64,000 bases of DNA from Thermoleophilum album. GTDB lineage: Bacteria > Actinomycetota > Thermoleophilia > Solirubrobacterales > Thermoleophilaceae. Where the stretch lies: the NCBI RefSeq assembly GCF_900108055.1, contig NZ_FNWJ01000002.1, positions 754,382-818,381 on the forward strand, read 5' to 3'. Positions 1 to 64,000 of this stretch are shown here, in pieces (position 1 is the stretch's first letter; each line of letters starts with the position of its first letter). The notes below the pieces were generated by a model, which made no database searches, had not been told where the DNA came from, and worked only from the letters and a program-made list of their open reading frames with translations. The position numbers were made by a program, and so were the translations under genes.

Positions 1-680
1 TCCAGTCCGTAGCGGTCTAGTCCCACGTAGACGCCCTTTTCGAGCAGCGGCAGGATGTAGTCGAGATCGTCGGTGTCACCGGTGTGGGCGAGCTGGATCT
101 TCGCCGGGTCGACGCCCTCCTCGAGGAAGATCTCCAACTGGCGCGGGCCGGTGTTCGAGGCCGGACGCGTGTGCGCCATGATCGGAGCGCCGGTCTCCCG
201 GCTGGCGCGCGCGGCGGCGCGGTGCACCTTCTCGACATTCGGTGTGACACCCGGCTCGTCGGCCGCGCACTTGATGAATGCGGCCTTGATCTCGGTGCCC
301 TGGATACCGACAGTGATGTCGCGCACGAACAGCTCGGCGATCGCGTCGACATCGCGGGTCTGGAAGAACATCGGGAGGTGGTCGTAGGTGTAGATGCCGG
401 TGCAGGCCACGATCGCCACACCCGTCCGCTCCGACACGGTGCGCATAAAACGAACGTCGCGACCCCCGAACATCGCTGTCGGATCGACGATCGTGCGCAC
501 CCCGTGAGCCTTCGCCGCCGCCACCGCCTCGACGGCAGCGGTCAGCTCTTGCTCGGCGTCGTAGAGGTGCGGCCACTGCTCGGCGACCGCTTCGTCGCGG
601 AAGCGCACGTGCTCGTGGACCAGGGTCATCCCCAGGTCGTCGGCCGCACGCGGCCCGGTAACCGTCTGAACCTCCCTCAT
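1..680 (-). CDS. Phosphotriesterase-family metallohydrolase (C-terminus beyond window)
   Basis: Amidohydrolase-superfamily protein of the phosphotriesterase-homology group, expected to hydrolyse a phosphoester or lactone with a binuclear metal centre in the cytoplasm. About 226 N-terminal residues are visible and the end is lost at the left edge. The N-terminal metal motif HEHVRF lies near residue 22. IVDPTAMFGGRDV follows, then TEIKAAFIKC with the lysine that is carbamylated in the family, then MAHTRPAS and QLAHTGDTDDLDY with metal-binding histidines. The ATG at 680 is preceded by GGGAGG with good spacing. A small membrane protein lies upstream on the same strand. The true substrate cannot be told; phosphotriesterase-like lactonase is an equal possibility. 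Confidence 0.85.
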   Translation of the reverse strand, partial: MREVQTVTGPRAADDLGMTLVHEHVRFRDEAVAEQWPHLYDAEQELTAAVEAVAAAKAHGVRTIVDPTAMFGGRDVRFMRTVSERTGVAIVACTGIYTYDHLPMFFQTRDVDAIAELFVRDITVGIQGTEIKAAFIKCAADEPGVTPNVEKVHRAAARASRETGAPIMAHTRPASNTGPRQLEIFLEEGVDPAKIQLAHTGDTDDLDYILPLLEKGVYVGLDRYGL

Positions 681-707
681 CCTGCCTCCCTCTCTCCGAA
701 GCTCGGC

Positions 708-950
708 TCACACATACTCGCGCCGACGGCCGCGCAGACCGCCGCGGTCGATCACCAGGCCGAGCAACAGCCCCGCTGCGGTCAGTACCAGCGCTAGCGC
801 GAGCTCGGCGATGATCGCCCCCTGCACCCCATCCTGAACCATCGCGAGCAACGCGAGTCCGACGGGCAAGACGAAGCAAAGGCCCTTCCACAGGCCGGGA
901 GCGGCGTAGCCGAAGCCAAGCCCGCCCACGAAAAACAGCGTGTAAGCCAC
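708..950 (-). CDS. Small hydrophobic membrane protein (80 aa)
   Basis: I do not recognise the family. The 80 residues form three hydrophobic stretches: residues 4-18, 24-40 and 47-66. A basic tail RGGLRGRRREYV follows, so this is probably an integral membrane protein with a cytoplasmic C-terminus. The start is GTG. It precedes the phosphotriesterase-like gene on the same strand with 27 bp between them and may be co-transcribed. No conserved motif is visible, so the call rests on an uninterrupted hydrophobic reading frame and its position. Confidence 0.5.
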   Translation of the reverse strand: MAYTLFFVGGLGFGYAAPGLWKGLCFVLPVGLALLAMVQDGVQGAIIAELALALVLTAAGLLLGLVIDRGGLRGRRREYV

Positions 951-1666
951 GGCGTCCAGTTCCGCCCCTCCTGAGATCCAGCTCCTCCTCTCGCGCGCCT
1001 GCGTGGGCGCTGTTGGCGATCCTAAACCCCTCGGGGGCGGATCGGAAGCGAGCGGGGACCGTTCTGGAATCGCTTCAGGTCCGTGGTTTCAAAGCGTCTC
1101 GGCTTTCCTTGCACACACTCTGCGCGGAGTTCTGCACACGGACCACTGGCCTTGCCCGGCAGTTAACGACACCGGTGAGTGGTCGAGGTTCGCACCGTCG
1201 CGCTCGCGATCTCTGCGATGTTCGGGGCGCGAGCCGCGGGCGCCGTAGCTGCTTGTTCCCGCGCTCGTGAGCTCACGCTCAGGCGGTAGCTCTCCTGTTG
1301 TGCCCAGAGAATCGGAGGTTACTTCTGGGCAACTCTGGATTTCGAGTTCGAACGACCACGAAGGCGTCAGAAAACTCACCAGAAGCATGCGCAACTCGCC
1401 TGCTCAAGGAGCGTAAGGACCTCCTCGGGGGAGCTCGTGCACGCTGGTCGCATCTCGGAATCGCATGCCGCAGAGTTTCAGAGGCGCTTCTCCGGAGGTC
1501 GAGACAGATTCCGCCCTCCTCGCCAGATTGCAGACTTTGGCGAGAAGCAGAGACCATGTTGGAAAGACGAGGAAGGCCGAAGGATGTGGCTCGGTAAGGC
1601 GTTCCTGCTGAACAGCTCCTGCGACGGAATCAGGTATCTGGACAACAGCTCCGCGAGCCGCGAGCC
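951..1666. other. Gene-poor stretch at the left border of the restriction island
   Basis: About 715 bp without a convincing gene. Short open frames exist on both strands, but none has a recognisable domain, a plausible start signal or typical high-GC codon bias. Base composition is visibly less GC-rich than in the flanking core genes. A perfect 12-bp palindrome, CGTGAGCTCACG, lies at 1266-1277. The stretch separates core-type genes on the left from the restriction-modification operon on the right and may be an island border or decayed coding sequence. I see no tRNA. Confidence 0.5.
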
Positions 1667-2431
1667 TTAAGCATCCACGCCCCACGCGCTTGTTGGGGTG
1701 CCGCGTCGACGAAGGGCACGAGTTTCGGGCGCGTAAGAACGCAGCTCGTGGCCGTGATCGGAGAGCCAGGTTGCCGCCTGCTCCCAGTCGGGCAGCGCCG
1801 TGCTGAGCGCACGCCAGAAGGCCTTGCTGTGGTTCGGGATGCTGAGGTGAATGAGCTCGTGGACCACGACGTAGCGCGCCACCGACCGCGGCGGGATGAC
1901 CAGCCGCCAGTTGAGCGAGATGGTGCCGGTCGGTGCGCATGAGCCCCAGCGGGTGCGCTGGTCGCGCACAGCCAGTCGTCGGAAGGTGCAGCCCAGGCGC
2001 TTGGCCTCGGTGGCAACGAGCTCGCGCAGGTACTCGCGGGCGCGGCGCCGGTACCAGCGCAGCAGAGCCTCCGCGGCTTGTTCGCCAGCGGGGACGACGA
2101 GAACGCCGTCTTGTTCACGCGCGAAACGCACGTCGCCTTCGATGACCTGCATGGCGGCACCGTTGATCCAGACCACCCCTGGGCGGTCGAGACCAAGTCT
2201 CGGGGTTTCCTGGCGTTCGATCAGGCGCAGCTTGTCGCGGATCCAGGAGCGCTTGGACCGCAGCGCGTCTGCTGCGTCCTCGTCGCTGGTGTCGGCCGGC
2301 ACGATGATTCGCAGCGGCCGCTGCGCCCCGATCTGGATTCGCGCGACTCGAACGCGCGGGGAGCGGACGACTTCGGCTTGCACCAACTCGCCATCCAGGT
2401 CGAGGGTGATGCCGCTCGCCTGGCCGCTCAT
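1667..2431 (-). CDS. YgjP-like (DUF45/M48-type) zinc metallopeptidase coupled to hsdR
   Basis: A 254-residue protein of the YgjP/DUF45 family, which carries a zincin-type HExxH site. The motif HELIHLSIPNHSKAFW supplies HExxH plus the downstream third histidine. It is preceded by the family hallmarks RTRWGSC and LNWRLVIPP. The ATG at 2431 overlaps the hsdR stop codon as ATGA, so translation is coupled and the protein is the last gene of the hsdM-hsdS-hsdR operon. The family is often seen next to type I restriction genes. Its role there is unknown; restriction alleviation by proteolysis of HsdR is one idea, but that is inference. A longer frame reaching to 2767 exists and is rejected because it lies entirely inside hsdR. 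Confidence 0.85.
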   Translation of the reverse strand: MSGQASGITLDLDGELVQAEVVRSPRVRVARIQIGAQRPLRIIVPADTSDEDAADALRSKRSWIRDKLRLIERQETPRLGLDRPGVVWINGAAMQVIEGDVRFAREQDGVLVVPAGEQAAEALLRWYRRRAREYLRELVATEAKRLGCTFRRLAVRDQRTRWGSCAPTGTISLNWRLVIPPRSVARYVVVHELIHLSIPNHSKAFWRALSTALPDWEQAATWLSDHGHELRSYAPETRALRRRGTPTSAWGVDA

Positions 2432-5400
2432 CGCTCGGTGCGATCCAGCGTCCTCAGGCCAGCGAGAAGATCGTCGGTGACCTGCTGTTCGCTTGCGAGG
2501 CGCCTGGTGTCCGGATGTTTCACCAGGGCGGCGACACAGGCGCGACGCAGCCCGCTCAGGACGTCGGGGCGCTCGCTCCAGCCGTCGAACCCGGCGATGG
2601 AGCGGTAGGCATCGCTGATAGCTCGCGCGACCTCCAGGAGTTGGTTCTCCTCTGCTGTGGGTGCCGCTCGCCGCAATACGGCGTGCGCGACGGCGCCTGC
2701 GTCGTCGAGGCCGAGCGCCTGCGCCTGTGCTGTCTCGGCGAGGTGCTCCCGGACGAGGTCCTCCCACTCCTTGAGGCCTTCCAGCGTCATCTGTGCTTGG
2801 CGCTCGCGCTTGCGCCGCAACTCCCGAAGCCGCTCTGCCAGAGCGCGTGCTTGCGGGTCGTCCTCGCCGCGGACCTTGATCTCGTGGACGACGGCGGCCT
2901 CGATGTCCGTCGCCTTCTCCTCCGGCGAGAGGGTGTCGTCCTCGGCAAGCGCAGCGAGGAACTCCGCGTCGATCGTGGCGGCCGGCAGGTCGTCGCGCAG
3001 GCGATCCATCCCGACCGATTCCTGGACCAGTCGCTCGACCTTGTGGCGAAGCCCGGTGTCGCCGCGCTGGTCGCGGCGGTTGCCGCGCACCCAGGCGTAC
3101 CAGATCTGCATCAGCTCGGTGAAGCGATCGACATGCGGAACGAGCCGGGGATCTGGCGCAAGGGTGTCGTACAGCGACTGGGCTTCCCGCACCAGTCGTT
3201 CGAAGCGCTCCGCCTGATCGGGGTGGTCAGTGAGGTGGCGCACGATCCAGAGCATGCGCTTGCGAGGGGACCCGGTGGGCACGCCGGCGACGATCGCGAG
3301 CGCCTCGTCGAGGACCTGCGGGAACCGCCCGATGAGCGCGTCGCTGTCTTCGACGAGCCCGGTGAGGTCGTCTGAGGCGAACTCCCGCAGCGCGTCCTGG
3401 AGGTCGTCGAACACACCCCAGTAGTCGAGGACCAGGCCAGCGTCCTTGCCGGGGTAGCGGCGGTTGGTGCGCGAGATCGCCTGCATGAGGGTGTGGCCGC
3501 GCAACCCGCGATCGAGGAACAGCGCCTGGACCGGCGGCGCGTCGAACCCCGTCAACAGCATCGAGTTGACCACGAGCAACTTCAACGGGTCCGACTCGCT
3601 CTTGATCCGCCGGACGAAGTCCTGGATCGCGGCGCGATCCGTGGACGCGAAGAACTCGTCCGGGTCCTCGCCGCCCGCGGGGATCTCGCCATCCGTCGCT
3701 TCGCCGAGCTCCTCCGGCTTGCGGCCGTGGACGCGCTCCCAGACCACTGCGGGGTACCAGCGCCTGAGGTCTACTTGTCCCGGCCGGGGGGCGCTGTCGC
3801 GCTTGGAGCGCGACATCACCACCGCAAACTCATCAGGCTGCAAGTGCTTGGAGAGCTCTTCCGCGGCCAGCGCGCAGGCTTCGCGGTCGACGGTCACCAG
3901 CATGCCTGCGAAGTTGTTGACGGCGATGCGGTCGCGAAGCTGCTGGACGACATCGTCGACAACCGCCGCCACGCGCTCAGGGGCCTTGGCCACGACCCGT
4001 TCGCGGGCCGCCTGCTCGCGTAGCTTGTCCCGCTCTGCCTCGCCCAGATGAGCTGTGAGCTCGTCGAAGCGCTGGTCGATGTCGACACGGCTCAGCCGCC
4101 ACTGCGCAAGCCGCGGCTCATAGATCACCGGAACGGTCGCACCGTCGCTGATCGCCTCGTCAAAGCCGTAGCGATCCAGGTACGGCTCGTAGCTGCCGTC
4201 ATCCAGGCGGGGGCTAAACGCCGCGCGCGTGGACCGGCCGTCGACCTCGATCGGGGTACCCGTGAACCCGAACAACGACGCGTTCGGAAGCGCATCACGC
4301 ATCCACATCCCGAACTTGCCGAACTGCGTGCGATGCGCCTCATCAACAAAGGCGATCACCTCGCGCCGCTCCAAGCGAGAGCTCAGCGAGGCGTCGAACT
4401 TCTGGACCGTGGTGACGATCACCGCACCCGCGTCGGAGCTCAGCAGCTCATCCAGGTGCTTGCGCGACATCGCGCGCTCCACCCCGTCGAACTCGCACGC
4501 CGTCAGCGTCTCGTTGATCTGCTCGTCAAGCTCGGTGCGATCGATGACGATGATCACGAAGGGGTTACCGAGCCCGATCCGCAACAGCTTGCGGGCGGCG
4601 AACACCATCGTCAGCGACTTCCCCGACCCGGTCGCGTGCCAGACGATCCCTCGGTTGAGCTTGCCCGCCCGGACGCGCTCGACGATCTTGTTCGCCGCCC
4701 GGTGCTGGTGAGCCCGCGCGAGGCGCTTGCTCGTCACACCCTCACGAGTCTCGAAGACCACGAAGTTCACCGCGAGGTCGACCAACGCCTGGGGAGCGAA
4801 CGCCCCTGTCAGGCCAACGAGCATCTCGTCGTCCGGATCGTCGACGCTCAGCGGCCAGGCATCCGACCACTCGTGGTAGCCGGCGAGATCACCAAGACCA
4901 GAGGGCCCCACGCGAAACTGCAAGCCGTTGCAGCAGCCCGCCAGCGCCACCTGGGCGACAAGCTGTGGCGCGTCCACCCAGTAGCCGCGCCAATCATCTG
5001 CCGCCGACTCCAAGGGCTCGTCGGTGTCCTTGTTCTCGATCGCCCCCAGCGGGATCCCGTTCACCAGGCAGACCACGTCCAGCCGCGGCTCCCGCTGCCC
5101 ACCTGTACGCAGCTCGAACTCCTCCGTCACCACGTACGAATTACGGCTCGGATCCTCCGAATCGACGATCAGCACGTTCACGGTGGGCCGATCCGGCGCC
5201 GGCTTGTACGGCACACCCCGCCGCAGGACGTCCAGCATCTCCCGGTCGCTGCTGATGCGGCGCACCTCGGCAGCCACCTGCCTGGCTGCATCCTCGTCCA
5301 AACCAGGGTTCAGCCGCTCGATCGCCTCCACGAGGAGCGGCTCGACGATCGCCTCGTTCATCCGCGCGGCCCCTCGCAGGGCATTCATCTCGCTGCGCGG

Positions 5401-5484
5401 AACGAACCTCCAACCGAGCCCGCGAAGGACCTCCAGCATCTCTGCCTGGACCTCCTTCTCACTGGTTCGCAGGCCCAGCGTCAT
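2428..5484 (-). CDS. hsdR: Type I restriction enzyme, R (motor-nuclease) subunit
   Basis: A 1018-residue HsdR, the subunit that translocates DNA and cleaves it when the bound site is unmethylated. The N-terminal PD-(D/E)xK nuclease is visible as LDVVCLVNGIPLGAIENKD, with D136, E150 and K152 as the probable catalytic residues. The SF2 helicase motor follows: Walker A HATGSGKS (residues 283-290), then VDEAHRTQFGKF (DEAH box), FGFTGTP (motif III) and later TGFDAPPVQALFLDRGLRGHTLMQAISRTNR (motifs V/VI). The C-terminal third is helical and would contact HsdM. The length is normal and no frameshift is seen, so the enzyme looks active. It starts 4 bp after the hsdS stop and ends in an ATGA overlap with the metallopeptidase gene. 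Confidence 0.97.
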   Translation of the reverse strand: MTLGLRTSEKEVQAEMLEVLRGLGWRFVPRSEMNALRGAARMNEAIVEPLLVEAIERLNPGLDEDAARQVAAEVRRISSDREMLDVLRRGVPYKPAPDRPTVNVLIVDSEDPSRNSYVVTEEFELRTGGQREPRLDVVCLVNGIPLGAIENKDTDEPLESAADDWRGYWVDAPQLVAQVALAGCCNGLQFRVGPSGLGDLAGYHEWSDAWPLSVDDPDDEMLVGLTGAFAPQALVDLAVNFVVFETREGVTSKRLARAHQHRAANKIVERVRAGKLNRGIVWHATGSGKSLTMVFAARKLLRIGLGNPFVIIVIDRTELDEQINETLTACEFDGVERAMSRKHLDELLSSDAGAVIVTTVQKFDASLSSRLERREVIAFVDEAHRTQFGKFGMWMRDALPNASLFGFTGTPIEVDGRSTRAAFSPRLDDGSYEPYLDRYGFDEAISDGATVPVIYEPRLAQWRLSRVDIDQRFDELTAHLGEAERDKLREQAARERVVAKAPERVAAVVDDVVQQLRDRIAVNNFAGMLVTVDREACALAAEELSKHLQPDEFAVVMSRSKRDSAPRPGQVDLRRWYPAVVWERVHGRKPEELGEATDGEIPAGGEDPDEFFASTDRAAIQDFVRRIKSESDPLKLLVVNSMLLTGFDAPPVQALFLDRGLRGHTLMQAISRTNRRYPGKDAGLVLDYWGVFDDLQDALREFASDDLTGLVEDSDALIGRFPQVLDEALAIVAGVPTGSPRKRMLWIVRHLTDHPDQAERFERLVREAQSLYDTLAPDPRLVPHVDRFTELMQIWYAWVRGNRRDQRGDTGLRHKVERLVQESVGMDRLRDDLPAATIDAEFLAALAEDDTLSPEEKATDIEAAVVHEIKVRGEDDPQARALAERLRELRRKRERQAQMTLEGLKEWEDLVREHLAETAQAQALGLDDAGAVAHAVLRRAAPTAEENQLLEVARAISDAYRSIAGFDGWSERPDVLSGLRRACVAALVKHPDTRRLASEQQVTDDLLAGLRTLDRTER

Positions 5485-5488
5485 GGAG

Positions 5489-6706
5489 CTACCTCAGAAC
5501 GCCGACAGCTGGCGCGGGACGCGCCCCACTAACCAGCTCCTCGATCAGTGCCGCCCGGAAACGCGTCAACCGACGTGCGTGCCGGAGCTCAGCCACACCG
5601 ACTCTGCGCAGGGCGTCGAGCTTGCGCACCACATCAGCCTGAACGGACACCGGCGGCACGGGAACGGCGAGCTCGCTGATCTGACTCTTGCTGATACTCG
5701 CAAGGTTGGTTGTCTTCTTGGCCGCGTCGTAGCAATAGGCGCGAGCCGGCGAAGCGCCGATCGCATACGCGAGGAAGCGAGGAATAACCGCTCCCGTGGT
5801 CACCCGCACCCGAAAGACGTGATTCTGGCAGACGGCCTCCTCCTGCCCCTCCCACAGCCAGCCGCGTCCTACATGCTCGGCATTCCCACCCTCGATCATG
5901 AGGATGTCGTCTGCCTGAACACGAAACCGCTCCCGCTCCGCCGCTGTGACCGCGAGCGTCTTCACCTCGCTCAGGTCCAAGAACCCGTCTTGGACGTTCG
6001 CGGCCCTGATGAACGGCACTTCGGTTAGGGGCCGCTGGACCTTACGCCCCTTTGTAATCCCGGCGCGAATGTCCGCAACCTCGTCGAGCCGGCGCAGCTC
6101 CCACCCCGGCGGCAGATCCTCCCAGTCACCTTCAGTGAACAATAGAGCTTCCCGAGCCGCACGAAGCGCGGTGAACGCGGCGCTTGCGTAACGCTCGTGA
6201 GCGGCCACGGCCTGCTCCGCTGCCGCCACCGCCTCCACGATCCGCCTCTGCTCATCGAGTGGCGGCAGGTCGACCTCCATGTCAAGCAGCGCATCCGGAT
6301 GAAGTCGTCGACGATCGGTGCTTCCCACCGCAGCGGCATCCACCTGATCTAGAAAGGCGGGGAGCTGTGTAAGGAGCTCCAAGTACCGGGGCTCCACGGC
6401 CTCCTTATCAATCCTGAACTGCGGGTACTCATTGGTTACATACATTCCTGCCGCCGAGTCAGGGACCACAGCGAAGGTTCCCCGCGTAGCCCACATCCGG
6501 TTGTAGATAAGGGCACCCGGCTGGACTGGCGTCAGCGTCTTCGTCTTGATCTCGGCGCCGGGAACAACCCGCGCTTCGTATACACCGCCTCCGTGAAGAC
6601 GGACCCCGGCGAGCCGTACGAGCTCCTCGCGCGGAGTTGGGACGGGACCAGCAACGTTGTCGTTGAGAAGCTCAGCGAGCCGTACTGTCCGCCACGTCGC
6701 GGTCAT
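5489..6706 (-). CDS. hsdS: Type I restriction enzyme, S (specificity) subunit
   Basis: A 405-residue HsdS with two target-recognition domains, each followed by a conserved helical spacer. TRD1 spans about residues 1-155 and ends in VDLPPLDEQRRIVEAVAAAEQAV. TRD2 begins at LPPGWELRRLDEVADI (about residue 200) and ends in ELAVPVPPVSVQADVVRKLDAL. The duplicated PP-x-x-x-Q segments are the family signature. The two TRDs define a bipartite DNA target that cannot be read from sequence alone. The start overlaps the hsdM stop as ATGA. Together with HsdM it forms the methyltransferase (M2S1), and with HsdR the restriction complex. Confidence 0.95.
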   Translation of the reverse strand: MTATWRTVRLAELLNDNVAGPVPTPREELVRLAGVRLHGGGVYEARVVPGAEIKTKTLTPVQPGALIYNRMWATRGTFAVVPDSAAGMYVTNEYPQFRIDKEAVEPRYLELLTQLPAFLDQVDAAAVGSTDRRRLHPDALLDMEVDLPPLDEQRRIVEAVAAAEQAVAAHERYASAAFTALRAAREALLFTEGDWEDLPPGWELRRLDEVADIRAGITKGRKVQRPLTEVPFIRAANVQDGFLDLSEVKTLAVTAAERERFRVQADDILMIEGGNAEHVGRGWLWEGQEEAVCQNHVFRVRVTTGAVIPRFLAYAIGASPARAYCYDAAKKTTNLASISKSQISELAVPVPPVSVQADVVRKLDALRRVGVAELRHARRLTRFRAALIEELVSGARPAPAVGVLR

Positions 6707-8244
6707 CCGGCTCCCTGCTCCTGCAACTCAGCGATAACGTCGTCGAGGGCAGCGTCGGCGGCGCGGCACTGCTCTCGACTGGCGCGTAGCTCTGCGAGGG
6801 CCTCCGCGAGGGTGATCGTGTCGTCGCTGTTGCTGTTCGTTCCGCGCACGTAGCGTCGAACGGTGAGGTTGTACCGGCGAGCCCGTACCTCATCCAGGTC
6901 AACCCACGAGGAGAAGCCTTCCTGATCGTCGTCGCTCTGGAATGCGGCGACGATGCGATCGATGTCCTCGTCTCGGAGGACGTTCTTGGTGTCCCTGCGC
7001 TCGTAGCACTCGGAGGCGTCGATGAACAGGACGCGACCGCGGCGGCTTTCCGGCTTGGCCTTGTTGACGATGAGGTAGCAGGCCGGGATGCCGGCGCCGT
7101 AGAACATGTCTTTCGGAAGCTGGATGACCGCCTCGACGACGTCCGCTTCGAGCAGGTCGCGGCGCACGAGCTGCTCGTTCCGCCCCCGGAACAGGGCGCC
7201 GTTCGGGAGCACCACTGCCATCCGGCCCGTGTCTTTCAGCGAGGCGACCATGTGCTGGACGAAGGCCATTTCGCCGTGGCGTTTCGGCGGCAAGTGCCGG
7301 ATCCGCCCGAAGGGATCCCCGCCAGCCTTGAACCGGTCATGTCCCCAGTTCTTGGAGGAGAACGGTGGGTTGGCGATGATCAGATCGAACTTCCGGAGCT
7401 CACCACCACTCAGGAACGCCGGGGCAAGAAGCGTGTCGCCTTGCTCGATCGTGGCCGCCCCCGCAGCCCCGTGGAGGAGCATGTTCATGCGGGCGATCGC
7501 CCACGTCGTGGGCTTGAGCTCCTGGCCGAAGAGCGTCAGGGCTCGCGCTCGATCGCCGTGGAGGCGGAACGCCTCCTGACGCAGGTGCAAGAGCAGGCCG
7601 CCAGAACCGCAGGTCGGGTCGTACGCGGTCGCCTCAGGGGGTGGCGCGAGAATGCGCGCGCCGAGGACCCCGACCGGCTCTGGCGTGTAGAACTCGCCAC
7701 CAGCCTTCCCGGCCGCCGCAGCGAACTTCGCGATCAGCCACTCGTACGCCTGGCCGAGCATGTCCGGCGGGACTCGCGCCTTCGTCAGGGGTCCGAGGGC
7801 GTCGAAGTGCCTGACGACCTGCGCGAGGTTCTCCGGCGGGAGAGCCTTCCGGTTGTTGAAGTCGGTGTAGTCGAAGACGCCGGCGAGCTGACGGGGGTTC
7901 GCCGAAGCGATGCTCCTCAGCGCGTCATTGAGTGCCGTGCCGAGCCGGTCGGGGTCGGTGCGGATGACCTCATCCCAGGTAGCCCCTTCCGGGATCCGCA
8001 GATCGTGGTAGGCGTCGAGGTTCGCCTCGATGATCTCCTTTGCCCGCTCGATGTCCCCGAGCTCCTCGATCGCCGCGGCGGTCTCCTCCTCATAGACATC
8101 CGAGGCGCGTCGGAAGAAGAGCAGCGCGAGCACGTAGTCGCGCTGCACCTCCACATCGGTGAGACCACGGAACAGATCGGCGGATGCCCAAAGATGGTCT
8201 TCGAGCTGCCTGAGCGTGAGGGGTGCTGCGACGTCGATACCCAT
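6703..8244 (-). CDS. hsdM: Type I restriction enzyme, M (adenine methyltransferase) subunit
   Basis: A 513-residue N6-adenine methyltransferase subunit. The N-terminal helical domain starts LRQLEDHLWASADLFRG. The SAM-binding motif YDPTCGSGGLLLHL and the catalytic motif IIANPPFSSKNWG (NPPF) are both intact. The C-terminus carries the usual KDMFYGAGIPACYLIVNK. It is first in the operon and would be expressed before hsdS and hsdR, the normal order for protecting the host. A possible -10 hexamer TAGCCT lies 10 nt upstream of the ATG. The restriction genes read as less GC-rich than the core genes from 15 kb onward, in keeping with horizontal acquisition. Confidence 0.96.
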   Translation of the reverse strand: MGIDVAAPLTLRQLEDHLWASADLFRGLTDVEVQRDYVLALLFFRRASDVYEEETAAAIEELGDIERAKEIIEANLDAYHDLRIPEGATWDEVIRTDPDRLGTALNDALRSIASANPRQLAGVFDYTDFNNRKALPPENLAQVVRHFDALGPLTKARVPPDMLGQAYEWLIAKFAAAAGKAGGEFYTPEPVGVLGARILAPPPEATAYDPTCGSGGLLLHLRQEAFRLHGDRARALTLFGQELKPTTWAIARMNMLLHGAAGAATIEQGDTLLAPAFLSGGELRKFDLIIANPPFSSKNWGHDRFKAGGDPFGRIRHLPPKRHGEMAFVQHMVASLKDTGRMAVVLPNGALFRGRNEQLVRRDLLEADVVEAVIQLPKDMFYGAGIPACYLIVNKAKPESRRGRVLFIDASECYERRDTKNVLRDEDIDRIVAAFQSDDDQEGFSSWVDLDEVRARRYNLTVRRYVRGTNSNSDDTITLAEALAELRASREQCRAADAALDDVIAELQEQGAG

Positions 8245-8543
8245 ATCTCAGCGGAGGCTATGCCTGCGAGCGGCTGGCACGGGCGTTTCGCGCGAGCAGG
8301 CCGCGCCCCTTCTTATCGCGCCTACAGGAGCACGCGCCACCTGGAGGAGTCGTACAGCGGGTCCTCGATCTGACGCGTCCAAGCTTGATCCCGGTACGCG
8401 CGCCCGAGGAGGCCTGCCGCAAGGCCGCGCCGGGTTGGTGCCACTCTTGGCACCCCACGGTGCTAGATCGAGCACCGTGTAGCCTCGGCACCCGCTGATG
8501 AACGTGCCGGAGCGCTTCGGTCCGGCTGCCCGGCTTCACTGGG
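8245..8543. other. Intergenic region upstream of hsdM with two adjacent hairpins
   Basis: About 300 bp between the RAMA-domain gene and hsdM, both read leftward. I find no credible gene. It must hold the hsdM promoter, and it contains two back-to-back perfect inverted repeats at 8437-8479, described separately. The short frames crossing it lack any start signal or domain. Confidence 0.5.
8437..8479. repeat. Two adjacent perfect inverted repeats (terminator or operators)
   Basis: The first repeat is GGTGCC, 6 nt, GGCACC (8437-8454). The second is CACGGTGCT, 6 nt, AGCACCGTG (8456-8479). They sit about 65 bp downstream of the RAMA gene and about 190 bp upstream of hsdM on the minus strand. There is no T-run, so they are either an atypical terminator for the upstream gene or protein-binding sites controlling hsdMSR. 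The shared GGTGC core favours paired operators, but this is inference. Confidence 0.4.
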
Positions 8544-9110
8544 TCATCTCCGGCTTGGAAGCGCCTCATGCCGAAGGTCTTGAAGGCGCACCAACTTGCC
8601 CTCCCGCTCGACACGCCACACCTTCCAGCCGTTGCGGCGAGTGGGACCGCCGTGGATCATGCGCGCGGCCTCCGAGAGGCTGTGGGCGTGCCCTAGACCA
8701 TCGATGTCGAGGCCCTCATCGGGGTTGAACGTGGCGGTCCATCTGCGGCCCTGGGCGTGCGCGATCAGCTTCTCGGCGGGGTCGAGGACCCCTGCGGCGA
8801 CGAGCCCAGCAAGGGTGCTGGGCGGGGCGCCGGCCGCGCCTGGAGGGCTTCTCAACTGGCTGCCTGGCTTGCGTCCGCGTCGTCTCCCGCGGAAGTCGAG
8901 CGTGCGCGCGGACTGGGAGGGCCGGGGTGGGTCGATTCGCGCTGCCGCAGCCCGGATCGTCTTGAAGGTTCCGCCGCGCTTGGCAGCGGCACGTTGGATG
9001 CTCGACAAGGATGGAGCTCCCGGGGTCTTCGCGCTCCATCGCTGATATCGCCTCACCGTCAGACGCTCCCGGCCCGCGAGGCTTGCGAGGGCGCGAGCGA
9101 CCCACTCCAC
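8544..9110 (-). CDS. RAMA-domain protein, possibly the 3' part of a frameshifted gene
   Basis: 188 residues from a GTG at 9110. The C-terminal part reads LAGLVAAGVLDPAEKLIAH, then GLGHAHSLSEAARMIHGG and RNGWKVWRV. This pattern matches the RAMA domain (restriction enzyme and adenine methyltransferase associated), with the typical SxSxAA and NGWxxW motifs. The N-terminal part (LTVRRYQRWSAKTPGAPSLSS) looks like the homing-endonuclease-associated repeat seen in the upstream gene. The reading frame overlaps the preceding repeat gene by 52 bp in another frame. A single +1/-1 shift near 9120-9170 would fuse the two into one repeat-plus-RAMA protein. RAMA domains are thought to sense modified DNA, which fits the neighbouring type I system. 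Confidence 0.55.
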   Translation of the reverse strand: MEWVARALASLAGRERLTVRRYQRWSAKTPGAPSLSSIQRAAAKRGGTFKTIRAAAARIDPPRPSQSARTLDFRGRRRGRKPGSQLRSPPGAAGAPPSTLAGLVAAGVLDPAEKLIAHAQGRRWTATFNPDEGLDIDGLGHAHSLSEAARMIHGGPTRRNGWKVWRVEREGKLVRLQDLRHEALPSRR

Positions 9111-9955
9111 TGCCTGCTCGTAGGCGAGGCGGCGCGTCGCGCGCGCGGCGCGAACATTGGCTCAACCGTGAAGGGCGGTCGCAGATGAGCGGGAGGCGGA
9201 CCAGGCGGCGTCCACTTCGCCCGGGCGCGTTGCTTGCGCAGCTCCTGGTGTACGTCTTCGATAGACCCCGCAGGCCGCTTGAGCGAGAAACCCTTCGCTG
9301 CAGCGTAGTCGCGCAGCTGCCTCCAGGAAGCGGGCAGCCAGCCCGCATCCTCCAGGAACCACTCGGTCGCCTGGATCGGATCCACGGACGCCGGACGCGG
9401 AGACCGGCCCCGCGGCTTCAGGCCGGCAGCGGCGAGCGCAGAGTCCCAACCCTCAGGGTCGTCCCGACTGCGCATCGCGAGACGGATCTGATCGGCGGTG
9501 GGGATGGCGTCGACGTCTCGGCCGTGTAGCCACGCCCGCTGGGCGGGGGCGACCAGCTCGTCGCGGATCTCGTCGTACTCGGCAGGCCGCAACGTCGCTT
9601 TCCCGGCGTGCCGAGCCGCCCGCTGCAAGGCTTCCACGATCTCCCCCTCCGAGAGATCGCGCCGCGCAGGCCGGCGCGTGGAGGCTCCCAAGGCGCGCGC
9701 GGGCTCCGGGCCCTCCAACGCCATCGCGAGCACCTCACGCCACGGTCGCCCCAACCGCCGAGCAGTCTGGGCCGCGCTCGGCGCATCAGGGAAACCGGCA
9801 GCCTCCCTCGCCGCGTCGTATGCCGCCTGGGTCGTCACCAAGGGGTCGGGCGCGCCCGCGGCCTCGACCACCGCTGGCACGACGACCTCGACGAGCACGA
9901 GATCGTCGTATGACGACCGGAAACGCGCGCCCGGGACGTCGGCGACCTCCGACAT
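9059..9955 (-). CDS. Repeat protein with homing-endonuclease-associated-repeat-like units
   Basis: 298 residues. Several weakly similar units of about 55-65 residues end in a G/W-x-x-AL-AAG pattern: FPDAPSAAQTARRLGRPW, then IPTADQIRLAMRSRDDPEGW and DSALAAAGLKP, then WLPASWRQLRDYAAAKGF. Such units resemble the helix-turn-helix-like repeats associated with HNH homing endonucleases and are probably DNA binding. The last 40 residues (from PFTVEP) are low complexity and may be out-of-frame translation, since the next gene resumes a similar repeat in another frame. The ATG at 9955 has TAGATT 6 nt upstream, the leaderless promoter pattern of this genome. Function is unknown; a DNA-binding regulator or accessory factor of the restriction system is possible. 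Confidence 0.55.
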   Translation of the reverse strand: MSEVADVPGARFRSSYDDLVLVEVVVPAVVEAAGAPDPLVTTQAAYDAAREAAGFPDAPSAAQTARRLGRPWREVLAMALEGPEPARALGASTRRPARRDLSEGEIVEALQRAARHAGKATLRPAEYDEIRDELVAPAQRAWLHGRDVDAIPTADQIRLAMRSRDDPEGWDSALAAAGLKPRGRSPRPASVDPIQATEWFLEDAGWLPASWRQLRDYAAAKGFSLKRPAGSIEDVHQELRKQRARAKWTPPGPPPAHLRPPFTVEPMFAPRARRAASPTSRQWSGSLAPSQASRAGSV

Positions 9956-10168
9956 GCCGCCAATCTAGGCCGTGCAGAGCTGGCGACCGCACCGGCGCTC
10001 GCGTCAAGCAGCGCCGTCCGATTTCGCTCCTAGCCTCGCGTCGAGGCCGGCGGCCAGCTAACGGCACGGCCTCGGAGCGAAAACTACAGCTACGCAGCGT
10101 CCCGGCAGCACCGGCTGGCGCTCACTCTCCGGCGGCACCAGCTGTCAGTCGTTAGCGTCAATGCCGCG
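9956..10168. other. Divergent intergenic region between repeat gene and XRE regulator
   Basis: 213 bp between two divergently transcribed genes. Leftward, TAGATT (complement of 9962-9967) lies 6 nt before the ATG at 9955. Rightward, TAGCGT at 10153-10158 lies 10 nt before the ATG at 10169. I see no gene, and no clear operator palindrome for the XRE protein. Confidence 0.5.
9962..9967 (-). promoter_or_regulatory. -10 element TAGATT, leaderless promoter of repeat gene
   Basis: TAGATT on the minus strand with a 6-nt spacer to the ATG at 9955. It follows the window-wide TAnnnT pattern and supports that start codon. Confidence 0.55.
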
Positions 10169-10489
10169 ATGCCAGCGAGGCGAGACCAGCAGTCAGCCGT
10201 CGGGACGCGGCTCGCGCGGGAACGTGTTCGCCGCGGGATCACGCAGCGACGGATGGCTGAGGCGCTCGGGGTTTCCCTCAGCGGTTATCGCAACCTCGAA
10301 CGCGGCCGCAACGACAACCCGCCGCTGCGCGTCCTCATGAACGCGGCGATCGTGCTCGACGTTCCACTGTCCCATCTGATCGAGCCCGAGTGGAGCGAGT
10401 GGTACCCGAGCCCGCGTGCGCCCTCTCCCCCTGACCCGGAGGATCTCTGGGACACCGCACCCTGGGCCGGAGAAACTGCCGGCCGCTAG
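10169..10489 (+). CDS. XRE-family helix-turn-helix regulator
   Basis: 106 residues with a Cro/CI-type HTH at about residues 12-68: TRLARERVRRGITQRRMAEALGVSLSGYRNLERGRNDNPPL. The arrangement GITQRRMAEALGVSLSGYRNLERG is the classic five-helix pattern with the ERG turn. The C-terminal 35 residues are acidic and proline rich with no domain. It stands alone on the plus strand, divergent from the repeat gene, and its stop overlaps the convergent DUF4143 ATPase by 4 bp. It could regulate the restriction genes or the iteron-preceded ATPase gene; neither is shown. Confidence 0.85.
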   Translation: MPARRDQQSAVGTRLARERVRRGITQRRMAEALGVSLSGYRNLERGRNDNPPLRVLMNAAIVLDVPLSHLIEPEWSEWYPSPRAPSPPDPEDLWDTAPWAGETAGR

Positions 10490-11766
10490 GGACCGAGCAG
10501 CGCAAGGGGCACGACGGCGATGCCGTCGGTGCGCCGGTAGGCGGTCGGTCCGGTCGTGACGACGACGCGATCGAGGACCCGATCGCCGAGCTTGTCCTGA
10601 AGCCAGGTCAGGTGCTTGACGTCCTCATCCCCGATCGTCCTCGCGAGCTTCACCTCGATCGCGACGACCGCCCCGTCAGCCCGCTCGACGATGAGGTCGA
10701 CCTCCTGCCGTCCCCGCGCGGTCCGTAGGTGCTTGAGCCTCGCCTCGTTGTGGGCGGCGTAGACCCGGATCGACTGGGCCGCGAGGCTCTCGAACAACAC
10801 TCCCAGCAGCGTCCCGGGGCGGGAGATGGACGGCCCGCTGCTAGCGCCGGACAGCAGCGTCGAGGCTTGGGCGCCGAGCAGTTGGGCCGCCAAGGCCGGA
10901 TCGACGAGCTGGTGCTTGGGTGCCTGGGCGAGCTGCCGCAGGGGGTTGTCGGCAGGGATCCACGCTTCGATCTCGTCCAGCACCCACACCCGGGTCAGGG
11001 CGTCCCGGTAGTTCTGGACGGCCTCCTTGCCGGGCTTGCGCTCCTGCCCTGCGGTTGCGGCATCCCGGATCTTCTCGAAGGACGCAGTCGTCGCCGTCGC
11101 CGCCGCATACGCCGTCAGCCATCGCCGTAGTGCCGTCGGGTTGCGGATCCTCACGCCGGCCTCGTCGGGGATATCCCGATCGACGATCCGCTGGATGTAG
11201 CCCTCCAGCTGCAGTCTCCGCACCCGCCCGCTCAGCCCCCGCAGGCCCGGGAAGCCCGACGCGAGGATCTCCTCGACGTAGTCCTCCACCGTCAGCGGAG
11301 TCTCGCCCCCCACCTCGGGCCGGTCGCCCGTCAGCAGCGCCGCCAGGCTCACTGAATGGGAGCCGAGGCGCTCACTCAAGGTCAACGGACGCATGCGGAT
11401 CGACACGATCCGCCCGGCACCCGAGTGGGTCGGTGGCGGATCCGGGATCGCCGATCCCGTCAGGAGGAAGCTCCCCGGCTCAGCACCGTCGTCCACCGCT
11501 CGACGCACCAGATCCCAGACGGCCGGCAGCCGCTGCCACTCGTCGACGAGCACGGGGCGCTCTCCGTCGAGAAGGCGTGCCGGATTGGCCCGAGCGACTT
11601 CGAGCACCGCCGGATCATCGAGGCGATGAACCGTCTTCGCGCGTTCTAGCGCGGTCCTGGTCTTGCCGACCCCCTTCGCGCCCTCCAGCGCGACCGCCGC
11701 GAGCCGCCCCAAGACCTCGTCGAGCTCGCCGTCGACGATCCGCCGGATGTACGGGCCGCCGCCCAC
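10486..11766 (-). CDS. AAA ATPase with C-terminal DUF4143 (PD-(D/E)xK-like) domain
   Basis: 426 residues. The N-terminal AAA domain has a P-loop, LEGAKGVGKTRTALERA (about residues 27-43). A Walker B-like VLVDEWQRLP and a sensor-like FLLTGSAIPD follow. The C-terminal DUF4143 region ends in HLRTARGRQEVDLIVE and VVAIEVKLARTI, a PD-(D/E)xK-like core with D and E-x-K. Proteins of this type are common and poorly understood; roles in toxin-antitoxin-like or defence functions have been suggested. The start is GTG with TAGGAT 6 nt upstream, so the mRNA is probably leaderless. Four 23-bp iterons abut the -10 element, so expression is probably repressed by a DNA-binding protein, perhaps by autoregulation. 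Confidence 0.9.
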   Translation of the reverse strand: MGGGPYIRRIVDGELDEVLGRLAAVALEGAKGVGKTRTALERAKTVHRLDDPAVLEVARANPARLLDGERPVLVDEWQRLPAVWDLVRRAVDDGAEPGSFLLTGSAIPDPPPTHSGAGRIVSIRMRPLTLSERLGSHSVSLAALLTGDRPEVGGETPLTVEDYVEEILASGFPGLRGLSGRVRRLQLEGYIQRIVDRDIPDEAGVRIRNPTALRRWLTAYAAATATTASFEKIRDAATAGQERKPGKEAVQNYRDALTRVWVLDEIEAWIPADNPLRQLAQAPKHQLVDPALAAQLLGAQASTLLSGASSGPSISRPGTLLGVLFESLAAQSIRVYAAHNEARLKHLRTARGRQEVDLIVERADGAVVAIEVKLARTIGDEDVKHLTWLQDKLGDRVLDRVVVTTGPTAYRRTDGIAVVPLALLGP

Positions 11767-11772
11767 AGCCCA

Positions 11773-11778
11773 ATCCTA
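11773..11778 (-). promoter_or_regulatory. -10 element TAGGAT of the DUF4143 ATPase gene
   Basis: TAGGAT on the minus strand, 6 nt before the GTG at 11766, so the transcript should begin at or next to the start codon. The first iteron begins on the next base (11779), so a protein bound to the repeats would cover the -10/-35 spacer. Confidence 0.6.
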
Positions 11779-11870
11779 CCATCTCGACACATCTAAACCG
11801 ACCATTTCGACGCTATCTATCCGACCGTTTCGACATCTTCTACCCGCCCATTTCGACACCAAGTTGGCCG
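11779..11870. repeat. Four 23-bp tandem iterons upstream of the DUF4143 ATPase
   Basis: Four consecutive 23-bp units start at 11779, 11802, 11825 and 11848. The consensus is CCRTYTCGAC, then 4 nt, then TCTA and about one base before CCGA. Units 1-3 keep both halves and unit 4 keeps only the first. The 23-bp period places units about two helical turns apart on the same DNA face. The array abuts the -10 of the leftward ATPase gene and is about 125 bp from the rightward transposase start. Repressor operators are the best explanation; a replication or partition site is possible, but no Rep or Par gene is present. Confidence 0.8.
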
Positions 11871-11890
11871 CCAAGCCTGCCGGGCGCCCT

Positions 11891-11925
11891 TGGCAGGCAG
11901 TCGTGTTCGTTTCCCGACCCCCGCG
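11891..11925 (+). other. Possible remnant of a tRNA 3' end (integration scar)
   Basis: A T-arm-like element: TCGTG (11901-11905), loop TTCGTTT, CCCGA (11913-11917), then CCCCCGC and G, which resembles the 3' strand of an acceptor stem plus discriminator base. One stem pair mismatches and the loop lacks the conserved A. No matching 5' half lies upstream. The position just before the transposase gene suggests a decayed attachment site. This is weak evidence. Confidence 0.25.
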
Positions 11926-11995
11926 GAAACTGGCATCACCGTCATGACACCTGTGTGCTGCCGTCCCGACGCGGTACGAGACCTTCCTCACGTCA

Positions 11996-13981
11996 ATGGC
12001 CATCACCGCGTCGCCAGCTCCTACCCCGTCGCGCACCGAGCTCTCCGCCGACGAGCGGATTGCGGCGGTGCGTGCCGCCAAGTCGGACGACGAAGCGTTC
12101 GCGGTGATGGCGCTCGCGTCGGCCGCGCCCGAGTGGGACCAGCGGTGCAGCTTGTTCCGCACCGAGCTGATCGCGCGTCGTCGGGACGACGCTGCGCGGC
12201 GCGCGATCCTGGATGCGGCGCTGACGACGATCAAGTCGGCATGCGCGGCTACTTGGCCGGCGGTCGAACCGACGCTGCGCCGCCGCGCCGACTACTTGGC
12301 GACGCGACCGAAGCGTGAGGTGCCGCGCCGCACCAACCTTCCCACGCGCCAGCGTGGCGCTACGGCCTTCTCGGACTGGCGCGACGCCCTCAGCTCGCAT
12401 TGGGCGCCGAAGGTCATCCAGGAGCACCCCACGTTCTGGGAACCGCTGCGGGACGGCACGACGAACCTCAAGCCCGTCTGGGGCCGACGACGGGAGCCTG
12501 GCTACTACGCGCTCGCCTTCCTGCAGTTCACCGACTCGGGCTTCGTCGACATCGAGCCGTGGTGGCGGGAGACCACCGACGAGCACTGGCGGCAGTGGGG
12601 GTTCTCGCGACGCCCCTCCTACCAGCGTGTCTACGAGCGCTTCGTCGAGCTCGAAGAGCGAGCGGCCGGGGCCTTCCGCAAGGCGGCGCACGCCATCATC
12701 GGTCACGTCAACACGGCCAGCGGCGGGAAGGTCGTCTTCGACCTGCACATCGACTCCACGGAGGCGCGCACCTTCGCGCGACTGCAGCATGACTGCCGCG
12801 AAGGGGACGACTGTCCCTACGAGCGCGAGTCGGATGGCCGGCGTCGCAGCCGCGCGCGGAAGACCTTGATCACCGCGGAAGGCTCGACGGAGAGCGCGAA
12901 AGGGATCCGCCAGCGCCTCAACGAGCGGCCCGTCGATGATGATCACGACGGCGAGCCGACCGGCCACAAGCCCGAGGAGAAGGACCGCCTCTACGTCGGC
13001 GAAGTCGATGATGTTGATCGTGATCGCGACACCGGCGCGCTGCGCGTCAAGGTCGGCGGCCACTGGTACCTCCTGCGCGACAAGACCGCCGGCGTCCGCG
13101 CCTACACGACCGGTCGTAGGGTCAAGCGCTTCTGGGTCGGCTTCTACAACACCAAGGTCGTTTCAGGCCACTTCGGCGCGCCGGTCGCCGTCGGCGTCTT
13201 CCCCGCCTCGACACCCGAGCACGAGCTCTACGAGCCGATGGTCGCGGAAGCGATCGAGGCCTGCGGAGGCGAACTGCCAGAGCGCGTGGCCGGTGACCGG
13301 GGCTTCTCGGTCGAGAGGGTCTTCGCCTGGAACACCAGCCGCGGCATCTCCACCGTCATGCCGTGGCGCGGCAGCGGCAACGCCCGCCGCGCGGACCGCG
13401 ACACCCACACGCGCCACGGCATCCCCTTCTGCAAGCACTGCGGCCGCCCCGGGCGATTCGTCTCGTTCTCGACCCAGAACGGCGGCCGGCTCACCTACGC
13501 CTGCCAGGACCCGACCTGCCCCAGCGGCGGCAAGCGCCAGACCATCCTCTGCAAGACCGACTACCGCCTCCTCCTGCCGCTGTGGCGCGACACCGAGGCC
13601 TACATGGCCGTCAAGGAGGTCAACCGGCACCTCGAACGCGTTCACGACGACTGGCGATCCCGGTACGGCATCGGCGCGGACAGCCGTGCCCTGACCCCGA
13701 AGCGTCGCGGGGCCCCCTGGCAGCAGCTTCGCTGCTACGCGGCGTTGATCGTCGAATGGCTGAAGATCGCCTACCTCCACGGCTACCTCGACGGCCAGCG
13801 CCGCAACTACGAACCCGTCGAGATCGTCCGCGCCGACGGCGCCGTCCGGCGCTTCCGCGCCTACCTGCGGCGCCTCAACCTCAGGAGCCCGGCCTCTCTC
13901 GCTCGGCAGCGCGAAGCGCGGCACCGGCGGACCCGCAGCATCCGCCGCAGCGGCGGCGGACCACCGCCTGACGGCTCCTAG
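11996..13981 (+). mobile_element. DDE transposase (IS1182/IS4-like) with inserted zinc ribbon
   Basis: A 661-residue coding region. The RNase H-fold triad is readable. The first D is in VVFDLHIDSTEA (about residue 257). The second D is in ERVAGDRGFSVERVFAWN, after GVFPASTPEHELYEPM. The E is in EVNRHLERVHDDWRSRYG. Between the second D and the E sits a four-cysteine ribbon, FCKHCGRPG to YACQDPTCPSGG, an unusual insert. The N-terminal 120 residues are probably DNA binding. No clear terminal inverted repeats were found by eye, so the element ends are unknown and it may be a solo or domesticated copy. It lies between the iterons and tRNA-Trp, at the right end of the accessory island. The frame is intact. 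Confidence 0.75.
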
Positions 13982-14023
13982 CGGCGAACCGCCGCGGTCA
14001 GCCGGAACCTCGCCACGAATCGG

Positions 14024-14056
14024 ACCCGCCCCCGGGGTAGCGGCCCGTGGGCGGGT
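14024..14056 (+). terminator. Hairpin downstream of the transposase gene
   Basis: Perfect 8-bp inverted repeat ACCCGCCC (14024-14031) and GGGCGGGT (14049-14056) around a 17-nt loop, followed by TCTCGCG. It lies 43 bp after the transposase stop. Without a real T-run, terminator function is only plausible. Confidence 0.4.
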
Positions 14057-14118
14057 TCTCGCGTTCGCGGGCACGAACCAGCCACCGGCGCTTCGGGACC
14101 CGTGCCAGCCGCGGGCGA

Positions 14119-14150
14119 GAACAAGAAGTGGCCGCCTTCAGGGGCGGCGG
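14119..14150 (-). terminator. Rho-independent-like terminator after tRNA-Trp
   Basis: On the minus strand a GC-rich hairpin (GCCGCC, 6 nt, GGCGGC at 14131-14148, with extra pairing outside) is followed by a T-rich tract, ACTTCTTGTTCT. It lies about 50 nt beyond the 3' end of tRNA-Trp and is correctly oriented for it. Confidence 0.6.
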
Positions 14151-14197
14151 CCCCACGCGTCCGGGCTAATCCAGAACGCTTTCGATGAACAGTCGAG

Positions 14198-14271
14198 CGG
14201 GGCAGGCAGGACTCGAACCTGCAATCGCCGGTTTTGGAGACCGGTGCCTTATCCAATTTGGCCACTGCCCC
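14198..14271 (-). tRNA. tRNA-Trp (anticodon CCA)
   Basis: 74-nt tRNA read leftward. The acceptor stem GGGGCAG (14271-14265) pairs with CTGCCCC near 14199-14205. The anticodon stem CCGGT/ACCGG carries the loop CTCCAAA, giving CCA. The T-arm is GCAGG TTCGAGT CCTGC, and CCA is not encoded. It is divergent from tRNA-Leu(UAG). Being at the right end of an island with restriction genes and a transposase makes it a plausible integration landmark, but no second copy of its 3' end was found on the left side. Confidence 0.95.
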
Positions 14272-14286
14272 GGGCGTACCGCCTGA

Positions 14287-14300
14287 CGATTCTAGAATCG
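14287..14300. promoter_or_regulatory. Symmetric bidirectional promoter for tRNA-Trp and tRNA-Leu
   Basis: A perfect 14-bp palindrome, CGATTCTAGAATCG. It contains TAGAAT on both strands: plus 14293-14298, minus 14294-14289. The two share the central TA. The plus hexamer ends 10 nt before tRNA-Leu(UAG) and the minus hexamer ends 17 nt before tRNA-Trp, which are reasonable distances for short tRNA leaders. One DNA-melting core would thus serve two divergent tRNAs. Confidence 0.65.
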
Positions 14301-14308
14301 GCGATCCG

Positions 14309-14391
<83 letters not shown>

Positions 14392-14433
14392 TCCGCATTC
14401 GCTTGCCCCTCGACGGGACGCCGCGTCGCACCT

Positions 14434-14439
14434 TAGACT
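14434..14439 (+). promoter_or_regulatory. -10 element TAGACT, leaderless promoter
   Basis: TAGACT lies 6 nt before the GTG at 14446 and selects that codon over the ATG three bases downstream. Confidence 0.55.
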
Positions 14440-14445
14440 CGTCGG

Positions 14446-14985
14446 GTGATGGCGGTTGGAGGCACTGAGCAGGCGCGCACCCGCGTGATCGTTCACCCCA
14501 ATCGTGATACGCCAGCCGCCAAGGCAACGCGGCTCGCCATCTTCGCACTTCTGCTGGCGAGCATCGGCCTTTTCGCGATCGTGACGATCGGCGGTTGGTC
14601 CGAACTGCAGGGAGCGCAGGGAGTGACGATCGGCTACATCGCGGTCTACGCACTGATCGCCGTGATGGTGTTGCGGTGGCGGCGGGGCGTGTTGCCGGTA
14701 GCGGCGGCGCTCGCCGTGTTGATCGCGGTGGTTGCGGCGATCGCGGGACCGGCTTGGTACGAGCGCGACCGCTCGGGCTTCGCACCCTCGGATTTGCCAC
14801 CCGACGTGCTGGGCACGCTGACGCTTGCGATCGTGCCTGTCCAGCTGCTTTTGATCGCTTTCGCGCTGCGCGGCTTCGCGCAGAAGTGGAACGTCGAGGT
14901 CGAGCTCGACGAGGAGGAAGCGCGGCGTTACCACCGCGGCGACTGGCGCGGCCCGGCCCGCTTCGCTACCGGCACCGAGCGCTGA
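14446..14985 (+). CDS. Membrane protein, four predicted helices (179 aa)
   Basis: Family not recognised. Hydrophobic segments lie at about residues 28-48 (LAIFALLLASIGLFAIVTIG), 60-75 (GYIAVYALIAVMVL), 80-100 (VLPVAAALAVLIAVVAAIAG) and 121-140 (LTLAIVPVQLLLIAFALRGF). A charged cytoplasmic tail VELDEEEARRYHRGDW follows. It stands alone between two leucine tRNA genes. The GTG at 14446 is preferred because of the TAGACT hexamer 6 nt upstream, which would give a leaderless mRNA. Confidence 0.75.
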   Translation: MMAVGGTEQARTRVIVHPNRDTPAAKATRLAIFALLLASIGLFAIVTIGGWSELQGAQGVTIGYIAVYALIAVMVLRWRRGVLPVAAALAVLIAVVAAIAGPAWYERDRSGFAPSDLPPDVLGTLTLAIVPVQLLLIAFALRGFAQKWNVEVELDEEEARRYHRGDWRGPARFATGTER

Positions 14986-15015
14986 CCGCTCGCGCCCTAG
15001 GATGAAGTAGTAGGC

Positions 15016-15099
15016 GCCCGGGTGGCGGAACTGGCAGACGCGGGGGACTCAAAATCCCTTGCCCGCGAGGGCGTGTGGGTTCGAATCCCACCCCGGGCA
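15016..15099 (+). tRNA. tRNA-Leu (anticodon CAA)
   Basis: 84-nt class II tRNA. The acceptor stem GCCCGGG pairs with CCCGGGC. The anticodon loop CTCAAAA gives CAA. The long variable arm (TTGCCCGCGAGGGCG) and the T-arm GTGGG TTCGAAT CCCAC are intact. A -10-like TAGGAT at 14998-15003 lies 12 nt upstream. Confidence 0.95.
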
Positions 15100-15459
15100 T
15101 CAGTCTGCGCTCTCCTGCGAACCTTGTCCGGTGGTTCGCGCCGCTTGGCCTGGCGCTCCAGCGAATCTTGCGATCATCCCGCCACCCGCGATCGCCGCGC
15201 TCGCGATCAAACCAAGGAACGGTCCGACCTTTCGCTCGACCTGGACCACCGAAGCGGCCGGACCGCTGATACCGAAGCCCGGCACGTCGATCAAGCGGTA
15301 CGCGACCAACACCAACGCCACGATCCCCGCGATCGCTCCGACCAGCGGGAGCTTCGCGGAGATGCCATACCAAGGCAGGAACATCACGACGAGCAGAGCG
15401 ACGGCCCCCGCCGCTGCCAGCTTGAGACCGTTCGAGATGCGGCCTACTTCGAAACTCAT
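15100..15459 (-). CDS. Small membrane protein, three to four predicted helices (119 aa)
   Basis: Unrecognised family. The hydrophobic segments LKLAAAGAVALLVVMFLPWYG, LVGAIAGIVALVLVAYRLI and VGPFLGLIASAAIAGGGMIA suggest a small polytopic membrane protein. The ATG at 15459 is chosen over an upstream in-frame start because GGGGAGG lies just before it. The gene ends immediately beside the 3' end of tRNA-Leu(CAA) and converges on it. Confidence 0.7.
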   Translation of the reverse strand: MSFEVGRISNGLKLAAAGAVALLVVMFLPWYGISAKLPLVGAIAGIVALVLVAYRLIDVPGFGISGPAASVVQVERKVGPFLGLIASAAIAGGGMIARFAGAPGQAARTTGQGSQESAD

Positions 15460-15543
15460 TGCCTCCCCCTCTCGCTGGCGATGGAGCGAAGACACGGTCC
15501 GCGCAAATGAACGCGGGCTCAGATTGAATTCGCCGCCGCGAAC

Positions 15544-17544
15544 CTAACGACCCGCAGCAGACGACGCCAGTCGCCCGGCGAGCTCCACGAAAAAGTCGAA
15601 AGCCTCGGGGTTCGCGAGCGACTCGCGACTCGCCGCGCGCTCCGGAGGCGTGCCCATCAGTATCCGCTTAATCGGAACCTCAAGCGTCTTGCCGGAGAGC
15701 GTGCGCGGGATCGCCGGCACTTGGAAGATCTCGTCGGGAACGTGCCGTGGCGAACAGTCCTCGCGGACTCGCCGACGGATCCGATCCTTCAGCTCGTCGT
15801 TGAGCTCGACGCCCTCGCGGAGCACCACAAACAGCGGCATCCAGGAGTCCCCGCCACTACGGGGGACGTCGACAACGAGGGCATCTTCGACTTCGTCGAC
15901 GGCCAGCACAGCACGGTAGATCTCGCTCGTCCCCATGCGCACGCCCTGGCGGTTGATCGTCGCATCGGAGCGCCCGTAGATCACGGCGCTGCCGCGCGGG
16001 GTGATCTCGATCCAGTCACCATGCCGCCACACGCCCGGGTAGACGTCGAAGTAACTCTCGCGGTAGCGGGAACCGTCTGGGTCGTTCCAAAAAAAGACGG
16101 GCATCGAGGGCATCGGCTCGGTTATCACCAGCTCCCCGACCTGGCCGATAACACTGTGGCCACGCTCGTCGAACGCCTCCACTTTCGCCCCAAGTGCACG
16201 CGCCTGGAGCTCTCCGCACCACACCGGCAGCGTCGGCACACCGCCCACGAAGGCAGTACAGACGTCGGTGCCACCGCTCGTCGAAAACAACCAGAGATCG
16301 CGCTTGACGCGCTCGTAGGTCCAAACGAAGCCTTCTGGCGACAGCGGTGAGCCAGTGGAGCCAACGCTGCGCAGCCGCTCCAACCGGAGCTCGCGACCCG
16401 GCTCGACGCCCGCCTTCATGCACGAGTGAATGAAGGCTGCGCTCGTCCCGAAACAGGTGATCCCGATTTCGTCGGCAAGCCGCCACAAGGCGAGCATGTC
16501 CGGGTGCCCGGGACTGCCGTCGTACAGGACCAACTCGGCACCGGCGAGCAGGCCGGAGACGAGGAAATTCCACATCATCCAACCGGTCGTCGTGAACCAG
16601 AAGAAGCGATCCCCCGGAGCGAGGTCGGTGTGAAGGTGCATCTTCTTGAGGTGCTCCAGCAAGATCCCGCCGTGCCCGTGGACGATCGCCTTTGGGAGCC
16701 CCGTTGTGCCCGACGAGTAGAGGATCCAGAGCGGGTGATCGAAGGGGACCGGCTCGAAGCGAAGCTCGTCACGGTCAGCCACCAGCTCGCTCCAGGGCGC
16801 CGCTCGCTCGACCGCATCGAGCGACGGGCGCTCGGCGAGGTACGGAAGCACGAAAGTCCGCTCGAGTGACGGCATTGCTGCCGCCAGCTCACGCACCGCG
16901 CCCATGCGCTCGAAGTCGCGACCGCCGTAGCGGTAGCCGTCGATCGCAAGCAGTACCTTCGGCTCGATCTGGCGGAACCGGTCGAGCACCGCGCGCACCC
17001 CGAACTCCGGAGCTGCGCTCGACCAGATCGCACCGAGACTGGCTGTCGCCAGGAAAGCCGCCACCGTCTCGGGCACGTTCGGCAAATAGGCGCAAACCCT
17101 GTCGCCTCGACCTACGCCGGCCGCGACTAGGCCGGTACGGATACGCGCGGTGAGCTCCCGCAGCTCGCCCCACGCCACCGTCCGCGCGGGACGCGTCTCG
17201 GAGCGGGCGTGCAGCGCTGGCTCGGCGTCACGACCCTCGCCAGCACGGAACACGTGTTCGGCGTAGTTCAGCTCAGCCCCCGGGAACCAACGCGCCCCCG
17301 GCATCTTGCGCTCGGCGAGCACCTGCTCGTAGGGCCGGTGGGCGATCACCTGGAAGTGGTCCCACACGGCCGCCCAAAAATCCTCGAGCTGCTCTACCGA
17401 CCAACGCCAAAGCGCGTGGTAGTCGCCGGCGAAATCGCGCCCGTGGCGCTCCCCGACGAAGCGCTCGAAGCGGGCCAACGCCGTCCGCTCGCGCGCGGAC
17501 GGCGCCGGCTCCCATAGGACCTCCCCCCTCCTGGCCAGGCCCAT
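15544..17544 (-). CDS. aacS: Acetoacetyl-CoA synthetase
   Basis: A 666-residue ATP-dependent acyl-CoA ligase of the acetoacetate:CoA ligase type, converting acetoacetate to acetoacetyl-CoA in the cytoplasm. The ANL-superfamily motifs are LYSSGTTGLPKAIVHGHGG (P-loop), TTGWMMWNFLVSGLLAG, VGSTGSPLSPEGFVW, GRSDATINRQGVRMGTSEIY and the C-terminal SGKTLEVPIKRI with the catalytic lysine. The N-terminus VLWEPAPSARERTALARFERFV is typical of the family. An upstream in-frame extension is rejected. A TAGGCT hexamer 10 nt before the ATG at 17544 supports this start. It follows the acyl-CoA carboxylase gene by 74 bp on the same strand. With the nearby HMG-CoA lyase, which releases acetoacetate, it suggests ketone-body or leucine catabolism. 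Confidence 0.93.
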   Translation of the reverse strand: MGLARRGEVLWEPAPSARERTALARFERFVGERHGRDFAGDYHALWRWSVEQLEDFWAAVWDHFQVIAHRPYEQVLAERKMPGARWFPGAELNYAEHVFRAGEGRDAEPALHARSETRPARTVAWGELRELTARIRTGLVAAGVGRGDRVCAYLPNVPETVAAFLATASLGAIWSSAAPEFGVRAVLDRFRQIEPKVLLAIDGYRYGGRDFERMGAVRELAAAMPSLERTFVLPYLAERPSLDAVERAAPWSELVADRDELRFEPVPFDHPLWILYSSGTTGLPKAIVHGHGGILLEHLKKMHLHTDLAPGDRFFWFTTTGWMMWNFLVSGLLAGAELVLYDGSPGHPDMLALWRLADEIGITCFGTSAAFIHSCMKAGVEPGRELRLERLRSVGSTGSPLSPEGFVWTYERVKRDLWLFSTSGGTDVCTAFVGGVPTLPVWCGELQARALGAKVEAFDERGHSVIGQVGELVITEPMPSMPVFFWNDPDGSRYRESYFDVYPGVWRHGDWIEITPRGSAVIYGRSDATINRQGVRMGTSEIYRAVLAVDEVEDALVVDVPRSGGDSWMPLFVVLREGVELNDELKDRIRRRVREDCSPRHVPDEIFQVPAIPRTLSGKTLEVPIKRILMGTPPERAASRESLANPEAFDFFVELAGRLASSAAGR

Positions 17545-17554
17545 GCGGTGCGGC

Positions 17555-17560
17555 AGCCTA
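17555..17560 (-). promoter_or_regulatory. -10 element TAGGCT upstream of aacS
   Basis: TAGGCT on the minus strand with a 10-nt spacer to the ATG at 17544. It implies a 5' leader of only a few nucleotides and transcription of aacS separate from the carboxylase gene. Confidence 0.45.
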
Positions 17561-17618
17561 GCGCCAGTGGGCTTCCGCCGTCTGCCCGCCGCCGCGCGTC
17601 TGTCTCCCGCGCGCCCGC

Positions 17619-19190
17619 TCAGACCGGCGTCACCGGGTTGCGCTTGTCCGGCCAGTCGCGACGCTTGCTGCGGGCGGCGGCAAGGCGCCGCACCAACTCG
17701 GCACGCAGCTCGCCCGGTTCGATGACCGCGTCCACGACCAGCTCTGAAGCGAGTCGCACGATGTCGATCTCGCGCGCGTACTCGGCACGCAACTGCTCGG
17801 CGCGCCGCTCGCGCTCCGCGGGATCCTCGATCGCTTGCAGCTGGTTGTAGAAGACGGCGTTGACCGCCGCCTGCGGACCCATCACCGCGATCCGCGCCCA
17901 CGGCAAGGCGATGCAGGCGTCGGGATCGAAAGCCGGGCCTGCCATCGCGTAAAGGCCGGCCCCGTAGGCCTTGCGCACGATCACCGAGAACTTCGGGACC
18001 GTCGCCTCCGACACGGCCGAAATCATCTTGGCGCCCGCCCGGATGATCCCCTGCCGCTCGACCTGCGTGCCGATCATGAAGCCCGGCACGTCGGCTAGGA
18101 AGAGCAGCGGGATGTTGAAGGCGTTGCAGGTCCAGATGAAGCGCGCAGCCTTGTCCGCGGAATCCACGAACAGAACTCCGCCCCGCTGCTTCGGCTGGTT
18201 GGCGACGATGCCCACGACCTGGCCCTCAAGGCGTGCGTAACCAACGATCAGCTCGCGCGCCCAGCGCTCTTGGACCTCGAGGAACGACCCCTCGTCGATG
18301 ATCGCGTCGATCACCTCGCGCATGTCGAAGGGCCGGTTCTCGTCGTCGGGAACGACCTCGGCCAGCGGCCGCGCGTCGCTGCGCGGCGGCCGCGGCGGCG
18401 CGGTCGGCGGCTCCCGACGGAAGTTCTCGGGCATGTAGGAGAGGTAGCGGCGCACCAGCGCGATCCCCTCCTCGTCGCTAGCGACCAGGAAGTGCCCGCA
18501 ACCGGAGACCTCGCAGTGCATGCGCGCGCCACCCATTTCCTCGAGCGTCACGCGCTCGCCGATCACCATCTCTGCCATCCGCGGCGAGCCCAGGTACATC
18601 GACGCGTTGCCCGCGCGCATGATCACGACGTCACAGAACGCCGGGATGTAGGCGCCCCCGGCGGCCGATGGACCGAGCAACAGACAGACCTGCGGCACGA
18701 CGCCAGAGAGCTGCACTTGGTTGAAGAAGATGCGACCGGCATGCCGGCGGCCGGGAAACATCCGTACCTGCTCGGTTATGCGCGCCCCGGCGGAGTCCAC
18801 GAGGTAGACGATCGGCACCTCGAGGCGCAACGCCCGCTCCTGGATGCGGATGATCTTCTCGACCGTGCGCGGACCCCAAGAGCCAGCCTTGACCGTTGGG
18901 TCGTTGGCCATCAAACAGACCGTGCGACCATCGACCGTTGCCGTTCCGCAAACCACGCCGTCGGCACCGAAGCCCTCCTCTTCGGCGTGCGCCAACAGCC
19001 CGTCCTCGCAAAAGCTGCCGGGATCCACGAGTCGCGCGATGCGCTCGCGCACCGGCAGCTTGCCCTGCTCAGCGGCCTTGCGGCGGTGTCGTTCCGGACC
19101 TCCAGCGAGAGCCCGCGCGACGGCCTCCTCGAGTGGCGGTAGCCCCGCCTGCGGTTGCACCTGCCCTTCCACGGCGCGGAAGTCTCCCAT
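17619..19190 (-). CDS. Acyl-CoA carboxylase, beta (carboxyltransferase) subunit
   Basis: A 523-residue biotin-dependent carboxyltransferase of the propionyl/methylcrotonyl-CoA carboxylase type. It transfers carboxyl from carboxybiotin to an acyl-CoA. Two crotonase-fold halves are visible. The first carries VYLVDSAGARITEQ, GRIFFNQVQLSGVVPQ and LGPSAAGGAYIPAFCDVVIM. The second carries VGIVANQPKQRGGVLFVDSADKAARFI, LLFLADVPGFMIGTQVE, YGAGLYAMAGPAFDPD and GPQAAVNAVF. The FPGRRHAGRIFFNQ stretch is closer to methylcrotonyl-CoA enzymes. With HMG-CoA lyase and an enoyl-CoA hydratase nearby, a leucine-pathway role is reasonable but unproven. No biotin carboxylase or biotin carrier subunit is in the window. 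The ATG at 19190 faces the divergent hydratase start only 23 bp away. Confidence 0.88.
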   Translation of the reverse strand: MGDFRAVEGQVQPQAGLPPLEEAVARALAGGPERHRRKAAEQGKLPVRERIARLVDPGSFCEDGLLAHAEEEGFGADGVVCGTATVDGRTVCLMANDPTVKAGSWGPRTVEKIIRIQERALRLEVPIVYLVDSAGARITEQVRMFPGRRHAGRIFFNQVQLSGVVPQVCLLLGPSAAGGAYIPAFCDVVIMRAGNASMYLGSPRMAEMVIGERVTLEEMGGARMHCEVSGCGHFLVASDEEGIALVRRYLSYMPENFRREPPTAPPRPPRSDARPLAEVVPDDENRPFDMREVIDAIIDEGSFLEVQERWARELIVGYARLEGQVVGIVANQPKQRGGVLFVDSADKAARFIWTCNAFNIPLLFLADVPGFMIGTQVERQGIIRAGAKMISAVSEATVPKFSVIVRKAYGAGLYAMAGPAFDPDACIALPWARIAVMGPQAAVNAVFYNQLQAIEDPAERERRAEQLRAEYAREIDIVRLASELVVDAVIEPGELRAELVRRLAAARSKRRDWPDKRNPVTPV

Positions 19191-19196
19191 CTTCCG

Positions 19197-19206
19197 TGGA
19201 TAGGCT
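19197..19206. promoter_or_regulatory. Compact divergent promoter between carboxylase and hydratase genes
   Basis: Rightward TAGGCT (19201-19206) lies 7 nt before the ATG at 19214. Leftward TATCCA (19202-19197) lies 6 nt before the ATG at 19190. The two hexamers share the TA at 19201-19202. With 23 bp between the start codons, both transcripts are expected to be leaderless. The leftward hexamer lacks the final T, so that half is weaker. Confidence 0.5.
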
Positions 19207-19213
19207 GCCGCCG

Positions 19214-19993
19214 ATGGCACTCGTCGAGGTCGAAGATCGGGGCCCGGTACGGCATCTCGTACTCAACCGACCGCAGAAACGCAACGCCTTGAACGGCGAG
19301 CTCTGCGCCGCCCTCGGCGCGGAGCTCGAGCGAGCTGCTGATGACGACTCCGTGCGCGTGGTCGTGCTGCGCGGCGCGGGCGGCGTCTTCTCCTCGGGGA
19401 TGGACGTCGGCGAGCTGCGCGAGTTGGCACGCACGCCCGAGCGCCTGCGCGCTTTCCGGCGACGACTGATCGCCTGGTGGAACCTGCTCGAGGAGATGCC
19501 GAAGGCGACGGTCGCACAGATCGAGGGGGTGTGCCTGGGTGGCGCCTTCGAGCTCGCGCTGGCCTGCGACCTGCGCACGATGGCCGAAGAGGCGACCGCC
19601 GGAATCGTCGAGACCCGCGTCGGTTTGATCCCCGACGTCGGCGGCAGCAGCCGCCTGCCGGCGGTGGTCGGGCTCGGCAACGCCAAGGAGCTGATCCTCT
19701 GCGGAAAGCTGATCGATGGACGAGAGGCGCATCGCATCGGTTTCGCCAACCGCGTGGCACCGACCGACCAGCTCGCCGCAATCACCGAGCAGCTGTGCCA
19801 AGAGCTTGTGGCCTGCGCACCGCTCGCCGTCGGACGCGCCAAGCGGGTGATCGACCAGGCCGCGAAACCAGCGCTGGCCGCGTCGCTGGAGCTCGAAGTG
19901 GCGGTCCAGGAACGCCTAGCGGCGAGCAGCGACTTCGCGGAGGCCACCGACGCCTTCTTCGAGCGTCGCGCCCCCCGCTTCGAAGGTCGCTAG
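19214..19993 (+). CDS. Enoyl-CoA hydratase/isomerase family protein
   Basis: A 259-residue crotonase-fold enzyme. The start MALVEVEDRGPVRHLVLNRPQKRNAL is typical. The oxyanion-hole motifs FSSGMDVGELRE and IEGVCLGGAFELALACDLR are present. The second catalytic acid region reads ETRVGLIPDVGGSSRLPAVVG. It is probably a hydratase acting on a short enoyl-CoA, and in this neighbourhood methylglutaconyl-CoA is a candidate substrate. The acid at the first hydratase glutamate position is not clearly conserved, so isomerase activity is an alternative. It is transcribed alone, divergent from the carboxylase gene. Confidence 0.9.
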   Translation: MALVEVEDRGPVRHLVLNRPQKRNALNGELCAALGAELERAADDDSVRVVVLRGAGGVFSSGMDVGELRELARTPERLRAFRRRLIAWWNLLEEMPKATVAQIEGVCLGGAFELALACDLRTMAEEATAGIVETRVGLIPDVGGSSRLPAVVGLGNAKELILCGKLIDGREAHRIGFANRVAPTDQLAAITEQLCQELVACAPLAVGRAKRVIDQAAKPALAASLELEVAVQERLAASSDFAEATDAFFERRAPRFEGR

Positions 19994-20141
19994 GCGGCCG
20001 ACGCCGGGGCGCCCGCCACGGGGAGCCGACGCGGGGCGGCCCGGTGCGGGGGCGCCCGCCGGCTCGAAGCCGCGGCACGTTTCGTCGTCGCGCAGCCTGG
20101 GAAGGACCTAAGGAGAAAGTCAGCTACGTGAGGAGCACACC

Positions 20142-20447
20142 ATGCTTGCCATTTCTCCCGCCGCCTCCGAGGCGATTCGCGGCCTCCTCGAGGCCTCCGA
20201 GATGCCGACCGGATCCGGCATGCGCATCACCCTCTCGAGCTCGGGCACGGAGGGCGCGCTCGAGATCTCGCTGCGCCCCCACCCCGAAGCCGAGGATCAG
20301 GTCGTCGAGGTGGAGGGAGCCGCCGTCTTCATCGAGCCGCAGGCGCTACCGCTAGTCGACGACAAGGTTCTCGACGCCCACGTCGAGCGCGATCAAGTGG
20401 CCTTCGCGCTGCTGCAGCAGGGCGGACCGACGAACTCCACCGTATAG
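20142..20447 (+). CDS. HesB/IscA-like fold protein lacking the cluster cysteines
   Basis: 101 residues. The pattern ISPAASEAIRGLLEASEMPTGSGMRITLSS, then GALEISLRPHPEAEDQVVEVEGAAVFIEPQALPLVDDKVLDAHV, follows the A-type iron-sulfur scaffold (HesB) fold. The cysteines that bind iron-sulfur are absent; there is no Cys in the protein. It is therefore unlikely to be a cluster carrier. Such cysteine-less HesB-like proteins occur in actinobacteria with unknown function. A GAGGAG ribosome-binding site lies 7 nt before the ATG. The 150-bp upstream gap is very GC rich. Confidence 0.75.
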   Translation: MLAISPAASEAIRGLLEASEMPTGSGMRITLSSSGTEGALEISLRPHPEAEDQVVEVEGAAVFIEPQALPLVDDKVLDAHVERDQVAFALLQQGGPTNSTV

Positions 20448-20486
20448 CCGGCTAGCCGAGCGCCCGCCGGTCGCCGTGGCTCGCGT

Positions 20487-21695
20487 TCACGCTTCCGCCC
20501 ATTCGCGCGCCACGGCTTCGGCGAGCTCGACACAGCGCAAAACGCAGCCGACATCGACCCGGTCGGGCGTGTCGCTCGGGCGGTGGTAGTTCGGAAAGCC
20601 GCCGTCGCGAACCGAAAGCAGCGACACCGCGGGCAAACCGGCGAGGCGGGCCAGCGCGGGATCGGTCCACGCTCCCAGTCGCCAGGGGCGCGGCGGGTCA
20701 AGCCCACGTGCAGTGGCGGCGCGGCGCACCAGCTGGACGTCCTCCGGCCGGTAGCGGACCGGCCAAAGGCCACCCTCGGCGGCCAACACGATCGGTTCTC
20801 CCGAACCCACCGTGTCGAGCCCGATCAGCAGCGTGCGCGCCGGATCGAGCTTGCCCTTGGCTTCCGCGAGCCAGGCAGCCATTCCGCCCATACCGGCCTC
20901 CTCGCAACCTGGCAAGATCACCTCGACGCGGGTTGCCGGCAGCGACTGCTCGCTCAGTCGCCTTGCCAGCTCCAGCGCAGCGGCGACGCCGCTGGCGTTG
21001 TCGTTCGCCCCGGGCACCGGCTCGTGCCGCAAGCACTCAAGGACAAGGGCGGCGAACCCCACGAGCGCTCCCGCCGCCGAACGCAGCGCGCGCCGGCCGC
21101 CGAGGAGCGCAGCGAGCATCGCCAGCTCGGGTAGCAGCGCGAGCGACGCGCGGCGACCGCTTCGCCTTGCCCACGCATCGCCCGCGCGCAGGAGGACCGG
21201 GGACCAAATCGCCCCCGTCAAGGCAGCGTCAAGGTGGGCGACCACGACGAGGGTCCGCGGCCCCTCGCCGAGCCGACCGTTCACGCTGGCACCTTCGCCG
21301 GCTGGCGGCAGCTGCCGCGCGAACTGTCGACGGCCGCTGTAATCGAGCTCGAACGAGAGCAGCGCGGCGCCGGCCACCAGCCGACCCAGCAAGCGCGCGG
21401 CGCGACGCCGCCCCGCTGCCGCCACGAGCGCGCCGCCGGCAGCTGCCGCCATGTGCAGAGCGTGTGCCTGGGCGAACGAGCGGCGGTAGCGAAAGTGCGT
21501 GACGCGCACGTCCGCTGCGCCTAGCTCGCGCAGGCGCGCCGCTGCCCAGTGGGCAGCAGCGTGCTCGCCGGGCGTCGCCGAGCCTCGCGCGATCGCCGCC
21601 AATTCGGCGATGTCGCGGGCGATGCGCGCACGCGCCGCGCGCTCAGCATCGCCTGCGGGCCCTGAGGCGACCGGCTCAGGTGCGCTCGCCGACAT
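20487..21695 (-). CDS. M28-family zinc aminopeptidase-like protein
   Basis: 402 residues. The zinc ligands of the M28 family are recognisable in order: VVVAHLDA (His-x-Asp), GANDNASGVAAALELA (Asp), VILPGCEEAGMGG (catalytic Glu-Glu), LIGLDTVGSG (Asp) and PNYHRPSDTPDRVD (His). Two hydrophobic segments at about residues 80-120 and 175-225 suggest membrane association. No standard signal peptide is seen. It would cleave peptides or a small acylated substrate. The ATG at 21695 overlaps the end of the HMG-CoA lyase gene by 20 bp, so the two are probably co-transcribed; a longer in-frame start upstream is less likely. Confidence 0.85.
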   Translation of the reverse strand: MSASAPEPVASGPAGDAERAARARIARDIAELAAIARGSATPGEHAAAHWAAARLRELGAADVRVTHFRYRRSFAQAHALHMAAAAGGALVAAAGRRRAARLLGRLVAGAALLSFELDYSGRRQFARQLPPAGEGASVNGRLGEGPRTLVVVAHLDAALTGAIWSPVLLRAGDAWARRSGRRASLALLPELAMLAALLGGRRALRSAAGALVGFAALVLECLRHEPVPGANDNASGVAAALELARRLSEQSLPATRVEVILPGCEEAGMGGMAAWLAEAKGKLDPARTLLIGLDTVGSGEPIVLAAEGGLWPVRYRPEDVQLVRRAATARGLDPPRPWRLGAWTDPALARLAGLPAVSLLSVRDGGFPNYHRPSDTPDRVDVGCVLRCVELAEAVAREWAEA

Positions 21696-22677
21696 GTTGG
21701 CGCGGCTCCGCAGGGGCGTCGTCACGCTGGCCCGCCTGACCACGCCAGTCGATTGGCCCGGCGGTCAGCAGGTGGCTGCCGAGCGGGCGACCCAACACCT
21801 CCTGCACGGCGCGCGCACAGGCGAGCAGGCGGTCGAGATCGACACCCGTTCGGTAGCCCATCTCGTGAAGCATCGAAACCAGGTCCTCGGTGGCGACGTT
21901 GCCGGTAGCCCCGCGCGGGACCGGGCAGCCACCAAGCTCGCCGAACGACGACTCGAACGAACGAACCCCCGCCTCGAGCGCGGCCAGCACGTTGGCTAGC
22001 GCCTGCCCCCGAGTGTTGTGAAAGTGGGCGGTCAGCTCGACGTCGCCGAGCTCGTCTCGAGCGCGCTTGAAAAAGCTGCGCACCTGAAGCGGGTTGGCCA
22101 TACCGGTGGTGTCACCGAAGCCGACCTCGGCGCACCCGAAGTCGCGCAGCGAGCGGGCGATCGAGAGCACCCGCTCGATCGGCACGCGGCCCTCGTAAGG
22201 ACATCCGAAGGCCACCGAGATCACGCCCTCGCAGCGCAAACCTGCCGCCCGCGCGCGCGCGACCGTACGTTCGAGGCCGGCAAGCGACTCCGCGATCGAG
22301 CGCCCGACGTTGCGGCGGTTGTGCTCTTCAGAGGCCGACAAGAAGACGTTGATCTCGTGAAAGAGCTCGCGCCCGGCCTGCTCGCGCACGCGCAGCGCTC
22401 GCTCGAGCCCGCGCTCGTTGGGAATCAGCACACTCAGGGCGACCCCGTCCGGCACTTCGATGGAGCGCAAAACATCCTCGGCGTCGGCGAGCTGGGGGAT
22501 CACGTCTGGTCGCACGAAGCTCGTTACCTCGAGCCGCCGTAGCCCCGTCCGCGCGAGGCAGTTGATCAGGCGAACCTTCTGCTCAGTTGGGATGACCTCG
22601 GGCTCGTTTTGGAAGCCGTCGCGCGGACCGACTTCGCGGATGCGCACTTCGCCTAGCGCTGGCTGCTTCCCCGCCAT
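21676..22677 (-). CDS. Hydroxymethylglutaryl-CoA lyase
   Basis: A 333-residue TIM-barrel lyase that splits HMG-CoA into acetyl-CoA and acetoacetate, the last step of leucine degradation. Family signatures are IREVGPRDGFQNE near the N-terminus (metal Asp), EVTSFVRPDVIPQLADAEDV, SVAFGCPYEGRVP (conserved Cys), GFGDTTGMANP, LTAHFHNTRGQALANVLAALEAG (HxH metal ligands) and FGELGGCPVPRGATGNVATEDLV (active-site Cys loop GGCP). The acetoacetate product would feed the AacS encoded at 15.5-17.5 kb. It lies 4 bp downstream of the SDR gene in one operon. Confidence 0.95.
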   Translation of the reverse strand: MAGKQPALGEVRIREVGPRDGFQNEPEVIPTEQKVRLINCLARTGLRRLEVTSFVRPDVIPQLADAEDVLRSIEVPDGVALSVLIPNERGLERALRVREQAGRELFHEINVFLSASEEHNRRNVGRSIAESLAGLERTVARARAAGLRCEGVISVAFGCPYEGRVPIERVLSIARSLRDFGCAEVGFGDTTGMANPLQVRSFFKRARDELGDVELTAHFHNTRGQALANVLAALEAGVRSFESSFGELGGCPVPRGATGNVATEDLVSMLHEMGYRTGVDLDRLLACARAVQEVLGRPLGSHLLTAGPIDWRGQAGQRDDAPAEPRQHVGERT

Positions 22678-22681
22678 CGCG

Positions 22682-23446
22682 CTACATCATGCCGAGTCCG
22701 CCGCTCACCCCGATCGTCTCGCCAGTTACGTACGAAGCGTCGTCGGAGCAAAGGAAGGCGATCACCCCCGCAACCTCCTCCGGTCGACCGATGCGCCGCA
22801 TTGCCGTTGAGGAGACCATCACCTCGATCAACCGGCGGCCGCGCTCACCGAAGTGTTCGGGCGCAGCCATCAGCAGGGGCGTCTCGATCGGACCCGGCGC
22901 CACCGCGTTGCAAGTGACGCCGTAGCGTGCCGCTTCCCGCGCAACCGCCTTGGTGAAGCCGATCACACCGGCCTTGGCGGCCGAGTAAACGCTCGAGCCG
23001 CGCGACCCGATGCGGCCGGCTTCCGACGCCACGTTGACGATCCGGCCACGCCGCCGCTCCTGCATGCCAGCGAGTAGCGCGTGCGTGCAAGCGATCACGC
23101 CCCGCAAGTTGATCGCCAATACCCGATCCCACTGCTCCTCGGTGGTCTCGACCAGGAAGCCGAACTCGTCGGTGCCGGCGTTATTGACCAGCAGGTCTAC
23201 GGGCCCCAGCGCGCGTTCGACGGTGGCGACCGCCTCCCGCACGGCGGCGGTGTCGGCAACGTCGCAAGCGACCGCCAGCCCCTCGACCTCCTCGGCGATC
23301 CGCTCGGCACCTTGCGCATCGATGTCGACGACCGCTACCCGCGCGCCCTCCTCGGACAGGCGCCTGCAGGTAGCCGCCCCAATGCCGCTTGCGCCGCCCG
23401 TTACAAAGGCGACCTTGCCAGCGATCCCGCGTAGTCCTCCGCTCAC
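22682..23446 (-). CDS. Short-chain dehydrogenase/reductase (FabG-like)
   Basis: A 254-residue classical SDR. TGGASGIGAATCRRL is the dinucleotide motif (TGxxxGIG), NNAGTDEFG is present, the catalytic Ser lies in VNVASEAGRIGSRGSS, and the YSAAKAG tetrad supplies Tyr and Lys. The C-terminal GETIGVSGGLGMM is typical of 3-oxoacyl/3-hydroxyacyl-CoA reductases. It is the first gene of a leftward operon with HMG-CoA lyase and the M28 peptidase. The GTG start has TAGGGT 6 nt upstream. The substrate cannot be inferred beyond a 3-hydroxyacyl thioester or alcohol. Confidence 0.9.
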   Translation of the reverse strand: MSGGLRGIAGKVAFVTGGASGIGAATCRRLSEEGARVAVVDIDAQGAERIAEEVEGLAVACDVADTAAVREAVATVERALGPVDLLVNNAGTDEFGFLVETTEEQWDRVLAINLRGVIACTHALLAGMQERRRGRIVNVASEAGRIGSRGSSVYSAAKAGVIGFTKAVAREAARYGVTCNAVAPGPIETPLLMAAPEHFGERGRRLIEVMVSSTAMRRIGRPEEVAGVIAFLCSDDASYVTGETIGVSGGLGMM

Positions 23447-23452
23447 GCGCGC

Positions 23453-23505
23453 ACCCTAACGCGCGTGCGCGCGCAGCGCCGAACGGTGGCTTCGTCCGAT
23501 AGGCT
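23453..23505. promoter_or_regulatory. Divergent promoters of the SDR operon and the F420 operon
   Basis: Leftward, TAGGGT (complement of 23453-23458) lies 6 nt before the GTG at 23446. Rightward, TAGGCT at 23500-23505 lies 12 nt before the ATG at 23518. Both belong to the TAnnnT class seen throughout the window. Confidence 0.5.
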
Positions 23506-23517
23506 CGCGCGCCGACC

Positions 23518-24207
23518 ATGACGGTTCCGATCATCGGCGGCACCGGCGCGCTCGGCTTCGGTCTCGCGCTGCGGCTGGCGGCCGCGGGCGAGGAGATCGT
23601 GATCGGGTCGCGCGACCTCGCGCGCGCTCAGGAAGCTGCTGAGCGCTTGCGGGCGGAGCTGCCCTCCGCGCGCGTTTCAGCCGCGGTCAACGAAGAGGCA
23701 GCCCAGCGCGGCCCGGTGGTCCTGCTCTGCGTGCCGTTTCGCGCCCAGTCGGAGAACCTCACGCGCTTGAAGCCCGTGCTGCAGCCGGGCCAGATCTTGG
23801 TCGACGCGACCGTGCCGCTGGCCGCTGCCTTCTCCGGCAAGGCGACGCGGCTGCTCGGGGTGCCGCAAGGCTCGGCCGCCGAACAGGCCGCCGAGATGAC
23901 GCCCGAAGGCGTCGACGTGGTGAGCGGCTTCCACACCGTCTCCGCCGATCGCTTGCGCAACCTCGCGGAGCGACTCGACGAGGACGTCCTGCTGGCTAGC
24001 GACCGCCGCGAGGCTCGTGCACGGGTGGCAGCGCTCGTCGAGCGGATCGAGGGCCTGCGGCCGGTCGACTGCGGCCCGCTGGAGATGGCCCGCATGATCG
24101 AGGGCTTGACACCGCTCCTGATCTCGATCAACAAGCGTTATCGCACGCATGCCGGGGTTCGTATCACCGGCCTCCCCGACGACGGCGCCGGCTACTGGCG
24201 CCGCTGA
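23518..24207 (+). CDS. npdG: F420H2:NADP oxidoreductase
   Basis: A 229-residue NADPH-dependent F420 reductase (Fno/NpdG family). It transfers hydride between NADP(H) and coenzyme F420. The N-terminal Rossmann motif IIGGTGALGFGLALRLAAAGEEIVIGSRD and the RDLARAQEAAERL segment fit NADP binding. LLCVPFRAQ, LVDATVPL, VSGFHTVSA and the C-terminal LTPLLISINKRYRTHAGVRITGL are family signatures. It starts the run npdG-cofD-cofC-cofE, so reduction of the cofactor and its synthesis are probably expressed together. Confidence 0.93.
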   Translation: MTVPIIGGTGALGFGLALRLAAAGEEIVIGSRDLARAQEAAERLRAELPSARVSAAVNEEAAQRGPVVLLCVPFRAQSENLTRLKPVLQPGQILVDATVPLAAAFSGKATRLLGVPQGSAAEQAAEMTPEGVDVVSGFHTVSADRLRNLAERLDEDVLLASDRREARARVAALVERIEGLRPVDCGPLEMARMIEGLTPLLISINKRYRTHAGVRITGLPDDGAGYWRR

Positions 24208-24223
24208 CCAGCGCCGAGGCGCC

Positions 24224-25174
24224 GTGATCGCGCTCCTCTCGGGCGGTACCGGAGGCGCCAAGCTTGCCCGCGGCTTCGCGCAGCTGCTGGGCGACCCCGC
24301 CGACCTAGCGGTGATCGCCAACGTCGGCGACGACGTGTGGGTCTACGGCGTCCACGTCTCCCCCGACCCGGATCTGGTCACCTACTGGCTGGCCGACCTG
24401 ATCGACGACCGCGGATTCGGCATCCGCGGCGACAGCTGGCGGGTCATGGAGGCGCTCGAGCAGCGCGGGCAAGACACCTGGTTTCGGCTCGGCGATCAAG
24501 ACCTCGCGCTCTGCCTTTTGCGGACCGAGCGGCTGCGCGCGGGACAACGTCAGACGGTCGCGCAGCAAGCCGTTGCTGATGCACTGGGCGTGCGCGCGCG
24601 GGTGTTGCCGGCCACCGACCAGCCGCTGCGCACGCGCGTGCGGGCGGCCGGGGCTTGGCTCGACTTCCAGGAGTTCATGATCCGCCGCCGAGCGCAGGGT
24701 CCGATCGAGGCGGTGGAGTTCGAGGGAGCCGACAAGGCAGCACCGACTCGCGAGGTCGCGGCTGCGCTGGCGTCCGCTCGCCTGATCGTGATCGGTCCCT
24801 CGAATCCGGTGATCTCGATCGGTCCGATCCTCGCGATCGCCGGCGTCCGGGCGGCGCTCGCCGACCGCCAGGTGCCAGCGATCGCCGTCAGCCCCTTCGT
24901 CGGGGGACACGCGGTGAAGGGGCCGACCGACGACTTCTGCCGCTTCGCTGGCATCGAAGCGAGCGCGAGCGGTGTGGCGCGTGCCTACGCGGGGCTGATC
25001 GACGGGATCGTCGCCGACGAGCCGGTGAGGGGCCTCCCCCACCGGCTCGTAGACACCCTGATGGACGACGAACCCGGGCGGCTGCGCGTCGCGCGAACGG
25101 TGCTCGAGCTGGCAGCGGAACTCGGCGCGGCTTTGCCGCCTACGCTCCTCGGCAAGGTCACGCCTCGCAGCTGA
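24224..25174 (+). CDS. cofD: 2-phospho-L-lactate (or PEP-derived) transferase, CofD/FbiA
   Basis: A 316-residue enzyme that joins the phospholactyl/phosphoenolpyruvyl moiety, activated as GDP or GTP derivative, to FO, giving F420-0 or dehydro-F420-0. The N-terminal ALLSGGTGGAKLARGF and VIANVGDDVWVYGVHVSPD are signatures, as are RLGDQDLALCLLRTERL, ASARLIVIGPSNPVISIGPILAIAG and AIAVSPFVGGHAVKGP. The GTG at 24224 is chosen because homologues begin right at the GGTGGAK motif; an in-frame ATG at 24149 lies inside npdG. It is 16 bp after npdG and 28 bp before cofC. Confidence 0.94.
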   Translation: MIALLSGGTGGAKLARGFAQLLGDPADLAVIANVGDDVWVYGVHVSPDPDLVTYWLADLIDDRGFGIRGDSWRVMEALEQRGQDTWFRLGDQDLALCLLRTERLRAGQRQTVAQQAVADALGVRARVLPATDQPLRTRVRAAGAWLDFQEFMIRRRAQGPIEAVEFEGADKAAPTREVAAALASARLIVIGPSNPVISIGPILAIAGVRAALADRQVPAIAVSPFVGGHAVKGPTDDFCRFAGIEASASGVARAYAGLIDGIVADEPVRGLPHRLVDTLMDDEPGRLRVARTVLELAAELGAALPPTLLGKVTPRS

Positions 25175-25202
25175 AATATGGAACCACCGGCCGAGCGCAC
25201 CG

Positions 25203-25970
25203 ATGACTAGCCACGCGCGGCCCAGCGGTCGAACAGCGCAGGCGCTCGTCGCGGTCGTCACCGCCAAGCCTTTTCGCAGCGCCAAGGCCCGGCTCTCCGC
25301 TGCGCTCGCCGAGCCGCTGCGCGCACGCCTAGCCGCGGCGATGCTCGCCGACACGCTCGAGGTGCTTGCCACCACGCTCCCGCCGGAGGCGATCGTGGCG
25401 GTGGTCGGCGACGACGCCGGGGCCGAAGTCGCACGCTCGCACGGAGTGAACGTCGTGCGCGACGAGCACCTCGGCGGTCAGTCCGAGGCGGCGCTGCTAG
25501 GCGCCAGGGTGGCACGGCGGGAGCTGCGGGCACGGACCGTGGTCATCCTGCCGGCGGACGTTCCCGCGCTGACCGGCGAGGACCTCGCCGCGTTGGTCGA
25601 AGCTGCCAACCGCGATGCGATCGTGATCGTCCCCGATCGGCACGGATCGGGGACCAACGCCCTGGCGTTGACGCCGCCCGATGCCCTGCAACCGGCCTTC
25701 GGCCCCGACAGCCTCGAGCGCCACTGCCGACTCGCGCGCTGCACCGGTCGCAGCTGGCGGATTTTGCGGCTGCGGTCGCTCGCCCTGGACATCGACACGC
25801 CTGGCGATCTCGCCGAGCTCGCCCGGGTACTTGCTGGTCGGCCCGAGCGCGGCCGCACGGCGCGAGTGCTGGCTGAGATCGCCGCTACCGACGCCGGGGC
25901 CGCGGGTCAGGAGGTGAGCTCGTCGCAGCTGCCCAGCGAGCCACCGAGCAGCTCACGCGTCGGGAGATGA
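25203..25970 (+). CDS. cofC: Phospholactate/phosphoenolpyruvate guanylyltransferase, CofC/FbiD
   Basis: A 255-residue nucleotidyltransferase that activates 2-phospholactate or PEP with GTP for CofD. The fold motifs are VAVVTAKPFRSAKARLSAALAEPLRARLAAAMLADTL (with the KxxxxAKxRL element), VVRDEHLGGQSEAALLG, VVILPADVPALTGEDLAAL and VIVPDRHGSGTNALALTPP, the last being diagnostic. The C-terminal tail after LDIDTPGDLAELARVL is a low-complexity extension. The stop overlaps the cofE start as ATGA. Confidence 0.93.
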   Translation: MTSHARPSGRTAQALVAVVTAKPFRSAKARLSAALAEPLRARLAAAMLADTLEVLATTLPPEAIVAVVGDDAGAEVARSHGVNVVRDEHLGGQSEAALLGARVARRELRARTVVILPADVPALTGEDLAALVEAANRDAIVIVPDRHGSGTNALALTPPDALQPAFGPDSLERHCRLARCTGRSWRILRLRSLALDIDTPGDLAELARVLAGRPERGRTARVLAEIAATDAGAAGQEVSSSQLPSEPPSSSRVGR

Positions 25971-26752
25971 GCGGGCGGCGGATCGTCATCGGCGCGCTGC
26001 CACCGCTACCCGAGGTGCAGCCCGGTGACGACCTCGGTGCGTTACTTGCCGAACGCCTACCAAAGGGGATCGACGGCAGCGAGATCCTGTGCGTCGCGCA
26101 CAAGGTTGTCTCGAAGGCGGAAGGACGTCTGCGTCGCCTCGCCGACGTCGAGCCCGGTCCGCAGGCGCTGGCCCTCGCCCGCCGTCTCGGCAAGGATCCC
26201 CGTCTCGTCCAGACGGTCCTTGACGAGACGCGCGCGATTGTGCGCATCGGTCCGCGCGTGCTGATTTGCGAGACGCGGCACGGCTTCGTTTGCGCCAACG
26301 CCGGTGTCGACCAGTCGAACGCGCCGTACGGTTGGGCGGTGCTCCTACCGAGCGACCCCGACGCGTCCGCGCGTCGGCTGCGCAGGCGCATCCGTGAGTT
26401 GCGCGGCGTCGCCCCGGCGATCGTCGTAACCGATTCCTTCGGGCGCCCGTTTCGCGTCGGGATCGTGGACCTTGCGCTCGGCTGTGCGGGCATCGAGCCA
26501 CTCGACGACCTACGGGGCGAGCGGGACCGCGCCGGACGCGAGCTGCGTGCCTCGCAACGCGCGCTCGCCGACGCGGTGGCCGCGGCCGCCGAGCTGGCCC
26601 GCGGCAAGGCCAGCGGCGAACCGAGCGTGCTTGTGCGTGGGCTCGCCGCGTGGGTCCGCGACGACGACGGACCGGGCGCGCGGGCGCTGATCCGCGAGCG
26701 CTCCAGCGATCTCTTCCGCAGCGACCCAAGCGGCCGCGGTCCGACGGTTTGA
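25967..26752 (+). CDS. cofE: Coenzyme F420-0:L-glutamate ligase, CofE (single domain)
   Basis: A 261-residue enzyme that adds gamma-linked glutamates to F420-0 using GTP. Motifs include IGALPPLPEVQPGDDLGALL, LCVAHKVVSKAEGRLRRLADV, VLDETRAIVR, GFVCANAGVDQSNAP, VVTDSFGRPFRVGIVDLALGCAGIEPLDDLRGERD and the segment ending AAAAELARGKASGEPSVLVRG. It has only the ligase domain; the C-terminal nitroreductase-like domain found in mycobacterial FbiB is absent. If PEP rather than phospholactate is the precursor, a separate dehydro-F420-0 reductase must be encoded elsewhere. A terminator-like hairpin follows at 26758. Confidence 0.94.
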   Translation: MSGRRIVIGALPPLPEVQPGDDLGALLAERLPKGIDGSEILCVAHKVVSKAEGRLRRLADVEPGPQALALARRLGKDPRLVQTVLDETRAIVRIGPRVLICETRHGFVCANAGVDQSNAPYGWAVLLPSDPDASARRLRRRIRELRGVAPAIVVTDSFGRPFRVGIVDLALGCAGIEPLDDLRGERDRAGRELRASQRALADAVAAAAELARGKASGEPSVLVRGLAAWVRDDDGPGARALIRERSSDLFRSDPSGRGPTV

Positions 26753-26757
26753 CTATC

Positions 26758-26782
26758 GGGCGGCTCGACGCTCGGGCCGCCC
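26758..26782 (+). terminator. Terminator-like hairpin after cofE
   Basis: Perfect 7-bp stem GGGCGGC (26758-26764) and GCCGCCC (26776-26782) with an 11-nt loop, 6 bp after the cofE stop. There is no strong T-run. Confidence 0.45.
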
Positions 26783-26807
26783 AACGGTCGGGCCGCTTGA
26801 CCTCTCC

Positions 26808-26826
26808 ATAGATACCGAGTATCTAT
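26808..26826. promoter_or_regulatory. Palindromic operator ATAGATACCGAGTATCTAT
   Basis: A perfect inverted repeat with 8-bp arms and a 3-bp centre, markedly AT-rich against its surroundings, ending 9 bp before the multicopper oxidase start. It overlaps the most likely -10 region (TATCTA/TATAGG). The symmetry suggests a dimeric repressor. A PadR protein is encoded about 3 kb downstream and is one candidate, by inference only. Confidence 0.7.
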
Positions 26827-26835
26827 AGGGGCGCA

Positions 26836-27915
26836 ATGGGGAGGTTCGAGGATGCGCTCTCGCAGCGCGTTGGTCGCCGCGGCTTCTTGGCCTCGGCCGG
26901 CGGTGCTTTGTTCGTCTGCTCGATCGGCGGTCGCCGCTTCGAGATCGCGTCGGAACGCGACGTCGCGCGCGCCGACGCCGCCGCGGCGGCCGTCCGGCGG
27001 CCGCCGCGGGCGCGTCGCGAGTCGGTCGATTCGCTGAGCTTCGAGACCCCGAGCCCCGCTCCCGGCGGCCGACGCCGCGAGTACTGGCTGGTCGCACGAC
27101 CGGTCCGCTGGTCGGTGACGCCGAGCGGTTACGACGAATGGCACGCGCGGCGCGTGCCGCGGATCGCCTTGACCGCCCTCGCCTACCAACCGTGGTCGGC
27201 AGGATTCGCTCGTCCCCTCGGCCCCCCGGCGATCCCCGGTCCCACTCTCGAGGCCGAAGTCGGCGACACCCTTGTCGTCCACTTCCGCAACGGCGCCGAA
27301 CGCTTGCGCCAAGCGCTCACCGTGCACCCTCACGGTGTGCGCTACAACCCGGAGTACGACGGCGCTTACCTCGGCGAGTTCACACGCGCCGGAGGGTTCG
27401 TGGCGCCAGGCGAGGAGTTCACCTACGTCTGGGAGGCGACGCCAGATTCGGTCGGGGTGTGGCCCTATCACGACCATGGTCCGAACCACACTCTCAACAC
27501 TTTCCGCGGCCTTTTTGGAGCGATCATCGTGCGTGAACGCGGAGCTCCTCGGCCAAGCCGCGAGTACGTCCTGTTTTTACACAACTTCCCGCCGCAGTTG
27601 ACCAACGCCGAAACGATCGTTCACTGCATAAACGGTCGCGCCTTCGCCGGCAATACTCCACAACTTAGGGCGCGCGTCGGTGAGCGAGTGGCGATCCACG
27701 TGATCGGCATGGACTCGAACTTCCACACCTTCCACATTCATGGCCACCGTTGGCGTGACCCCGCCGGACAGTTCGTCGACTGCCCGACGCTTGGCCCCAA
27801 CGAAACAATCACTGCTGCTTTCACCGAAGACAATCCTGGTCGCTGGCTCTACCACTGCCACGTCTTCAGCCACCAGGACGCCGGCATGGCCGGCTGGTAC
27901 ATCGTCGACCCCTAG
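26836..27915 (+). CDS. Exported multicopper oxidase (laccase-like)
   Basis: 359 residues. The N-terminus RVGRRGFLASAGGALFVCS resembles a twin-arginine signal, so the folded copper enzyme is probably exported. All four copper-binding blocks are visible: VHPHGVRYNPEYDGAY (about residue 163), VWPYHDHGPNHTL (about 214), SNFHTFHIHGHRW (about 295) and WLYHCHVFSHQDAGMAGWY near the end, with the T1 Cys between histidines and a distal Met. The length suits a two-domain oxidase. It should oxidise phenols, metals or another extracytoplasmic reductant with oxygen. It opens an operon with a beta-helix protein (24 bp later) and a cupredoxin, behind a palindromic operator. Confidence 0.9.
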   Translation: MGRFEDALSQRVGRRGFLASAGGALFVCSIGGRRFEIASERDVARADAAAAAVRRPPRARRESVDSLSFETPSPAPGGRRREYWLVARPVRWSVTPSGYDEWHARRVPRIALTALAYQPWSAGFARPLGPPAIPGPTLEAEVGDTLVVHFRNGAERLRQALTVHPHGVRYNPEYDGAYLGEFTRAGGFVAPGEEFTYVWEATPDSVGVWPYHDHGPNHTLNTFRGLFGAIIVRERGAPRPSREYVLFLHNFPPQLTNAETIVHCINGRAFAGNTPQLRARVGERVAIHVIGMDSNFHTFHIHGHRWRDPAGQFVDCPTLGPNETITAAFTEDNPGRWLYHCHVFSHQDAGMAGWYIVDP

Positions 27916-27939
27916 TCCCAGAGGGAGGATCAAATACAG

Positions 27940-29289
27940 ATGCGTGCAGTTAATCGCACAGTCACAGCAACGGCGGCGGCGTTCCTGTTCGCCGCAACGG
28001 CCCCTGCCTTGGCGGCCGACTACCCACCCCCCGCTAACCCGGGCAAGCTACCCGCCGCTTCCAAGAAAGGCCGTAAGCTCGTTGTCTGCAAACGCGGCTG
28101 CCGCTTTCGCACGATCCAAGCTGCCATACAGCAGGCAACCGGCCGCGACCTGATCGTCGTCAAACCCGGCACCTACCGCGAGGGGGTGCGGATCCTTGGT
28201 CGCCGCTATGACGGGCTACGCATCGTCGGCGATCCGCGGCGACCCCGCCGGGTGCGGCTCGACGGTCGAGGCCTGCGCGGAGCGAGCGCCCAAAACGCCT
28301 TCTTCGTGAACGCCGCCGACCGTGTGACGATCAGGGGCTTCTACGCCCGCAACTACAAGGCAAACTGTTTCTTCGTCGTGAACGTCGACGGCTACACACT
28401 CGACCGACTGGTGGCCGAGCGTTGTGGTGCCTACGGCGTCTACGCCTTCAACTCGAAAGGCGGCACGATGTCGAACTCTGAGGCATACTACAACAACGAC
28501 GCCGGCTTCTATATCGGGCAAACGCCGCCTCAAAAGGGGCGTAAGAAGCGTTCATTCGTCACCAACGTCAAAGCCTACCTCAACGTTCTCGGCTTCTCGG
28601 GCACAAACATGCGTTACGTGACGATTCGCCGCAGCCAGTTCTTCAACAATGGTGCGGGAATCGTTCCGAACGCGTTGCGCACCGAGAAGTTCCCGCCACC
28701 CGAGGAGAACGTAATCGCTGACAACGACGTCTTCTGGAACAACTTCAACTACTACCGCGGCGCTCCGTTCAAGATCCCCGAGCGGGGGCCCGCCGGCCTC
28801 AGCGCCTATCCGATCGGCATCGGGGTGCTGCTGTTCGGCAGCCAGGACACGGTCGTCGAGGGCAATCGGATCTTCGGCAACTGGCTCCTCGGCTTCGGCG
28901 CCGTCCAGCAGTTCGAGCTCGCGCAGAGCAACGATCCGAAGCTCAAGGAGGCGGCGACGCTGCGCAACAACGTGGTGCGGTCAAACCGCTTCGGGCTCGG
29001 CGGGCGCGACCTCAACGGTCGCGACCTGGGCTACGACGGCAGCGGCACCGGCAACTGCTTCGAGGCGAACGAGCTGACCAGCCCGGTGCCGACGATCGGG
29101 CCGGCTGCGGCCTACCCACCGTGCCCCGGCCCGGCCGCGAACAGCGCCAACCCGGAGGTGTTGGCTCAGGCCGCCCAGTGGCTCGCCGTCCAGGATCCGA
29201 AGAAGCCAGAGACCTTCGAGCAGTTCTGGCTGCGCCATCCGCACGCGCCGCGGACGGGCGTGCGGCCGATCGAGCACTTCGGCCAGTAG
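27940..29289 (+). CDS. Secreted right-handed beta-helix protein (pectate-lyase-like fold)
   Basis: 449 residues with a signal peptide: TVTATAAAFLFAATAPALAADY, probable cleavage after ALA near residue 25. The mature part begins VVCKRGCRFRTIQAAIQQATGRDLIVVKPGTYREGV, the usual opening of parallel beta-helix proteins. Repeated turns rich in N, V and G follow: FFVNAADRVTIRGFYARN, YTLDRLVAERCGAYGVYAFN, NSEAYYNNDAGFYIG, VTIRRSQFFNNGAGIVPN and NVIADNDVFWNN. No lyase active-site arginine is evident, so binding or a different carbohydrate activity is possible. A GGGAGG site precedes the ATG. It is sandwiched between two copper proteins, which suggests a joint extracellular role. Confidence 0.85.
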   Translation: MRAVNRTVTATAAAFLFAATAPALAADYPPPANPGKLPAASKKGRKLVVCKRGCRFRTIQAAIQQATGRDLIVVKPGTYREGVRILGRRYDGLRIVGDPRRPRRVRLDGRGLRGASAQNAFFVNAADRVTIRGFYARNYKANCFFVVNVDGYTLDRLVAERCGAYGVYAFNSKGGTMSNSEAYYNNDAGFYIGQTPPQKGRKKRSFVTNVKAYLNVLGFSGTNMRYVTIRRSQFFNNGAGIVPNALRTEKFPPPEENVIADNDVFWNNFNYYRGAPFKIPERGPAGLSAYPIGIGVLLFGSQDTVVEGNRIFGNWLLGFGAVQQFELAQSNDPKLKEAATLRNNVVRSNRFGLGGRDLNGRDLGYDGSGTGNCFEANELTSPVPTIGPAAAYPPCPGPAANSANPEVLAQAAQWLAVQDPKKPETFEQFWLRHPHAPRTGVRPIEHFGQ

Positions 29290-29342
29290 GCGACGGTGCC
29301 GAGCCGCTTGGCCGACGACCAAGGTCGACAAGGAGGACGATC

Positions 29343-29750
29343 GTGAAGGCACGCAGGGCAGGGTTTGCAACCGCGGGCCAGGGGCGCGCGGTCCGTGTGG
29401 CGCTGGCGGTGGCGGCGGGGGCTTCGGCCCTCGCCGCCGTGCCGGCGATCGGGCGCGAGCGGGCCGAAGCTGCCCGCTCGCGCTCGGTCACGGTTCGGGT
29501 CGGCGACTACTTTTTCAAGCCCACGGCGTTGCGCGTCGGAAGCGGCACGACGATCGTGTGGAAGTGGCCTTCAACCCCGGGTGACGTTCACGACGTCTAT
29601 CTGTCGCGGGGCCCGCGCGGCGTCAAGCGCTTCCACTCGCAGCTAGCGGCCAGCGACTACACCTACAAGCGGAGGCTCACCGTGCGTGGCACCTACACCG
29701 TGGTCTGCACGCTCCACCCACAGATGAAGATGAAGATCACGGTCCGTTAA
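29343..29750 (+). CDS. Exported cupredoxin (plastocyanin/azurin-like copper protein)
   Basis: 135 residues. A long N-terminal export segment (VRVALAVAAGASALAAVPAIG) precedes a single cupredoxin domain: VTVRVGDYFFKPTALRVGSGTTIVWKWPSTPGDVHDVYLSRGP and GTYTVVCTLHPQMKMKITVR. The copper ligands should be the His of VHDVYL, and Cys, His and Met of CTLHPQM. This is a type 1 electron carrier that could pass electrons to or from the multicopper oxidase encoded two genes upstream. The GTG start has a strong AGGAGG 7 nt before it. A hairpin follows at 29761. Confidence 0.92.
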   Translation: MKARRAGFATAGQGRAVRVALAVAAGASALAAVPAIGRERAEAARSRSVTVRVGDYFFKPTALRVGSGTTIVWKWPSTPGDVHDVYLSRGPRGVKRFHSQLAASDYTYKRRLTVRGTYTVVCTLHPQMKMKITVR

Positions 29751-29760
29751 CGAACGCCTG

Positions 29761-29789
29761 CACGCCGGCTGGCAGCCTGCCGCGGCGTG
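29761..29789 (+). terminator. Hairpin after the copper-protein operon
   Basis: Stem CACGCCG (29761-29767) and CGGCGTG (29783-29789) with a loop that can itself pair, 10 bp after the cupredoxin stop and 18 bp before the PadR start. It could insulate the two transcription units. There is no T-run. Confidence 0.4.
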
Positions 29790-29806
29790 TGCGATTCTGA
29801 ACCGGC

Positions 29807-30328
29807 ATGAAGTACGTGTTGATGTCGCTGCTCGCGCGTCAGCCAGCGCACGGCTACGAGCTGCATCACGAGATCGAGGAACGCTTGCGGGGTCTGATGA
29901 GTTCGGTGAACCCGGGCCAGATCTACGCGACCCTCCAGCGACTCGAGCGCGACGGCCTGATCGCTGGCGTCGACGTGGAGCAAGCGGAGCGGCCGAACAA
30001 GCGCGTATACGAGCTCACCAGCGACGGCGCCGCCGAGCTGCGCGAGTGGGCGGAAGCGCCCTCGCCCCCCACCTACTTCCGCAACGAGTTCTTCGTCAAG
30101 TTGGTGGCGGTCGGACTTTCCGGTATCGGCGATATCCGCACGCTCATCGCCCGTCAGCGCCGCGAGTGTTTGCAAGCCTTGCGTGACGCCGAGGCTCTCC
30201 TGGCAAGCGAAGCTGCCAGCGACCCGGCCGTCGCACTCGCCGCGGAGGCTCTCCAGCTACATCTCGAAGCCGATCTCGAGTGGCTCGAGCGCTGCGAGGA
30301 GCGCCTTGCACTTCACACTTCTCGCTAG
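29807..30328 (+). CDS. PadR-family transcriptional regulator
   Basis: 173 residues. The N-terminal winged helix MKYVLMSLLARQPAHGYELHHEIEERLRGLMSSVNPGQIYATLQRLERDGLIAG is the standard PadR pattern (GYEL, GxIYxxLxRLExxGLI). RVYELTSDGAAELREW follows as the wing, and the C-terminal half is a helical dimerisation domain (VirR-type C-terminus). It overlaps the ABC transporter ATPase start by 23 bp and is the first gene of that operon. PadR repressors commonly control adjacent exporters. The palindrome upstream of the multicopper oxidase is a possible second target. Confidence 0.93.
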   Translation: MKYVLMSLLARQPAHGYELHHEIEERLRGLMSSVNPGQIYATLQRLERDGLIAGVDVEQAERPNKRVYELTSDGAAELREWAEAPSPPTYFRNEFFVKLVAVGLSGIGDIRTLIARQRRECLQALRDAEALLASEAASDPAVALAAEALQLHLEADLEWLERCEERLALHTSR

Positions 30329-31043
30329 GGACCTGGTCAAGCGCTTCGGCGAAGGGCCCGCCGCTGTCTGGGCGGTACGGGGCGTCGATCTCGCCTTGGC
30401 ACCGGGCGAGTTCGTCGCGCTCACGGGACCGAGCGGTTGCGGCAAGTCGACGCTGTTGCACTTGATCGCCGGCTTCGAGCGCCCGGACCGGGGAACGATC
30501 GAGATCGATGGGCGTCGCGTGGACTCGCTCAGCGAGGCCGAGTGGGCGCGGTTCCGCCGCCACGCGATCGGCTTCGTGTTCCAGTTCTTCAATCTCGTGG
30601 ACACGCTGACCGTCGAGGAAAACGTCGCGCTACCGGCGATCGTTGGCGGGCAGCGGCGGCGCACAGCACGGCGGCGCGCTCGCCAGCTGCTCGAAGCGCT
30701 GGGCGTCGCGGACCGCGCGTCGGAGCTGCCAACCCGGCTTTCGGGGGGCGAGCAACAACGCGTTGCGCTAGCTCGTGCGCTGGCCACAGAGCCGCGACTG
30801 CTGCTCGCCGACGAGCCCACCGGCAGCCTCGACTCGCAGACCACGAGCGTCGTGCTGGCGCTGCTCCGCGACCTGCACGCGCGCGGCCAGACGATCCTGT
30901 TGGCGACCCACGACCAGCGGGTAGCGAGCGCGGCCGACCGTGTACTGCAGATGCGGGACGGGCGGATCACCGAGGAAACGGTGCTGGTTCCCGGTCAACC
31001 CAAGGCCACGCTCTCCCGCCTCCGCTACGGCGGGTCTCCGTGA
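30306..31043 (+). CDS. ABC transporter ATP-binding protein (MacB/LolD type)
   Basis: 245 residues. Walker A is GPSGCGKSTLLHLIAGFERPDRG, the Q-loop FVFQFFNLVDTLTVEENV is typical of the MacB/LolD export class, the signature motif is RLSGGEQQRVALARALA, Walker B is LLLADEPTGSLD, and the switch histidine is in LATHDQRV. The TTG at 30306 is chosen because GAGGAG lies just upstream and homologues start at this point. An in-frame start at 30183 would duplicate PadR coding sequence. The stop overlaps the permease start as GTGA. It forms an exporter with the next gene. Confidence 0.93.
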   Translation: MHFTLLARDLVKRFGEGPAAVWAVRGVDLALAPGEFVALTGPSGCGKSTLLHLIAGFERPDRGTIEIDGRRVDSLSEAEWARFRRHAIGFVFQFFNLVDTLTVEENVALPAIVGGQRRRTARRRARQLLEALGVADRASELPTRLSGGEQQRVALARALATEPRLLLADEPTGSLDSQTTSVVLALLRDLHARGQTILLATHDQRVASAADRVLQMRDGRITEETVLVPGQPKATLSRLRYGGSP

Positions 31044-33352
31044 GGATCGCGAGCCGGGCGCAGGCGATCGGCGCAGCACTGCGCACGCAGACGCTCTTGC
31101 TGCGCTCGGTGCTGCGCGAGGCGCCCGCACAGCTGCTTTTGACGGGCGCGGTAGTGGCGCTCGCAGCGGGTGTGTTGACGGTCGCCATCGCCCTGTTCGC
31201 GATCGGTCGCGACCCGCTCGAGCGCGCCCGACGGGCGGCTGGCGACCCGACGGTCCTGGTCTCGGGACCGCGCAGCGCCGTCGAGCAAGCGCGGCGCCTT
31301 CCGGGAGTAGCGGCCGCAGGCCCCCTGCAGGCCCAGCGACCGCTCCTCGTCGCCGCCCCCGATTCGCGGGTCGAGGTGGTTGCGCGAACGTGGCCGCGCC
31401 ACACGACGGTCGATCGCCCGCTTCTCGAGAGCGGTCGCGCGCCGCGGCCACACGCCCTCGCCGAAATCGTCGTCGAACGAACCTTCGCGCGCGCGGTCGG
31501 CCTCCGCACCGGCCAGGTGGTGCGCCTCGGGCGCCATCGCGCCCTCATCGTCGGTATCGCCGCGAGCGTCTCGCGGCCGCCATACTCAGCGACCCGCGAC
31601 GGTCTGGTGTGGGCGCCGGCGCGGTTTTTCGCCGGCGCGAACCGGGCGCAGGAGGCGGTCGCGGCGCTGCGCCTTCGCCGCACCGACGCGGCCGCAGTGC
31701 GGCGTTACCGAGCGCGTGTGCGTGCCCTCGCTCCCGAAGCACGCGTAGAGACGATCGACGCGATCGCCTCCGACTACGCCCAGCTCACGCGGCTCGAAAC
31801 GGTCGTGGCACAAACCTTCGCGCTACTTGGACTGGTTGCCGCCTGCTTCGTGATCGCGACCGCTAGCAGCGGCAGGGCGTTGTCACGGATGCACGAGATC
31901 GGCCTGCTGCGCGCACTCGGCGTGGGCCCGCGGCAAGCAGCTTCGCGGCACCTGCTGGAGAATTTGACGGTTGCGGTGCCTGCTGCCGTGATCGGCTCGC
32001 TGCTAGGCCTGCTGGCAGCGACGCCGCTTTTGCGGCCGTTCGCCGAGCTGTTCGGCGATGCGCTCGCACCCCGCCCCAACCTCTCGGCTGCTGTCTTCTC
32101 GACGCTAATTGCGCTCGCCGCGGTGGTGGTCGCCACGATTCCCGCGGTCGTTCGTGCGTTGACCGTTCGCACGGCGTCGGCGCTAGTCCTTGGTCGTCCG
32201 CGTGGTCCTGCCGGCCGCCGTTCGCGCCTCGCGGGCGCGGCCTTGCGTGCTGGCCTTCCGCCAACGTTGGCGCTCGGTCTGGCGGAGGCGTTCGCGCGCC
32301 GACCCCGCGCCTGGCTGTGCGTGGGGACGGTCGCGTTCGCGGTCGCGATGCTCGTCGCCCTGGCCTCGATGGAACGGACCTACGCGCGCTTGCTTGCCGA
32401 TCCCGCGCGCGACGGCCGACCTTGGGACGTGCGGGTCGAACCGCCCACAGCGGCCGGCGCCCTGCGCGAAGCCGCCAGCGATGCGCGTGTGCGGGTAATG
32501 ACCCAGGCCACGCTATCGCGCCTGCCGGCCCGGGTTGCCGGTGAGCCGGCGGTCGTGCGGGTGGTCGAAGGCGCCTGGCGGGAGATGCAGCCGGCGATCG
32601 CTCGCGGCCGCGCGCTGCGGGCGGCCGGCGAAGCCCTGGTCGGACGGCGGCTGCTCGAACGACTGGGCGTCGCGCCGGGCGATCGCGTGACCGTCGCGGT
32701 CGGCGGTCGGCGGCTTTTGGTGCGGTTCGTCGGTCGCTACGTGGAGCCACTAGACCGCGCGATGACGCTCTGGCTGGCAGCGCCAACGCTGCGTGCCGGC
32801 GGCGTGGCGACGCCCCGGCCCGAGGCTCTTTTGTTGCGGCTTAGCGATCCCGGCCGTGACCGCGTCTTCGCGGCGGCGCTCGAGCGCCGCACCGAGCAGG
32901 GGGTGCGGATCCGCGTGGCACGCGACATTTGGCGTGAGGAACGCGCTTCGGCGCGCCGTGTCGTCTACTCGCTCGATGCGGTCCTGCTGGGGATCGCGGT
33001 CGCCAACGTTTTGTGCGCGTTCCTGTTGGCGGTCCAGGAGCGCGCACGGAACCTCGCTTTGCTCAAGGTGTTGGGCGTCACACCGCGCCAGTTGGCAGCG
33101 ATCGTGGCGGTCGGTGCCGGTGCGTTGGGGGCCCTCGCTTTCGCGCTTGGCGTACCGCTCGGCTGGAAGATCTTCGAGACGGTGGTGGTCGTTTTGAACC
33201 CCCACGACGGTGCCGATGTGTCGGCCTGGGCGCCGCCCTGGGCGGTCGCTCTGCTGTTGCCGACGAGCGTGCTGTTGGCGGCCTGCGCCGCGCTGCCGCC
33301 GGCGCGTCGGGCGGCGCGCCTCAAGCCGGCGCGGACGCTGCGTTCAGAGTAG
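31040..33352 (+). CDS. FtsX-like ABC transporter permease
   Basis: A 770-residue permease with the arrangement of a double MacB/FtsX unit. One transmembrane helix lies near residues 25-50 (LLLTGAVVALAAGVLTVAIALFAIG), then a large external domain. A three-helix FtsX block at about 255-385 starts VVAQTFALLGLVAACFVIATASSGRALSRMHEIGLLRALGVGPRQ. A second helix (WLCVGTVAFAVAMLVALASME), a second external domain and a final three-helix block with RNLALLKVLGVTPRQLAAIVAVG follow. The paired motifs R-x-x-x-G-LL/AL-LGV-x-P-RQ are typical. The GTG at 31040 overlaps the ATPase stop. The substrate is unknown; lipoprotein, lipid or drug export are options. The 3' end overlaps the convergent fbiC by 32 bp. 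Confidence 0.9.
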   Translation: MRIASRAQAIGAALRTQTLLLRSVLREAPAQLLLTGAVVALAAGVLTVAIALFAIGRDPLERARRAAGDPTVLVSGPRSAVEQARRLPGVAAAGPLQAQRPLLVAAPDSRVEVVARTWPRHTTVDRPLLESGRAPRPHALAEIVVERTFARAVGLRTGQVVRLGRHRALIVGIAASVSRPPYSATRDGLVWAPARFFAGANRAQEAVAALRLRRTDAAAVRRYRARVRALAPEARVETIDAIASDYAQLTRLETVVAQTFALLGLVAACFVIATASSGRALSRMHEIGLLRALGVGPRQAASRHLLENLTVAVPAAVIGSLLGLLAATPLLRPFAELFGDALAPRPNLSAAVFSTLIALAAVVVATIPAVVRALTVRTASALVLGRPRGPAGRRSRLAGAALRAGLPPTLALGLAEAFARRPRAWLCVGTVAFAVAMLVALASMERTYARLLADPARDGRPWDVRVEPPTAAGALREAASDARVRVMTQATLSRLPARVAGEPAVVRVVEGAWREMQPAIARGRALRAAGEALVGRRLLERLGVAPGDRVTVAVGGRRLLVRFVGRYVEPLDRAMTLWLAAPTLRAGGVATPRPEALLLRLSDPGRDRVFAAALERRTEQGVRIRVARDIWREERASARRVVYSLDAVLLGIAVANVLCAFLLAVQERARNLALLKVLGVTPRQLAAIVAVGAGALGALAFALGVPLGWKIFETVVVVLNPHDGADVSAWAPPWAVALLLPTSVLLAACAALPPARRAARLKPARTLRSE

Positions 33353-35591
33353 GAAGCGCGGCGGGGAAGCGAGGCGGCGGCGCGCTCCGGGGACGCGCCG
33401 GAGCCGTGCCGATCGGCCAGCGACGACGAATCTCGTAGAGCGTCGTGCGCTCGGCGGCCGGACGCCCGGCACGGTGCGCTGCGGCGACCAACTCGGGAGG
33501 ATCGAGGCGCACACCGTGCTGGGCGCCGGCGAGGCGGCTGATGTTCTCCTCCATGAGGGTGCCGCCGAGGTCGTTGACGCCCCAGCGCAAGGCCTCGGTC
33601 GCCAACTCGATCCCCATTTTCACCCAGCTGGCCTGCAGGTTGCGCACGGTTTTGCCGAGCGCGAGACGGAAAACCGCGGTGTGCTTGAGGTTTTCGGCGG
33701 GGCTGATCTCCTCGATCCCGTAGCGACGACCGAGCAGCGTCTGGAAGGGGATGAACGAAAGCGGCACGAACTCCGTGAAACCCCCGGTGCGCTCCTGGAT
33801 CCGCCGCACGATTCGCATGTGCTCGGCGAGATCCCAGGGGCTTTCGACGTGGCCGAACATCACCGTCGCGGTCGACCGCAGGCCGCTCGCGTGAGCCGCT
33901 TCGATGATCTCCACCCAGCGCGCCACCGGCAGCTTGTTCGGGGAGATGCGCTCGCGCACGGCGTCGTCGAGAATTTCCGCTGCCGTCCCCGGCACCGAGC
34001 CGAGACCCGCCTCCCGCAGGCGCTCGAACACGGCGCGTGGCCCAAGCCCCGAGCGCTCGCACATCCAGTGCACCTCCATCGGTGAGTAGGCGTGTAGATG
34101 GAGGTGGGGCGCGACCTCCTTGGCCAAACGCAGCCAGCGGACATAGTCGTCGAGCGTCCAGTCGGGATGGATCCCGGACTGCATGCAGATCTCCGTGGCG
34201 CCGTAGGCAACGGCCTCCTCGACGCGCCGTACGAACTCCGCCTCGTCGAGCTCGTAAGCGTCGGGCGACCGGCGCGACTGCCCGAAGCCGCAGAATGCGC
34301 AGCCGACCGTGCAGACGTTGGTGACGTTGATGTTGCGGTTCACGACGAAGGTGACGGTCTCACCAGCAATCTCCGCGCGCAACTCGTCGGCCGCCTGACG
34401 GATCTCCTCGACCGCCTCCGGGCGCGTTTCCGCGAACAGCGCAGCGAGCTCCTCGCCCGACAGCTCGCGGCCCTCACGAGCTTTGGCGATCGCCGGCGCG
34501 ACGAGGTCGCGCGACGGCACGCGTCTGCCCCAACTCGCGAGACGGGCGCCCCGCGGCAAGAACGTCCAGTAACGCATGCGGATAACGTCGAGAACAGCAC
34601 GGTCCAGCCACCGCTCGTTCATGTACTGGGGGTAGACGCAGAGCCGCTCGCCCAACACGTAGCCACGCTCGGCCAGCTGTCGGCGCACCACCTGCGGCTT
34701 GGGGAAGGGGTGTTCGGGGGAGATGTGGTCGCCGTTCGCCGAGAGGCCACCAAGATCGGTGGCACCGTCCTCGACCAGGTCGATCCACCACTCGGCAAGG
34801 TTGGGCGGAATCTGAATGCCAACGTCCGGCATCAGTTGACGACAGGCGCGCACCAGGTCGCGCATTTCTTCGAGCGTCACCTCGCTCGCCCAAGCTGGCA
34901 GCGGTGCTGGTGCCCGCGGCGCACGCCGGCCGCCTTGCGCGGCGTCCGCGATCTCCGCCGGTTCCTGGCCGTAGTAGCGAGGGTGAGGGACGAAGTTCTG
35001 GAGGATCACCTCCTGCACGTGGCCGTAGCGCCGATGCAGGGAGGCGATCGTCGCGAGCCCCGCGATGCGGTCCTCGTGACGCTCCCCGATCCCCACGAGG
35101 ATCCCGGTTGTGAAGGGGATCTTGAGCTCGCCGGCAAGCTCGATTACGCGTAGACGCGCGCGCGGGTGTTTGGTCGGCGAGCCCTGATGGACGACGAGGT
35201 CCGGCACGATCGACTCCAGCATCAGCCCCTGCGAAGCCGTCACGCGCCGTAAACGCACCAGCTCGTCGCGCGTCACGACGCCCACGTTGGTGTGCGGCAA
35301 CAGCCCCCGGTCGAGCGCGCGACGACAGGTCCAGACGACGTAGTCGAGAAAGTCTCGGTGACCCCAACTGCGCAGCCGGCGGAGCACCTCCGGATGCTCG
35401 TCCGGCGCTTCGCCGGTCAGCACCAAAAGCTCCTTGGCGCCCCGGCGAACCGCCTCGTCGAGCATCCGCTCGACCGCATCCGGGGAGTGCAGGTGCGGCT
35501 TGCGCGTCGCGAACGCGCAGTACTTGCAGTAGCAACGGCAGGTGCGCGATAGCGAGATCGTGTAGTTGCGGGAGAAGGTGACCCGCCGCAT
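33321..35591 (-). CDS. fbiC: FO synthase, fused CofG-CofH (FbiC)
   Basis: A 756-residue two-domain radical SAM enzyme that makes the deazaflavin FO from 5-amino-6-ribitylaminouracil and tyrosine. The CofG-type half is N-terminal, with the cluster motif CRCYCKYCAF (CxxxCxxC) near residue 20 and LVLTGEAPDEHPEV. The CofH-type half begins near residue 400, with NVCTVGCAFCGFGQ and ICMQSGIHPDWTLDDYVRWL. The fused form is usual in actinobacteria. The C-terminal 30 residues after TTLYEIRRRWPIG are a low-complexity tail overlapping the convergent permease. The ATG at 35591 has TAGACT 7 nt upstream. The remaining F420 genes lie about 9 kb to the left, so the pathway is complete in this window. Confidence 0.96.
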   Translation of the reverse strand: MRRVTFSRNYTISLSRTCRCYCKYCAFATRKPHLHSPDAVERMLDEAVRRGAKELLVLTGEAPDEHPEVLRRLRSWGHRDFLDYVVWTCRRALDRGLLPHTNVGVVTRDELVRLRRVTASQGLMLESIVPDLVVHQGSPTKHPRARLRVIELAGELKIPFTTGILVGIGERHEDRIAGLATIASLHRRYGHVQEVILQNFVPHPRYYGQEPAEIADAAQGGRRAPRAPAPLPAWASEVTLEEMRDLVRACRQLMPDVGIQIPPNLAEWWIDLVEDGATDLGGLSANGDHISPEHPFPKPQVVRRQLAERGYVLGERLCVYPQYMNERWLDRAVLDVIRMRYWTFLPRGARLASWGRRVPSRDLVAPAIAKAREGRELSGEELAALFAETRPEAVEEIRQAADELRAEIAGETVTFVVNRNINVTNVCTVGCAFCGFGQSRRSPDAYELDEAEFVRRVEEAVAYGATEICMQSGIHPDWTLDDYVRWLRLAKEVAPHLHLHAYSPMEVHWMCERSGLGPRAVFERLREAGLGSVPGTAAEILDDAVRERISPNKLPVARWVEIIEAAHASGLRSTATVMFGHVESPWDLAEHMRIVRRIQERTGGFTEFVPLSFIPFQTLLGRRYGIEEISPAENLKHTAVFRLALGKTVRNLQASWVKMGIELATEALRWGVNDLGGTLMEENISRLAGAQHGVRLDPPELVAAAHRAGRPAAERTTLYEIRRRWPIGTAPARPRSAPPPRFPAALPTLNAASAPA

Positions 35592-35598
35592 CAAGCGC

Positions 35599-35604
35599 AG
35601 TCTA
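35599..35604 (-). promoter_or_regulatory. -10 element TAGACT, leaderless promoter of fbiC
   Basis: TAGACT on the minus strand with a 7-nt spacer to the ATG at 35591. It favours this ATG over the TTG one codon upstream. Confidence 0.55.
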
Positions 35605-35643
35605 GGCCGAGCGGCTAGCGAGCGGCGGCCGCCCCGGTGGGCC

Positions 35644-36417
35644 TTAACGCTTCGCTGCGCGGGCCGGACCGGCGCTAGGTGAGCGCTCCGCTTCCGGCGG
35701 CTCGGCGCCGGGGAGCGAGCGCAGCGCCACGCTCAACCCGCAGGCCGCGAGAGCAGCCAACGCCGGGGCCGCCACGTAAACGAGCAGGAACTTGTCGGCC
35801 CCTCCGAAGCTCCCCGAAACGAGCGCTGGGCCGAACGCGCGGGCCGGGTTGAGCGAAGAACCGGTGAGCGGTCCGAAGACCATGGCCGCTACACCCAGCG
35901 TGCCGCCGAGCCAGAGCGGTCCGGCGCCGAGCTCCCCGCGTGCGCGCTCGGCGAGCTCGATGAACACAAAAACGAGCAGAACCACTGCGATTCCCTCGGC
36001 GAGCATCCCGAGCGGTAGGTCTCCGCTCAAGCGTTCGCTGACCGATACCGCCCCCCAATCGAACGGGCGGCCCTCATCGAGCAACAGCAGCTTCGTGAGC
36101 AGCGCACCGATCGTCGCCCCCGCCAGCTGACAGACGATGTAGACCGCCGCGTCGGCGCCCCGGATCCGCCTCAGCACCGCCATCGCAAGCGTCACCGCCG
36201 GGTTGAGGTGAGCTCCCGAGTAGGGCCGTAGCGCGTAGTACAGGACGGCCAAGCCGAGCGCATGGACTAGCCCAATCACCGACCAGTCGATGAACGGCGA
36301 GGGGTTAGTGGCGCTCGGCTCCGCGAGGTACAGCGAGAGGGTCGCGGTGATAAGGAACACCAGCAGGAGCGTGCCGATGAACTCGGCGAGATAAGCAGCG
36401 GGTCCACGGTCCTGCAA
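35644..36417 (-). CDS. MIP-family channel (aquaporin/glycerol facilitator)
   Basis: 257 residues with six predicted membrane helices and both half-helix signatures: SGAHLNPAVTLAMAV (NPA at residues 72-74) and GSSLNPARAFGPAL (second NPA). It should conduct water or small neutral solutes across the cytoplasmic membrane. The selectivity filter is not certain by eye, so water versus glycerol is open. The start is TTG at 36417, supported by a strong AAGGAGGT 7 nt upstream. It lies on the same strand as fbiC (about 50 bp apart), but fbiC has its own promoter. Confidence 0.92.
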   Translation of the reverse strand: MQDRGPAAYLAEFIGTLLLVFLITATLSLYLAEPSATNPSPFIDWSVIGLVHALGLAVLYYALRPYSGAHLNPAVTLAMAVLRRIRGADAAVYIVCQLAGATIGALLTKLLLLDEGRPFDWGAVSVSERLSGDLPLGMLAEGIAVVLLVFVFIELAERARGELGAGPLWLGGTLGVAAMVFGPLTGSSLNPARAFGPALVSGSFGGADKFLLVYVAAPALAALAACGLSVALRSLPGAEPPEAERSPSAGPARAAKR

Positions 36418-36519
36418 GGCGCTACCTCCTTGGTCCGGTTTGCTGGTGCGCGGCTCCGGCCGCAGCGGCCGCGGGCAGTCTAGGGGCTTGCGACGATGCT
36501 TCGCGGTAAGGCCTTCTAT

Positions 36520-37293
36520 CTACATCGAGAGGCGGTTAGCGACCACCCGCCAAAGTGGTGGCGCCAGCAAACGCAAAAGCGGGACCAGCGCGTAGCCCCG
36601 TGGCACGTAGCGTTCAGCGCGCCCGCCGGGGCCGGCGGCGAGGATCGCCGCCGCCACTCGCTCCGGCTTGGAGACGATCAAGCGGGTGATCGGGTTTCGC
36701 CGCAGTCCAGTGTGTGGGAAGCCCTCGGTGGCGATGAACCCCGGTAGCACGACACCGACGTGAACTCCGTGCCGGCGTTCCTCTGCGCGCAAAGCTTCGC
36801 TCCACCCGATCAGCGCGTGCTTGGACGCCGCATAGGCGCCCTGTCGAGCAAGCGCAATCCGGCCCGCCACCGAAGAGACGTTGACGATCGCGCTAGGCGC
36901 CGAAGCGCGCAGCAACGGTAAGAGCGCTTCGGTTAGACGCACCGGCGCCAAGAAGTTGAGCTCGAGCGTGCGCTCGACGTTGGCCGCGCCCCCGCGCTCG
37001 CGATCACCGAAGGCCGCACGCCACGCCGCCCCCGCGTTGTTGACGAGCAGATGCAGGGCGCCCTCCGCGTGGCAGCGCTCGGCGATCAACGCGGGCGCTT
37101 GCGGAGCGGTCAGGTCGACGGCGAGCGGCACCGCCGAGCCGATCTCCTGCGCCACCGCCTCGAGTCGCTCGCGCCGGCGCGCGACCAGGATCGTCCGCCA
37201 ACCCTCGGCGGCGAGGCGCCTCGCCGTTGCCGCGCCGATGCCGCTGGAGGCGCCCGTTACGAGCGCCACACGCTGGCGCTCAGCACTCGGCAC
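36520..37293 (-). CDS. Short-chain dehydrogenase/reductase
   Basis: A 257-residue classical SDR. ALVTGASSGIGAATARRLAAEGWRTILVARRRERLE binds the cofactor, where the arginines after the second strand favour NADP. NNAGAAW is present, the catalytic Ser is in VNVSSVAGRIALARQGAY, and YAASKHALIGWSEALRAE supplies Tyr and Lys. The C-terminus LVPLLRLLAPPLWRVVANRLSM may associate with the membrane. The GTG at 37293 overlaps the upstream gene by 14 bp. A longer in-frame start is rejected since it reads through that gene. The substrate is unknown. Confidence 0.9.
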   Translation of the reverse strand: MPSAERQRVALVTGASSGIGAATARRLAAEGWRTILVARRRERLEAVAQEIGSAVPLAVDLTAPQAPALIAERCHAEGALHLLVNNAGAAWRAAFGDRERGGAANVERTLELNFLAPVRLTEALLPLLRASAPSAIVNVSSVAGRIALARQGAYAASKHALIGWSEALRAEERRHGVHVGVVLPGFIATEGFPHTGLRRNPITRLIVSKPERVAAAILAAGPGGRAERYVPRGYALVPLLRLLAPPLWRVVANRLSM

Positions 37294-37714
37294 TGCGCAC
37301 CAAATCCTCGACCAACCGCACGATCTCGCGCGCCGCACGCGAGCGCGGCACCGCCCGGTCGACACCGAGCTGCGCTGCGCGTTTCGGCAAATCCGCGCGC
37401 AGATGCGGGTAGAAGCCAAGGACGGGTGGTGGGCTGCCCGGAGCAGCCCTCTTCGCCGGCACGACCACACCCGGCGTAGGCGCGGGCGTCCCCGTCGCGG
37501 GCACCACCGACGGCTGCCCGGCGGCTCCCTCCACCAACCTCTCGAGGTCGACCACCACGGCGTCGAAGCGCTCCATGCCACCCGACCGAAACTCCAACGA
37601 GGCCGCCACCGGCTGCAACTCGACGTCGTGCCCGGCCGCCTCGAGCGCTTCTTTCAGACGCGAGGCGAACAACAGGTCGTCGCAGCGGACCGCCACTCGC
37701 ACTTCGCGTCTCAC
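37280..37714 (-). CDS. Hypothetical protein, receiver-like fold without clear phospho-Asp
   Basis: 144 residues from a GTG at 37714 that overlaps the preceding stop as GTGA. VRVAVRCDDLLFASRLKEALEAAGHDVELQPVAASLEF followed by FDAVVVDLERL looks like the first half of a CheY-like receiver. VLGFYPHLRADLPKRAAQLGVDRAVPRSRAAREIVRLVEDLV resembles its second half. A 35-residue Pro/Ala-rich insert lies between them. The acidic pocket is incomplete, so phosphorylation is doubtful. It sits between another small unknown protein and the SDR in a tight three-gene operon. Confidence 0.65.
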   Translation of the reverse strand: MRREVRVAVRCDDLLFASRLKEALEAAGHDVELQPVAASLEFRSGGMERFDAVVVDLERLVEGAAGQPSVVPATGTPAPTPGVVVPAKRAAPGSPPPVLGFYPHLRADLPKRAAQLGVDRAVPRSRAAREIVRLVEDLVRSAEC

Positions 37715-38073
37715 TGCATGCGCAGACGGGCGAACTCGCGCCTGACCGACTCGGGCCTCCCCCACATCGGCACGACCTCGACGCGGCCGGCGCGCACGTC
37801 CCGGACTTCGAGGCGCCCTTTGATGCCCTGTTCGTCGAGCAGGCGCAGGGTCGCCCGTACCGCCGGCACGGCGGCGGCGTGACCGAACTTGTTGGCTACG
37901 CGGATCCGAAAGTGGATCCCTTCGCTCGTGTCGGGGATCGCATTCACCTGGGTGAGCAGGGTCGCTGCCTCGACGAAGCGCTCCGGCTCGTCGAGGGCGA
38001 GATCCAGCTCCAAGTAACTCCAGTCCTCCGGCAGCGAGGAGACCAGCCTTTGGAACTCGTCGGCCAGCGCCAT
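37711..38073 (-). CDS. Conserved-looking hypothetical protein (120 aa)
   Basis: 120 residues with no domain I recognise. The composition is soluble alpha/beta: MALADEFQRLVSSLPEDWSYLELDLALDEPERFVEAATLL, then HFRIRVANKFGHAAAVPAVRATLRLLDEQGIKGRLEVRDV and PMWGRPESVRREFARLRMQ. It is the first gene of a three-gene leftward operon, with TACCCT 7 nt before the ATG, so the mRNA is probably leaderless. The stop overlaps the next gene by 4 bp. Function unknown. Confidence 0.7.
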   Translation of the reverse strand: MALADEFQRLVSSLPEDWSYLELDLALDEPERFVEAATLLTQVNAIPDTSEGIHFRIRVANKFGHAAAVPAVRATLRLLDEQGIKGRLEVRDVRAGRVEVVPMWGRPESVRREFARLRMQ

Positions 38074-38080
38074 CGCGCGA

Positions 38081-38086
38081 AGGGTA
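38081..38086 (-). promoter_or_regulatory. -10 element TACCCT, leaderless promoter
   Basis: TACCCT on the minus strand with a 7-nt spacer to the ATG at 38073, driving the two small unknown genes and the SDR. Confidence 0.5.
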
Positions 38087-38121
38087 GGCGAAAGCGGGCG
38101 TACGGCTCGCCCCGGCGTCCC

Positions 38122-39426
38122 TCAGCCGAAAAGGGTCCGAACGAGCAAGAAGAGGTTCAAAGCGCTAACGAGTGCGGCTACGACGGCCGCCGCCGTCGTC
38201 GTCACACGCCCGTTCACGAACTCCCCCATTACCTCGCGGCGCGCGGTGAACACCACCAGCGGGATCAGCGCGAACGGGATTCCGAAGGACAAAACGACCT
38301 GACTGATGACGAGCGCACGGGTTGGGTCGAAGCCCGCACCGACCACCGCGAGCGCAGGAGCCATCGTGATCAGGCGACGCAAGGTGAGCGGTATCGAGCG
38401 ACGGATGAACCCCTGCATGACCACCTGGCCCGCGTAGGTACCCACGCTGGAGCTCGAGGCGCCTGAGGCGAGCAAGGCGACCGCGAACGCGAGCGCCGCA
38501 CCACCGCCCAGCGCCGCCTCGAAGCCGGCGTGCGCTTGTTCGATCGTCTCGACCTCGGCACGCCCGTGGAACAGGGTTGCGGAGACGATCAACATCGAAG
38601 CGTTGACCAAACCGGCGAGCGACATCGCGATCACGACGTCGAGCCGCTCGAAGCGCAATAGCTCGCGGACCTCGTGGCCATCGCGAGGCGGTACCCGATC
38701 CTGTGTGAGCGCCGAGTGCAGGTAGATGACGTGCGGCATGACGGTGGCGCCAAGGATGCCGGTGGCCAGCAGAACGCTCTCGGTGTCGTCGAATCCGGGC
38801 ACCAGGCCGCTCGTCACGGCACCCGGATCGGGGGCGCTCGCGAACATCTCGTAGAGGAAGCCAGCTAGCACAAGCCCGAGCAAGCTCGCGATCGCCAGCT
38901 CGAAACGGCGGTAGCCGCGCGTCTGGAGCGCGAGGATCGCGAAGGCAATAACCGCGGTCACCAGAGCTGCTGGAAACAGGGGCATGCCGAACAGCAGGTG
39001 CAAGGCGAGCGGTCCGCCGATGAACTCGGCGAGGTCTGTCGCCATCGCCACCAGCTCCGCCTGGATCCAGAGAAACACGACAAGGGGGCGCGGGAGGTTT
39101 TCGCGGCAAAGCTCGGGGAGGTTGCGACCGGTCGCGATCCCCACCTTGGCGGACAAGTACTGGACGAGCATCGCCATCAAGTTGGCGCCGACGATCACCC
39201 AGAGCAGGAGGAATCCGTACTGCGAGCCGGCAGCGATGTTGGTCGCGAAGTTGCCGGGATCGACGTAGGCAACCGCGGCGACGAAGGCGGGGCCAAGCAG
39301 CGCGACCGTCTGGCGAAGCCGCCCACGCGCGCGCAGCCGGGCAAGCGGACTCGGCTCGAGCAGGGTCGTCGCGCCGCCGACCTTGGCCTCTTCCTGTGCG
39401 TCGTGGGGGTGCCGCACGCCTATCAC
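38122..39426 (-). CDS. mntH: NRAMP-family divalent metal (Mn) transporter
   Basis: A 434-residue proton-coupled importer for Mn(II) and related metals. The family motif AYVDPGNFATNIAAGSQYGF in helix 1 contains the metal-binding DPGN. LATGILGATVMPHVIYLHSALTQDR in helix 6 carries the MPH motif. Eleven membrane segments are readable. The N-terminal tail before LLGPAFVAAVAY is cytoplasmic. The GTG at 39426 is preferred because GGGAGG lies just upstream; an in-frame GTG at 39444 has no such site. It diverges from ygfZ across an AT-rich gap with a small inverted repeat that might be a metal-regulator site. Confidence 0.93.
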   Translation of the reverse strand: MIGVRHPHDAQEEAKVGGATTLLEPSPLARLRARGRLRQTVALLGPAFVAAVAYVDPGNFATNIAAGSQYGFLLLWVIVGANLMAMLVQYLSAKVGIATGRNLPELCRENLPRPLVVFLWIQAELVAMATDLAEFIGGPLALHLLFGMPLFPAALVTAVIAFAILALQTRGYRRFELAIASLLGLVLAGFLYEMFASAPDPGAVTSGLVPGFDDTESVLLATGILGATVMPHVIYLHSALTQDRVPPRDGHEVRELLRFERLDVVIAMSLAGLVNASMLIVSATLFHGRAEVETIEQAHAGFEAALGGGAALAFAVALLASGASSSSVGTYAGQVVMQGFIRRSIPLTLRRLITMAPALAVVGAGFDPTRALVISQVVLSFGIPFALIPLVVFTARREVMGEFVNGRVTTTAAAVVAALVSALNLFLLVRTLFG

Positions 39427-39476
39427 TCCCGCCTCCCGCTCCACAGGCGGAGTAGTTTAGACGAATCAAAATTTTT

Positions 39477-39493
39477 CTTTCGCCATCCGAAAG
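39477..39493. repeat. Inverted repeat in the mntH-ygfZ intergenic region
   Basis: CTTTCG (39477-39482), 5 nt, CGAAAG (39488-39493), inside the unusually AT-rich stretch 39455-39507. It lies 50 bp upstream of mntH and directly upstream of the ygfZ -10. It could bind a regulator such as an MntR/DtxR-type protein, but it does not match a site I can name. Confidence 0.35.
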
Positions 39494-39496
39494 ATC

Positions 39497-39502
39497 TAGG
39501 CT
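39497..39502 (+). promoter_or_regulatory. -10 element TAGGCT, leaderless promoter of ygfZ
   Basis: TAGGCT with a 6-nt spacer to the GTG at 39509. Confidence 0.55.
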
Positions 39503-39508
39503 TTAAGA

Positions 39509-40594
39509 GTGTTCGTTCCCGACCCTCAGCAGTACGCGACGGCCCTCGACGATGCTGGTATCGCGGCCCTTGGCCGACGCGCCTTGTTCGAGGTGCGTGG
39601 TCCCGACGCAGCGGAGCTTTTGCAGGGTCAGCTGACCAACGACATCGCCGCGCTTTCAGCGGGTGCAGGCTGTTACGCGCTGCTGCTGACCCATAAGGCG
39701 CGGATCCGCGCCGACATGCGCGTGCTTTGCTTCGCCGAGGACGGCAGCCGCTACTTCGTCCTCGAATCGGAGCCGCAAGCGGCCCCGGTGCTACGCCACA
39801 TGCTCACCCATGCCGCTGTCGGGTTGAACGTCACCTGGCGGGAACTGAGCGAGCAACGCGAGCTCTGGATGGTGGTGGGGCCCTGTACCGATGAGGCGCT
39901 CGCGGTCTCGCCCCCCAGCAAGGTCGAGCACTCGCTATGCGTCGCTGATGACGCGTGGCTAGTGCGCACCTACCTCGGGGTCGATCTCTTCGTGCCGAGC
40001 GGGGACAGTCCGAATTCGCTGCTTTCGACCGCGCTTCCGACGCTCGAGCGCGACGTGATCGAGTGCTTGCGCATCGAGCACGGCCGGCCTCGACTCGGAC
40101 TCGAACTAGGGAGCACCACGATGCCGGCGGAGGCCGGCGTGGTAGAGCGTGCAGTGTCGTTTACCAAGGGCTGCTACGTCGGCCAAGAGCCGGTCGCTCG
40201 ACTTCATTACCGGGGTCGCGCGAACCGGCTGTTGCGGGGTTTGCGTCTGGCATCCGCAGTGGCCACGGGCGCCCCGGTACGCCACGAAGGTCGCGAGGTT
40301 GGCCGGGTCGGCTCCTGTGCGCGCTCGCCGCGCTTTGGCGTGATCGGTTTGGCCCTTCTGCGTCGCGAGGTTGAGCCCGGAACGCGCGTGGCCGTCGACG
40401 CCTCGGTAACCGACGGGGAATCGGCACCTGCGGGCGCGGAGGCCGCGTCCTCCGTCGCCAGCGTGACCGTCAGCGCCGAGGTCTCGACACTGCCCTTTAC
40501 CTTGCCGAGCACGCCGGCCGAGGCGCCCGCCGAGAGCCAAGGTGGCGACCGTCGTCGGCCGCAAGGCGCTTGCGCGCAGCCGCCGCCGGGGTAG
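39509..40594 (+). CDS. ygfZ: YgfZ/GcvT-like folate-binding protein
   Basis: A 361-residue tetrahydrofolate-binding protein of the YgfZ family, linked to iron-sulfur cluster maintenance and repair. ALFEVRGPDAAELLQGQLTNDIAALSAGAGCYALLLTHKARIRADMRVL is typical, as is the diagnostic KGCYVGQEPVARLHYRG at about residue 220. The C-terminal 75 residues after LALLRREVEPGTRVAV are Ala/Pro/Ser-rich and look unstructured. The GTG start has TAGGCT 6 nt upstream. The TAG stop codon at 40592-40594 is also the first half of the -10 hexamer of the next gene. Confidence 0.9.
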   Translation: MFVPDPQQYATALDDAGIAALGRRALFEVRGPDAAELLQGQLTNDIAALSAGAGCYALLLTHKARIRADMRVLCFAEDGSRYFVLESEPQAAPVLRHMLTHAAVGLNVTWRELSEQRELWMVVGPCTDEALAVSPPSKVEHSLCVADDAWLVRTYLGVDLFVPSGDSPNSLLSTALPTLERDVIECLRIEHGRPRLGLELGSTTMPAEAGVVERAVSFTKGCYVGQEPVARLHYRGRANRLLRGLRLASAVATGAPVRHEGREVGRVGSCARSPRFGVIGLALLRREVEPGTRVAVDASVTDGESAPAGAEAASSVASVTVSAEVSTLPFTLPSTPAEAPAESQGGDRRRPQGACAQPPPG

Positions 40595-40597
40595 CAT
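40592..40597 (+). promoter_or_regulatory. -10 element TAGCAT overlapping the ygfZ stop codon
   Basis: TAGCAT with a 7-nt spacer to the ATG at 40605. Its first three bases are the ygfZ stop codon TAG. It supports the downstream ATG as start of the acyltransferase. Confidence 0.5.
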
Positions 40598-40604
40598 CGC
40601 GACG

Positions 40605-41669
40605 ATGGCCACGGGAGGGGCACGCGGGCGGCGCACGCAAAACGCTCGGCGACGCCGTGCAACGGCGCGCGTAGGTGGGCTCAGCGCGACTGGACCGCTG
40701 CTCGGCAGCGGTCAGCTCACGCTGGAGGCAGGAACCGAGCGTTTGCGGCCGGCGCAGCCGGCCTTCGACATCCATCACGACGCGCTCGAGATGCCGGTCG
40801 AGGCGCCCTCGGGCGGACCACTCGCGGCACCGCCAGAGCCAGATCTGCGCACTCTGCGTCGGCTCTTGCCGCGCCCGGATCCCGAACGGCAGATCGACGA
40901 CTGGGGTCGTTCAGAACGGGTGGTCTCAGCGTTCGCGCCACTCCTCGACTTCTACTACCGGTACTGGTTCCGGGTCGACGTGCGCGGAATCGAGAACGTT
41001 CCCGCGGAGGGCGGGGCGCTGTTGGTAGCCAACCACTCGGGCGCACTGCCGCCCGACGCGCCGATGGTCATGCGGGCGATCCAGCACGAGCATCCCCGCC
41101 CACGGCCTCTCTACATGCTCGGCGAGCACTGGTTCAAGGGCTACCCGATGGTCGGCATGCTCGCCAACAAGCTCGGGCTGGTAGCCGCGCACCCCGCCAA
41201 CGCGCGTCGTTTGCTGCGCGACGAGCAGCGCCTGGTGATCGTCTTCCCCGAGGGGCAAAAGGGCACGCGCAAGGTGCTCTGGCAGCGCTACCGCTTGCGA
41301 CGCTTCGGGCGCGGAGGTTTCGTGCGGACGGCGATCTTGTCGGGCGTGCCGATCGTGCCGGTGGCGGTCGTCGGCGCCGAGGAGGCAATGCCGATCTTCG
41401 CCCATGTGCCCTTCCTGCAGCGCCTCACCGGGCTCATCTACTTCCCGATCAATCACGCCTTCCCTCACTTCGGACTCGCTGCCGCGCTGATGTACCTGCC
41501 GGCGAAGTTCAAGATCCACTTCTTGGAGCCGGTCGACATGTCGCAGTACGGACCCGAGGACGCCGATGACGCCGCCTTCGTCCAGCACTTGGCGGAGCGC
41601 ATCCGAGCGCGGATCCAACGCGAGCTCGATCGCATGCTGCGCGAGCGGCGATCGGTGTGGCTGGGTTGA
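40605..41669 (+). CDS. 1-acylglycerol-3-phosphate acyltransferase-like protein (PlsC family)
   Basis: 354 residues. The PlsC domain begins near residue 115. LLVANHSGALPPDAPMVM is the catalytic HX4D-like motif. RLVIVFPEGQKGTRKV (FPEG) binds the acceptor phosphate, and GVPIVPVAVVGAEEAMP is motif IV. The first 110 residues are basic then Pro-rich and may be a disordered tether. It would esterify lysophospholipid at the cytoplasmic membrane face. The ATG at 40605 is selected by TAGCAT 7 nt upstream; an in-frame GTG at 40542 lies inside ygfZ. It follows ygfZ by 10 bp. Confidence 0.88.
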   Translation: MATGGARGRRTQNARRRRATARVGGLSATGPLLGSGQLTLEAGTERLRPAQPAFDIHHDALEMPVEAPSGGPLAAPPEPDLRTLRRLLPRPDPERQIDDWGRSERVVSAFAPLLDFYYRYWFRVDVRGIENVPAEGGALLVANHSGALPPDAPMVMRAIQHEHPRPRPLYMLGEHWFKGYPMVGMLANKLGLVAAHPANARRLLRDEQRLVIVFPEGQKGTRKVLWQRYRLRRFGRGGFVRTAILSGVPIVPVAVVGAEEAMPIFAHVPFLQRLTGLIYFPINHAFPHFGLAAALMYLPAKFKIHFLEPVDMSQYGPEDADDAAFVQHLAERIRARIQRELDRMLRERRSVWLG

Positions 41670-41695
41670 AGGGGGAACCTGGGTTAGGGTTGCCA

Positions 41696-41716
41696 GTGCG
41701 GGGAGTGGTGCGGTGA
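41696..41716 (+). CDS. Possible 6-residue leaderless upstream ORF coupled to the lipoprotein gene
   Basis: GTG CGG GGA GTG GTG CGG TGA encodes MRGVVR. TAGGGT at 41685-41690 lies 5 nt before the GTG, which would make the transcript leaderless at this codon. The TGA stop overlaps the GTG start of the lipoprotein (GTGA), so termination could feed initiation of the real gene. Its short length means it could also be chance. Confidence 0.35.
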   Translation: MRGVVR

Positions 41717-42123
41717 AGACGGCGATCGTTAGGGCGGTGACGGTGGTGGCGGCGGCCGGGGTGCTAGCTGCCTGCGGCAGCGAGCGCTGGGCGAACAAAC
41801 CGCGGCCGCCGGTACCGGTGGTGTTGACGGGCGTCGTCGCGCGCGACGGTACGAGCGTCTCCCCCGCGCGCGTCGGCGGCGGTCCGGTCGAGATCGTCGT
41901 TTCGAACCAGACGCGCAGTCCTCAGACCGTGACCCTCGAGGGCGACCGCGTCCGCGAGCGCACCGGGCCGATCATCCCTGGCGGTACCGGCACCCTGCGC
42001 GCCGAGCTCGACCCGGGCACGTATCTCGTCACCGCCAGCCCGGGCGGGGGCGCTCGCGCCTCAGCGCGGATCGTCGTCGGTCGACGCCGGGGCGATTCGA
42101 GCGACCAGCTGCTGTTGCCCTAA
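41713..42123 (+). CDS. Lipoprotein with cupredoxin-like or beta-sandwich domain
   Basis: 136 residues. The signal VKTAIVRAVTVVAAAGVLAAC is followed by GSERW, giving a clear lipobox LAAC with the acylated Cys at residue 21. The mature part, VVLTGVVARDGTSVSPARVGGGPVEIVVSNQTRSPQTVTLEGDRV and GPIIPGGTGTLRAELDPGTYLVTASPGG, has the strand pattern of a cupredoxin-like fold. It lacks His, Cys and Met in ligand positions, so copper binding is unlikely. The protein should be anchored to the outer face of the membrane. Function unknown. Confidence 0.8.
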   Translation: MKTAIVRAVTVVAAAGVLAACGSERWANKPRPPVPVVLTGVVARDGTSVSPARVGGGPVEIVVSNQTRSPQTVTLEGDRVRERTGPIIPGGTGTLRAELDPGTYLVTASPGGGARASARIVVGRRRGDSSDQLLLP

Positions 42124-42201
42124 CCGCGTCCGATTCGCCGGCGCTGCGCCGCTCGCCGGTCGTGTGCCCGACCATCGGTGACCGCACCGGCGGGCCCTAG
42201 C

Positions 42202-42252
42202 CGCACCCACCGGTCGCACCCACCGGTCGCGCCCGCGGTCGCGCCCGGCCGG
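42202..42252 (+). repeat. Short 12-13-bp tandem repeats upstream of the MarR gene
   Basis: Two identical 13-bp units CGCACCCACCGGT (42202-42214, 42215-42227) are followed by two diverged units beginning CGCGCCCG (to 42252). The array ends just before the -35 region of the MarR promoter. It may be neutral slippage sequence. Confidence 0.5.
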
Positions 42253-42258
42253 CCCCTG

Positions 42259-42307
42259 GCGACAGCCCTGATCGACTTCGCTACGATGCTTGCTTGCGTG
42301 CAAGCAA
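42259..42307 (+). promoter_or_regulatory. MarR promoter with palindromic operator at the start site
   Basis: -35-like GCGACA (42259-42264), a 17-nt spacer and -10 TACGAT (42282-42287). A perfect 18-bp palindrome with 8-bp arms and a 2-bp centre, TTGCTTGCGTGCAAGCAA, occupies 42290-42307. It covers the expected transcription start and the GTG start codon at 42298. A MarR dimer bound here would block its own operon. Confidence 0.7.
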
Positions 42308-42819
42308 ATGCGTCGACTACAGGCGCTCGCCTACCCGACCAGGGTTGCTCTCGCAGCGCCACGGCAACCGCGACGCTCAGCGAGGAGGCGCTGCTGGCAC
42401 GTGGGCTCGGTCGCCTGCTCACGCGCCTGCTGCAAGAGGGTCAATCGCAACTGCTGGCGTACGCCGACCGCCTCGAGCTCTCGCTGACGCAGATCAAGTG
42501 CCTTGGCGTGCTCGCCGCGAGCACCACGGAGCCGTCGCTCAAGGAGGTCTCCGAACGGCTCGGCCTGTCGCTCGCAGCAACCAGTCGTGCCGCTGACGGC
42601 CTGGTCCGGCGCGGACTCGTTGAACGCGAGGAGGACCCCGGCGACCGGCGCGCCCGCAGGCTGCGTCTGAGCAGCGCCGGGGCGCGCGCCTGGCAGGAGT
42701 TTTGTGGGCTGCGACAGGCCTCGCTCGAGCGCTACGTCCGCGAGCTCCGACCGCCCGAGCGCGAGGCACTGCGGGAGGCACTCGTCGCACTCGGTCTCAT
42801 CGGGAAGGAGGAAGAGTGA
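42298..42819 (+). CDS. MarR-family transcriptional regulator
   Basis: 173 residues. Winged-helix core: RLLTRLLQEGQSQLLAYADRLELSLTQIKCLGVLAASTTEPSLKEVSERLGLSLAATSRAADGLVRRGLVEREEDPGDRRARRLRLSSAGARAW. The recognition helix (LSLAATSRAADGL) and the DxRxxR wing (DPGDRRARRLRL) match the family. The GTG at 42298 is chosen because the upstream ATG at 42286 lies within the -10 element. The stop overlaps the MFS transporter start (GTGA), forming a regulator-efflux operon. It is probably autoregulated through the palindrome over its own start; the inducing ligand is unknown. Confidence 0.9.
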   Translation: MQANASTTGARLPDQGCSRSATATATLSEEALLARGLGRLLTRLLQEGQSQLLAYADRLELSLTQIKCLGVLAASTTEPSLKEVSERLGLSLAATSRAADGLVRRGLVEREEDPGDRRARRLRLSSAGARAWQEFCGLRQASLERYVRELRPPEREALREALVALGLIGKEEE

Positions 42820-44393
42820 CCAGGTTGCTACCGACGCTCCACGACGGCAACCGCCGCTGGTGGACGCTCGGCGCGATGTGCTTCGCGCTCTTCATGGTCA
42901 TGCTCGACAACACCGTCGTGAACGTCGCGCTGCCCTCGATCCAGCGGGAGCTGCGGGCCTCGCTGGCGGGACTCGAATGGACCGTGAACGCTTACACGCT
43001 CACCTTCGCGGTCCTGCTCGTAACGGGCGGACGCCTGGGCGACATCCTCGGGCGCCGACGGGTGTTCCTCGCCGGCGTCGTTGTCTTCGCTGCGTCGAGC
43101 GCCGCCATCGGGGTGTCGCCGAACCAGGCGGCGCTGGTCGCGGGACGCGCGGTCCAAGGCGTTGGCGCCGCGCTGATGATGCCGGGGACGCTGTCGATCA
43201 TCTCCAGCGTCTTCCCGCCGGAGGAGCGCGGGCGTGCGATCGGCACCTGGGCCGGCGTCTCTGGGCTCGCGCTGGCGATCGGGCCGGTCGTGGGCGGTGC
43301 CCTCACCGAGTACGTCTCCTGGCGCGCGATCTTCTTCCTGAACCTGCCAGTCGCGGTTGGCGCGATCGTGGTCACCTTGTTCGCAGCCCCGGAGTCGCGC
43401 GACGAGAGCACTCAACACCGCATCGACTACCTGGGCATCGCGACTCTCTCGCTTGGCCTGAGCGCGCTCGTGCTCGCGCTCGTCGAGGGCAACGCCTGGG
43501 GCTGGGGCTCCGCTCGCATCGTCGCCCTGCTCGTGACCGCGGCGGTGGGACTCGCCGCGTTCGTCGTAGTCGAGCGGCGCGCCGCGGAACCGATGGTCGA
43601 CTTCCGCTTTTTCCGCTCGCGGACGTTCCTGGGCGCCAACGCTGTGGCGTTCATCGTGTCGTTCGCGATGCTCGCGATGTTCTTCTTCCTCGCCCTCTAC
43701 ATGCAGAACATCCTCGGATACTCCGCTGTCGAAGCGGGCGTGCGCTTCTTGCCGTCGACCCTGATGATCATCCTCGTCGCACCGATTGCTGGGCGGCTGG
43801 CAGACCGCATCGGCCCGCGCTGGTTGATAGCGGTGGGTCTCAGCCTGGTCGGCACAGCGATGCTGCTTTTGACCGGGCTCCGCGTCGACACCGGCTACGG
43901 CCACTTGCTGCCGCCGTTCATGCTGATGGGAGTCGGTATCGCGCTGACGATGTCACCGATGTCGACGGCTGCTATGAACTCGGTTGCCGTCGAGAAGGCC
44001 GGTGTCGCTTCGGGCATTCTCTCGATGAACCGGATGGTCGGCGGTACCTTCGGCGTCGCCGCCCTCGGTGCGCTCTTTCAACACCTGGCTCGCAACCGAC
44101 TCGGGGAGCTGTTGGCCGGTAGCGGCTTGCCGCCGAGTTTGCGAGAGGAGCTCGTGCGTCACCTCGGCTCCGCGCAGGAGCGCATGGGCAGCGCCGATCC
44201 CGTGCTCGCCGCCCGCGTCGGGCGCGCCGCCTCGGAGGCCTTCGTGTACGCGCTAAGCGGTGGCATGTGGCTCTCGGCGTCGCTCGCCTTCTCCGGGGCC
44301 GTGGTCGCGCTGCTTTTGATCGCTCCCGGTCGCATCGGTCACGGTTCGGGGGACACACGCGAGCTCGCAGCCGCCGAAACCTTCGCCGGCTGA
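42816..44393 (+). CDS. MFS drug exporter, DHA2 (EmrB/QacA) family
   Basis: A 525-residue transporter with 14 predicted helices. Helix 1 carries the DHA2 motif LFMVMLDNTVVNVALPSIQREL (D and TVVNVALP). The motif GGRLGDILGRRRVFLAG is loop 2-3, and AIGPVVGGALTEYVSWRAIFFLNLPVA is motif C in helix 5. It should export hydrophobic or cationic compounds with proton antiport. The start GTG overlaps the MarR stop and is preceded by GGAAGGAGGAAGA. The large hydrophilic loop near residues 440-480 is somewhat long. An out-of-frame 472-residue reading of the same DNA is a shadow. Confidence 0.94.
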   Translation: MTRLLPTLHDGNRRWWTLGAMCFALFMVMLDNTVVNVALPSIQRELRASLAGLEWTVNAYTLTFAVLLVTGGRLGDILGRRRVFLAGVVVFAASSAAIGVSPNQAALVAGRAVQGVGAALMMPGTLSIISSVFPPEERGRAIGTWAGVSGLALAIGPVVGGALTEYVSWRAIFFLNLPVAVGAIVVTLFAAPESRDESTQHRIDYLGIATLSLGLSALVLALVEGNAWGWGSARIVALLVTAAVGLAAFVVVERRAAEPMVDFRFFRSRTFLGANAVAFIVSFAMLAMFFFLALYMQNILGYSAVEAGVRFLPSTLMIILVAPIAGRLADRIGPRWLIAVGLSLVGTAMLLLTGLRVDTGYGHLLPPFMLMGVGIALTMSPMSTAAMNSVAVEKAGVASGILSMNRMVGGTFGVAALGALFQHLARNRLGELLAGSGLPPSLREELVRHLGSAQERMGSADPVLAARVGRAASEAFVYALSGGMWLSASLAFSGAVVALLLIAPGRIGHGSGDTRELAAAETFAG

Positions 44394-44437
44394 GCGGCCC
44401 CAGCCGCTCGAGGGTGCGCACCGCCGGCGCTTCCCGA

Positions 44438-44443
44438 TACGAT
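44438..44443 (+). promoter_or_regulatory. -10 element TACGAT
   Basis: TACGAT with a 9-nt spacer to the GTG at 44453, giving a leaderless or nearly leaderless transcript. Confidence 0.45.
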
Positions 44444-44452
44444 CCCCGCGCC

Positions 44453-44782
44453 GTGCTCGTCGAGATCAAGTGGCATGCCAATACCTTCCGGGGCGATGAG
44501 CTCGAGGCTCATCTCAAGCGGTTGGCACCGCTGGCGCTTGAGTATGGAGCCCGCTGGTGGCTGCTCTACCGCGCGCTCGAGGCTGGACTCGACTTCGTCC
44601 AGCTCGCCGAGTTCGATCGCAAGGAGGACTTCGACCGCTACTGGTACTCGGACGAGGTCGGGGCGATCCGTGAGCGGGCACTCGGCACTTTCCAGGTGCC
44701 GTTAATACCGAGCTTCCACCAGGTGGTCGGTCGCGGCGAGCTGCACTCGCCGGAAGAGCTCCTCACCCAGCGCAGCGAGTAG
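44453..44782 (+). CDS. Hypothetical protein, possible ferredoxin-like dimeric barrel (109 aa)
   Basis: 109 residues, no firm family. VEIKWHANTFRGDELEAHLKRLAPLALEYGARWWLLYRALEAGLDFVQLAEFDRKEDFDRYWYSDEVGAIRERALGTFQVPLIPSFHQVVGRGE alternates strands and helices, with aromatic-rich W-WLLYRA and FDRYWYSDEV segments. This resembles small antibiotic-biosynthesis-monooxygenase-like or EthD-like proteins. No cofactor motif is present. It is transcribed alone after the MFS gene from its own TACGAT promoter. Confidence 0.65.
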   Translation: MLVEIKWHANTFRGDELEAHLKRLAPLALEYGARWWLLYRALEAGLDFVQLAEFDRKEDFDRYWYSDEVGAIRERALGTFQVPLIPSFHQVVGRGELHSPEELLTQRSE

Positions 44783-44855
44783 CGACCGCAACGCGTGGCC
44801 GGATGAAGCCGGTGAGCGGGTGCCGCCGGCAGTCAGCGCCCCGAGAGCCGCGCTC

Positions 44856-45146
44856 TCAGCCTTGCTCGAGCGGCGCCATCGTCAAGCCCGCCGCGCGCAG
44901 CTGTTCCCAATACAGCTCAGCGGGCTCGCGCGGGCCCGACCAAACGGTCGCGCGGCCGGTGTTGTGGATCTTGTGGGCAAGCGCCATCCCGCGCTCGTAA
45001 CTGACGCCCGGAAGAACGCGCGATAGCGCCCGCGCCACCCCGTCGAACGTGTTGTGATCGTCGTTCAGCACCACCACGTGCCAGTTGTCGTCGATCCCGC
45101 TGCCGGGACCACGGGTCGATGAGCGCTCGATCACAAGCGTCGCCAA
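44856..45146 (-). CDS. clpS: ClpS, adaptor of the ClpAP/ClpCP protease
   Basis: A 96-residue N-end-rule adaptor delivering substrates to the Clp unfoldase. The core NWHVVVLNDDHNTFDGVARALSRVLPGVSYERGMALAHKIHNTGRATVWSGPREPAELYWEQLRAAGLTMAPLE contains the conserved VVLNDD and the HxIHxxGRA-type region that lines the N-degron pocket. The start is TTG at 45146 with a strong GGAGGGG site. It lies 17 bp after the MBL-fold gene on the same strand, so it is probably the second gene of that operon. Confidence 0.93.
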   Translation of the reverse strand: MATLVIERSSTRGPGSGIDDNWHVVVLNDDHNTFDGVARALSRVLPGVSYERGMALAHKIHNTGRATVWSGPREPAELYWEQLRAAGLTMAPLEQG

Positions 45147-45162
45147 GGCTCCCCTCCTTTCG

Positions 45163-46014
45163 CTACGGACGTGACTCCTTCACCTCCGCGCGCTTGCGCC
45201 AATAACGCTCGAGGCCCAAGTACAGATGGTCGAGCGGCGCAGCTTTTTCAAGTCTTACCAAGGTTTCGGGCCTGAGGACGCGTCGCAGACGCTCCTGCAG
45301 GACTCTCTGGAAGGCTTCGCGAGTACACCGCTGAGCGAGTTCGGCGAGCTCCGCCAGAGATGCCCGGACGCGCGCCAGGTGATCCCCTACCTCGGGTGCC
45401 TCGACGACACCGAAGTGGGTGAGTGCGAGCGCTGCCGGCTCTCTGGCGGCCAGCTGGTCGAGCGTCTCGAACCAGCGCTCGAGGTCGATCTCCGGGGGCG
45501 GCGTCGGTGCCACGACGTGCTCGTCAGGTGGAATCCTCACCCCCGCGACATCGCCGACGTAGGCGGTGCCGGTCAGGCGATCGTGGTAGACAACGTGGTG
45601 CCACGCGTGGCCCGGCGCGTAGTCGACGTCGAAGCGGCCCACGCGTTCCCCGCCCTTAAGCGCGACGATGCGCGCTTCGGGTACCGGCTCGACGCGGCCA
45701 AAAAGGAGCCCCAGTCCCGGCCCGTAGAGACGCTCCGCGCTCGCCAAAAGGCGCGTCGGGTCGACCAGGTGGGGCGCACCCCGCTCGTGCACGTAGACGC
45801 GGAGCTCGGGGAACAGCGAACAGAGCGTGCCGCAAGCGCCGGCGTGGTCGAGATGGATGTGAGTGAGCAGGACCGCCGTCGGCTCACCCGGTAGCTGCGC
45901 GAGCAGGCGCTCTACGCAAGACGCGGGCCCCGGGTCGATCACCATGCCGTCGACCCAGTAGGCCGCGATTACCCGCTGCTCGCCACCGAAGCACAGGTCG
46001 ATCGGCCGAGACAC
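45163..46014 (-). CDS. MBL-fold metallohydrolase
   Basis: 283 residues. The metallo-beta-lactamase motif LLTHIHLDHAGACG (HxHxDH, about residue 61) and the later metal ligands GHAWHHVVYHDRLTGTAYVGDVAG (His and Asp) and LALTHFGVVEAP (His) are complete. The second half is helical, as in glyoxalase II-like or lactonase subgroups. The GTG at 46014 is chosen from TAAGGT 7 nt upstream, which gives a leaderless mRNA. Longer in-frame starts would read into meaA on the opposite strand. It is divergent from meaA across a shared promoter core. The substrate is unknown; a thioester linked to acyl-CoA metabolism is possible. Confidence 0.87.
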   Translation of the reverse strand: MSRPIDLCFGGEQRVIAAYWVDGMVIDPGPASCVERLLAQLPGEPTAVLLTHIHLDHAGACGTLCSLFPELRVYVHERGAPHLVDPTRLLASAERLYGPGLGLLFGRVEPVPEARIVALKGGERVGRFDVDYAPGHAWHHVVYHDRLTGTAYVGDVAGVRIPPDEHVVAPTPPPEIDLERWFETLDQLAAREPAALALTHFGVVEAPEVGDHLARVRASLAELAELAQRCTREAFQRVLQERLRRVLRPETLVRLEKAAPLDHLYLGLERYWRKRAEVKESRP

Positions 46015-46021
46015 GCTCGCG

Positions 46022-46031
46022 ACCTTACAAT
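46022..46031. promoter_or_regulatory. Symmetric bidirectional leaderless promoter, MBL hydrolase / meaA
   Basis: Rightward TACAAT (46026-46031) lies 7 nt before the meaA ATG. Leftward TAAGGT (46027-46022) lies 7 nt before the MBL GTG. The hexamers share the TA at 46026-46027, the same geometry as the tRNA-Trp/tRNA-Leu promoter. The two start codons are only 24 bp apart. Confidence 0.65.
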
Positions 46032-46038
46032 CCGGCCG

Positions 46039-48036
46039 ATGAGCGAGCGCGCGCACCGCCTTCCGGAACCGGACAAGCCCTGGTTGATGCGCACCTACGC
46101 GGGCTACGGGACGGCCCGCGAGTCGAACGCTCTCTACCGCCGCAACCTGGCGAAGGGGCAGACGGGGCTCTCCGTCGCTTTCGATCTGCCCACGCAAACC
46201 GGCTACGACCCAGATCACGAACTGGCGCGTGGCGAGGTCGGAAAGGTCGGCGTCTCGATCGCCCACAAAGGCGACATGCATGCGCTGTTCGAAGGCATTC
46301 CGCTGGACCGCATGAACACCTCGATGACGATCAACGCAACGGCGCCCTGGCTGCTCGCGCTGTACATCACGGTGGCCGAGGAGCAGGGCGTCGACCGCAG
46401 GGTCCTGCAGGGAACCACGCAGAACGACATCCTCAAGGAGTTCCTATCCCGCGGCACCTACGCGTTCCCGCCGGAGCCTTCGATGCGGCTGACGGCCGAC
46501 ACGATCGCGTTCTGCGTCGAGCAAGTGCCGAAGTGGAACCCGATCAACATCTGCTCCTACCACCTGCAAGAAGCCGGCGCAACACCGGTCCAAGAGATCG
46601 CCTACTCGCTCTCGAACGCGATCGCCGTGCTCGACCGGGTCCGCGAGCGGGTTGCCGAGGAGACCTTCCCGCGCGTCTTCGGGCGCATCTCGTTCTTCGT
46701 CAACGCCGGTATTCGCTTCATCGAGGAGCACGCGAAGCTGCGTGCAATGGCGGCGCTGTGGCGCGAGATCGGACGCGAGCGCTATGGGGTGACGGAGGAA
46801 AAGTACCTGCGCTTCCGCTACGGCGTGCAGGTGAACTCCCTAGGGCTGACGGAGCAGCAGCCCGAGAACAACATCATCCGCATCGTGCTCGAGGCCCTGG
46901 CCGTTACGCTCGGCCGCAACGCCCGTGCACGCGCGATCCAGCTGCCCGCCTGGAACGAAGCGCTCGGCCTCCCCCGGCCCTGGGATCAGCAGTGGTCGCT
47001 GCGGATCCAGCAGATCCTCGCGTACGAGACCGACCTGCTCGAGTATCCCGACATCTTCGAGGGTTCGCGCGTCATGGATGGCTTGGTCGAAGAGCTGATC
47101 GAGGGTGCGCGGGCGGAGATGGCGGTCGTAGCCGAGCGCGGCGGCGCGGTCGAGGCCGTGCCTTACATGAAGGGGCGGCTGGTGGAGTCGCACCGCGAGC
47201 GGATGCGCCGGATCGAGACCGGGGAGCTCAAGGTCGTCGGTCTGAACTGCTTCACCGAGGCCGAGCCCTCGCCGCTCCAGCAAGACCAGGACGGCGGCAT
47301 CCTGCGCGTCGATCCGCAGGTCGAGCGCGAGGCCATCGAAGCGGTGCGCGCCTGGCGCTCGCGGCGTCAACAGGACGCGGTCGAGCGGGCGCTCGAGGCG
47401 CTGCGCGAGGCGGCCCTTGACCCCTCCCGCAACACCATGGCGCCCTCGATCGAAGCGGCGCGCGTGGGCGTCACCACCGGCGAGTGGGCACAGGCTCTGC
47501 GTGACGTCTTCGGGGAGTACCGAGCACCGACCGGGGTCGCCGACGCCGCCGCGGTCGAACTGGAGCTTGAGACGCTCGCATCCGTGAGGGAGCGTGTGGA
47601 GCGTGTTTCCGAGGCGCTCGGCCGCCGCCTCAAGATGCTGGTCGGCAAGCCAGGGCTTGACGGTCACTCGAACGGGGCGGAGCAGATCGCCGTGCGTGCC
47701 CGCGACGTCGGCATGGACGTCGTCTACGAGGGGATCCGCCTGACCCCCGCGCGGATCGCGCAAGCGGCCGTGCAGGAGGGGGTGCACGTAGTCGGCCTCT
47801 CGATTCTCTCCGGCTCGCACCTGGAGCTGATCCCCGAGGTGCTGCGGGAGCTACGGGAAGCTGGCAGCGACGCACCGGTGGTGGTCGGCGGGATCATTCC
47901 CCCCGACGACGCCGAGCGCTTGAAGGAGCTCGGCGTGGCGCGCGTCTACACGCCCAAAGATTTCGAGCTGACGCGCATCATGGGCGAGATCGTCGACCTC
48001 GTAGCCGAGCACTACGGGGTCGCGGCGGCGGCTTGA
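46039..48036 (+). CDS. meaA: MeaA-type acyl-CoA mutase (ethylmalonyl-CoA mutase family), B12-dependent
   Basis: A 665-residue adenosylcobalamin-dependent mutase. The catalytic barrel is N-terminal (RTYAGYGTARESNALYRRNLAKGQTGLSVAFDLPTQTGYDPDH). NSLGLTEQQPENNIIRIVLEALAVTL and PWDQQWSLRIQQILAYETDLLEYPDIFEGS are the MeaA hallmarks that separate it from methylmalonyl-CoA mutase. The C-terminal B12 domain starts near residue 530 with VGKPGLDGHSNGAEQIAVRARDVGMDVVYEGIRLTPA. The expected DxHxxG reads LDGHSNG. The likely reaction is ethylmalonyl-CoA to methylsuccinyl-CoA, but other branched acyl-CoA substrates are possible because no crotonyl-CoA carboxylase/reductase is in the window. The stop overlaps meaB. 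Confidence 0.9.
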   Translation: MSERAHRLPEPDKPWLMRTYAGYGTARESNALYRRNLAKGQTGLSVAFDLPTQTGYDPDHELARGEVGKVGVSIAHKGDMHALFEGIPLDRMNTSMTINATAPWLLALYITVAEEQGVDRRVLQGTTQNDILKEFLSRGTYAFPPEPSMRLTADTIAFCVEQVPKWNPINICSYHLQEAGATPVQEIAYSLSNAIAVLDRVRERVAEETFPRVFGRISFFVNAGIRFIEEHAKLRAMAALWREIGRERYGVTEEKYLRFRYGVQVNSLGLTEQQPENNIIRIVLEALAVTLGRNARARAIQLPAWNEALGLPRPWDQQWSLRIQQILAYETDLLEYPDIFEGSRVMDGLVEELIEGARAEMAVVAERGGAVEAVPYMKGRLVESHRERMRRIETGELKVVGLNCFTEAEPSPLQQDQDGGILRVDPQVEREAIEAVRAWRSRRQQDAVERALEALREAALDPSRNTMAPSIEAARVGVTTGEWAQALRDVFGEYRAPTGVADAAAVELELETLASVRERVERVSEALGRRLKMLVGKPGLDGHSNGAEQIAVRARDVGMDVVYEGIRLTPARIAQAAVQEGVHVVGLSILSGSHLELIPEVLRELREAGSDAPVVVGGIIPPDDAERLKELGVARVYTPKDFELTRIMGEIVDLVAEHYGVAAAA

Positions 48037-49025
48037 CTATCACGCGCGGAGCGAGCGCCCGGGGCCAGGAGCGGAAGGTCCGGGAGCTAGCTCGCCGGCT
48101 TTTGGCCCACGATACGAGGGCCGCACCGGCCGTCCTTAACATCATCGAAGAGCGCTCGCCACAGGGTCGCGCACGCGCCGAGCTGCTGCTGGCGGAGATC
48201 GCCCGCGCGCTCGACCCCCAGGCGAGCGGCGCGGTGATCGGCGTTACCGGTCCACCGGGGGCCGGCAAGTCCACGCTCCTCTCGGCACTAGTGCGCGAGT
48301 GGCGCAAGCGGGGTCGCACCGTCGCGGTGCTGGCGGTCGATCCCTCTTCGCGGCGGTCGGGCGGGGCCCTGCTCGGCGATCGCGCGCGCATCGACCACGA
48401 CCCACGCGACCCGGGCGTGCTGATCCGATCAACCGCTGCTGGCGGTCGGCTGGGCGGGGTCGCGCCGTCGACCAACGCTGCCGCCGAGGCGATGGCGGCC
48501 TGCTTCGACATCGTGGTCGTGGAGACCGTCGGCGTTGGCCAATCGGAAACCGACGTCGAGGATCTAGCGGACGTCGTGGTGCTGGTGGTGCAACCGGGGT
48601 CCGGCGACGTCTTGCAGTTCCTGAAGGCCGGGATCATGGAGGTCCCCGACCTGCTGGTCGTAACCAAGGCCGACCTCGGTGCACCAGCGCGTCGCGCCCG
48701 CCAGGACCTCGAGCAGGCGCTCGCTGCGCTCGGCGCTTCGACCATCCCGGTGCTGGAGGTCTCAGCGCTGCCCCCCGGGCGCGGGATCGTCGAGCTGGCG
48801 GACGCTATCGACCAGCGCCTGCAGACGGTCGATCGGCGCGCGCGCCGCCTAGGCGGTCGGCGCGCCGCCGCCGTGCGCGAATTCCGCAGCGAATACGGGG
48901 AGCGCGCGCTGCGGGCGCTCGGTGGCGAACGCGCCGCGCTCGAGCGACTCGCTCGCGAGTCGCCGCACGCTACGCTGCCGGAGTTGGTCGCGACGCTCGC
49001 GCGCGCAGCAGGAGTCGAGCCCTGA
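48033..49025 (+). CDS. meaB: MeaB, GTPase chaperone of the B12-dependent mutase
   Basis: A 330-residue G3E-family GTPase that loads and protects adenosylcobalamin in acyl-CoA mutases. Walker A is VTGPPGAGKSTLLSALVREWRKRG, then VLAVDPSSRRSGGALLGDRARI, the Walker B/switch region DIVVVETVGVGQSETDV, and VVTKADLG (base-specific NKxD variant TKAD). The C-terminal helices (VREFRSEYGERALRALGG) form the dimer arm. The TTG start at 48033 overlaps the meaA stop as TTGA, giving tight coupling and probably equal dosage with the mutase. Confidence 0.94.
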   Translation: MTITRGASARGQERKVRELARRLLAHDTRAAPAVLNIIEERSPQGRARAELLLAEIARALDPQASGAVIGVTGPPGAGKSTLLSALVREWRKRGRTVAVLAVDPSSRRSGGALLGDRARIDHDPRDPGVLIRSTAAGGRLGGVAPSTNAAAEAMAACFDIVVVETVGVGQSETDVEDLADVVVLVVQPGSGDVLQFLKAGIMEVPDLLVVTKADLGAPARRARQDLEQALAALGASTIPVLEVSALPPGRGIVELADAIDQRLQTVDRRARRLGGRRAAAVREFRSEYGERALRALGGERAALERLARESPHATLPELVATLARAAGVEP

Positions 49026-49267
49026 CCGAAAGCCGACCGCACCGAGACTCGCCAGACCCAGCCGCGGCCACCGCGCGCCGTTCGGGCGCTGCGCGAGCGC
49101 TGCTGCGCACGCTCGCGCTGCCGCTGCTGGCGTTCGCCATAGCGACGGCGATCGCCCTGGCGCTAGGTGCCGCCAACCTCGGCACCGCGGCGACCATTGG
49201 ACAGCTCGTGTTCGCAGCGACACTGGTGGCCTCGCTGCTCGGCTGGACGGATAGGCTGCGCCCATGA
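49022..49267 (+). CDS. Possible small two-helix membrane protein
   Basis: An open frame of 81 codons fits exactly between meaB and the LLM gene, with junctions CTGA (start/meaB stop) and ATGA (stop/LLM start). It encodes LLRTLALPLLAFAIATAIALALGA and ATIGQLVFAATLVASLLGW, two membrane helices. There is no ATG, GTG or TTG before the first helix, so it would need a CTG start at 49022. The junctions and hydrophobicity argue for reality and the missing start argues against. A second CTGA junction occurs at 63558. Confidence 0.4.
   Translation: MTESRPHRDSPDPAAATARRSGAARALLRTLALPLLAFAIATAIALALGAANLGTAATIGQLVFAATLVASLLGWTDRLRP
49252..49257 (+). promoter_or_regulatory. -10 element TAGGCT, leaderless promoter of LLM gene
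   Basis: TAGGCT with a 6-nt spacer to the ATG at 49264. The LLM gene can therefore be transcribed independently of meaAB. Confidence 0.5.
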
Positions 49268-50241
49268 CACTTGGCGCTTTCGTATCACCCGGTCGCTCGC
49301 TCGAGCGGACCCTCGAGCGCGTCGAGCTCGCCGACCGCCTCGGCTTCTCCGCGATCTTCACGACCCACATCGCGAGCTACGACTCGCTGACTGTGCTGAT
49401 GGCGTACGCCGCTCGCAGCCGCCACGCACGGCTCGGCACCGGTGTGCTGCCGATCTACTCGCGGACACCTGTGGCCTGTGCGCAGCAAGCGGTAACGGTC
49501 GACGCCTTCTCCGGCGGCCGCCTCGTGCTCGGACTCGGCGTGTCACACGCGCCCATCGTCGAGGGTTGGTACGGGCAAAAGATCGACCGTCCGGTGGGCG
49601 ACATGCGCCAGTACGCAGGCGTGGTGCGAGCGATCCTGCGCGGCGAAGAGCCGCCAACGAGCGACCGTTTTCCCACATCCTTCCGCTTCGCCGGTGTCGA
49701 TCCCCGACCAGAGGTGCCGATCTACCTAGCCGCCCTGTCGCCGCGCATGCTGCGCCTCGCCGGGGAGATCGCCGACGGCGTGGTGCTGTGGTTGTGCGTG
49801 CCCGAGTACGTCGCGTCGACCGTGGTGCCAGAGATCCGCGCTGGCGCCGAGCGCGCCGGTCGCGATCCGCAGTCGATCGCGATCGTCGCCGCGGTACCCG
49901 CGGCCGTTACCGACGACCGAGAAGCCGCTGCCGAGCGCTTGCGCAACGACCTCATCCCCTACTTCTCGCTCCCCTTCTACCGGGCGATGCTCGAGCGCTC
50001 GGGGTTCGGGGACGAACTCGCCGCCTTCGATCGAGCGCTCTCGGATGGCGGTCCCGCCAAGGCGGCAGCCGCGATCTCCGATCGCTTCGTCGGTGCCCTG
50101 GCGGCAATCGGGTCGGCCGAGGAAGCTCGCGCCGTCGTCGCGCGCTACGCCCAAGCGGGCGCGACGCTGCCGTGCGTGGGGCCGATCCCCGGCACCGAGT
50201 TCACCTCGACGCTCGAGGCGCTCGCTCCGAACCGGCGCTAG
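49264..50241 (+). CDS. LLM-class oxidoreductase, probably F420-dependent
   Basis: A 325-residue luciferase-like monooxygenase-fold enzyme. MTLGAFVSPGRSLERTLERVELADRLGFSAIFTTHIASYDSLTVLMAYAARS, TGVLPIYSRTPVACAQQAVTVDAFSGGRLVLGLGVSHAPIVEGWYG and PIYLAALSPRMLRLAGEIADGVVLWLC are typical of actinobacterial F420-dependent LLM proteins, with the RLVLGLGVS loop contacting the cofactor. The F420 biosynthesis genes in this window make F420 the likely cofactor, but FMN cannot be excluded. The substrate is unknown; the position after meaAB may be coincidental given its own promoter. The stop overlaps the convergent lipoprotein gene by 4 bp. Confidence 0.88.
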   Translation: MTLGAFVSPGRSLERTLERVELADRLGFSAIFTTHIASYDSLTVLMAYAARSRHARLGTGVLPIYSRTPVACAQQAVTVDAFSGGRLVLGLGVSHAPIVEGWYGQKIDRPVGDMRQYAGVVRAILRGEEPPTSDRFPTSFRFAGVDPRPEVPIYLAALSPRMLRLAGEIADGVVLWLCVPEYVASTVVPEIRAGAERAGRDPQSIAIVAAVPAAVTDDREAAAERLRNDLIPYFSLPFYRAMLERSGFGDELAAFDRALSDGGPAKAAAAISDRFVGALAAIGSAEEARAVVARYAQAGATLPCVGPIPGTEFTSTLEALAPNRR

Positions 50242-50648
50242 CGCAAGCCCTCGATCCGCCAGCCGTCGGCGAGGCGGCGGAAGACGATGATGTCGCGCAC
50301 CGGCGGCTCGCCCGCGGCGCGGGAGCGAACGACCGCGGTAGCGAGACCCCCGCGTATGGCGATCGACTCGATTCGAATCTGCGGGTCACGCAAGCCATTC
50401 GCCGTAGCCGCGACGAAGCGTGCGCAGTTGGCGCCACCCGCGCGCGCCCGTGCTGCCGGGGTGAAAAGACGGTCGCAGATTTCCCCCCAATCGCCGTTGC
50501 GCGCGGCCGCCGCAAGCTCCGCCACGACGGCTGCCACGGCGTTGGCTTCTGGCGATGCCGGCGGCGGTTCGGTATCCCGTCCGATCGAGCAGCCGCCGGC
50601 CGCCAACGCGAGCGCGGCCGCGAACAGGCGAGCGCGGAGCGTCGTCAT
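50238..50648 (-). CDS. Small lipoprotein with SnoaL/DUF4878-like domain
   Basis: 136 residues. The signal TLRARLFAAALALAAGGCSIG has a lipobox AGGC (Cys near residue 19). The mature part, EANAVAAVVAELAAAARNGDWGEICDRLFTPAARARAGGANCARFV followed by IRIESIAIRGGLATAVVRSR and DIIVFRRLADGWRIEGL, has the helix-then-sheet outline of NTF2/SnoaL-like or DUF4878 lipoproteins. It sits on the outer membrane face with unknown ligand. The ATG at 50648 faces the divergent gene at 50677, with a TATGCT hexamer between them. An in-frame upstream start is rejected for lack of signals. Confidence 0.78.
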   Translation of the reverse strand: MTTLRARLFAAALALAAGGCSIGRDTEPPPASPEANAVAAVVAELAAAARNGDWGEICDRLFTPAARARAGGANCARFVAATANGLRDPQIRIESIAIRGGLATAVVRSRAAGEPPVRDIIVFRRLADGWRIEGLR

Positions 50649-50661
50649 TCGGCGAGCGGGC

Positions 50662-50669
50662 AGCATAAT
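50662..50669. promoter_or_regulatory. Overlapping divergent -10 elements (lipoprotein / unknown gene)
   Basis: Rightward CATAAT (50664-50669) lies 7 nt before the ATG at 50677. Leftward TATGCT (50667-50662) lies 13 nt before the ATG at 50648. The two hexamers overlap by 4 bp, so only one polymerase can bind at a time. Confidence 0.45.
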
Positions 50670-50676
50670 GGGGCTG

Positions 50677-51279
50677 ATGGAAGGTTCGGCCCGAGAGTCG
50701 GTCGGCACGCTTTCGAGCTGGCTGCGCTGCTACCGCTGCTGGTCACGCAACCTCGAAGTGCAGGTGCACTACGAGGGAATCCTGAAGATCGATCCGGAGA
50801 CCGGCGAAGCCGAGGATCCGGTCGAAGAGGTCCAGGAAGCGGTCGTTCAGTGCCTCGACTGCATGCACGATCAGCCACATTTGAGCCTCGCCTTTTACGA
50901 GATCGACGGCCGGCGAGTAAGCCGTCTCGAACCCGTCGAGGATCGTTGGGAGCGACTCGTCACGGGCACGCCCTGGGTTGCCTCCTGCACGGTCACGGTC
51001 GACGCCGACGAGGTCGAGACGTGCTCGGGCCCGGAGGCCGCAGAGTCGCTGGCGTATGCGGCTTTCGGTGACTACGGCACACGCGAGTTCTTCACCCACG
51101 TTCGCTTCCACAAGCACGAGGACGACAAGATCGTGGTGCACCTGCTCGTCGAGCTCTATGCGCGCTCCGCCGAGGAGGCCACACAGGTGCTGGAGCAGGC
51201 TGCACGAGGCCCGCTGGCGATCACCTCCCTGGCTGAGGAGTCGCGACCGCCGGCGGCGAGCGGCGAGAGCCCTCACTAG
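50677..51279 (+). CDS. Hypothetical protein with two CxxC pairs (200 aa)
   Basis: 200 residues, family not recognised. Two cysteine pairs, LRCYRCWSRN (about residue 18) and QCLDCMHDQPH (about residue 61), could form a zinc or iron site. The rest is acidic alpha/beta: HYEGILKIDPETGEAEDPVEEVQEAVV, CTVTVDADEVETCSG, FFTHVRFHKHEDDKIVVHLLVELYARSAEEATQVLEQAARG. The ATG at 50677 is preferred because the earlier ATG at 50668 overlaps the -10. It lies 52 bp before the formyltransferase gene and could belong to the same transcription unit. Confidence 0.7.
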   Translation: MEGSARESVGTLSSWLRCYRCWSRNLEVQVHYEGILKIDPETGEAEDPVEEVQEAVVQCLDCMHDQPHLSLAFYEIDGRRVSRLEPVEDRWERLVTGTPWVASCTVTVDADEVETCSGPEAAESLAYAAFGDYGTREFFTHVRFHKHEDDKIVVHLLVELYARSAEEATQVLEQAARGPLAITSLAEESRPPAASGESPH

Positions 51280-51331
51280 CGGCGTGCAGCGAGCGGCCTC
51301 GGCGCACGCTTCGGTCGTCCCCTAGCGGACG

Positions 51332-52330
51332 ATGTCGAGACCGCCGGAGCAAGCGGCGGTGCGAGCCGCCGACGCTGCGGACCGGGCCACGCCGCGTCTC
51401 GTGCTGATCGCCGAGGAGGCGGCCGGGGCGCGAGTACTCAGGCTGCTCACAGAGCGACAGCTGTTGCCCCTCACCGTGCTCACCGACGGGGTGGGAGCGC
51501 CCTCCGAAGGTCTCGCTCCGGTAGCTCGCTTGGCCCGGCTTCACGGCTTGCCGCTGATGCCCGCCCTTCGTGCACGCGAAGGCGCATTCGCTGAGTGGCT
51601 CGAGCGGCAACGGGTGGACCTCCTGTTGAACGTGCACTCGCTGCACGTGCTGCCGCGGGAGGTGGTGGAGGCGCCGCGGATCGGCGCCCTCAACCTGCAC
51701 CCTGGACCGCTCCCTGAGCTCGCCGGCCTGAACGCACCGAGCTGGGCAATCTTCATGCGCCGCCCCGAGCACGGAGTCACGCTGCACTGGATGGACGCCG
51801 CGATCGACGCCGGTCCCGTGGCTTACGAGGAGCGCTTTGCCCTGACCGGGCAGGAGCGCGCCTTCCAACTGGCGGCCCGCTGCGCTGAGCTCGGTGTCGG
51901 GTTGATCGCACGCCTACTCGACGATCTCGAAGCTGGCCGCCCGCTGCCTCGCCACGCCCAGGACCGCGCTCGCCGTCGCCTGCTTCCGCCCGCCCCACCC
52001 GAAGGGACGGAGCTCGTTTGGGAGCGCCCCGCCCGTGACCTTGAGGCACTCGTGCGCGCCTGCGACTGGGGGCCGTTCGCGTCCCCGTGGGGTCACGCCT
52101 GGACGCGCTTGCCGGACGGTCGGCAAATCGCGGTGCTGCGCGCACGCGCCGTCGAGAAACCAATCGGCGCCCCCACCGCCGCGCCGCCGGGAACGGTCCT
52201 CGCCGTTACCGATCGCTGCGCGCTGGTCGCAGCGGGTCGCGACGTGCTCGAGCTCTCCCGGGTGCAGATCGACGGCCGCCTTGTAGAGGCCGGACAGGCG
52301 CTGAGAGCAGGCGACGTGCTCGGCGTCTAG
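51332..52330 (+). CDS. Free-standing formyltransferase (Fmt-like N- and C-domains)
   Basis: 332 residues. It carries the 10-formyl-THF-dependent formyltransferase core: VDLLLNVHSLHVLPREVVEAPRIGALNLHPGPLPELAGLNAPSWAIFMRRPEHGVTLHWMDAAIDAGPVAYEE. HPGPLP and the downstream D of MDAAIDAGPV match the catalytic N/H/D set. The C-terminal half has the OB-like Fmt_C pattern (GTVLAVTDRCALVAAGRDVLELSRVQIDGRLVEAGQALRAGDVLG). It is unlikely to be the housekeeping Met-tRNA formyltransferase, because the N-terminal Rossmann part is atypical and it sits in a cluster with a monooxygenase, an adenylation enzyme and a carrier protein. In that setting it may formylate an amine on a carrier-bound amino acid, as the F domain of the linear gramicidin synthetase LgrA does. 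Confidence 0.85.
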   Translation: MSRPPEQAAVRAADAADRATPRLVLIAEEAAGARVLRLLTERQLLPLTVLTDGVGAPSEGLAPVARLARLHGLPLMPALRAREGAFAEWLERQRVDLLLNVHSLHVLPREVVEAPRIGALNLHPGPLPELAGLNAPSWAIFMRRPEHGVTLHWMDAAIDAGPVAYEERFALTGQERAFQLAARCAELGVGLIARLLDDLEAGRPLPRHAQDRARRRLLPPAPPEGTELVWERPARDLEALVRACDWGPFASPWGHAWTRLPDGRQIAVLRARAVEKPIGAPTAAPPGTVLAVTDRCALVAAGRDVLELSRVQIDGRLVEAGQALRAGDVLGV

Positions 52331-52373
52331 GCACACTCTCGGAGCGCCGATGGCGACACCGAGGTGCCTCGAC

Positions 52374-52379
52374 TAGTCT
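52374..52379 (+). promoter_or_regulatory. -10 element TAGTCT upstream of the cluster LLM gene
   Basis: TAGTCT with a 9-nt spacer to the GTG at 52389. It suggests that monooxygenase, adenylation and carrier genes form one transcript, with the formyltransferase gene 58 bp upstream possibly separate. Confidence 0.4.
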
Positions 52380-52388
52380 GTTTCGTGC

Positions 52389-53459
52389 GTGTTCCCGGCC
52401 CGCAACCTGCTCAGGGTCTTTGCAACCTGCCCCCAATCGAAAGACCACTCCCCCGCCGACTACCGGCGGCGGGTGGCCGACGTTGCCCGTTGGAGCGAGC
52501 AGGCGGGCTGCGAAGGAATCCTCGTCTACACCGACAACAGCATCTGTGACCCCTGGCTGGTGGCGCAGGCGCTGATCGCGGCGACCAAGCGGATCGTCCC
52601 GCTCGTGGCCGTACAGCCGGTTTACATGCACCCCTACACGGTCGCGAAGCTGGTCACCTCGCTCGCCTATCTCCACGGCCGCAAGGTCGCCTTGAACATG
52701 CTTGCCGGCGGTTTTCGGGGCGATCTCTTGGCGCTCGGCGACGACACCGAGCACGACCTGCGCTACCAACGCACCGCGGAGTACACACGCATCGTCATGG
52801 CCCTTCTGCGCGGCGAGAAGGTGACGTTCGAGGGGCGCTGGTGGACCGTACGCCAGCTTGCCCTGGAACCACCGCTGCCACCCGAGCTAATGCCGGAGGT
52901 GTTGGTGTCGGGCTCCTCCCCGGCAGGTCTGCGCACAGCCGCCGAGCTCGGCGCGACACCGGTGCGCTACCCGCGCCCGCCGGGCGAGGAGAGCGACCTG
53001 CGTGGCGGTGTGCGCGTGGGGATCGTCGCCCGCCCGAGCGCCGAAGAAGCCTGGTCGGTCGCGCGCGACCGCTTTCCCGGCGATCGCAAGGGGCAACTTC
53101 TGCACCGTCTGGCGATGCAGATCTCGGACTCGCACTGGCACCGCCAGCTCGCCAGTCGCGAACACGCCGCGCCCGCGCCCTACGCCGCCGCGACGCCCGA
53201 CGCCCCTGCGACGCCCGGCACGGCCGGCCAGCAAGCTGAGGAACCCAATCCCTACTGGCTCTGGCCCTTCCAGAACTACAAGACATTCTGTCCTTATCTC
53301 GTAGGCAGTTACGAGCGGGTCGGTCGCGAACTGGCGGCTTACGTGAAGCAAGGGGCCGACCTCTTCATCCTCGACATCCCGCCGACGCGGGAGGAGCTCG
53401 AGCACGTGCGACAGGCCTTCGCTCTCGCTGCCGCGGAACTCGCCGCCGTCGGCCGATGA
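52389..53459 (+). CDS. LLM-class flavin monooxygenase (SsuD-like) in the carrier-protein cluster
   Basis: A 356-residue luciferase-fold monooxygenase. RNLLRVFATCPQSKDHSPADYRRRVADVARWSEQAGCEGILVYTDNSICDPWLVAQALIAATKRIVPLVAVQPVYMHPYTVAKLVTSLAYLHGRKVALNMLAGGFRGDLLALGDDTEHDLRY and TAEYTRIVMALLRGEKVTFEG resemble FMNH2-dependent alkanesulfonate monooxygenases. Natural-product members of this fold (the MupA/Atu3640 group) act on carrier-bound intermediates. An Ala/Pro-rich insert lies near residues 255-285. The next gene starts within its stop codon (ATGA), so it is translated together with the adenylation enzyme. FMN or F420 is the cofactor; it could N- or C-hydroxylate an aminoacyl thioester. Confidence 0.87.
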   Translation: MFPARNLLRVFATCPQSKDHSPADYRRRVADVARWSEQAGCEGILVYTDNSICDPWLVAQALIAATKRIVPLVAVQPVYMHPYTVAKLVTSLAYLHGRKVALNMLAGGFRGDLLALGDDTEHDLRYQRTAEYTRIVMALLRGEKVTFEGRWWTVRQLALEPPLPPELMPEVLVSGSSPAGLRTAAELGATPVRYPRPPGEESDLRGGVRVGIVARPSAEEAWSVARDRFPGDRKGQLLHRLAMQISDSHWHRQLASREHAAPAPYAAATPDAPATPGTAGQQAEEPNPYWLWPFQNYKTFCPYLVGSYERVGRELAAYVKQGADLFILDIPPTREELEHVRQAFALAAAELAAVGR

Positions 53460-55144
53460 CCGCGGGTGCGCCGCGCAGACTCGAGGAATTCCTGACCGCT
53501 GCTGCACGCACGGCGCCTGACGCCACCGCCGTCGTGCTCGACGACCAGCTCTTGAGCTTCGGCGAGCTCGACGAGCTGAGTTCGCGACTTGCGGGCGCCC
53601 TGGTCGAGCTTGCGGGCTGCCGACCGGGCGACCGCGTCGCGCTGGTCTGCAGCAAAACGCCGCTCGCGCTGGTGGCGATCCACGCCGTCCTGAAGGCCGG
53701 GTGCGCGTACGTACCTGTCGATCCCGACAGCCCGCCGGCGCGGAGCGTCCGCGTGCTGCGTGCCTCGGAGCCGCGGGCTGTCGTCTGCGACGGTGCTGGC
53801 ATCGAACGCTGGCGAGCGGCTCGCGAAACGGCTGCGGCGGAGCACACGGTCGGCGCGCAGGCGGCTCCCGGAGCAAGCGAGGGCACCTTCGCCAATGCCG
53901 TAACCGTGGCTTTGACGGAAGACGCCGACTGCGACATCGGCCCCGACACCTGGCGCCGCCAGCCGCCCTTCCTGCTGCCAAGCGCTGCGCGAGCGCACGC
54001 CGAGGTTGCGCAGATTCTCTTCACCTCGGGGTCGACGGGCGAGCCGAAGGGCGTCCAGGTGACCCATCGCAGTGCGTTGGCGTTCGTCGAGTGGGCGGTC
54101 GGACACTTCGGTATCGAGCCGGGGGAGCGCCTCTCGGGCCACCCGCCGCTGCACTTCGACCTCTCGACCTTCGACATCTTCGGGGCGATGCACGCCCGTG
54201 CCGAGCTGCATCTGGTGCCTGCCCGGCTGAACGTCGATGCGCACGGTCTCGCCGCCTTCATCCGCGAGCGCGAGCTGACGCAGTGGTTCTCGGTGCCCTC
54301 GGCGCTCACCTTCATGACCCGTTTCGAAGCGATCCGATCGGGCGACTTCCAGTCGCTGCGAAGACTCCTCTGGTGCGGCGAGGTACTGCCGACGCCGGTC
54401 CTGCGCAAGCTCATGGAGCGCTTACCGCACGTCCGTTTCACCAACCTCTACGGACCTACGGAGGCGACGATCGCGTCGAGCTACTTCGACGTCCCGCGGA
54501 TCCCCCCGAGCGACGACGAGCAGATCCCGATCGGCCGGCCTTGCCCTGGCGAGGAGCTGCTGATCGTCGGCGAGGACGGTCGTGAGCTCGGTGTCGACGA
54601 GGTCGGGGAGATTTGGATCGCCGGGGTCGGACTTTCGCCCGGCTATTGGCGCGACCCGGCGCGCACACGCGCGGCCTTCGTGCCCCACCCGCGCGATCCC
54701 GCTCGCCGCTGTTACCGCACGGGGGACCTAGGCCGACGCGACCGGGCTGGCCTGTTCTACTTCCACGGTCGTCGCGACTCCCAGATCAAGCACCGTGGTT
54801 ATCGCATCGAGCTCGGCGAGGTTGAACATGCACTCAACAAGCTCCCGGGCGTTCGCGAGTGCGCGGTCGTCGCCGTACCGACCGGCGGCATCGAGGGCAC
54901 CGCGATCTGCGCCGCCTGGAGCCGCCGCCCGGGCGACGACACCGACGCGATCGCGTTACGCCGCGCGCTCGCCGAGGCGTTACCCCGTTACATGCTCCCC
55001 ACGCGCTGGCTCGAGCTTCCCGATCTGCCCAAAAACGTCAACGGCAAGATCGATCGCCGGACTCTCCGCGAGCGCTTCCTCGAGGAGCTGGCCGGCCCCG
55101 CTAGCGATCACGAGCGCCACGAAGTGAACGATGCGCGCACTTGA
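53456..55144 (+). CDS. Stand-alone amino-acid adenylation enzyme (NRPS A-domain/DltA-like)
   Basis: A 562-residue ANL enzyme activating an amino acid as AMP ester for thiolation. Core motifs: LKAGCAYVPVDPDSP (A2), ILFTSGSTGEPKGVQVTH (A3), HFDLSTFDIFGAM (A4; the Asp binds the alpha-amino group, so the substrate is an alpha-amino acid), NLYGPTEAT (A5), GEIWIAGVGLSPGYW (A6), CYRTGDLGRRD (A7), HGRRDSQIKHRGYRIELGEVEHAL (A8) and NVNGKIDR (A10, catalytic Lys). LLWCGEVLP carries the Cys seen at the D-Ala pocket of DltA. An unusual insert of about 60 residues lies between A2 and A3 (near 115-175). No condensation or thioesterase domain is attached. It overlaps the carrier gene by 14 bp. Confidence 0.92.
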   Translation: MTAGAPRRLEEFLTAAARTAPDATAVVLDDQLLSFGELDELSSRLAGALVELAGCRPGDRVALVCSKTPLALVAIHAVLKAGCAYVPVDPDSPPARSVRVLRASEPRAVVCDGAGIERWRAARETAAAEHTVGAQAAPGASEGTFANAVTVALTEDADCDIGPDTWRRQPPFLLPSAARAHAEVAQILFTSGSTGEPKGVQVTHRSALAFVEWAVGHFGIEPGERLSGHPPLHFDLSTFDIFGAMHARAELHLVPARLNVDAHGLAAFIRERELTQWFSVPSALTFMTRFEAIRSGDFQSLRRLLWCGEVLPTPVLRKLMERLPHVRFTNLYGPTEATIASSYFDVPRIPPSDDEQIPIGRPCPGEELLIVGEDGRELGVDEVGEIWIAGVGLSPGYWRDPARTRAAFVPHPRDPARRCYRTGDLGRRDRAGLFYFHGRRDSQIKHRGYRIELGEVEHALNKLPGVRECAVVAVPTGGIEGTAICAAWSRRPGDDTDAIALRRALAEALPRYMLPTRWLELPDLPKNVNGKIDRRTLRERFLEELAGPASDHERHEVNDART

Positions 55145-55466
55145 GGACCACGTCATCGAGGTGATGAAGAGGGCGCTCGCGCTCGAACCTCCTGCGCGCG
55201 ACAGCGACCTCTTCGAAAGCGGGCTGATCGACTCGCTCGGTCTGGTGACGCTGATCACCGAGCTCGAGCAGGAGTTCGGGTTCCAGCTGCCCCTCGAACA
55301 GTTCGACCTCGACTGCTTCCGAACCGTGACCTCGATCGCGGCCCAGATTGCCCTACACGTGGAGCAGCGAGACGAGCGCGAGGAGCACGACGATGCCGCC
55401 GCGCTCAGCGCTGCCGACGCGCGTCGGGTCGCGCGACTCGAGGAACAACACGAGCGCGATCAGTAG
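55131..55466 (+). CDS. Acyl/peptidyl carrier protein (DltC-like)
   Basis: 111 residues. The first 80 form a carrier domain: EDHVIEVMKRALALEPPARDSDLFESGLIDSLGLVTLITELEQEFGFQLPLEQFDLDCFRTVTSIAAQIA. DSL supplies the phosphopantetheine serine (residue 35). The fold pattern is closest to the D-alanyl carrier DltC. The charged tail after HVEQRDEREE overlaps an opposite-strand membrane-protein gene by 114 bp and is probably disordered. It should receive the amino acid from the preceding adenylation enzyme. No DltB or DltD homologue is nearby, so teichoic-acid alanylation is unlikely. Confidence 0.9.
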   Translation: MRALEDHVIEVMKRALALEPPARDSDLFESGLIDSLGLVTLITELEQEFGFQLPLEQFDLDCFRTVTSIAAQIALHVEQRDEREEHDDAAALSAADARRVARLEEQHERDQ

Positions 55467-55580
55467 GGCGATCGACAGCGCCAGCACCGCGAGCCAGTAG
55501 AGGACACGCAAAAGCCAGCGTGCGGCGTGGGTCTTGGTGGGCGCGGTCGACGTGCGTGTTTCGCCCCCCTCGTCCGTCAC
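55353..55580 (-). CDS. Small membrane protein overlapping the carrier gene
   Basis: 75 residues with one or two hydrophobic helices: WLLRVLYWLAVLALSIALLIALVLFLESRD and GGIVVLLALVSLLHV. The arrangement resembles LapA/DUF1049-type small membrane proteins. The GTG start has TATCGT 6 nt upstream, the promoter pattern of this genome, which argues that the gene is real although 114 bp overlap the tail of the convergent carrier gene. Function unknown. Confidence 0.6.
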   Translation of the reverse strand: MTDEGGETRTSTAPTKTHAARWLLRVLYWLAVLALSIALLIALVLFLESRDPTRVGSAERGGIVVLLALVSLLHV

Positions 55581-55586
55581 ATTTCC

Positions 55587-55592
55587 ACGATA
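55587..55592 (-). promoter_or_regulatory. -10 element TATCGT of the small membrane protein gene
   Basis: TATCGT on the minus strand with a 6-nt spacer to the GTG at 55580. Confidence 0.5.
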
Positions 55593-55740
55593 CCGAGCGC
55601 TAGCGCCAGGGCAGTTACCTGCGCGGGCTCGCGCGAGGCCCCGCTAGGCGCACCCGAGTCAGGAGTGCCCACGCTAGGCGTGCCTCGCCGGGATTCGCCG
55701 GCACCCGTTAAAGAGCGCGGCCGCCGCTCCGATTAGCGGG

Positions 55741-55898
55741 GTGAGCGCGACGGTCGAGGCCACGGATCGGCCGCGACCGAGCGCCAGCAAGAAGTACGGC
55801 CGGGACGTTGCGCAGGCCCGGCGTGGCGCTCTCCGGTGGCACGGAGGCCCCCACCGCCACGCGCACCCGCCAAGCGTCCGTGCCGCAACGCGAAGAAC
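55741..55898 (+). promoter_or_regulatory. Structured 5' leader with possible H-type pseudoknot
   Basis: The 328-bp gap 55581-55908 has no gene but much complementarity. GGTCG (55752-55756) pairs with CGACC (55774-55778), inside a GCGC/GCGC clamp. Stem A: GCGTGGCG (55821-55828) with CGCCACGC (55855-55862). Stem B: GGCACGGA (55838-55845) with TCCGTGCC (55877-55884), extendable to 10 bp with one G-U. A and B interleave, so they form a pseudoknot or are mutually exclusive. The GGAGG ribosome site of the hydrolase gene follows at 55899. No known riboswitch class is recognised. Confidence 0.4.
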
Positions 55899-55908
55899 GG
55901 AGGATCCG

Positions 55909-57231
55909 ATGGCGGCTCGCCGCACGGACGCGGTCAACGCTGCTCGGAAATCGACACTGCCTGCTCGCGCGGCGACCGCCCGCCTGCGCACCCAGTGTGC
56001 GCGTGGACTGGCAAGCAGACTGCTGCCCGTTATCGCGGCCGTGGTCGCAGCGGGCTCGGTCGCGCCGGCGGCGCGGGCCAGCGAGACCGAGCAGTGGGTC
56101 AGCCCGATCTCCCTCCACTCGCAGACCTACGCCTGTTGCATGCCGTTCGAACTGAAGGAGAAGGTCGTGCGCGAGGCAGTTGATCTCGGTGCCGGTTACC
56201 TCCGCGTCGACATTTACCTCGACGCGCTCTTCGACGCTGGCGGCGAGCGGCGCGCGACACCGGATTTCAGCGGCATCGACGAGATCGTTTGGCTTGCGCG
56301 TCGGTATCGCGTGCGGTTGCTCGCGATCATGGTCGGCACTCCCGGGTACCTGTCGACCTGCCCGCAGGCGGGGCCGCGCGGCTGGTTCAAGTGTCCACCC
56401 CGCGACGCCGGCGAGTACGGACGACTGGTAGCGGAGGTCGTCGCACGCGCGCCGGATGTCTTCAAGTACGTCGAGGTATGGAACGAGCCCGACGGCGCCT
56501 GGTCGTTCGCCGGCAAGCCCACCGACTACGCAGCGATGCTGCAAAGCGCGTACCGCAGCGTGAAGGCACAGTTTCCCGACACGCAGATCGTGATCGCCGC
56601 CCCGATGACGCTGTCGGGCGGAACGCGCTGGTACGAGCAACTGTTCGCGGCGCTCGGCCGCGCACGCCCGTTCGACGTCGCAAATGCCCACGTACGCGTG
56701 CCGCTCGAGCAGGTCCGCGCAACGATGCTCCGCTGGCGCCGCTTCTACGCCGACCACGGCGTGGCGCGCTTGCCGCTGTGGGTAACGGAGTTCGCCTATC
56801 CCTCCGACCCTCGCTGGCAGATTCCGCCCTACAACGGCGGTGAGCTGGCGCAAGCGCGCTACTACGAACGCGCGATCCCCGAGCTCTTGCATGCTGGTGC
56901 CGACCAGGTGTTCGTGACACTGCGCGACGGCTACCTCGACGAGCAGGACGAGCGCTGGCTTTCCGAGGGGCTCGAGTCGCTCGATATCCGTAACCCGCCC
57001 TACGCGCTCCGCCGCAAGCCGGCGTTTGCGGCGGTGCGCGGCCTGGTCGCCCGGCTAGCCCGCGAGTGGCAGCAGGCGCACGCGACCTGGCAGGCGCACG
57101 CCGCCGGCGCCGCCTCGTCGCGCACCGCCGGCCGGCGTTCGCAGCGCCGCCGAAGGCCCAAGGCCACCACCAACGGGGGCGATCGCGGTCGACTCGGGGC
57201 GCGCCCCTGGACCGCAAGGAATGGCGGTTAG
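55909..57231 (+). CDS. Secreted glycoside hydrolase-like TIM-barrel protein
   Basis: 440 residues. The signal segment GLASRLLPVIAAVVAAGSVAPAARAS ends near residue 58. The mature domain has the clan GH-A pattern: VREAVDLGAGYLRVDIYLDALFD (strand 2), YVEVWNEPDGAWSF with the acid/base NEP glutamate, FDVANAHVRVP and LPLWVTEFAYPSDPRW with the nucleophile glutamate (TEFAYPS). It resembles GH39/GH5-like families and probably acts on an extracellular polysaccharide. The Arg-rich C-terminus after GLVARLAREW is low complexity. The ATG at 55909 is picked for GGAGG 5 nt upstream; an earlier in-frame GTG at 55741 would translate the structured leader. The kinase gene follows 9 bp later. Confidence 0.85.
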   Translation: MAARRTDAVNAARKSTLPARAATARLRTQCARGLASRLLPVIAAVVAAGSVAPAARASETEQWVSPISLHSQTYACCMPFELKEKVVREAVDLGAGYLRVDIYLDALFDAGGERRATPDFSGIDEIVWLARRYRVRLLAIMVGTPGYLSTCPQAGPRGWFKCPPRDAGEYGRLVAEVVARAPDVFKYVEVWNEPDGAWSFAGKPTDYAAMLQSAYRSVKAQFPDTQIVIAAPMTLSGGTRWYEQLFAALGRARPFDVANAHVRVPLEQVRATMLRWRRFYADHGVARLPLWVTEFAYPSDPRWQIPPYNGGELAQARYYERAIPELLHAGADQVFVTLRDGYLDEQDERWLSEGLESLDIRNPPYALRRKPAFAAVRGLVARLAREWQQAHATWQAHAAGAASSRTAGRRSQRRRRPKATTNGGDRGRLGARPWTARNGG

Positions 57232-57234
57232 ACT
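57229..57234 (+). promoter_or_regulatory. -10 element TAGACT, leaderless promoter of the Wzz/BY-kinase gene
   Basis: TAGACT with a 6-nt spacer to the GTG at 57241. The element overlaps the stop codon (TAG) of the upstream hydrolase gene. Confidence 0.55.
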
Positions 57235-57240
57235 GCTTTT

Positions 57241-58860
57241 GTGCCAAGCGAGCAGCAGCCGCACGCGCCCCATGATGCTCGCACGCTTGGCGTTCTGTCG
57301 CGGGCGTTGCGTGCGCACGCCTTCCTGATCGCGGTAATCACACTCCTAGTGCTCGCCGCGGCGCTCGGTTGGCGACTCCTCCGCCCACCGACTTACGAAG
57401 CGCACGCGCAACTACTCGTCACGCCGGTGAGTGCCGACGACCCGACCTTCCTCGGATTTGACGTCGTGCGCGACACCCCGGGCGACCCGACGCGCACGAT
57501 GCAGACCGCGGCCGCCCTCGTCGAGTCGCCGGCGGTCGCCCAGGCGGTAGCTCGCCAATTGGGCGACGGCTGGACGAGTGATCGGGTGCTCGAGGCCGTG
57601 CAGGTCGAGCCAATCGGGCAGAGTAACCTGCTCGACGTCGGTGCACGCGCAGGTGATCCGCGCACCGCTCAACGCCTGGCGGACAGCTTCGCGCGCGCGG
57701 CGCTCGACGTCCGCTCGGCGGCCCTCCGCCAACAGGCGCGGATCGAACTCGCGCGCTTGCTCTCGCAGCAGCGCAGCACCGGCGTGCAGACGCTCGAGCC
57801 GAGCACCGACCTCGCCAATCGCATCGATCGCCTGCGCACGGTGGTCGCGCGGGGCGACCCGACGCTCTCGATTTCGCGCGCCGCCGAACTGCCGCGTGCA
57901 CCGCTAGGTCCCCCCGTGATCTTCGTAGCGCTCGCCGGGTTAGTCGGCGGACTCGGCTTGGGGGTGGCATCGGCCCTGCTCCTCGACCAGCTTCGTCAAA
58001 AGGTCCGCGACGAAGAAGAGGCCCAGCAGATCCTGGAGCTGCCGGTACTGACGCGCGTCCCCCGGCTCGCGGCGGCTCCGGAGCCCCGCGCAGGCGGCAG
58101 CCCGAGCTTCCCGAGCGAGGTCTGGGAATCGTTCCGTACGGTCGTCGCTCAACTCCACTTCAACGGCGCGCGCGCCGCTGCGCGCGGAGCGGGCGGCGCC
58201 GGCAACGAGCCGGAGCTGGGGCGCGGGATCTTGCTGACGAGCGCCTCCAGCGGCGACGGCAAGACGACGTCGGCGACGGCGCTCGCGATGTCGCTGGCTG
58301 CCACCGGACACCCCACGATCCTGCTCGACCTCGACCTGCGCAAACCCGACGTCGCCTCGCGGCTCGGTGTTCCGGCGTTGCAGCAGTTGGCCGTCGACGA
58401 CCTGCTCGAGCTAGACCCTGAAGAGTTGATCGCTAGACGCCTGGTGAGCGTTCCTGGCTCACCTCAGTTGCGGGCACTCGTCATCCGCCGCGACATCGCT
58501 GATGGCGCCCCGATCGACCTCGTATCGAGCCGCTACCGCGACCTCCTCGATGCCGCTCGCCGCAGCGCCACCTACGTGGTCGTCGATTCGCCGCCGCTGG
58601 GACACGTCGCCGACGCGTTAGCGATCGTTCGCAGCGTCGATCTCGTGCTGCTGGCCGTGCGTCCGGGCTGGACGGACCGGCGCGAGCTGCGTTTGGCTCG
58701 CGATTTGCTGGCACGGGCGCGTGCCCGCCTAGGCGGCTACATCGTTTGCGGCGTGCGCACCGGCCGACGCGGTTACTACGGCTACGGGCAAGCCGCCGGC
58801 GCTCAGCAGGCAGCCGCGACCGGCGAACAGCGCAAGGCGCTGGCGCAGCAGCAGCGGTAG
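57241..58860 (+). CDS. Wzz-domain/BY-kinase fusion for exopolysaccharide chain control
   Basis: 539 residues. The N-terminal Wzz/GNVR-like membrane adaptor spans residues 1-245, with helices AFLIAVITLLVLAAALGWRLL and PVIFVALAGLVGGLGLGVASALLL. The C-terminal bacterial tyrosine kinase carries Walker A LLTSASSGDGKTTSATALAMSLA, Walker A' ILLDLDLRKPDVASRLG and Walker B TYVVVDSPPLGHVADA. The tail YYGYGQAAGAQQAAATGEQ holds a few tyrosines for autophosphorylation, fewer than usual. The protein would regulate polysaccharide polymerisation at the membrane. The start is a leaderless GTG. The 3' end and downstream DNA are CAG-rich. Confidence 0.9.
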   Translation: MPSEQQPHAPHDARTLGVLSRALRAHAFLIAVITLLVLAAALGWRLLRPPTYEAHAQLLVTPVSADDPTFLGFDVVRDTPGDPTRTMQTAAALVESPAVAQAVARQLGDGWTSDRVLEAVQVEPIGQSNLLDVGARAGDPRTAQRLADSFARAALDVRSAALRQQARIELARLLSQQRSTGVQTLEPSTDLANRIDRLRTVVARGDPTLSISRAAELPRAPLGPPVIFVALAGLVGGLGLGVASALLLDQLRQKVRDEEEAQQILELPVLTRVPRLAAAPEPRAGGSPSFPSEVWESFRTVVAQLHFNGARAAARGAGGAGNEPELGRGILLTSASSGDGKTTSATALAMSLAATGHPTILLDLDLRKPDVASRLGVPALQQLAVDDLLELDPEELIARRLVSVPGSPQLRALVIRRDIADGAPIDLVSSRYRDLLDAARRSATYVVVDSPPLGHVADALAIVRSVDLVLLAVRPGWTDRRELRLARDLLARARARLGGYIVCGVRTGRRGYYGYGQAAGAQQAAATGEQRKALAQQQR

Positions 58861-58973
58861 CTGCCGTGGCAGCAGCAGCAGGAGCTGCAGCGCGGCAGCC
58901 GCGTCGGCAGCAGTAGCTGGCGCTTCAGCAGCAGTAGCTGGCGCCCAAGGCGTCCGCTGCGCGGGCTAGGCGG
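58861..58973 (+). repeat. CAG-rich spacer with 17-bp direct repeat
   Basis: A spacer between convergent genes, dominated by CAG/GCAG runs that continue the QQQ-coding end of the kinase gene. A 17-bp unit, GCAGCAGTAGCTGGCGC, occurs twice (58907-58923, 58928-58944) with a 21-bp period. It is probably slippage-derived. No terminator is evident. Confidence 0.6.
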
Positions 58974-60104
58974 TTACTCGTCGGAAGCGCGCGGGGAGCG
59001 GCCGGAAGGTCGTCGCAGACGGCCGCGCAAATGCAGCGCTGCGCGCCCGCCGCGGGCTAGCAAACGGGCGACCGGCGAAGCCGCGAACGCATAGGTGAAA
59101 ACGCCCGGGTCGCGGGTCGCGAAGCGGTACTTGTAGCCCTCGTCTCCGAGCAGCATCCGATACTCGCGCATGCCTTCCTCGGCAGCTTGGGCGATCGCCC
59201 GCGCGAACAGCACGAAGCCCAACGACCAGCGGTCGTAGGTGGGGTCACGCCCGATCTGGTAGTTGCTTTCGACGCCGGCGAAACGGAAGCCGTACAGGGA
59301 CGCGACCGCGTCACCGGAGTCGGTCTCGGCGATCCATAGGCGCGTCCACCCGCGCTCCAGCGCGACCTTCGCGAACTCGCGGTGGAACGCCTCGCGCGGC
59401 CCCGTGAAGGCCACCGAGCGCTCGCCGAAGCGAATCCTGTGGAGCCGCAGGAGCGTCGCGAAGTCCCGCTCGAAGGTGGCCGGCTCGGCGAGTCGGAAGC
59501 GCAGGCCAAGCTCCCTTACGGCGCGGCGCGTCTTGCGTCGCACTTGCTGGCGAAAGTTGGCGCTTCGCGCCGCGAGGTACGCCTCGAAACCACCTTCCGG
59601 AAGATCGACGACCGGCCACGCTTCACGGCGCAGCAGCAGCGGCCGTGACACTTTCCGGCGCGGCAGTAGCGGCCGTGACGATTGCGGAGCGCCCGCGTCG
59701 GCGGCGCGATCGCTTCGCTCCGAAGCCGGGGCGGCGTCGGCGTCGGTCTCGGCTCGCTCATCGTGGTGGACGCGATCGACGATCAAGAGCGGAGCGACTT
59801 GCGCCACCGCGGCCGCTAGCTCGGGCATTGCGCGCCACGCCCCCGGTCGGCCGATCGGCCCTAGCTCGTCAGCCGGTCCGTGTCCCGCCGTGCGCGCGAC
59901 CGTAAGGGGCCCGATGCGCCGCACCTCGAGCGGCAGGATCAGCTCGCGCGCGCGGTCGACCGCGATCACGCTGCGACCGTTCCCGAGGTGTCGCCACCAA
60001 ACGCTGTGCCACTCGGGGGTCGCGAAGACATTGGTCGACCGCTCGGCAAGCTCGGCCCAGAGCCCAGCAAGGGTGTCTTGGTCTTCGACTAGTTCGACCG
60101 TCAC
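58974..60104 (-). CDS. GNAT/FemAB-like acyltransferase (BioF2/CelD type)
   Basis: 376 residues. The C-terminal GNAT fold fits the GNAT_6 group often found in exopolysaccharide clusters: YLAARSANFRQQVRRKTRRAVRELGLRFRLAE, FATLLRLHRIRFGERSVAF, GWTRLWIAETDSGDAVASLYGFRFAGVESNYQIGRDPTYDRWSLGFVLFARAIAQAAEEGMREYRMLLGDEGYKYRFA. The N-terminal FATPEWHSVWWRHLG is also characteristic. A short internal duplication (SRPLLPRRKV/SRPLLLRREA, about residue 143) matches a DNA repeat near 59640-59680. The start is GTG at 60104. It probably acylates a sugar or lipid precursor; the substrate is unknown. Confidence 0.85.
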   Translation of the reverse strand: MTVELVEDQDTLAGLWAELAERSTNVFATPEWHSVWWRHLGNGRSVIAVDRARELILPLEVRRIGPLTVARTAGHGPADELGPIGRPGAWRAMPELAAAVAQVAPLLIVDRVHHDERAETDADAAPASERSDRAADAGAPQSSRPLLPRRKVSRPLLLRREAWPVVDLPEGGFEAYLAARSANFRQQVRRKTRRAVRELGLRFRLAEPATFERDFATLLRLHRIRFGERSVAFTGPREAFHREFAKVALERGWTRLWIAETDSGDAVASLYGFRFAGVESNYQIGRDPTYDRWSLGFVLFARAIAQAAEEGMREYRMLLGDEGYKYRFATRDPGVFTYAFAASPVARLLARGGRAALHLRGRLRRPSGRSPRASDE

Positions 60105-60206
60105 ACCGGCGACCGGAGCCCACCCGCTCTACGGATCACAAGTTCGACGACTAGCGCGCGCCCTCGTGCGCGAGCCGCGCCCGACCGCCCTGTGCGCAGC
60201 GCTCGG

Positions 60207-62030
60207 TCAGCCTGCGACTCGACGCTCGAGCTCGGCGAGCTGGTCGCGCAACTCCTTCGGCAAACGGTCGCCGAAGCGCGCGTAATGCTCGCGGATCTGG
60301 GGAAGCTGCGCGCGCCACTCCGCTGGATCGACCTTGAGGAGCTCCGCCACCGTGCTGCGGTCGACGTCGAGACCGGCGAGGTCCAGCGCATCGACCGCTG
60401 GCACCCTTCCGATCGGTGTGTCGACGGCCTCCGCGCGCCCCTCACAACGCCGGAAGATCCATGCGAGCACCCGGCTGTTCTCGCCGTAGCCTGGCCACAA
60501 GAACGAGCCGTCCTCGCCGCGCCGGAACCAGTTGACCATGTAGATCCGGGGCAGGCGAGCGCCGTCGTGCTTGCGCTCGAGCGACAGCCAGTGGGCGAAG
60601 TAGTCGCCCATGTGGTAGCCGCAGAACGGCAGCATCGCCATCGGGTCGAAACGCAGCTTGCCGACCTCGCCAGCCGCTGCCGCCGTCGTCTCCGAGGCCA
60701 TGATCGACCCTAGGAACACGCCGTGCTGCCAATCGAACGCTTCGCACACCAGCGGTACGGTGGTGGCCCGACGGCCGCCGAAGAGGAAGGCGTCGATCGG
60801 CACCCCCGCCGGATCTTCCCACTCCGCGGCGATCGACGGACACTGCGCGGCGGGCACCGTGAAGCGTGCGTTGGGGTGCGCGGCCGGCGTCTCGCTGGCC
60901 GGGGTCCAATCATTGCCGCGCCAGTCGACGAGGTGAGCCGGCGGCTCGTCGGTGAGGCCTTCCCACCAGACGTCGCCATCGTCGGTGCGCGCACAGTTCG
61001 TGAAGATCGCGTTGGCGCGCAGCGTGGCGATCGCGTTGGGATTGGTCTTGGGGCTGGTTCCGGGGGCTACACCGAAGAAACCGGCCTCCGGGTTGACAGC
61101 GTAGAGGCGCCCGTCCGGACCGAACTTCATCCAGGCGATGTCGTCACCGATCGTCTCCACCTTCCAACCAGGCAGCGTGGGGACGAGCATCGCCAGGTTG
61201 GTCTTGCCACAAGCCGAAGGGAAGGCGCCGGCGATGTACTTGACGGTGCCCTCGGGCGAGGTGATCTTGAGGATCAGCATGTGCTCGGCGAGCCAACCCT
61301 CGTCGCGCGCCATAACTGAGGCGATACGCAGCGCGAAGCACTTCTTGCCGAGCAAGGCGTTGCCCCCGTAGCCCGACCCGTACGACCAAATCTCGCGGGT
61401 CTCGGGGAAGTGGACGATGTACTTGTTCTCGGCATCACAGGGCCAGGGAACGTCCTCCTGACCTTCCTCCAAGGGAGCCCCGACGGAGTGCAAGCAGGGC
61501 ACGAAATCACCGTCCTGCCCAAGTTGTTCGAGGGCCGCTTTACCCATCCGCGTCATGATCCGCATCGAAACGGCCACGTACGCCGAGTCGGTGATCTGCA
61601 CGCCGATGTGCGAGATCGGCGACCCCAGCGGACCCATGCAGAACGGCACGATGTACATCGTGCGACCGCGCATCGACCCGCGGAACAGCTCCGTCAAGGT
61701 CTCACGCATCTCCCGCGGATCGCGCCAGTTGTTGGTCGGTCCAGCGTCTTCCTCGCGGGCCGAGCAGATGAAAGTGCGATCTTCGACGCGAGCGACGTCA
61801 CCGGGATCGGAGCGCGCGAGGTAGGAGTTCGGTCGCTTGGCATCGGAAAGCCGCTCGAACGTGCCCGACTCGACGAGCTTGCGGCAAAGAGCCTCGTACT
61901 CCTCAGCCGACCCGTCGCACCAGTGGATCTCAGCGGGTTCGGTGAGTTCCGCGATCTCCTCGACCCAGGTGAGCAGGCGGGCGTGGGTGGTTGGAGCGGT
62001 GGCAGCAATCGGACTCATCTGCTTCGCCAT
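60207..62030 (-). CDS. pckG: Phosphoenolpyruvate carboxykinase (GTP)
   Basis: A 607-residue enzyme converting oxaloacetate and GTP to PEP, the entry to gluconeogenesis when growing on acyl-CoA substrates. Motifs: [26 protein letters not shown]-region [44 protein letters not shown], the P-loop [18 protein letters not shown] (SACGKTN with the reactive Cys), [12 protein letters not shown] and [14 protein letters not shown]. The length matches the GTP class. The ATG at 62030 is taken; another in-frame ATG at 62018 is equally possible. This single gene supports carbon flow from the acyl-CoA, ketone-body and MeaA pathways encoded earlier in the window. Confidence 0.97.
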
Positions 62031-62108
62031 GGCTTGGTGTCTTAGCTCCTCGCTGTCGCCTCGGACGCCCAAGAACGGCGTCGCCCGCGGGGCGCGGGCA
62101 AGGTAAGC

Positions 62109-62792
62109 CTAACCCGACTCGGCGATCAACGCCTGGCGCAACGCGTCCGCGCGCGGATCGCTGCCTTCGATTACGACCTCTCGGCGCAGGCCCCGGCGGC
62201 GGTAACGCATCCGCCCGACCTCCTCGAAACCGGCTTTTTCGCAGGCGCGACGCGACGGCATGTTGGTCACTTCGACCTTTGTCAGCAGCGTCGCGATCCG
62301 CTCGTCCACCAACGCCGCGCAGATCTTTCGCCACACCGCCGGCGCAAGGCCGCGACCACGGTGGGCGGGAGCGGTGAACGAGTCTTCGAGCACGGCACTG
62401 CCTGCGGGGGGGCGGAACCAACCCCCGGGTGCGGCGAGCGCGGGCGCTCGTTCGCGGAAGATCCAGCACATGAAGGCGAGATCACCGGTCGCTCCCTCGA
62501 GCAACCAAAGCTCGCCCCCGGCGGCCACGTAGGCGGCCGCCGAGGCGACCTCGATCCCCCGTGTTAGGAGCTCGCGCAAGGAGCGCTCGCCGCGCAGGCG
62601 GGCCAGTGAGTAGCCAGCTGGCAGCGAACCCGACACGCCCTCGGTGGGAAGCGCGTACCAGACGTGTTCCTCCTGCCACCACAGAGCGCGCAGCAAGCGT
62701 CCGGCAGCACGCTCGAACGCGGCCCTGGGACCAAGCTCCCGAAACCGCCGCCAAAGGCGCAGCGGCAGCACTGCGGCGAGGACTGCAGGCAC
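62109..62792 (-). CDS. GNAT-family N-acetyltransferase
   Basis: 227 residues. The acetyl-CoA binding motif A reads DSFTAPAHRGRGLAPAVWRKICAALVDERIATLLTKVEVTNMPSRRACEKAGFEEVGRMRYRRRG. It has RGRGLA for the pyrophosphate loop and the NxxSRRACEKAGF segment of the C-terminal half. The N-terminal 60 residues (LWWQEEHVWYALP) are unusual. The GTG at 62792 has TAGCTT 6 nt upstream. It is divergent from the sortase gene. The substrate is unknown. Confidence 0.85.
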   Translation of the reverse strand: MPAVLAAVLPLRLWRRFRELGPRAAFERAAGRLLRALWWQEEHVWYALPTEGVSGSLPAGYSLARLRGERSLRELLTRGIEVASAAAYVAAGGELWLLEGATGDLAFMCWIFRERAPALAAPGGWFRPPAGSAVLEDSFTAPAHRGRGLAPAVWRKICAALVDERIATLLTKVEVTNMPSRRACEKAGFEEVGRMRYRRRGLRREVVIEGSDPRADALRQALIAESG

Positions 62793-62798
62793 GCGCCC

Positions 62799-62804
62799 AA
62801 GCTA
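62799..62804 (-). promoter_or_regulatory. -10 element TAGCTT, leaderless promoter of GNAT gene
   Basis: TAGCTT on the minus strand with a 6-nt spacer to the GTG at 62792. Confidence 0.5.
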
Positions 62805-62859
62805 GCGCCTCGCTTGCCCTGCCACCACGGGATGGCGTGCGCGCCCGGCCGGGCCGCCT

Positions 62860-62865
62860 TACACT
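62860..62865 (+). promoter_or_regulatory. -10 element TACACT, leaderless promoter of sortase gene
   Basis: TACACT with a 6-nt spacer to the GTG at 62872. Confidence 0.55.
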
Positions 62866-62871
62866 GACCGC

Positions 62872-63561
62872 GTGACGACGGCCATCAGGGCCCGCGAGCA
62901 CGGGCGGGGGACGCAACGCGGAAAGCCACGGCTGCGGTCGGCCGCAAAACCGCTCCTGCGTTTCGCGGCTTCGGTGATGATCACGAGCGGCTGCCTGCTG
63001 CTGGCGGACGCTGTCGTCACAGTGGTCTGGCAGGAGCCGATCTCGGCGGTGCTTGCTGCGCGCGAGCAACAGACGCTCGAGCGACAGCTGCGCGACCCGC
63101 GCGTTGTACGGCGGGTCATCGCTCGTCGCCCGCTGCCCGGCGATGCGATCGGGAGGATCCGCTTCCCAAGCCTCGGGGAGGCACACTGGGTGGTCGAGGG
63201 GACCGGACTCGACGACCTGCGCAAAGGCCCCGGTCACTACCCGGAGACGGCGCTGCCGGGTCGCGGCCGGACGGTCGCGATCGCCGGGCACCGCACTACG
63301 CATGGGGCTCCCTTCCGCCACCTCGACAGCCTGCGGCGCGGCCAGCGGGTAATCGTGGATATGCCTTACGGCACCTTCGTCTACCGCGTCCAGCGGACGC
63401 AAATCGTCGACCCGGACGCCTTCTGGATCCTCCGCAACGTCGGCTACGAACGGCTCGTGCTGAGCGCCTGCCATCCGCTTTACAGCGCGGCGCAGCGGAT
63501 CGTGGTGTTCGCCCGTTTGGTCGCGCGCAGACCGCCGGTGATCAAGCAGCAGGGACGCTGA
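62872..63561 (+). CDS. Class E sortase
   Basis: A 229-residue membrane-anchored transpeptidase attaching surface proteins to the cell wall. The N-terminal anchor FAASVMITSGCLLLADAVVTVVW lies near residue 35. The catalytic triad is in VAIAGHRTTHGAPFRHLDSL (His), ERLVLSACHPLYSAAQRIVVFARL (Cys in SACHP, and Arg in AQRI). IGRIRFPSLGEAHWVVEGTGLDDLRKGPGHYPETALPG is the typical strand 1-3 region of class E enzymes in high-GC Gram-positives. No sorting-signal substrate is seen in the window. The start is a leaderless GTG. A polysaccharide deacetylase gene follows almost at once. Confidence 0.93.
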   Translation: MTTAIRAREHGRGTQRGKPRLRSAAKPLLRFAASVMITSGCLLLADAVVTVVWQEPISAVLAAREQQTLERQLRDPRVVRRVIARRPLPGDAIGRIRFPSLGEAHWVVEGTGLDDLRKGPGHYPETALPGRGRTVAIAGHRTTHGAPFRHLDSLRRGQRVIVDMPYGTFVYRVQRTQIVDPDAFWILRNVGYERLVLSACHPLYSAAQRIVVFARLVARRPPVIKQQGR

Positions 63562-64000
63562 GTTCGAGTTACGCTCGCAGGATCCCGAGCCCCACGCACC
63601 GAGCAATCGTCCTCTGCTACCACGCTGTCAGCGACGACTGGCCTTCGCCGCTCGCGGTCGGTGTGCGCCAGCTCGAGCATCAAATTCAAGCGCTCCGACG
63701 GCGCCGCTATCGCTTCCTGACCTTCGGCGAGCTCGTGGCCCAGGTCAGCAGCGGTGGCCCGGCGCGCAAAATCGCCGCGATCACCTTCGACGACGGCTAC
63801 GAGTCGACTTGGACGCGAGCGCAGCGCGTGCTCGAGCGGCTCGGTGCGCGGGCCACGGTGTTTGTGCCCACTCACTTCATTGACAGCGGCAAGCCGCTTC
63901 GGTGGCCCGGTATAGAAGAGTGGTCGGGGACTCCTCACGAGCACGAGCTGCGTCCGCTTACGCTCGAGCAGCTACGGGCTCTGAGCACAGCCGGCTGGGA
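63558..64000 (+). CDS. Polysaccharide deacetylase (CE4), C-terminus beyond window
   Basis: About 140 N-terminal residues are visible. IVLCYHAVSDDWPSPLAVGVRQLEHQIQALRRRRYRFLTFGEL opens the domain. KIAAITFDDGYESTWTRAQRVLERLGARATVFVPTHFID contains the NodB motif TFDDGY, with the catalytic and metal-binding aspartates. It removes N- or O-acetyl groups from extracellular or wall polysaccharide. No ATG, GTG or TTG precedes the conserved YHAV. The frame either starts with CTG at 63558, overlapping the sortase stop as CTGA, or with ATC at 63582, 6 nt after a TACGCT hexamer. I give the CTG coordinate with low certainty on the start. Confidence 0.85.
   Translation, partial: MSSSYARRIPSPTHRAIVLCYHAVSDDWPSPLAVGVRQLEHQIQALRRRRYRFLTFGELVAQVSSGGPARKIAAITFDDGYESTWTRAQRVLERLGARATVFVPTHFIDSGKPLRWPGIEEWSGTPHEHELRPLTLEQLRALSTAGW

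Follow-up and report, generated by a model that had tools for sequence, protein, structure and literature searches.

A formyltransferase, monooxygenase, adenylating enzyme and carrier protein cassette from Thermoleophilum album, and its possible role in carrier-tethered amino-acid tailoring

Introduction

Several described systems combine some of the activities considered in this article. The F-A-PCP module of the linear gramicidin synthetase LgrA joins formylation, adenylation, and carrier functions on one amino acid, and the DltA/DltC pair consists of a stand-alone adenylating enzyme and a carrier. ArnA formylates a UDP-aminosugar, and enzymes of the CmcH/NodU type normally carbamoylate hydroxyl groups on many scaffolds. 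SsuD, SfnG, and the EDTA monooxygenases oxygenate carbon. Hadacidin, which is N-formyl-N-hydroxyglycine, is a fungal metabolite. For the palmerolide, calyculin, and mandelalide pathways, alpha-hydroxylation or cleavage of chains bound to a carrier has been proposed as the role of luciferase-like monooxygenases (PMC8739492).

Here, we compare with these systems a four-gene cassette found in a 64,000-nucleotide stretch of DNA (positions 754,382 to 818,381 of contig NZ_FNWJ01000002.1; hereafter, the window) from Thermoleophilum album, whose genome comprises 2.2 Mb in 5 contigs.

Results and Discussion

Four genes form a conserved unit

The cassette spans positions 51332-55466 of the window in the order FMT-LLM-A-ACP, with all genes on the + strand. 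Its genes and the neighbors that bear on its interpretation are as follows:

49264-51279: F420-type LLM and a 203-residue protein, excluded from the cassette because they are conserved elsewhere without the cassette LLM
51332..52330, + strand: FMT, formyltransferase of the two-domain ArnA/Fmt type (PF00551 57.8 bits, PF02911 34.8 bits)
52389 (GTG start)..53459, + strand: LLM, SsuD-fold luciferase-like monooxygenase, putatively FMNH2-type (PF00296 106 bits)
53456..55144, + strand: A, predicted stand-alone amino-acid adenylating enzyme (TIGR01733 370 bits, cut-off 317)
55131..55466, + strand: ACP, an ACP/PCP carrier with its phosphopantetheine Ser in DSL (PF00550 44 bits)
57241..58860, + strand: Wzz/tyrosine-kinase-type polysaccharide chain-length protein (PF02706, eps_fam)
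58974..60104, - strand: FemX/BcsL-like GNAT (Acetyltransf_6), common in EPS loci (PF13480 93 bits)

A gap of 58 bp separates FMT from LLM; LLM shares 4 bp (ATGA) with A, and A shares 14 bp with ACP. A previous sequence-only reading of this DNA had described four genes in a row with the last three overlapping, and its reading frames, coordinates, and families all held. The upstream pair was rejected as part of the cassette: in the family member G022 it is conserved together with a methylmalonyl-CoA mutase/MeaB block, and an LLM of the cassette clade was not found in that genome.

Among relatives, the cassette is sporadic: a search of 61 genomes found a close LLM in 5, one of which is the window's own genome. 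Three genomes share the order FMT-LLM-A-ACP (G001, G024, and G060, the last being Conexibacter arvalis), and a further one (G002) has LLM-A-ACP at the end of a contig. When about 85,000 species were scanned, 220 relatives of the LLM emerged, and the loci of 80 of these were analyzed. The listed loci come from Actinobacteria, Proteobacteria, Planctomycetes, Acidobacteria, Gemmatimonadetes, Nitrospira, Trueperaceae, and others. An A gene directly follows the LLM in 70 of the 75 listed loci with enough downstream sequence, across many phyla, and an ACP gene lies near the LLM in 63 of 81. By contrast, the distant LLMs of relatives have an A-like gene nearby in only about 1 of 25 loci. The four genes form a real unit rather than chance neighbors, and the scattering of homologues that had been suggested as evidence to the contrary was not seen. 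A limited, exact-term literature search found no published description of such a gene combination; this leaves absence unproven, and the cassette is apparently a widespread assembly line without a published description.

The adenylating enzyme has a nearly fixed specificity code

By its predicted activity, A is an NRPS-type amino-acid adenylating enzyme, scoring above the TIGR01733 cut-off. Its A motifs are present, including the A4 Asp (D235 equivalent), as was reported before, and the A10 Lys (K517 equivalent). Aligned to GrsA, the specificity code of the window's enzyme is DLFFLCLIAK. Roughly 70 A enzymes linked to an LLM show the form DL[FHSYQ]F[LIMV]C[LIV]IAK almost without exception, whichever cap gene (see below) accompanies them. 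A enzymes encoded a few genes away from the LLM carry the same code, other A genes in LLM loci have unrelated codes, and two homologues of 42-43% identity from LLM-free genomes have DLFYLALVCK and DLFYVALVCK.

Code position 301 is occupied by a Cys within a CGEVL motif, a feature reminiscent of DltA. Other pocket positions look bulkier than those of DltA, as might be expected if the substrate is very small, with glycine the first candidate. As a lead, this comparison suggests that A activates one small amino acid, with glycine as the best guess. The genome encodes one AcpS.

The formyltransferase is not a housekeeping enzyme

The catalytic Asn-x-His...Asp residues are present in FMT (NLHPGPLP...D), and NLHPGPLP or a close form occurs in 19 of the 22 cassette formyltransferases scored, the remaining three being off the pattern used. 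Its nearest solved structures are ArnA (E 1.6e-33) and Fmt (E 2e-31), with the F domain of LgrA far behind (E ~3e-6). The Met-tRNA formyltransferase model TIGR00460 gives 77.5 bits, below its cut-off of 201.5. Because PurN and a canonical Fmt-like gene are encoded elsewhere in the genome, FMT is not the sole formyltransferase, nor the only Met-tRNA formyltransferase, as the sequence-only reading had cautioned it might be; we rejected its assignment as the housekeeping Fmt or PurN. In several loci (L078, L086, L111, and L112), FMT sits between A and ACP.

The monooxygenase belongs to a distinct clade with an SsuD fold

The predicted fold of the LLM is nearest to MsuD, SsuD, and SfnG (Z ~32), in keeping with its earlier recognition as SsuD-like, and this makes an FMNH2 two-component monooxygenase likely. 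After allowing for a one-residue offset for the initiator Met, SsuD residues Arg297, His228, and Trp196 (mature numbering) correspond to Tyr, Gly, and Tyr in the LLM, while Arg226 is kept. The SsuD equivalog model scores 100 bits against a cut-off of 518. The LLM is of a distinct clade with a remodeled sulfonate site, and activity on sulfonates is improbable; SsuD-type desulfonation was rejected on the altered active site. TIGR04020, the natural-product LLM family, is absent from the 16 NCBIfam matches. More distant members of the clade occur in secondary-metabolite clusters with genes for carrier proteins, NRPS, halogenase-like enzymes, P450, and PPTase.

Formyl- and carbamoyltransferases are interchanged

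In the 81 listed loci, a formyltransferase gene occurs 21 times and a carbamoyltransferase gene of the NodU/CmcH type (PF02543 + PF16861) 31 times, and no locus has both. Long flanking sequence on either side was available for 51 loci; of these, 13 have a formyltransferase, 26 a carbamoyltransferase, and 12 neither (Fisher P = 1.1e-5, uncorrected for kinship). The absence of either cap gene from these 12 loci was counted against carrier-bound tailoring.

On the LLM tree, a quick build of 82 rows that includes two copies of the window's sequence and has some long branches, the cap label changes at least eight times by parsimony, and at least four changes are forced by the starred branches. The clade bearing the window's formyltransferase is sister to a carbamoyl-bearing Actinomycetospora clade (SH-aLRT 99). 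No carbamoyltransferase exceeds the cut-off in the window's genome. Because the cap genes are mutually exclusive and have been repeatedly exchanged, we read formyl and carbamoyl as two C1 caps, either of which can be placed on a single carrier-bound intermediate.

A tandem GNAT and glycan genes accompany the cassette

Of the 81 listed loci, 41 have a GNAT gene, usually of a tandem-GNAT type of about 360 residues that lies beside the cassette in roughly 20 genus-level groups and has no Pfam or NCBIfam match. Its model (pLDDT 90) contains two GNAT domains in the arrangement of N-myristoyltransferase and superimposes on NMT1 with Z 21.6 and an rmsd of 4.8 over 297 aligned residues. By this fold only, we assign it as a putative N-acyltransferase of the NMT/Eis fold. 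The window's genome carries a copy of 49% identity at a distance of 28 kb downstream from the cassette, past a polysaccharide locus, on the opposite strand and among unrelated genes. This separation, too, was counted against the tailoring model.

Glycosyltransferases are the commonest neighbor family in two sets of loci. In T. album, the polysaccharide genes listed above are followed, just beyond the window, by glycosyltransferases of two families, Wzy, Wzx, and an initiating sugar transferase. Some loci have no glycan genes nearby, which we also scored against tailoring. Neither the cap interchange nor the tandem GNAT and its glycan-biosynthesis context had been noticed in the sequence-only reading. 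That reading had proposed an oxidised and/or formylated aminoacyl thioester that is either released or passed on; taken together, the cap interchange, the tandem GNAT, and the glycan context favor transfer to an acceptor amine and disfavor free release.

Proposed pathway and its alternatives

Our preferred reading, to which we give about an even chance, is a trans-acting, carrier-tethered tailoring system that delivers a small aminoacyl group, oxidised and capped with formyl (or, elsewhere, with carbamoyl), to an amine that probably belongs to a surface glycan. Within this scheme, we infer the amino acid, the oxygenation site, the order of steps, and the acceptor. A would activate a small amino acid, glycine being the best guess, and load it onto ACP, whose phosphopantetheine arm would come from the genome's AcpS. 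The LLM, with FMNH2 from a separate reductase, would then oxygenate the tethered aminoacyl group. We favor N-hydroxylation, with C-alpha hydroxylation as its main rival, because N-formylation and carbamoylation of an N-hydroxyl would then share one site. FMT would formylate the nitrogen, and in many relatives the carbamoyltransferase would instead cap the installed hydroxyl. Finally, the tandem GNAT would take the capped acyl group off ACP and attach it to an amine, for which an aminosugar in a surface polysaccharide is the likeliest candidate.

In its most specific form, the carrier would hold an N-formyl-N-hydroxyglycyl thioester, a hadacidin-type hydroxamate, with a carbamoyl N-hydroxyglycyl (O- or N-linked) counterpart elsewhere, and both would be placed on surface polysaccharides. 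We regard this version as speculative and unlikely. If true, it would define a widespread new class of glycan decoration, possibly metal-binding.

The LLM may instead oxygenate carbon, through C-alpha hydroxylation or a Baeyer-Villiger-type cleavage, in which case carbamoyl would cap the new hydroxyl and formyl the amine. This is a real possibility, though we put it below even: the LLMs of the palmerolide, calyculin, and mandelalide pathways offer a proposed precedent (PMC8739492), but they belong to TIGR04020, which the cassette LLM does not match. The related SsuD, SfnG, and EDTA enzymes are generally known to attack carbon, yet the formyl/carbamoyl interchange is more simply read as a shared N-OH site. 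The cap enzymes could also act apart from the carrier, on an aminosugar or a sugar hydroxyl of the same glycan to which A, ACP, LLM, and GNAT would independently attach an oxidised aminoacyl group. The usual hydroxyl targets of CmcH/NodU-type enzymes on many scaffolds allow for a sugar substrate, FMT is nearest to ArnA, itself an aminosugar formyltransferase, and to Fmt, and glycosyltransferases are the commonest neighbors. However, with the LLM-A-ACP core constant, independent decorations would not be expected to exclude each other strictly or to be exchanged repeatedly, and FMT sits between A and ACP in the loci named above; we consider sugar-directed capping unlikely.

A free metabolite such as an antibiotic, chelator, or signal, leaving the carrier without any link to the polysaccharide, would suit the secondary-metabolite clusters of the distant LLM relatives and the loci with few glycan genes. 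It appears improbable to us, as there is no thioesterase or condensation gene within the cassette, condensation domains are absent from the genome as a whole, and the tandem GNAT N-acyltransferase and glycosyltransferases recur. The genome-wide result also extends the earlier observation that a condensation gene is missing, and NRPS initiation was rejected on this basis. D-alanylation of a cell-wall polymer draws on the nearness of A and ACP to the DltA and DltC families and on the Cys301 in CGEVL. We consider it very improbable, and the Dlt reading was rejected: A scores 284.5 bits with TIGR01734 (DltA; cut-off 559.85), ACP scores 45.2 bits with NF003464 (DltC; cut-off 68), and neither an MBOAT protein (DltB-type, PF03062) nor DltD (PF04914) was found in the whole genome. 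The LLM and cap genes are, moreover, foreign to Dlt systems. The sequence-only reading had likewise set teichoic-acid alanylation aside, while allowing that A might prove to be DltA with dltB and dltD elsewhere; the genome contains neither.

If the carrier-tethered scheme is confirmed, it would tie NRPS-like chemistry to glycan decoration and would give a function to both a distinct SsuD-fold LLM clade and an unannotated tandem-GNAT family. A nearly fixed amino-acid code is paired with an exchangeable C1 cap across Actinobacteria, Proteobacteria, Planctomycetes, Acidobacteria, Gemmatimonadetes, Nitrospira, and others, and the compact set of separate enzymes could be tested step by step.

Comparison with known systems

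The sequence-only reading likened the cassette to the gramicidin F-A-PCP module taken apart. The functional analogy stands, but common descent does not: the likeness is one of analogy only because FMT is nearest to ArnA and Fmt, and A fits the second A domain of LgrA and DltA no worse than the first A domain of LgrA. Where LgrA is a single polypeptide, the cassette has separate proteins and an added monooxygenase, its genome lacks condensation domains, and its relatives carry carbamoyl in place of formyl. The Dlt pair differs in its family scores and in its DltB-type MBOAT and DltD partners. ArnA and other aminosugar N-formyltransferases share the two-domain formyltransferase and the surface-glycan setting, whereas the cassette FMT has no fused dehydrogenase, is tied to an aminoacyl-carrier cassette, and is swappable with a carbamoyltransferase.

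With SsuD, MsuD, and SfnG, the LLM shares the TIM-barrel fold, but it has replaced residues and a neighborhood of carrier-protein chemistry rather than sulfur scavenging. The TIGR04020 LLMs of palmerolide and calyculin biosynthesis are similar in their proposed oxygenation of carrier-bound acyl groups, and in palmerolide a carrier-acting LLM also occurs together with a carbamoyltransferase (PMC8739492); the cassette differs in its LLM subfamily, in having no polyketide synthase, and in its single loaded amino acid. Hadacidin would match the predicted product if glycine were both N-hydroxylated and N-formylated, but it is a free metabolite, while we propose a carrier-bound acyl group. We classify the cassette as an apparently novel form of carrier-tethered tailoring of amino acids.

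Gene neighborhood of the cassette

The cassette of formyltransferase, luciferase-like monooxygenase (LLM), adenylating enzyme (A) and carrier protein (ACP) genes begins immediately downstream of another block in the window:

46039-51279, methylmalonyl-CoA mutase, MeaB, F420-type LLM and a conserved 203-residue protein

This block is also retained in family member G022, where the cassette LLM was not found. The genome of the window encodes a further formyltransferase-like gene, perhaps a true aminosugar formyltransferase:

L003, G000:C1:637165-637590, formyltransferase-like gene

It adjoins a glycosyltransferase gene.

Variation at related loci

Three Actinomycetospora loci (L050, L056, and L059) contain the GNAT, LLM, A, and ACP genes, but a carbamoyltransferase, which their close relatives have, was not found in the searched flank. 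Remote LLM relatives (L035-L039) are plasmid-borne in Gemmobacter, Tritonibacter, Rhizobium, and Streptomyces, in clusters that also contain A domains, halogenase-like flavoproteins, P450s, acyl-CoA dehydrogenases, and PPTases. In Methylocaldum and Methyloversatilis, the carbamoyltransferase and LLM genes flank a gene whose product has a haem-oxygenase-like diiron domain (the PF14518 score is that of the L084 copy):

L084:7632-9710, Methylocaldum
L118:7390-9525, Methyloversatilis

Proteins with such domains include N-oxygenases.
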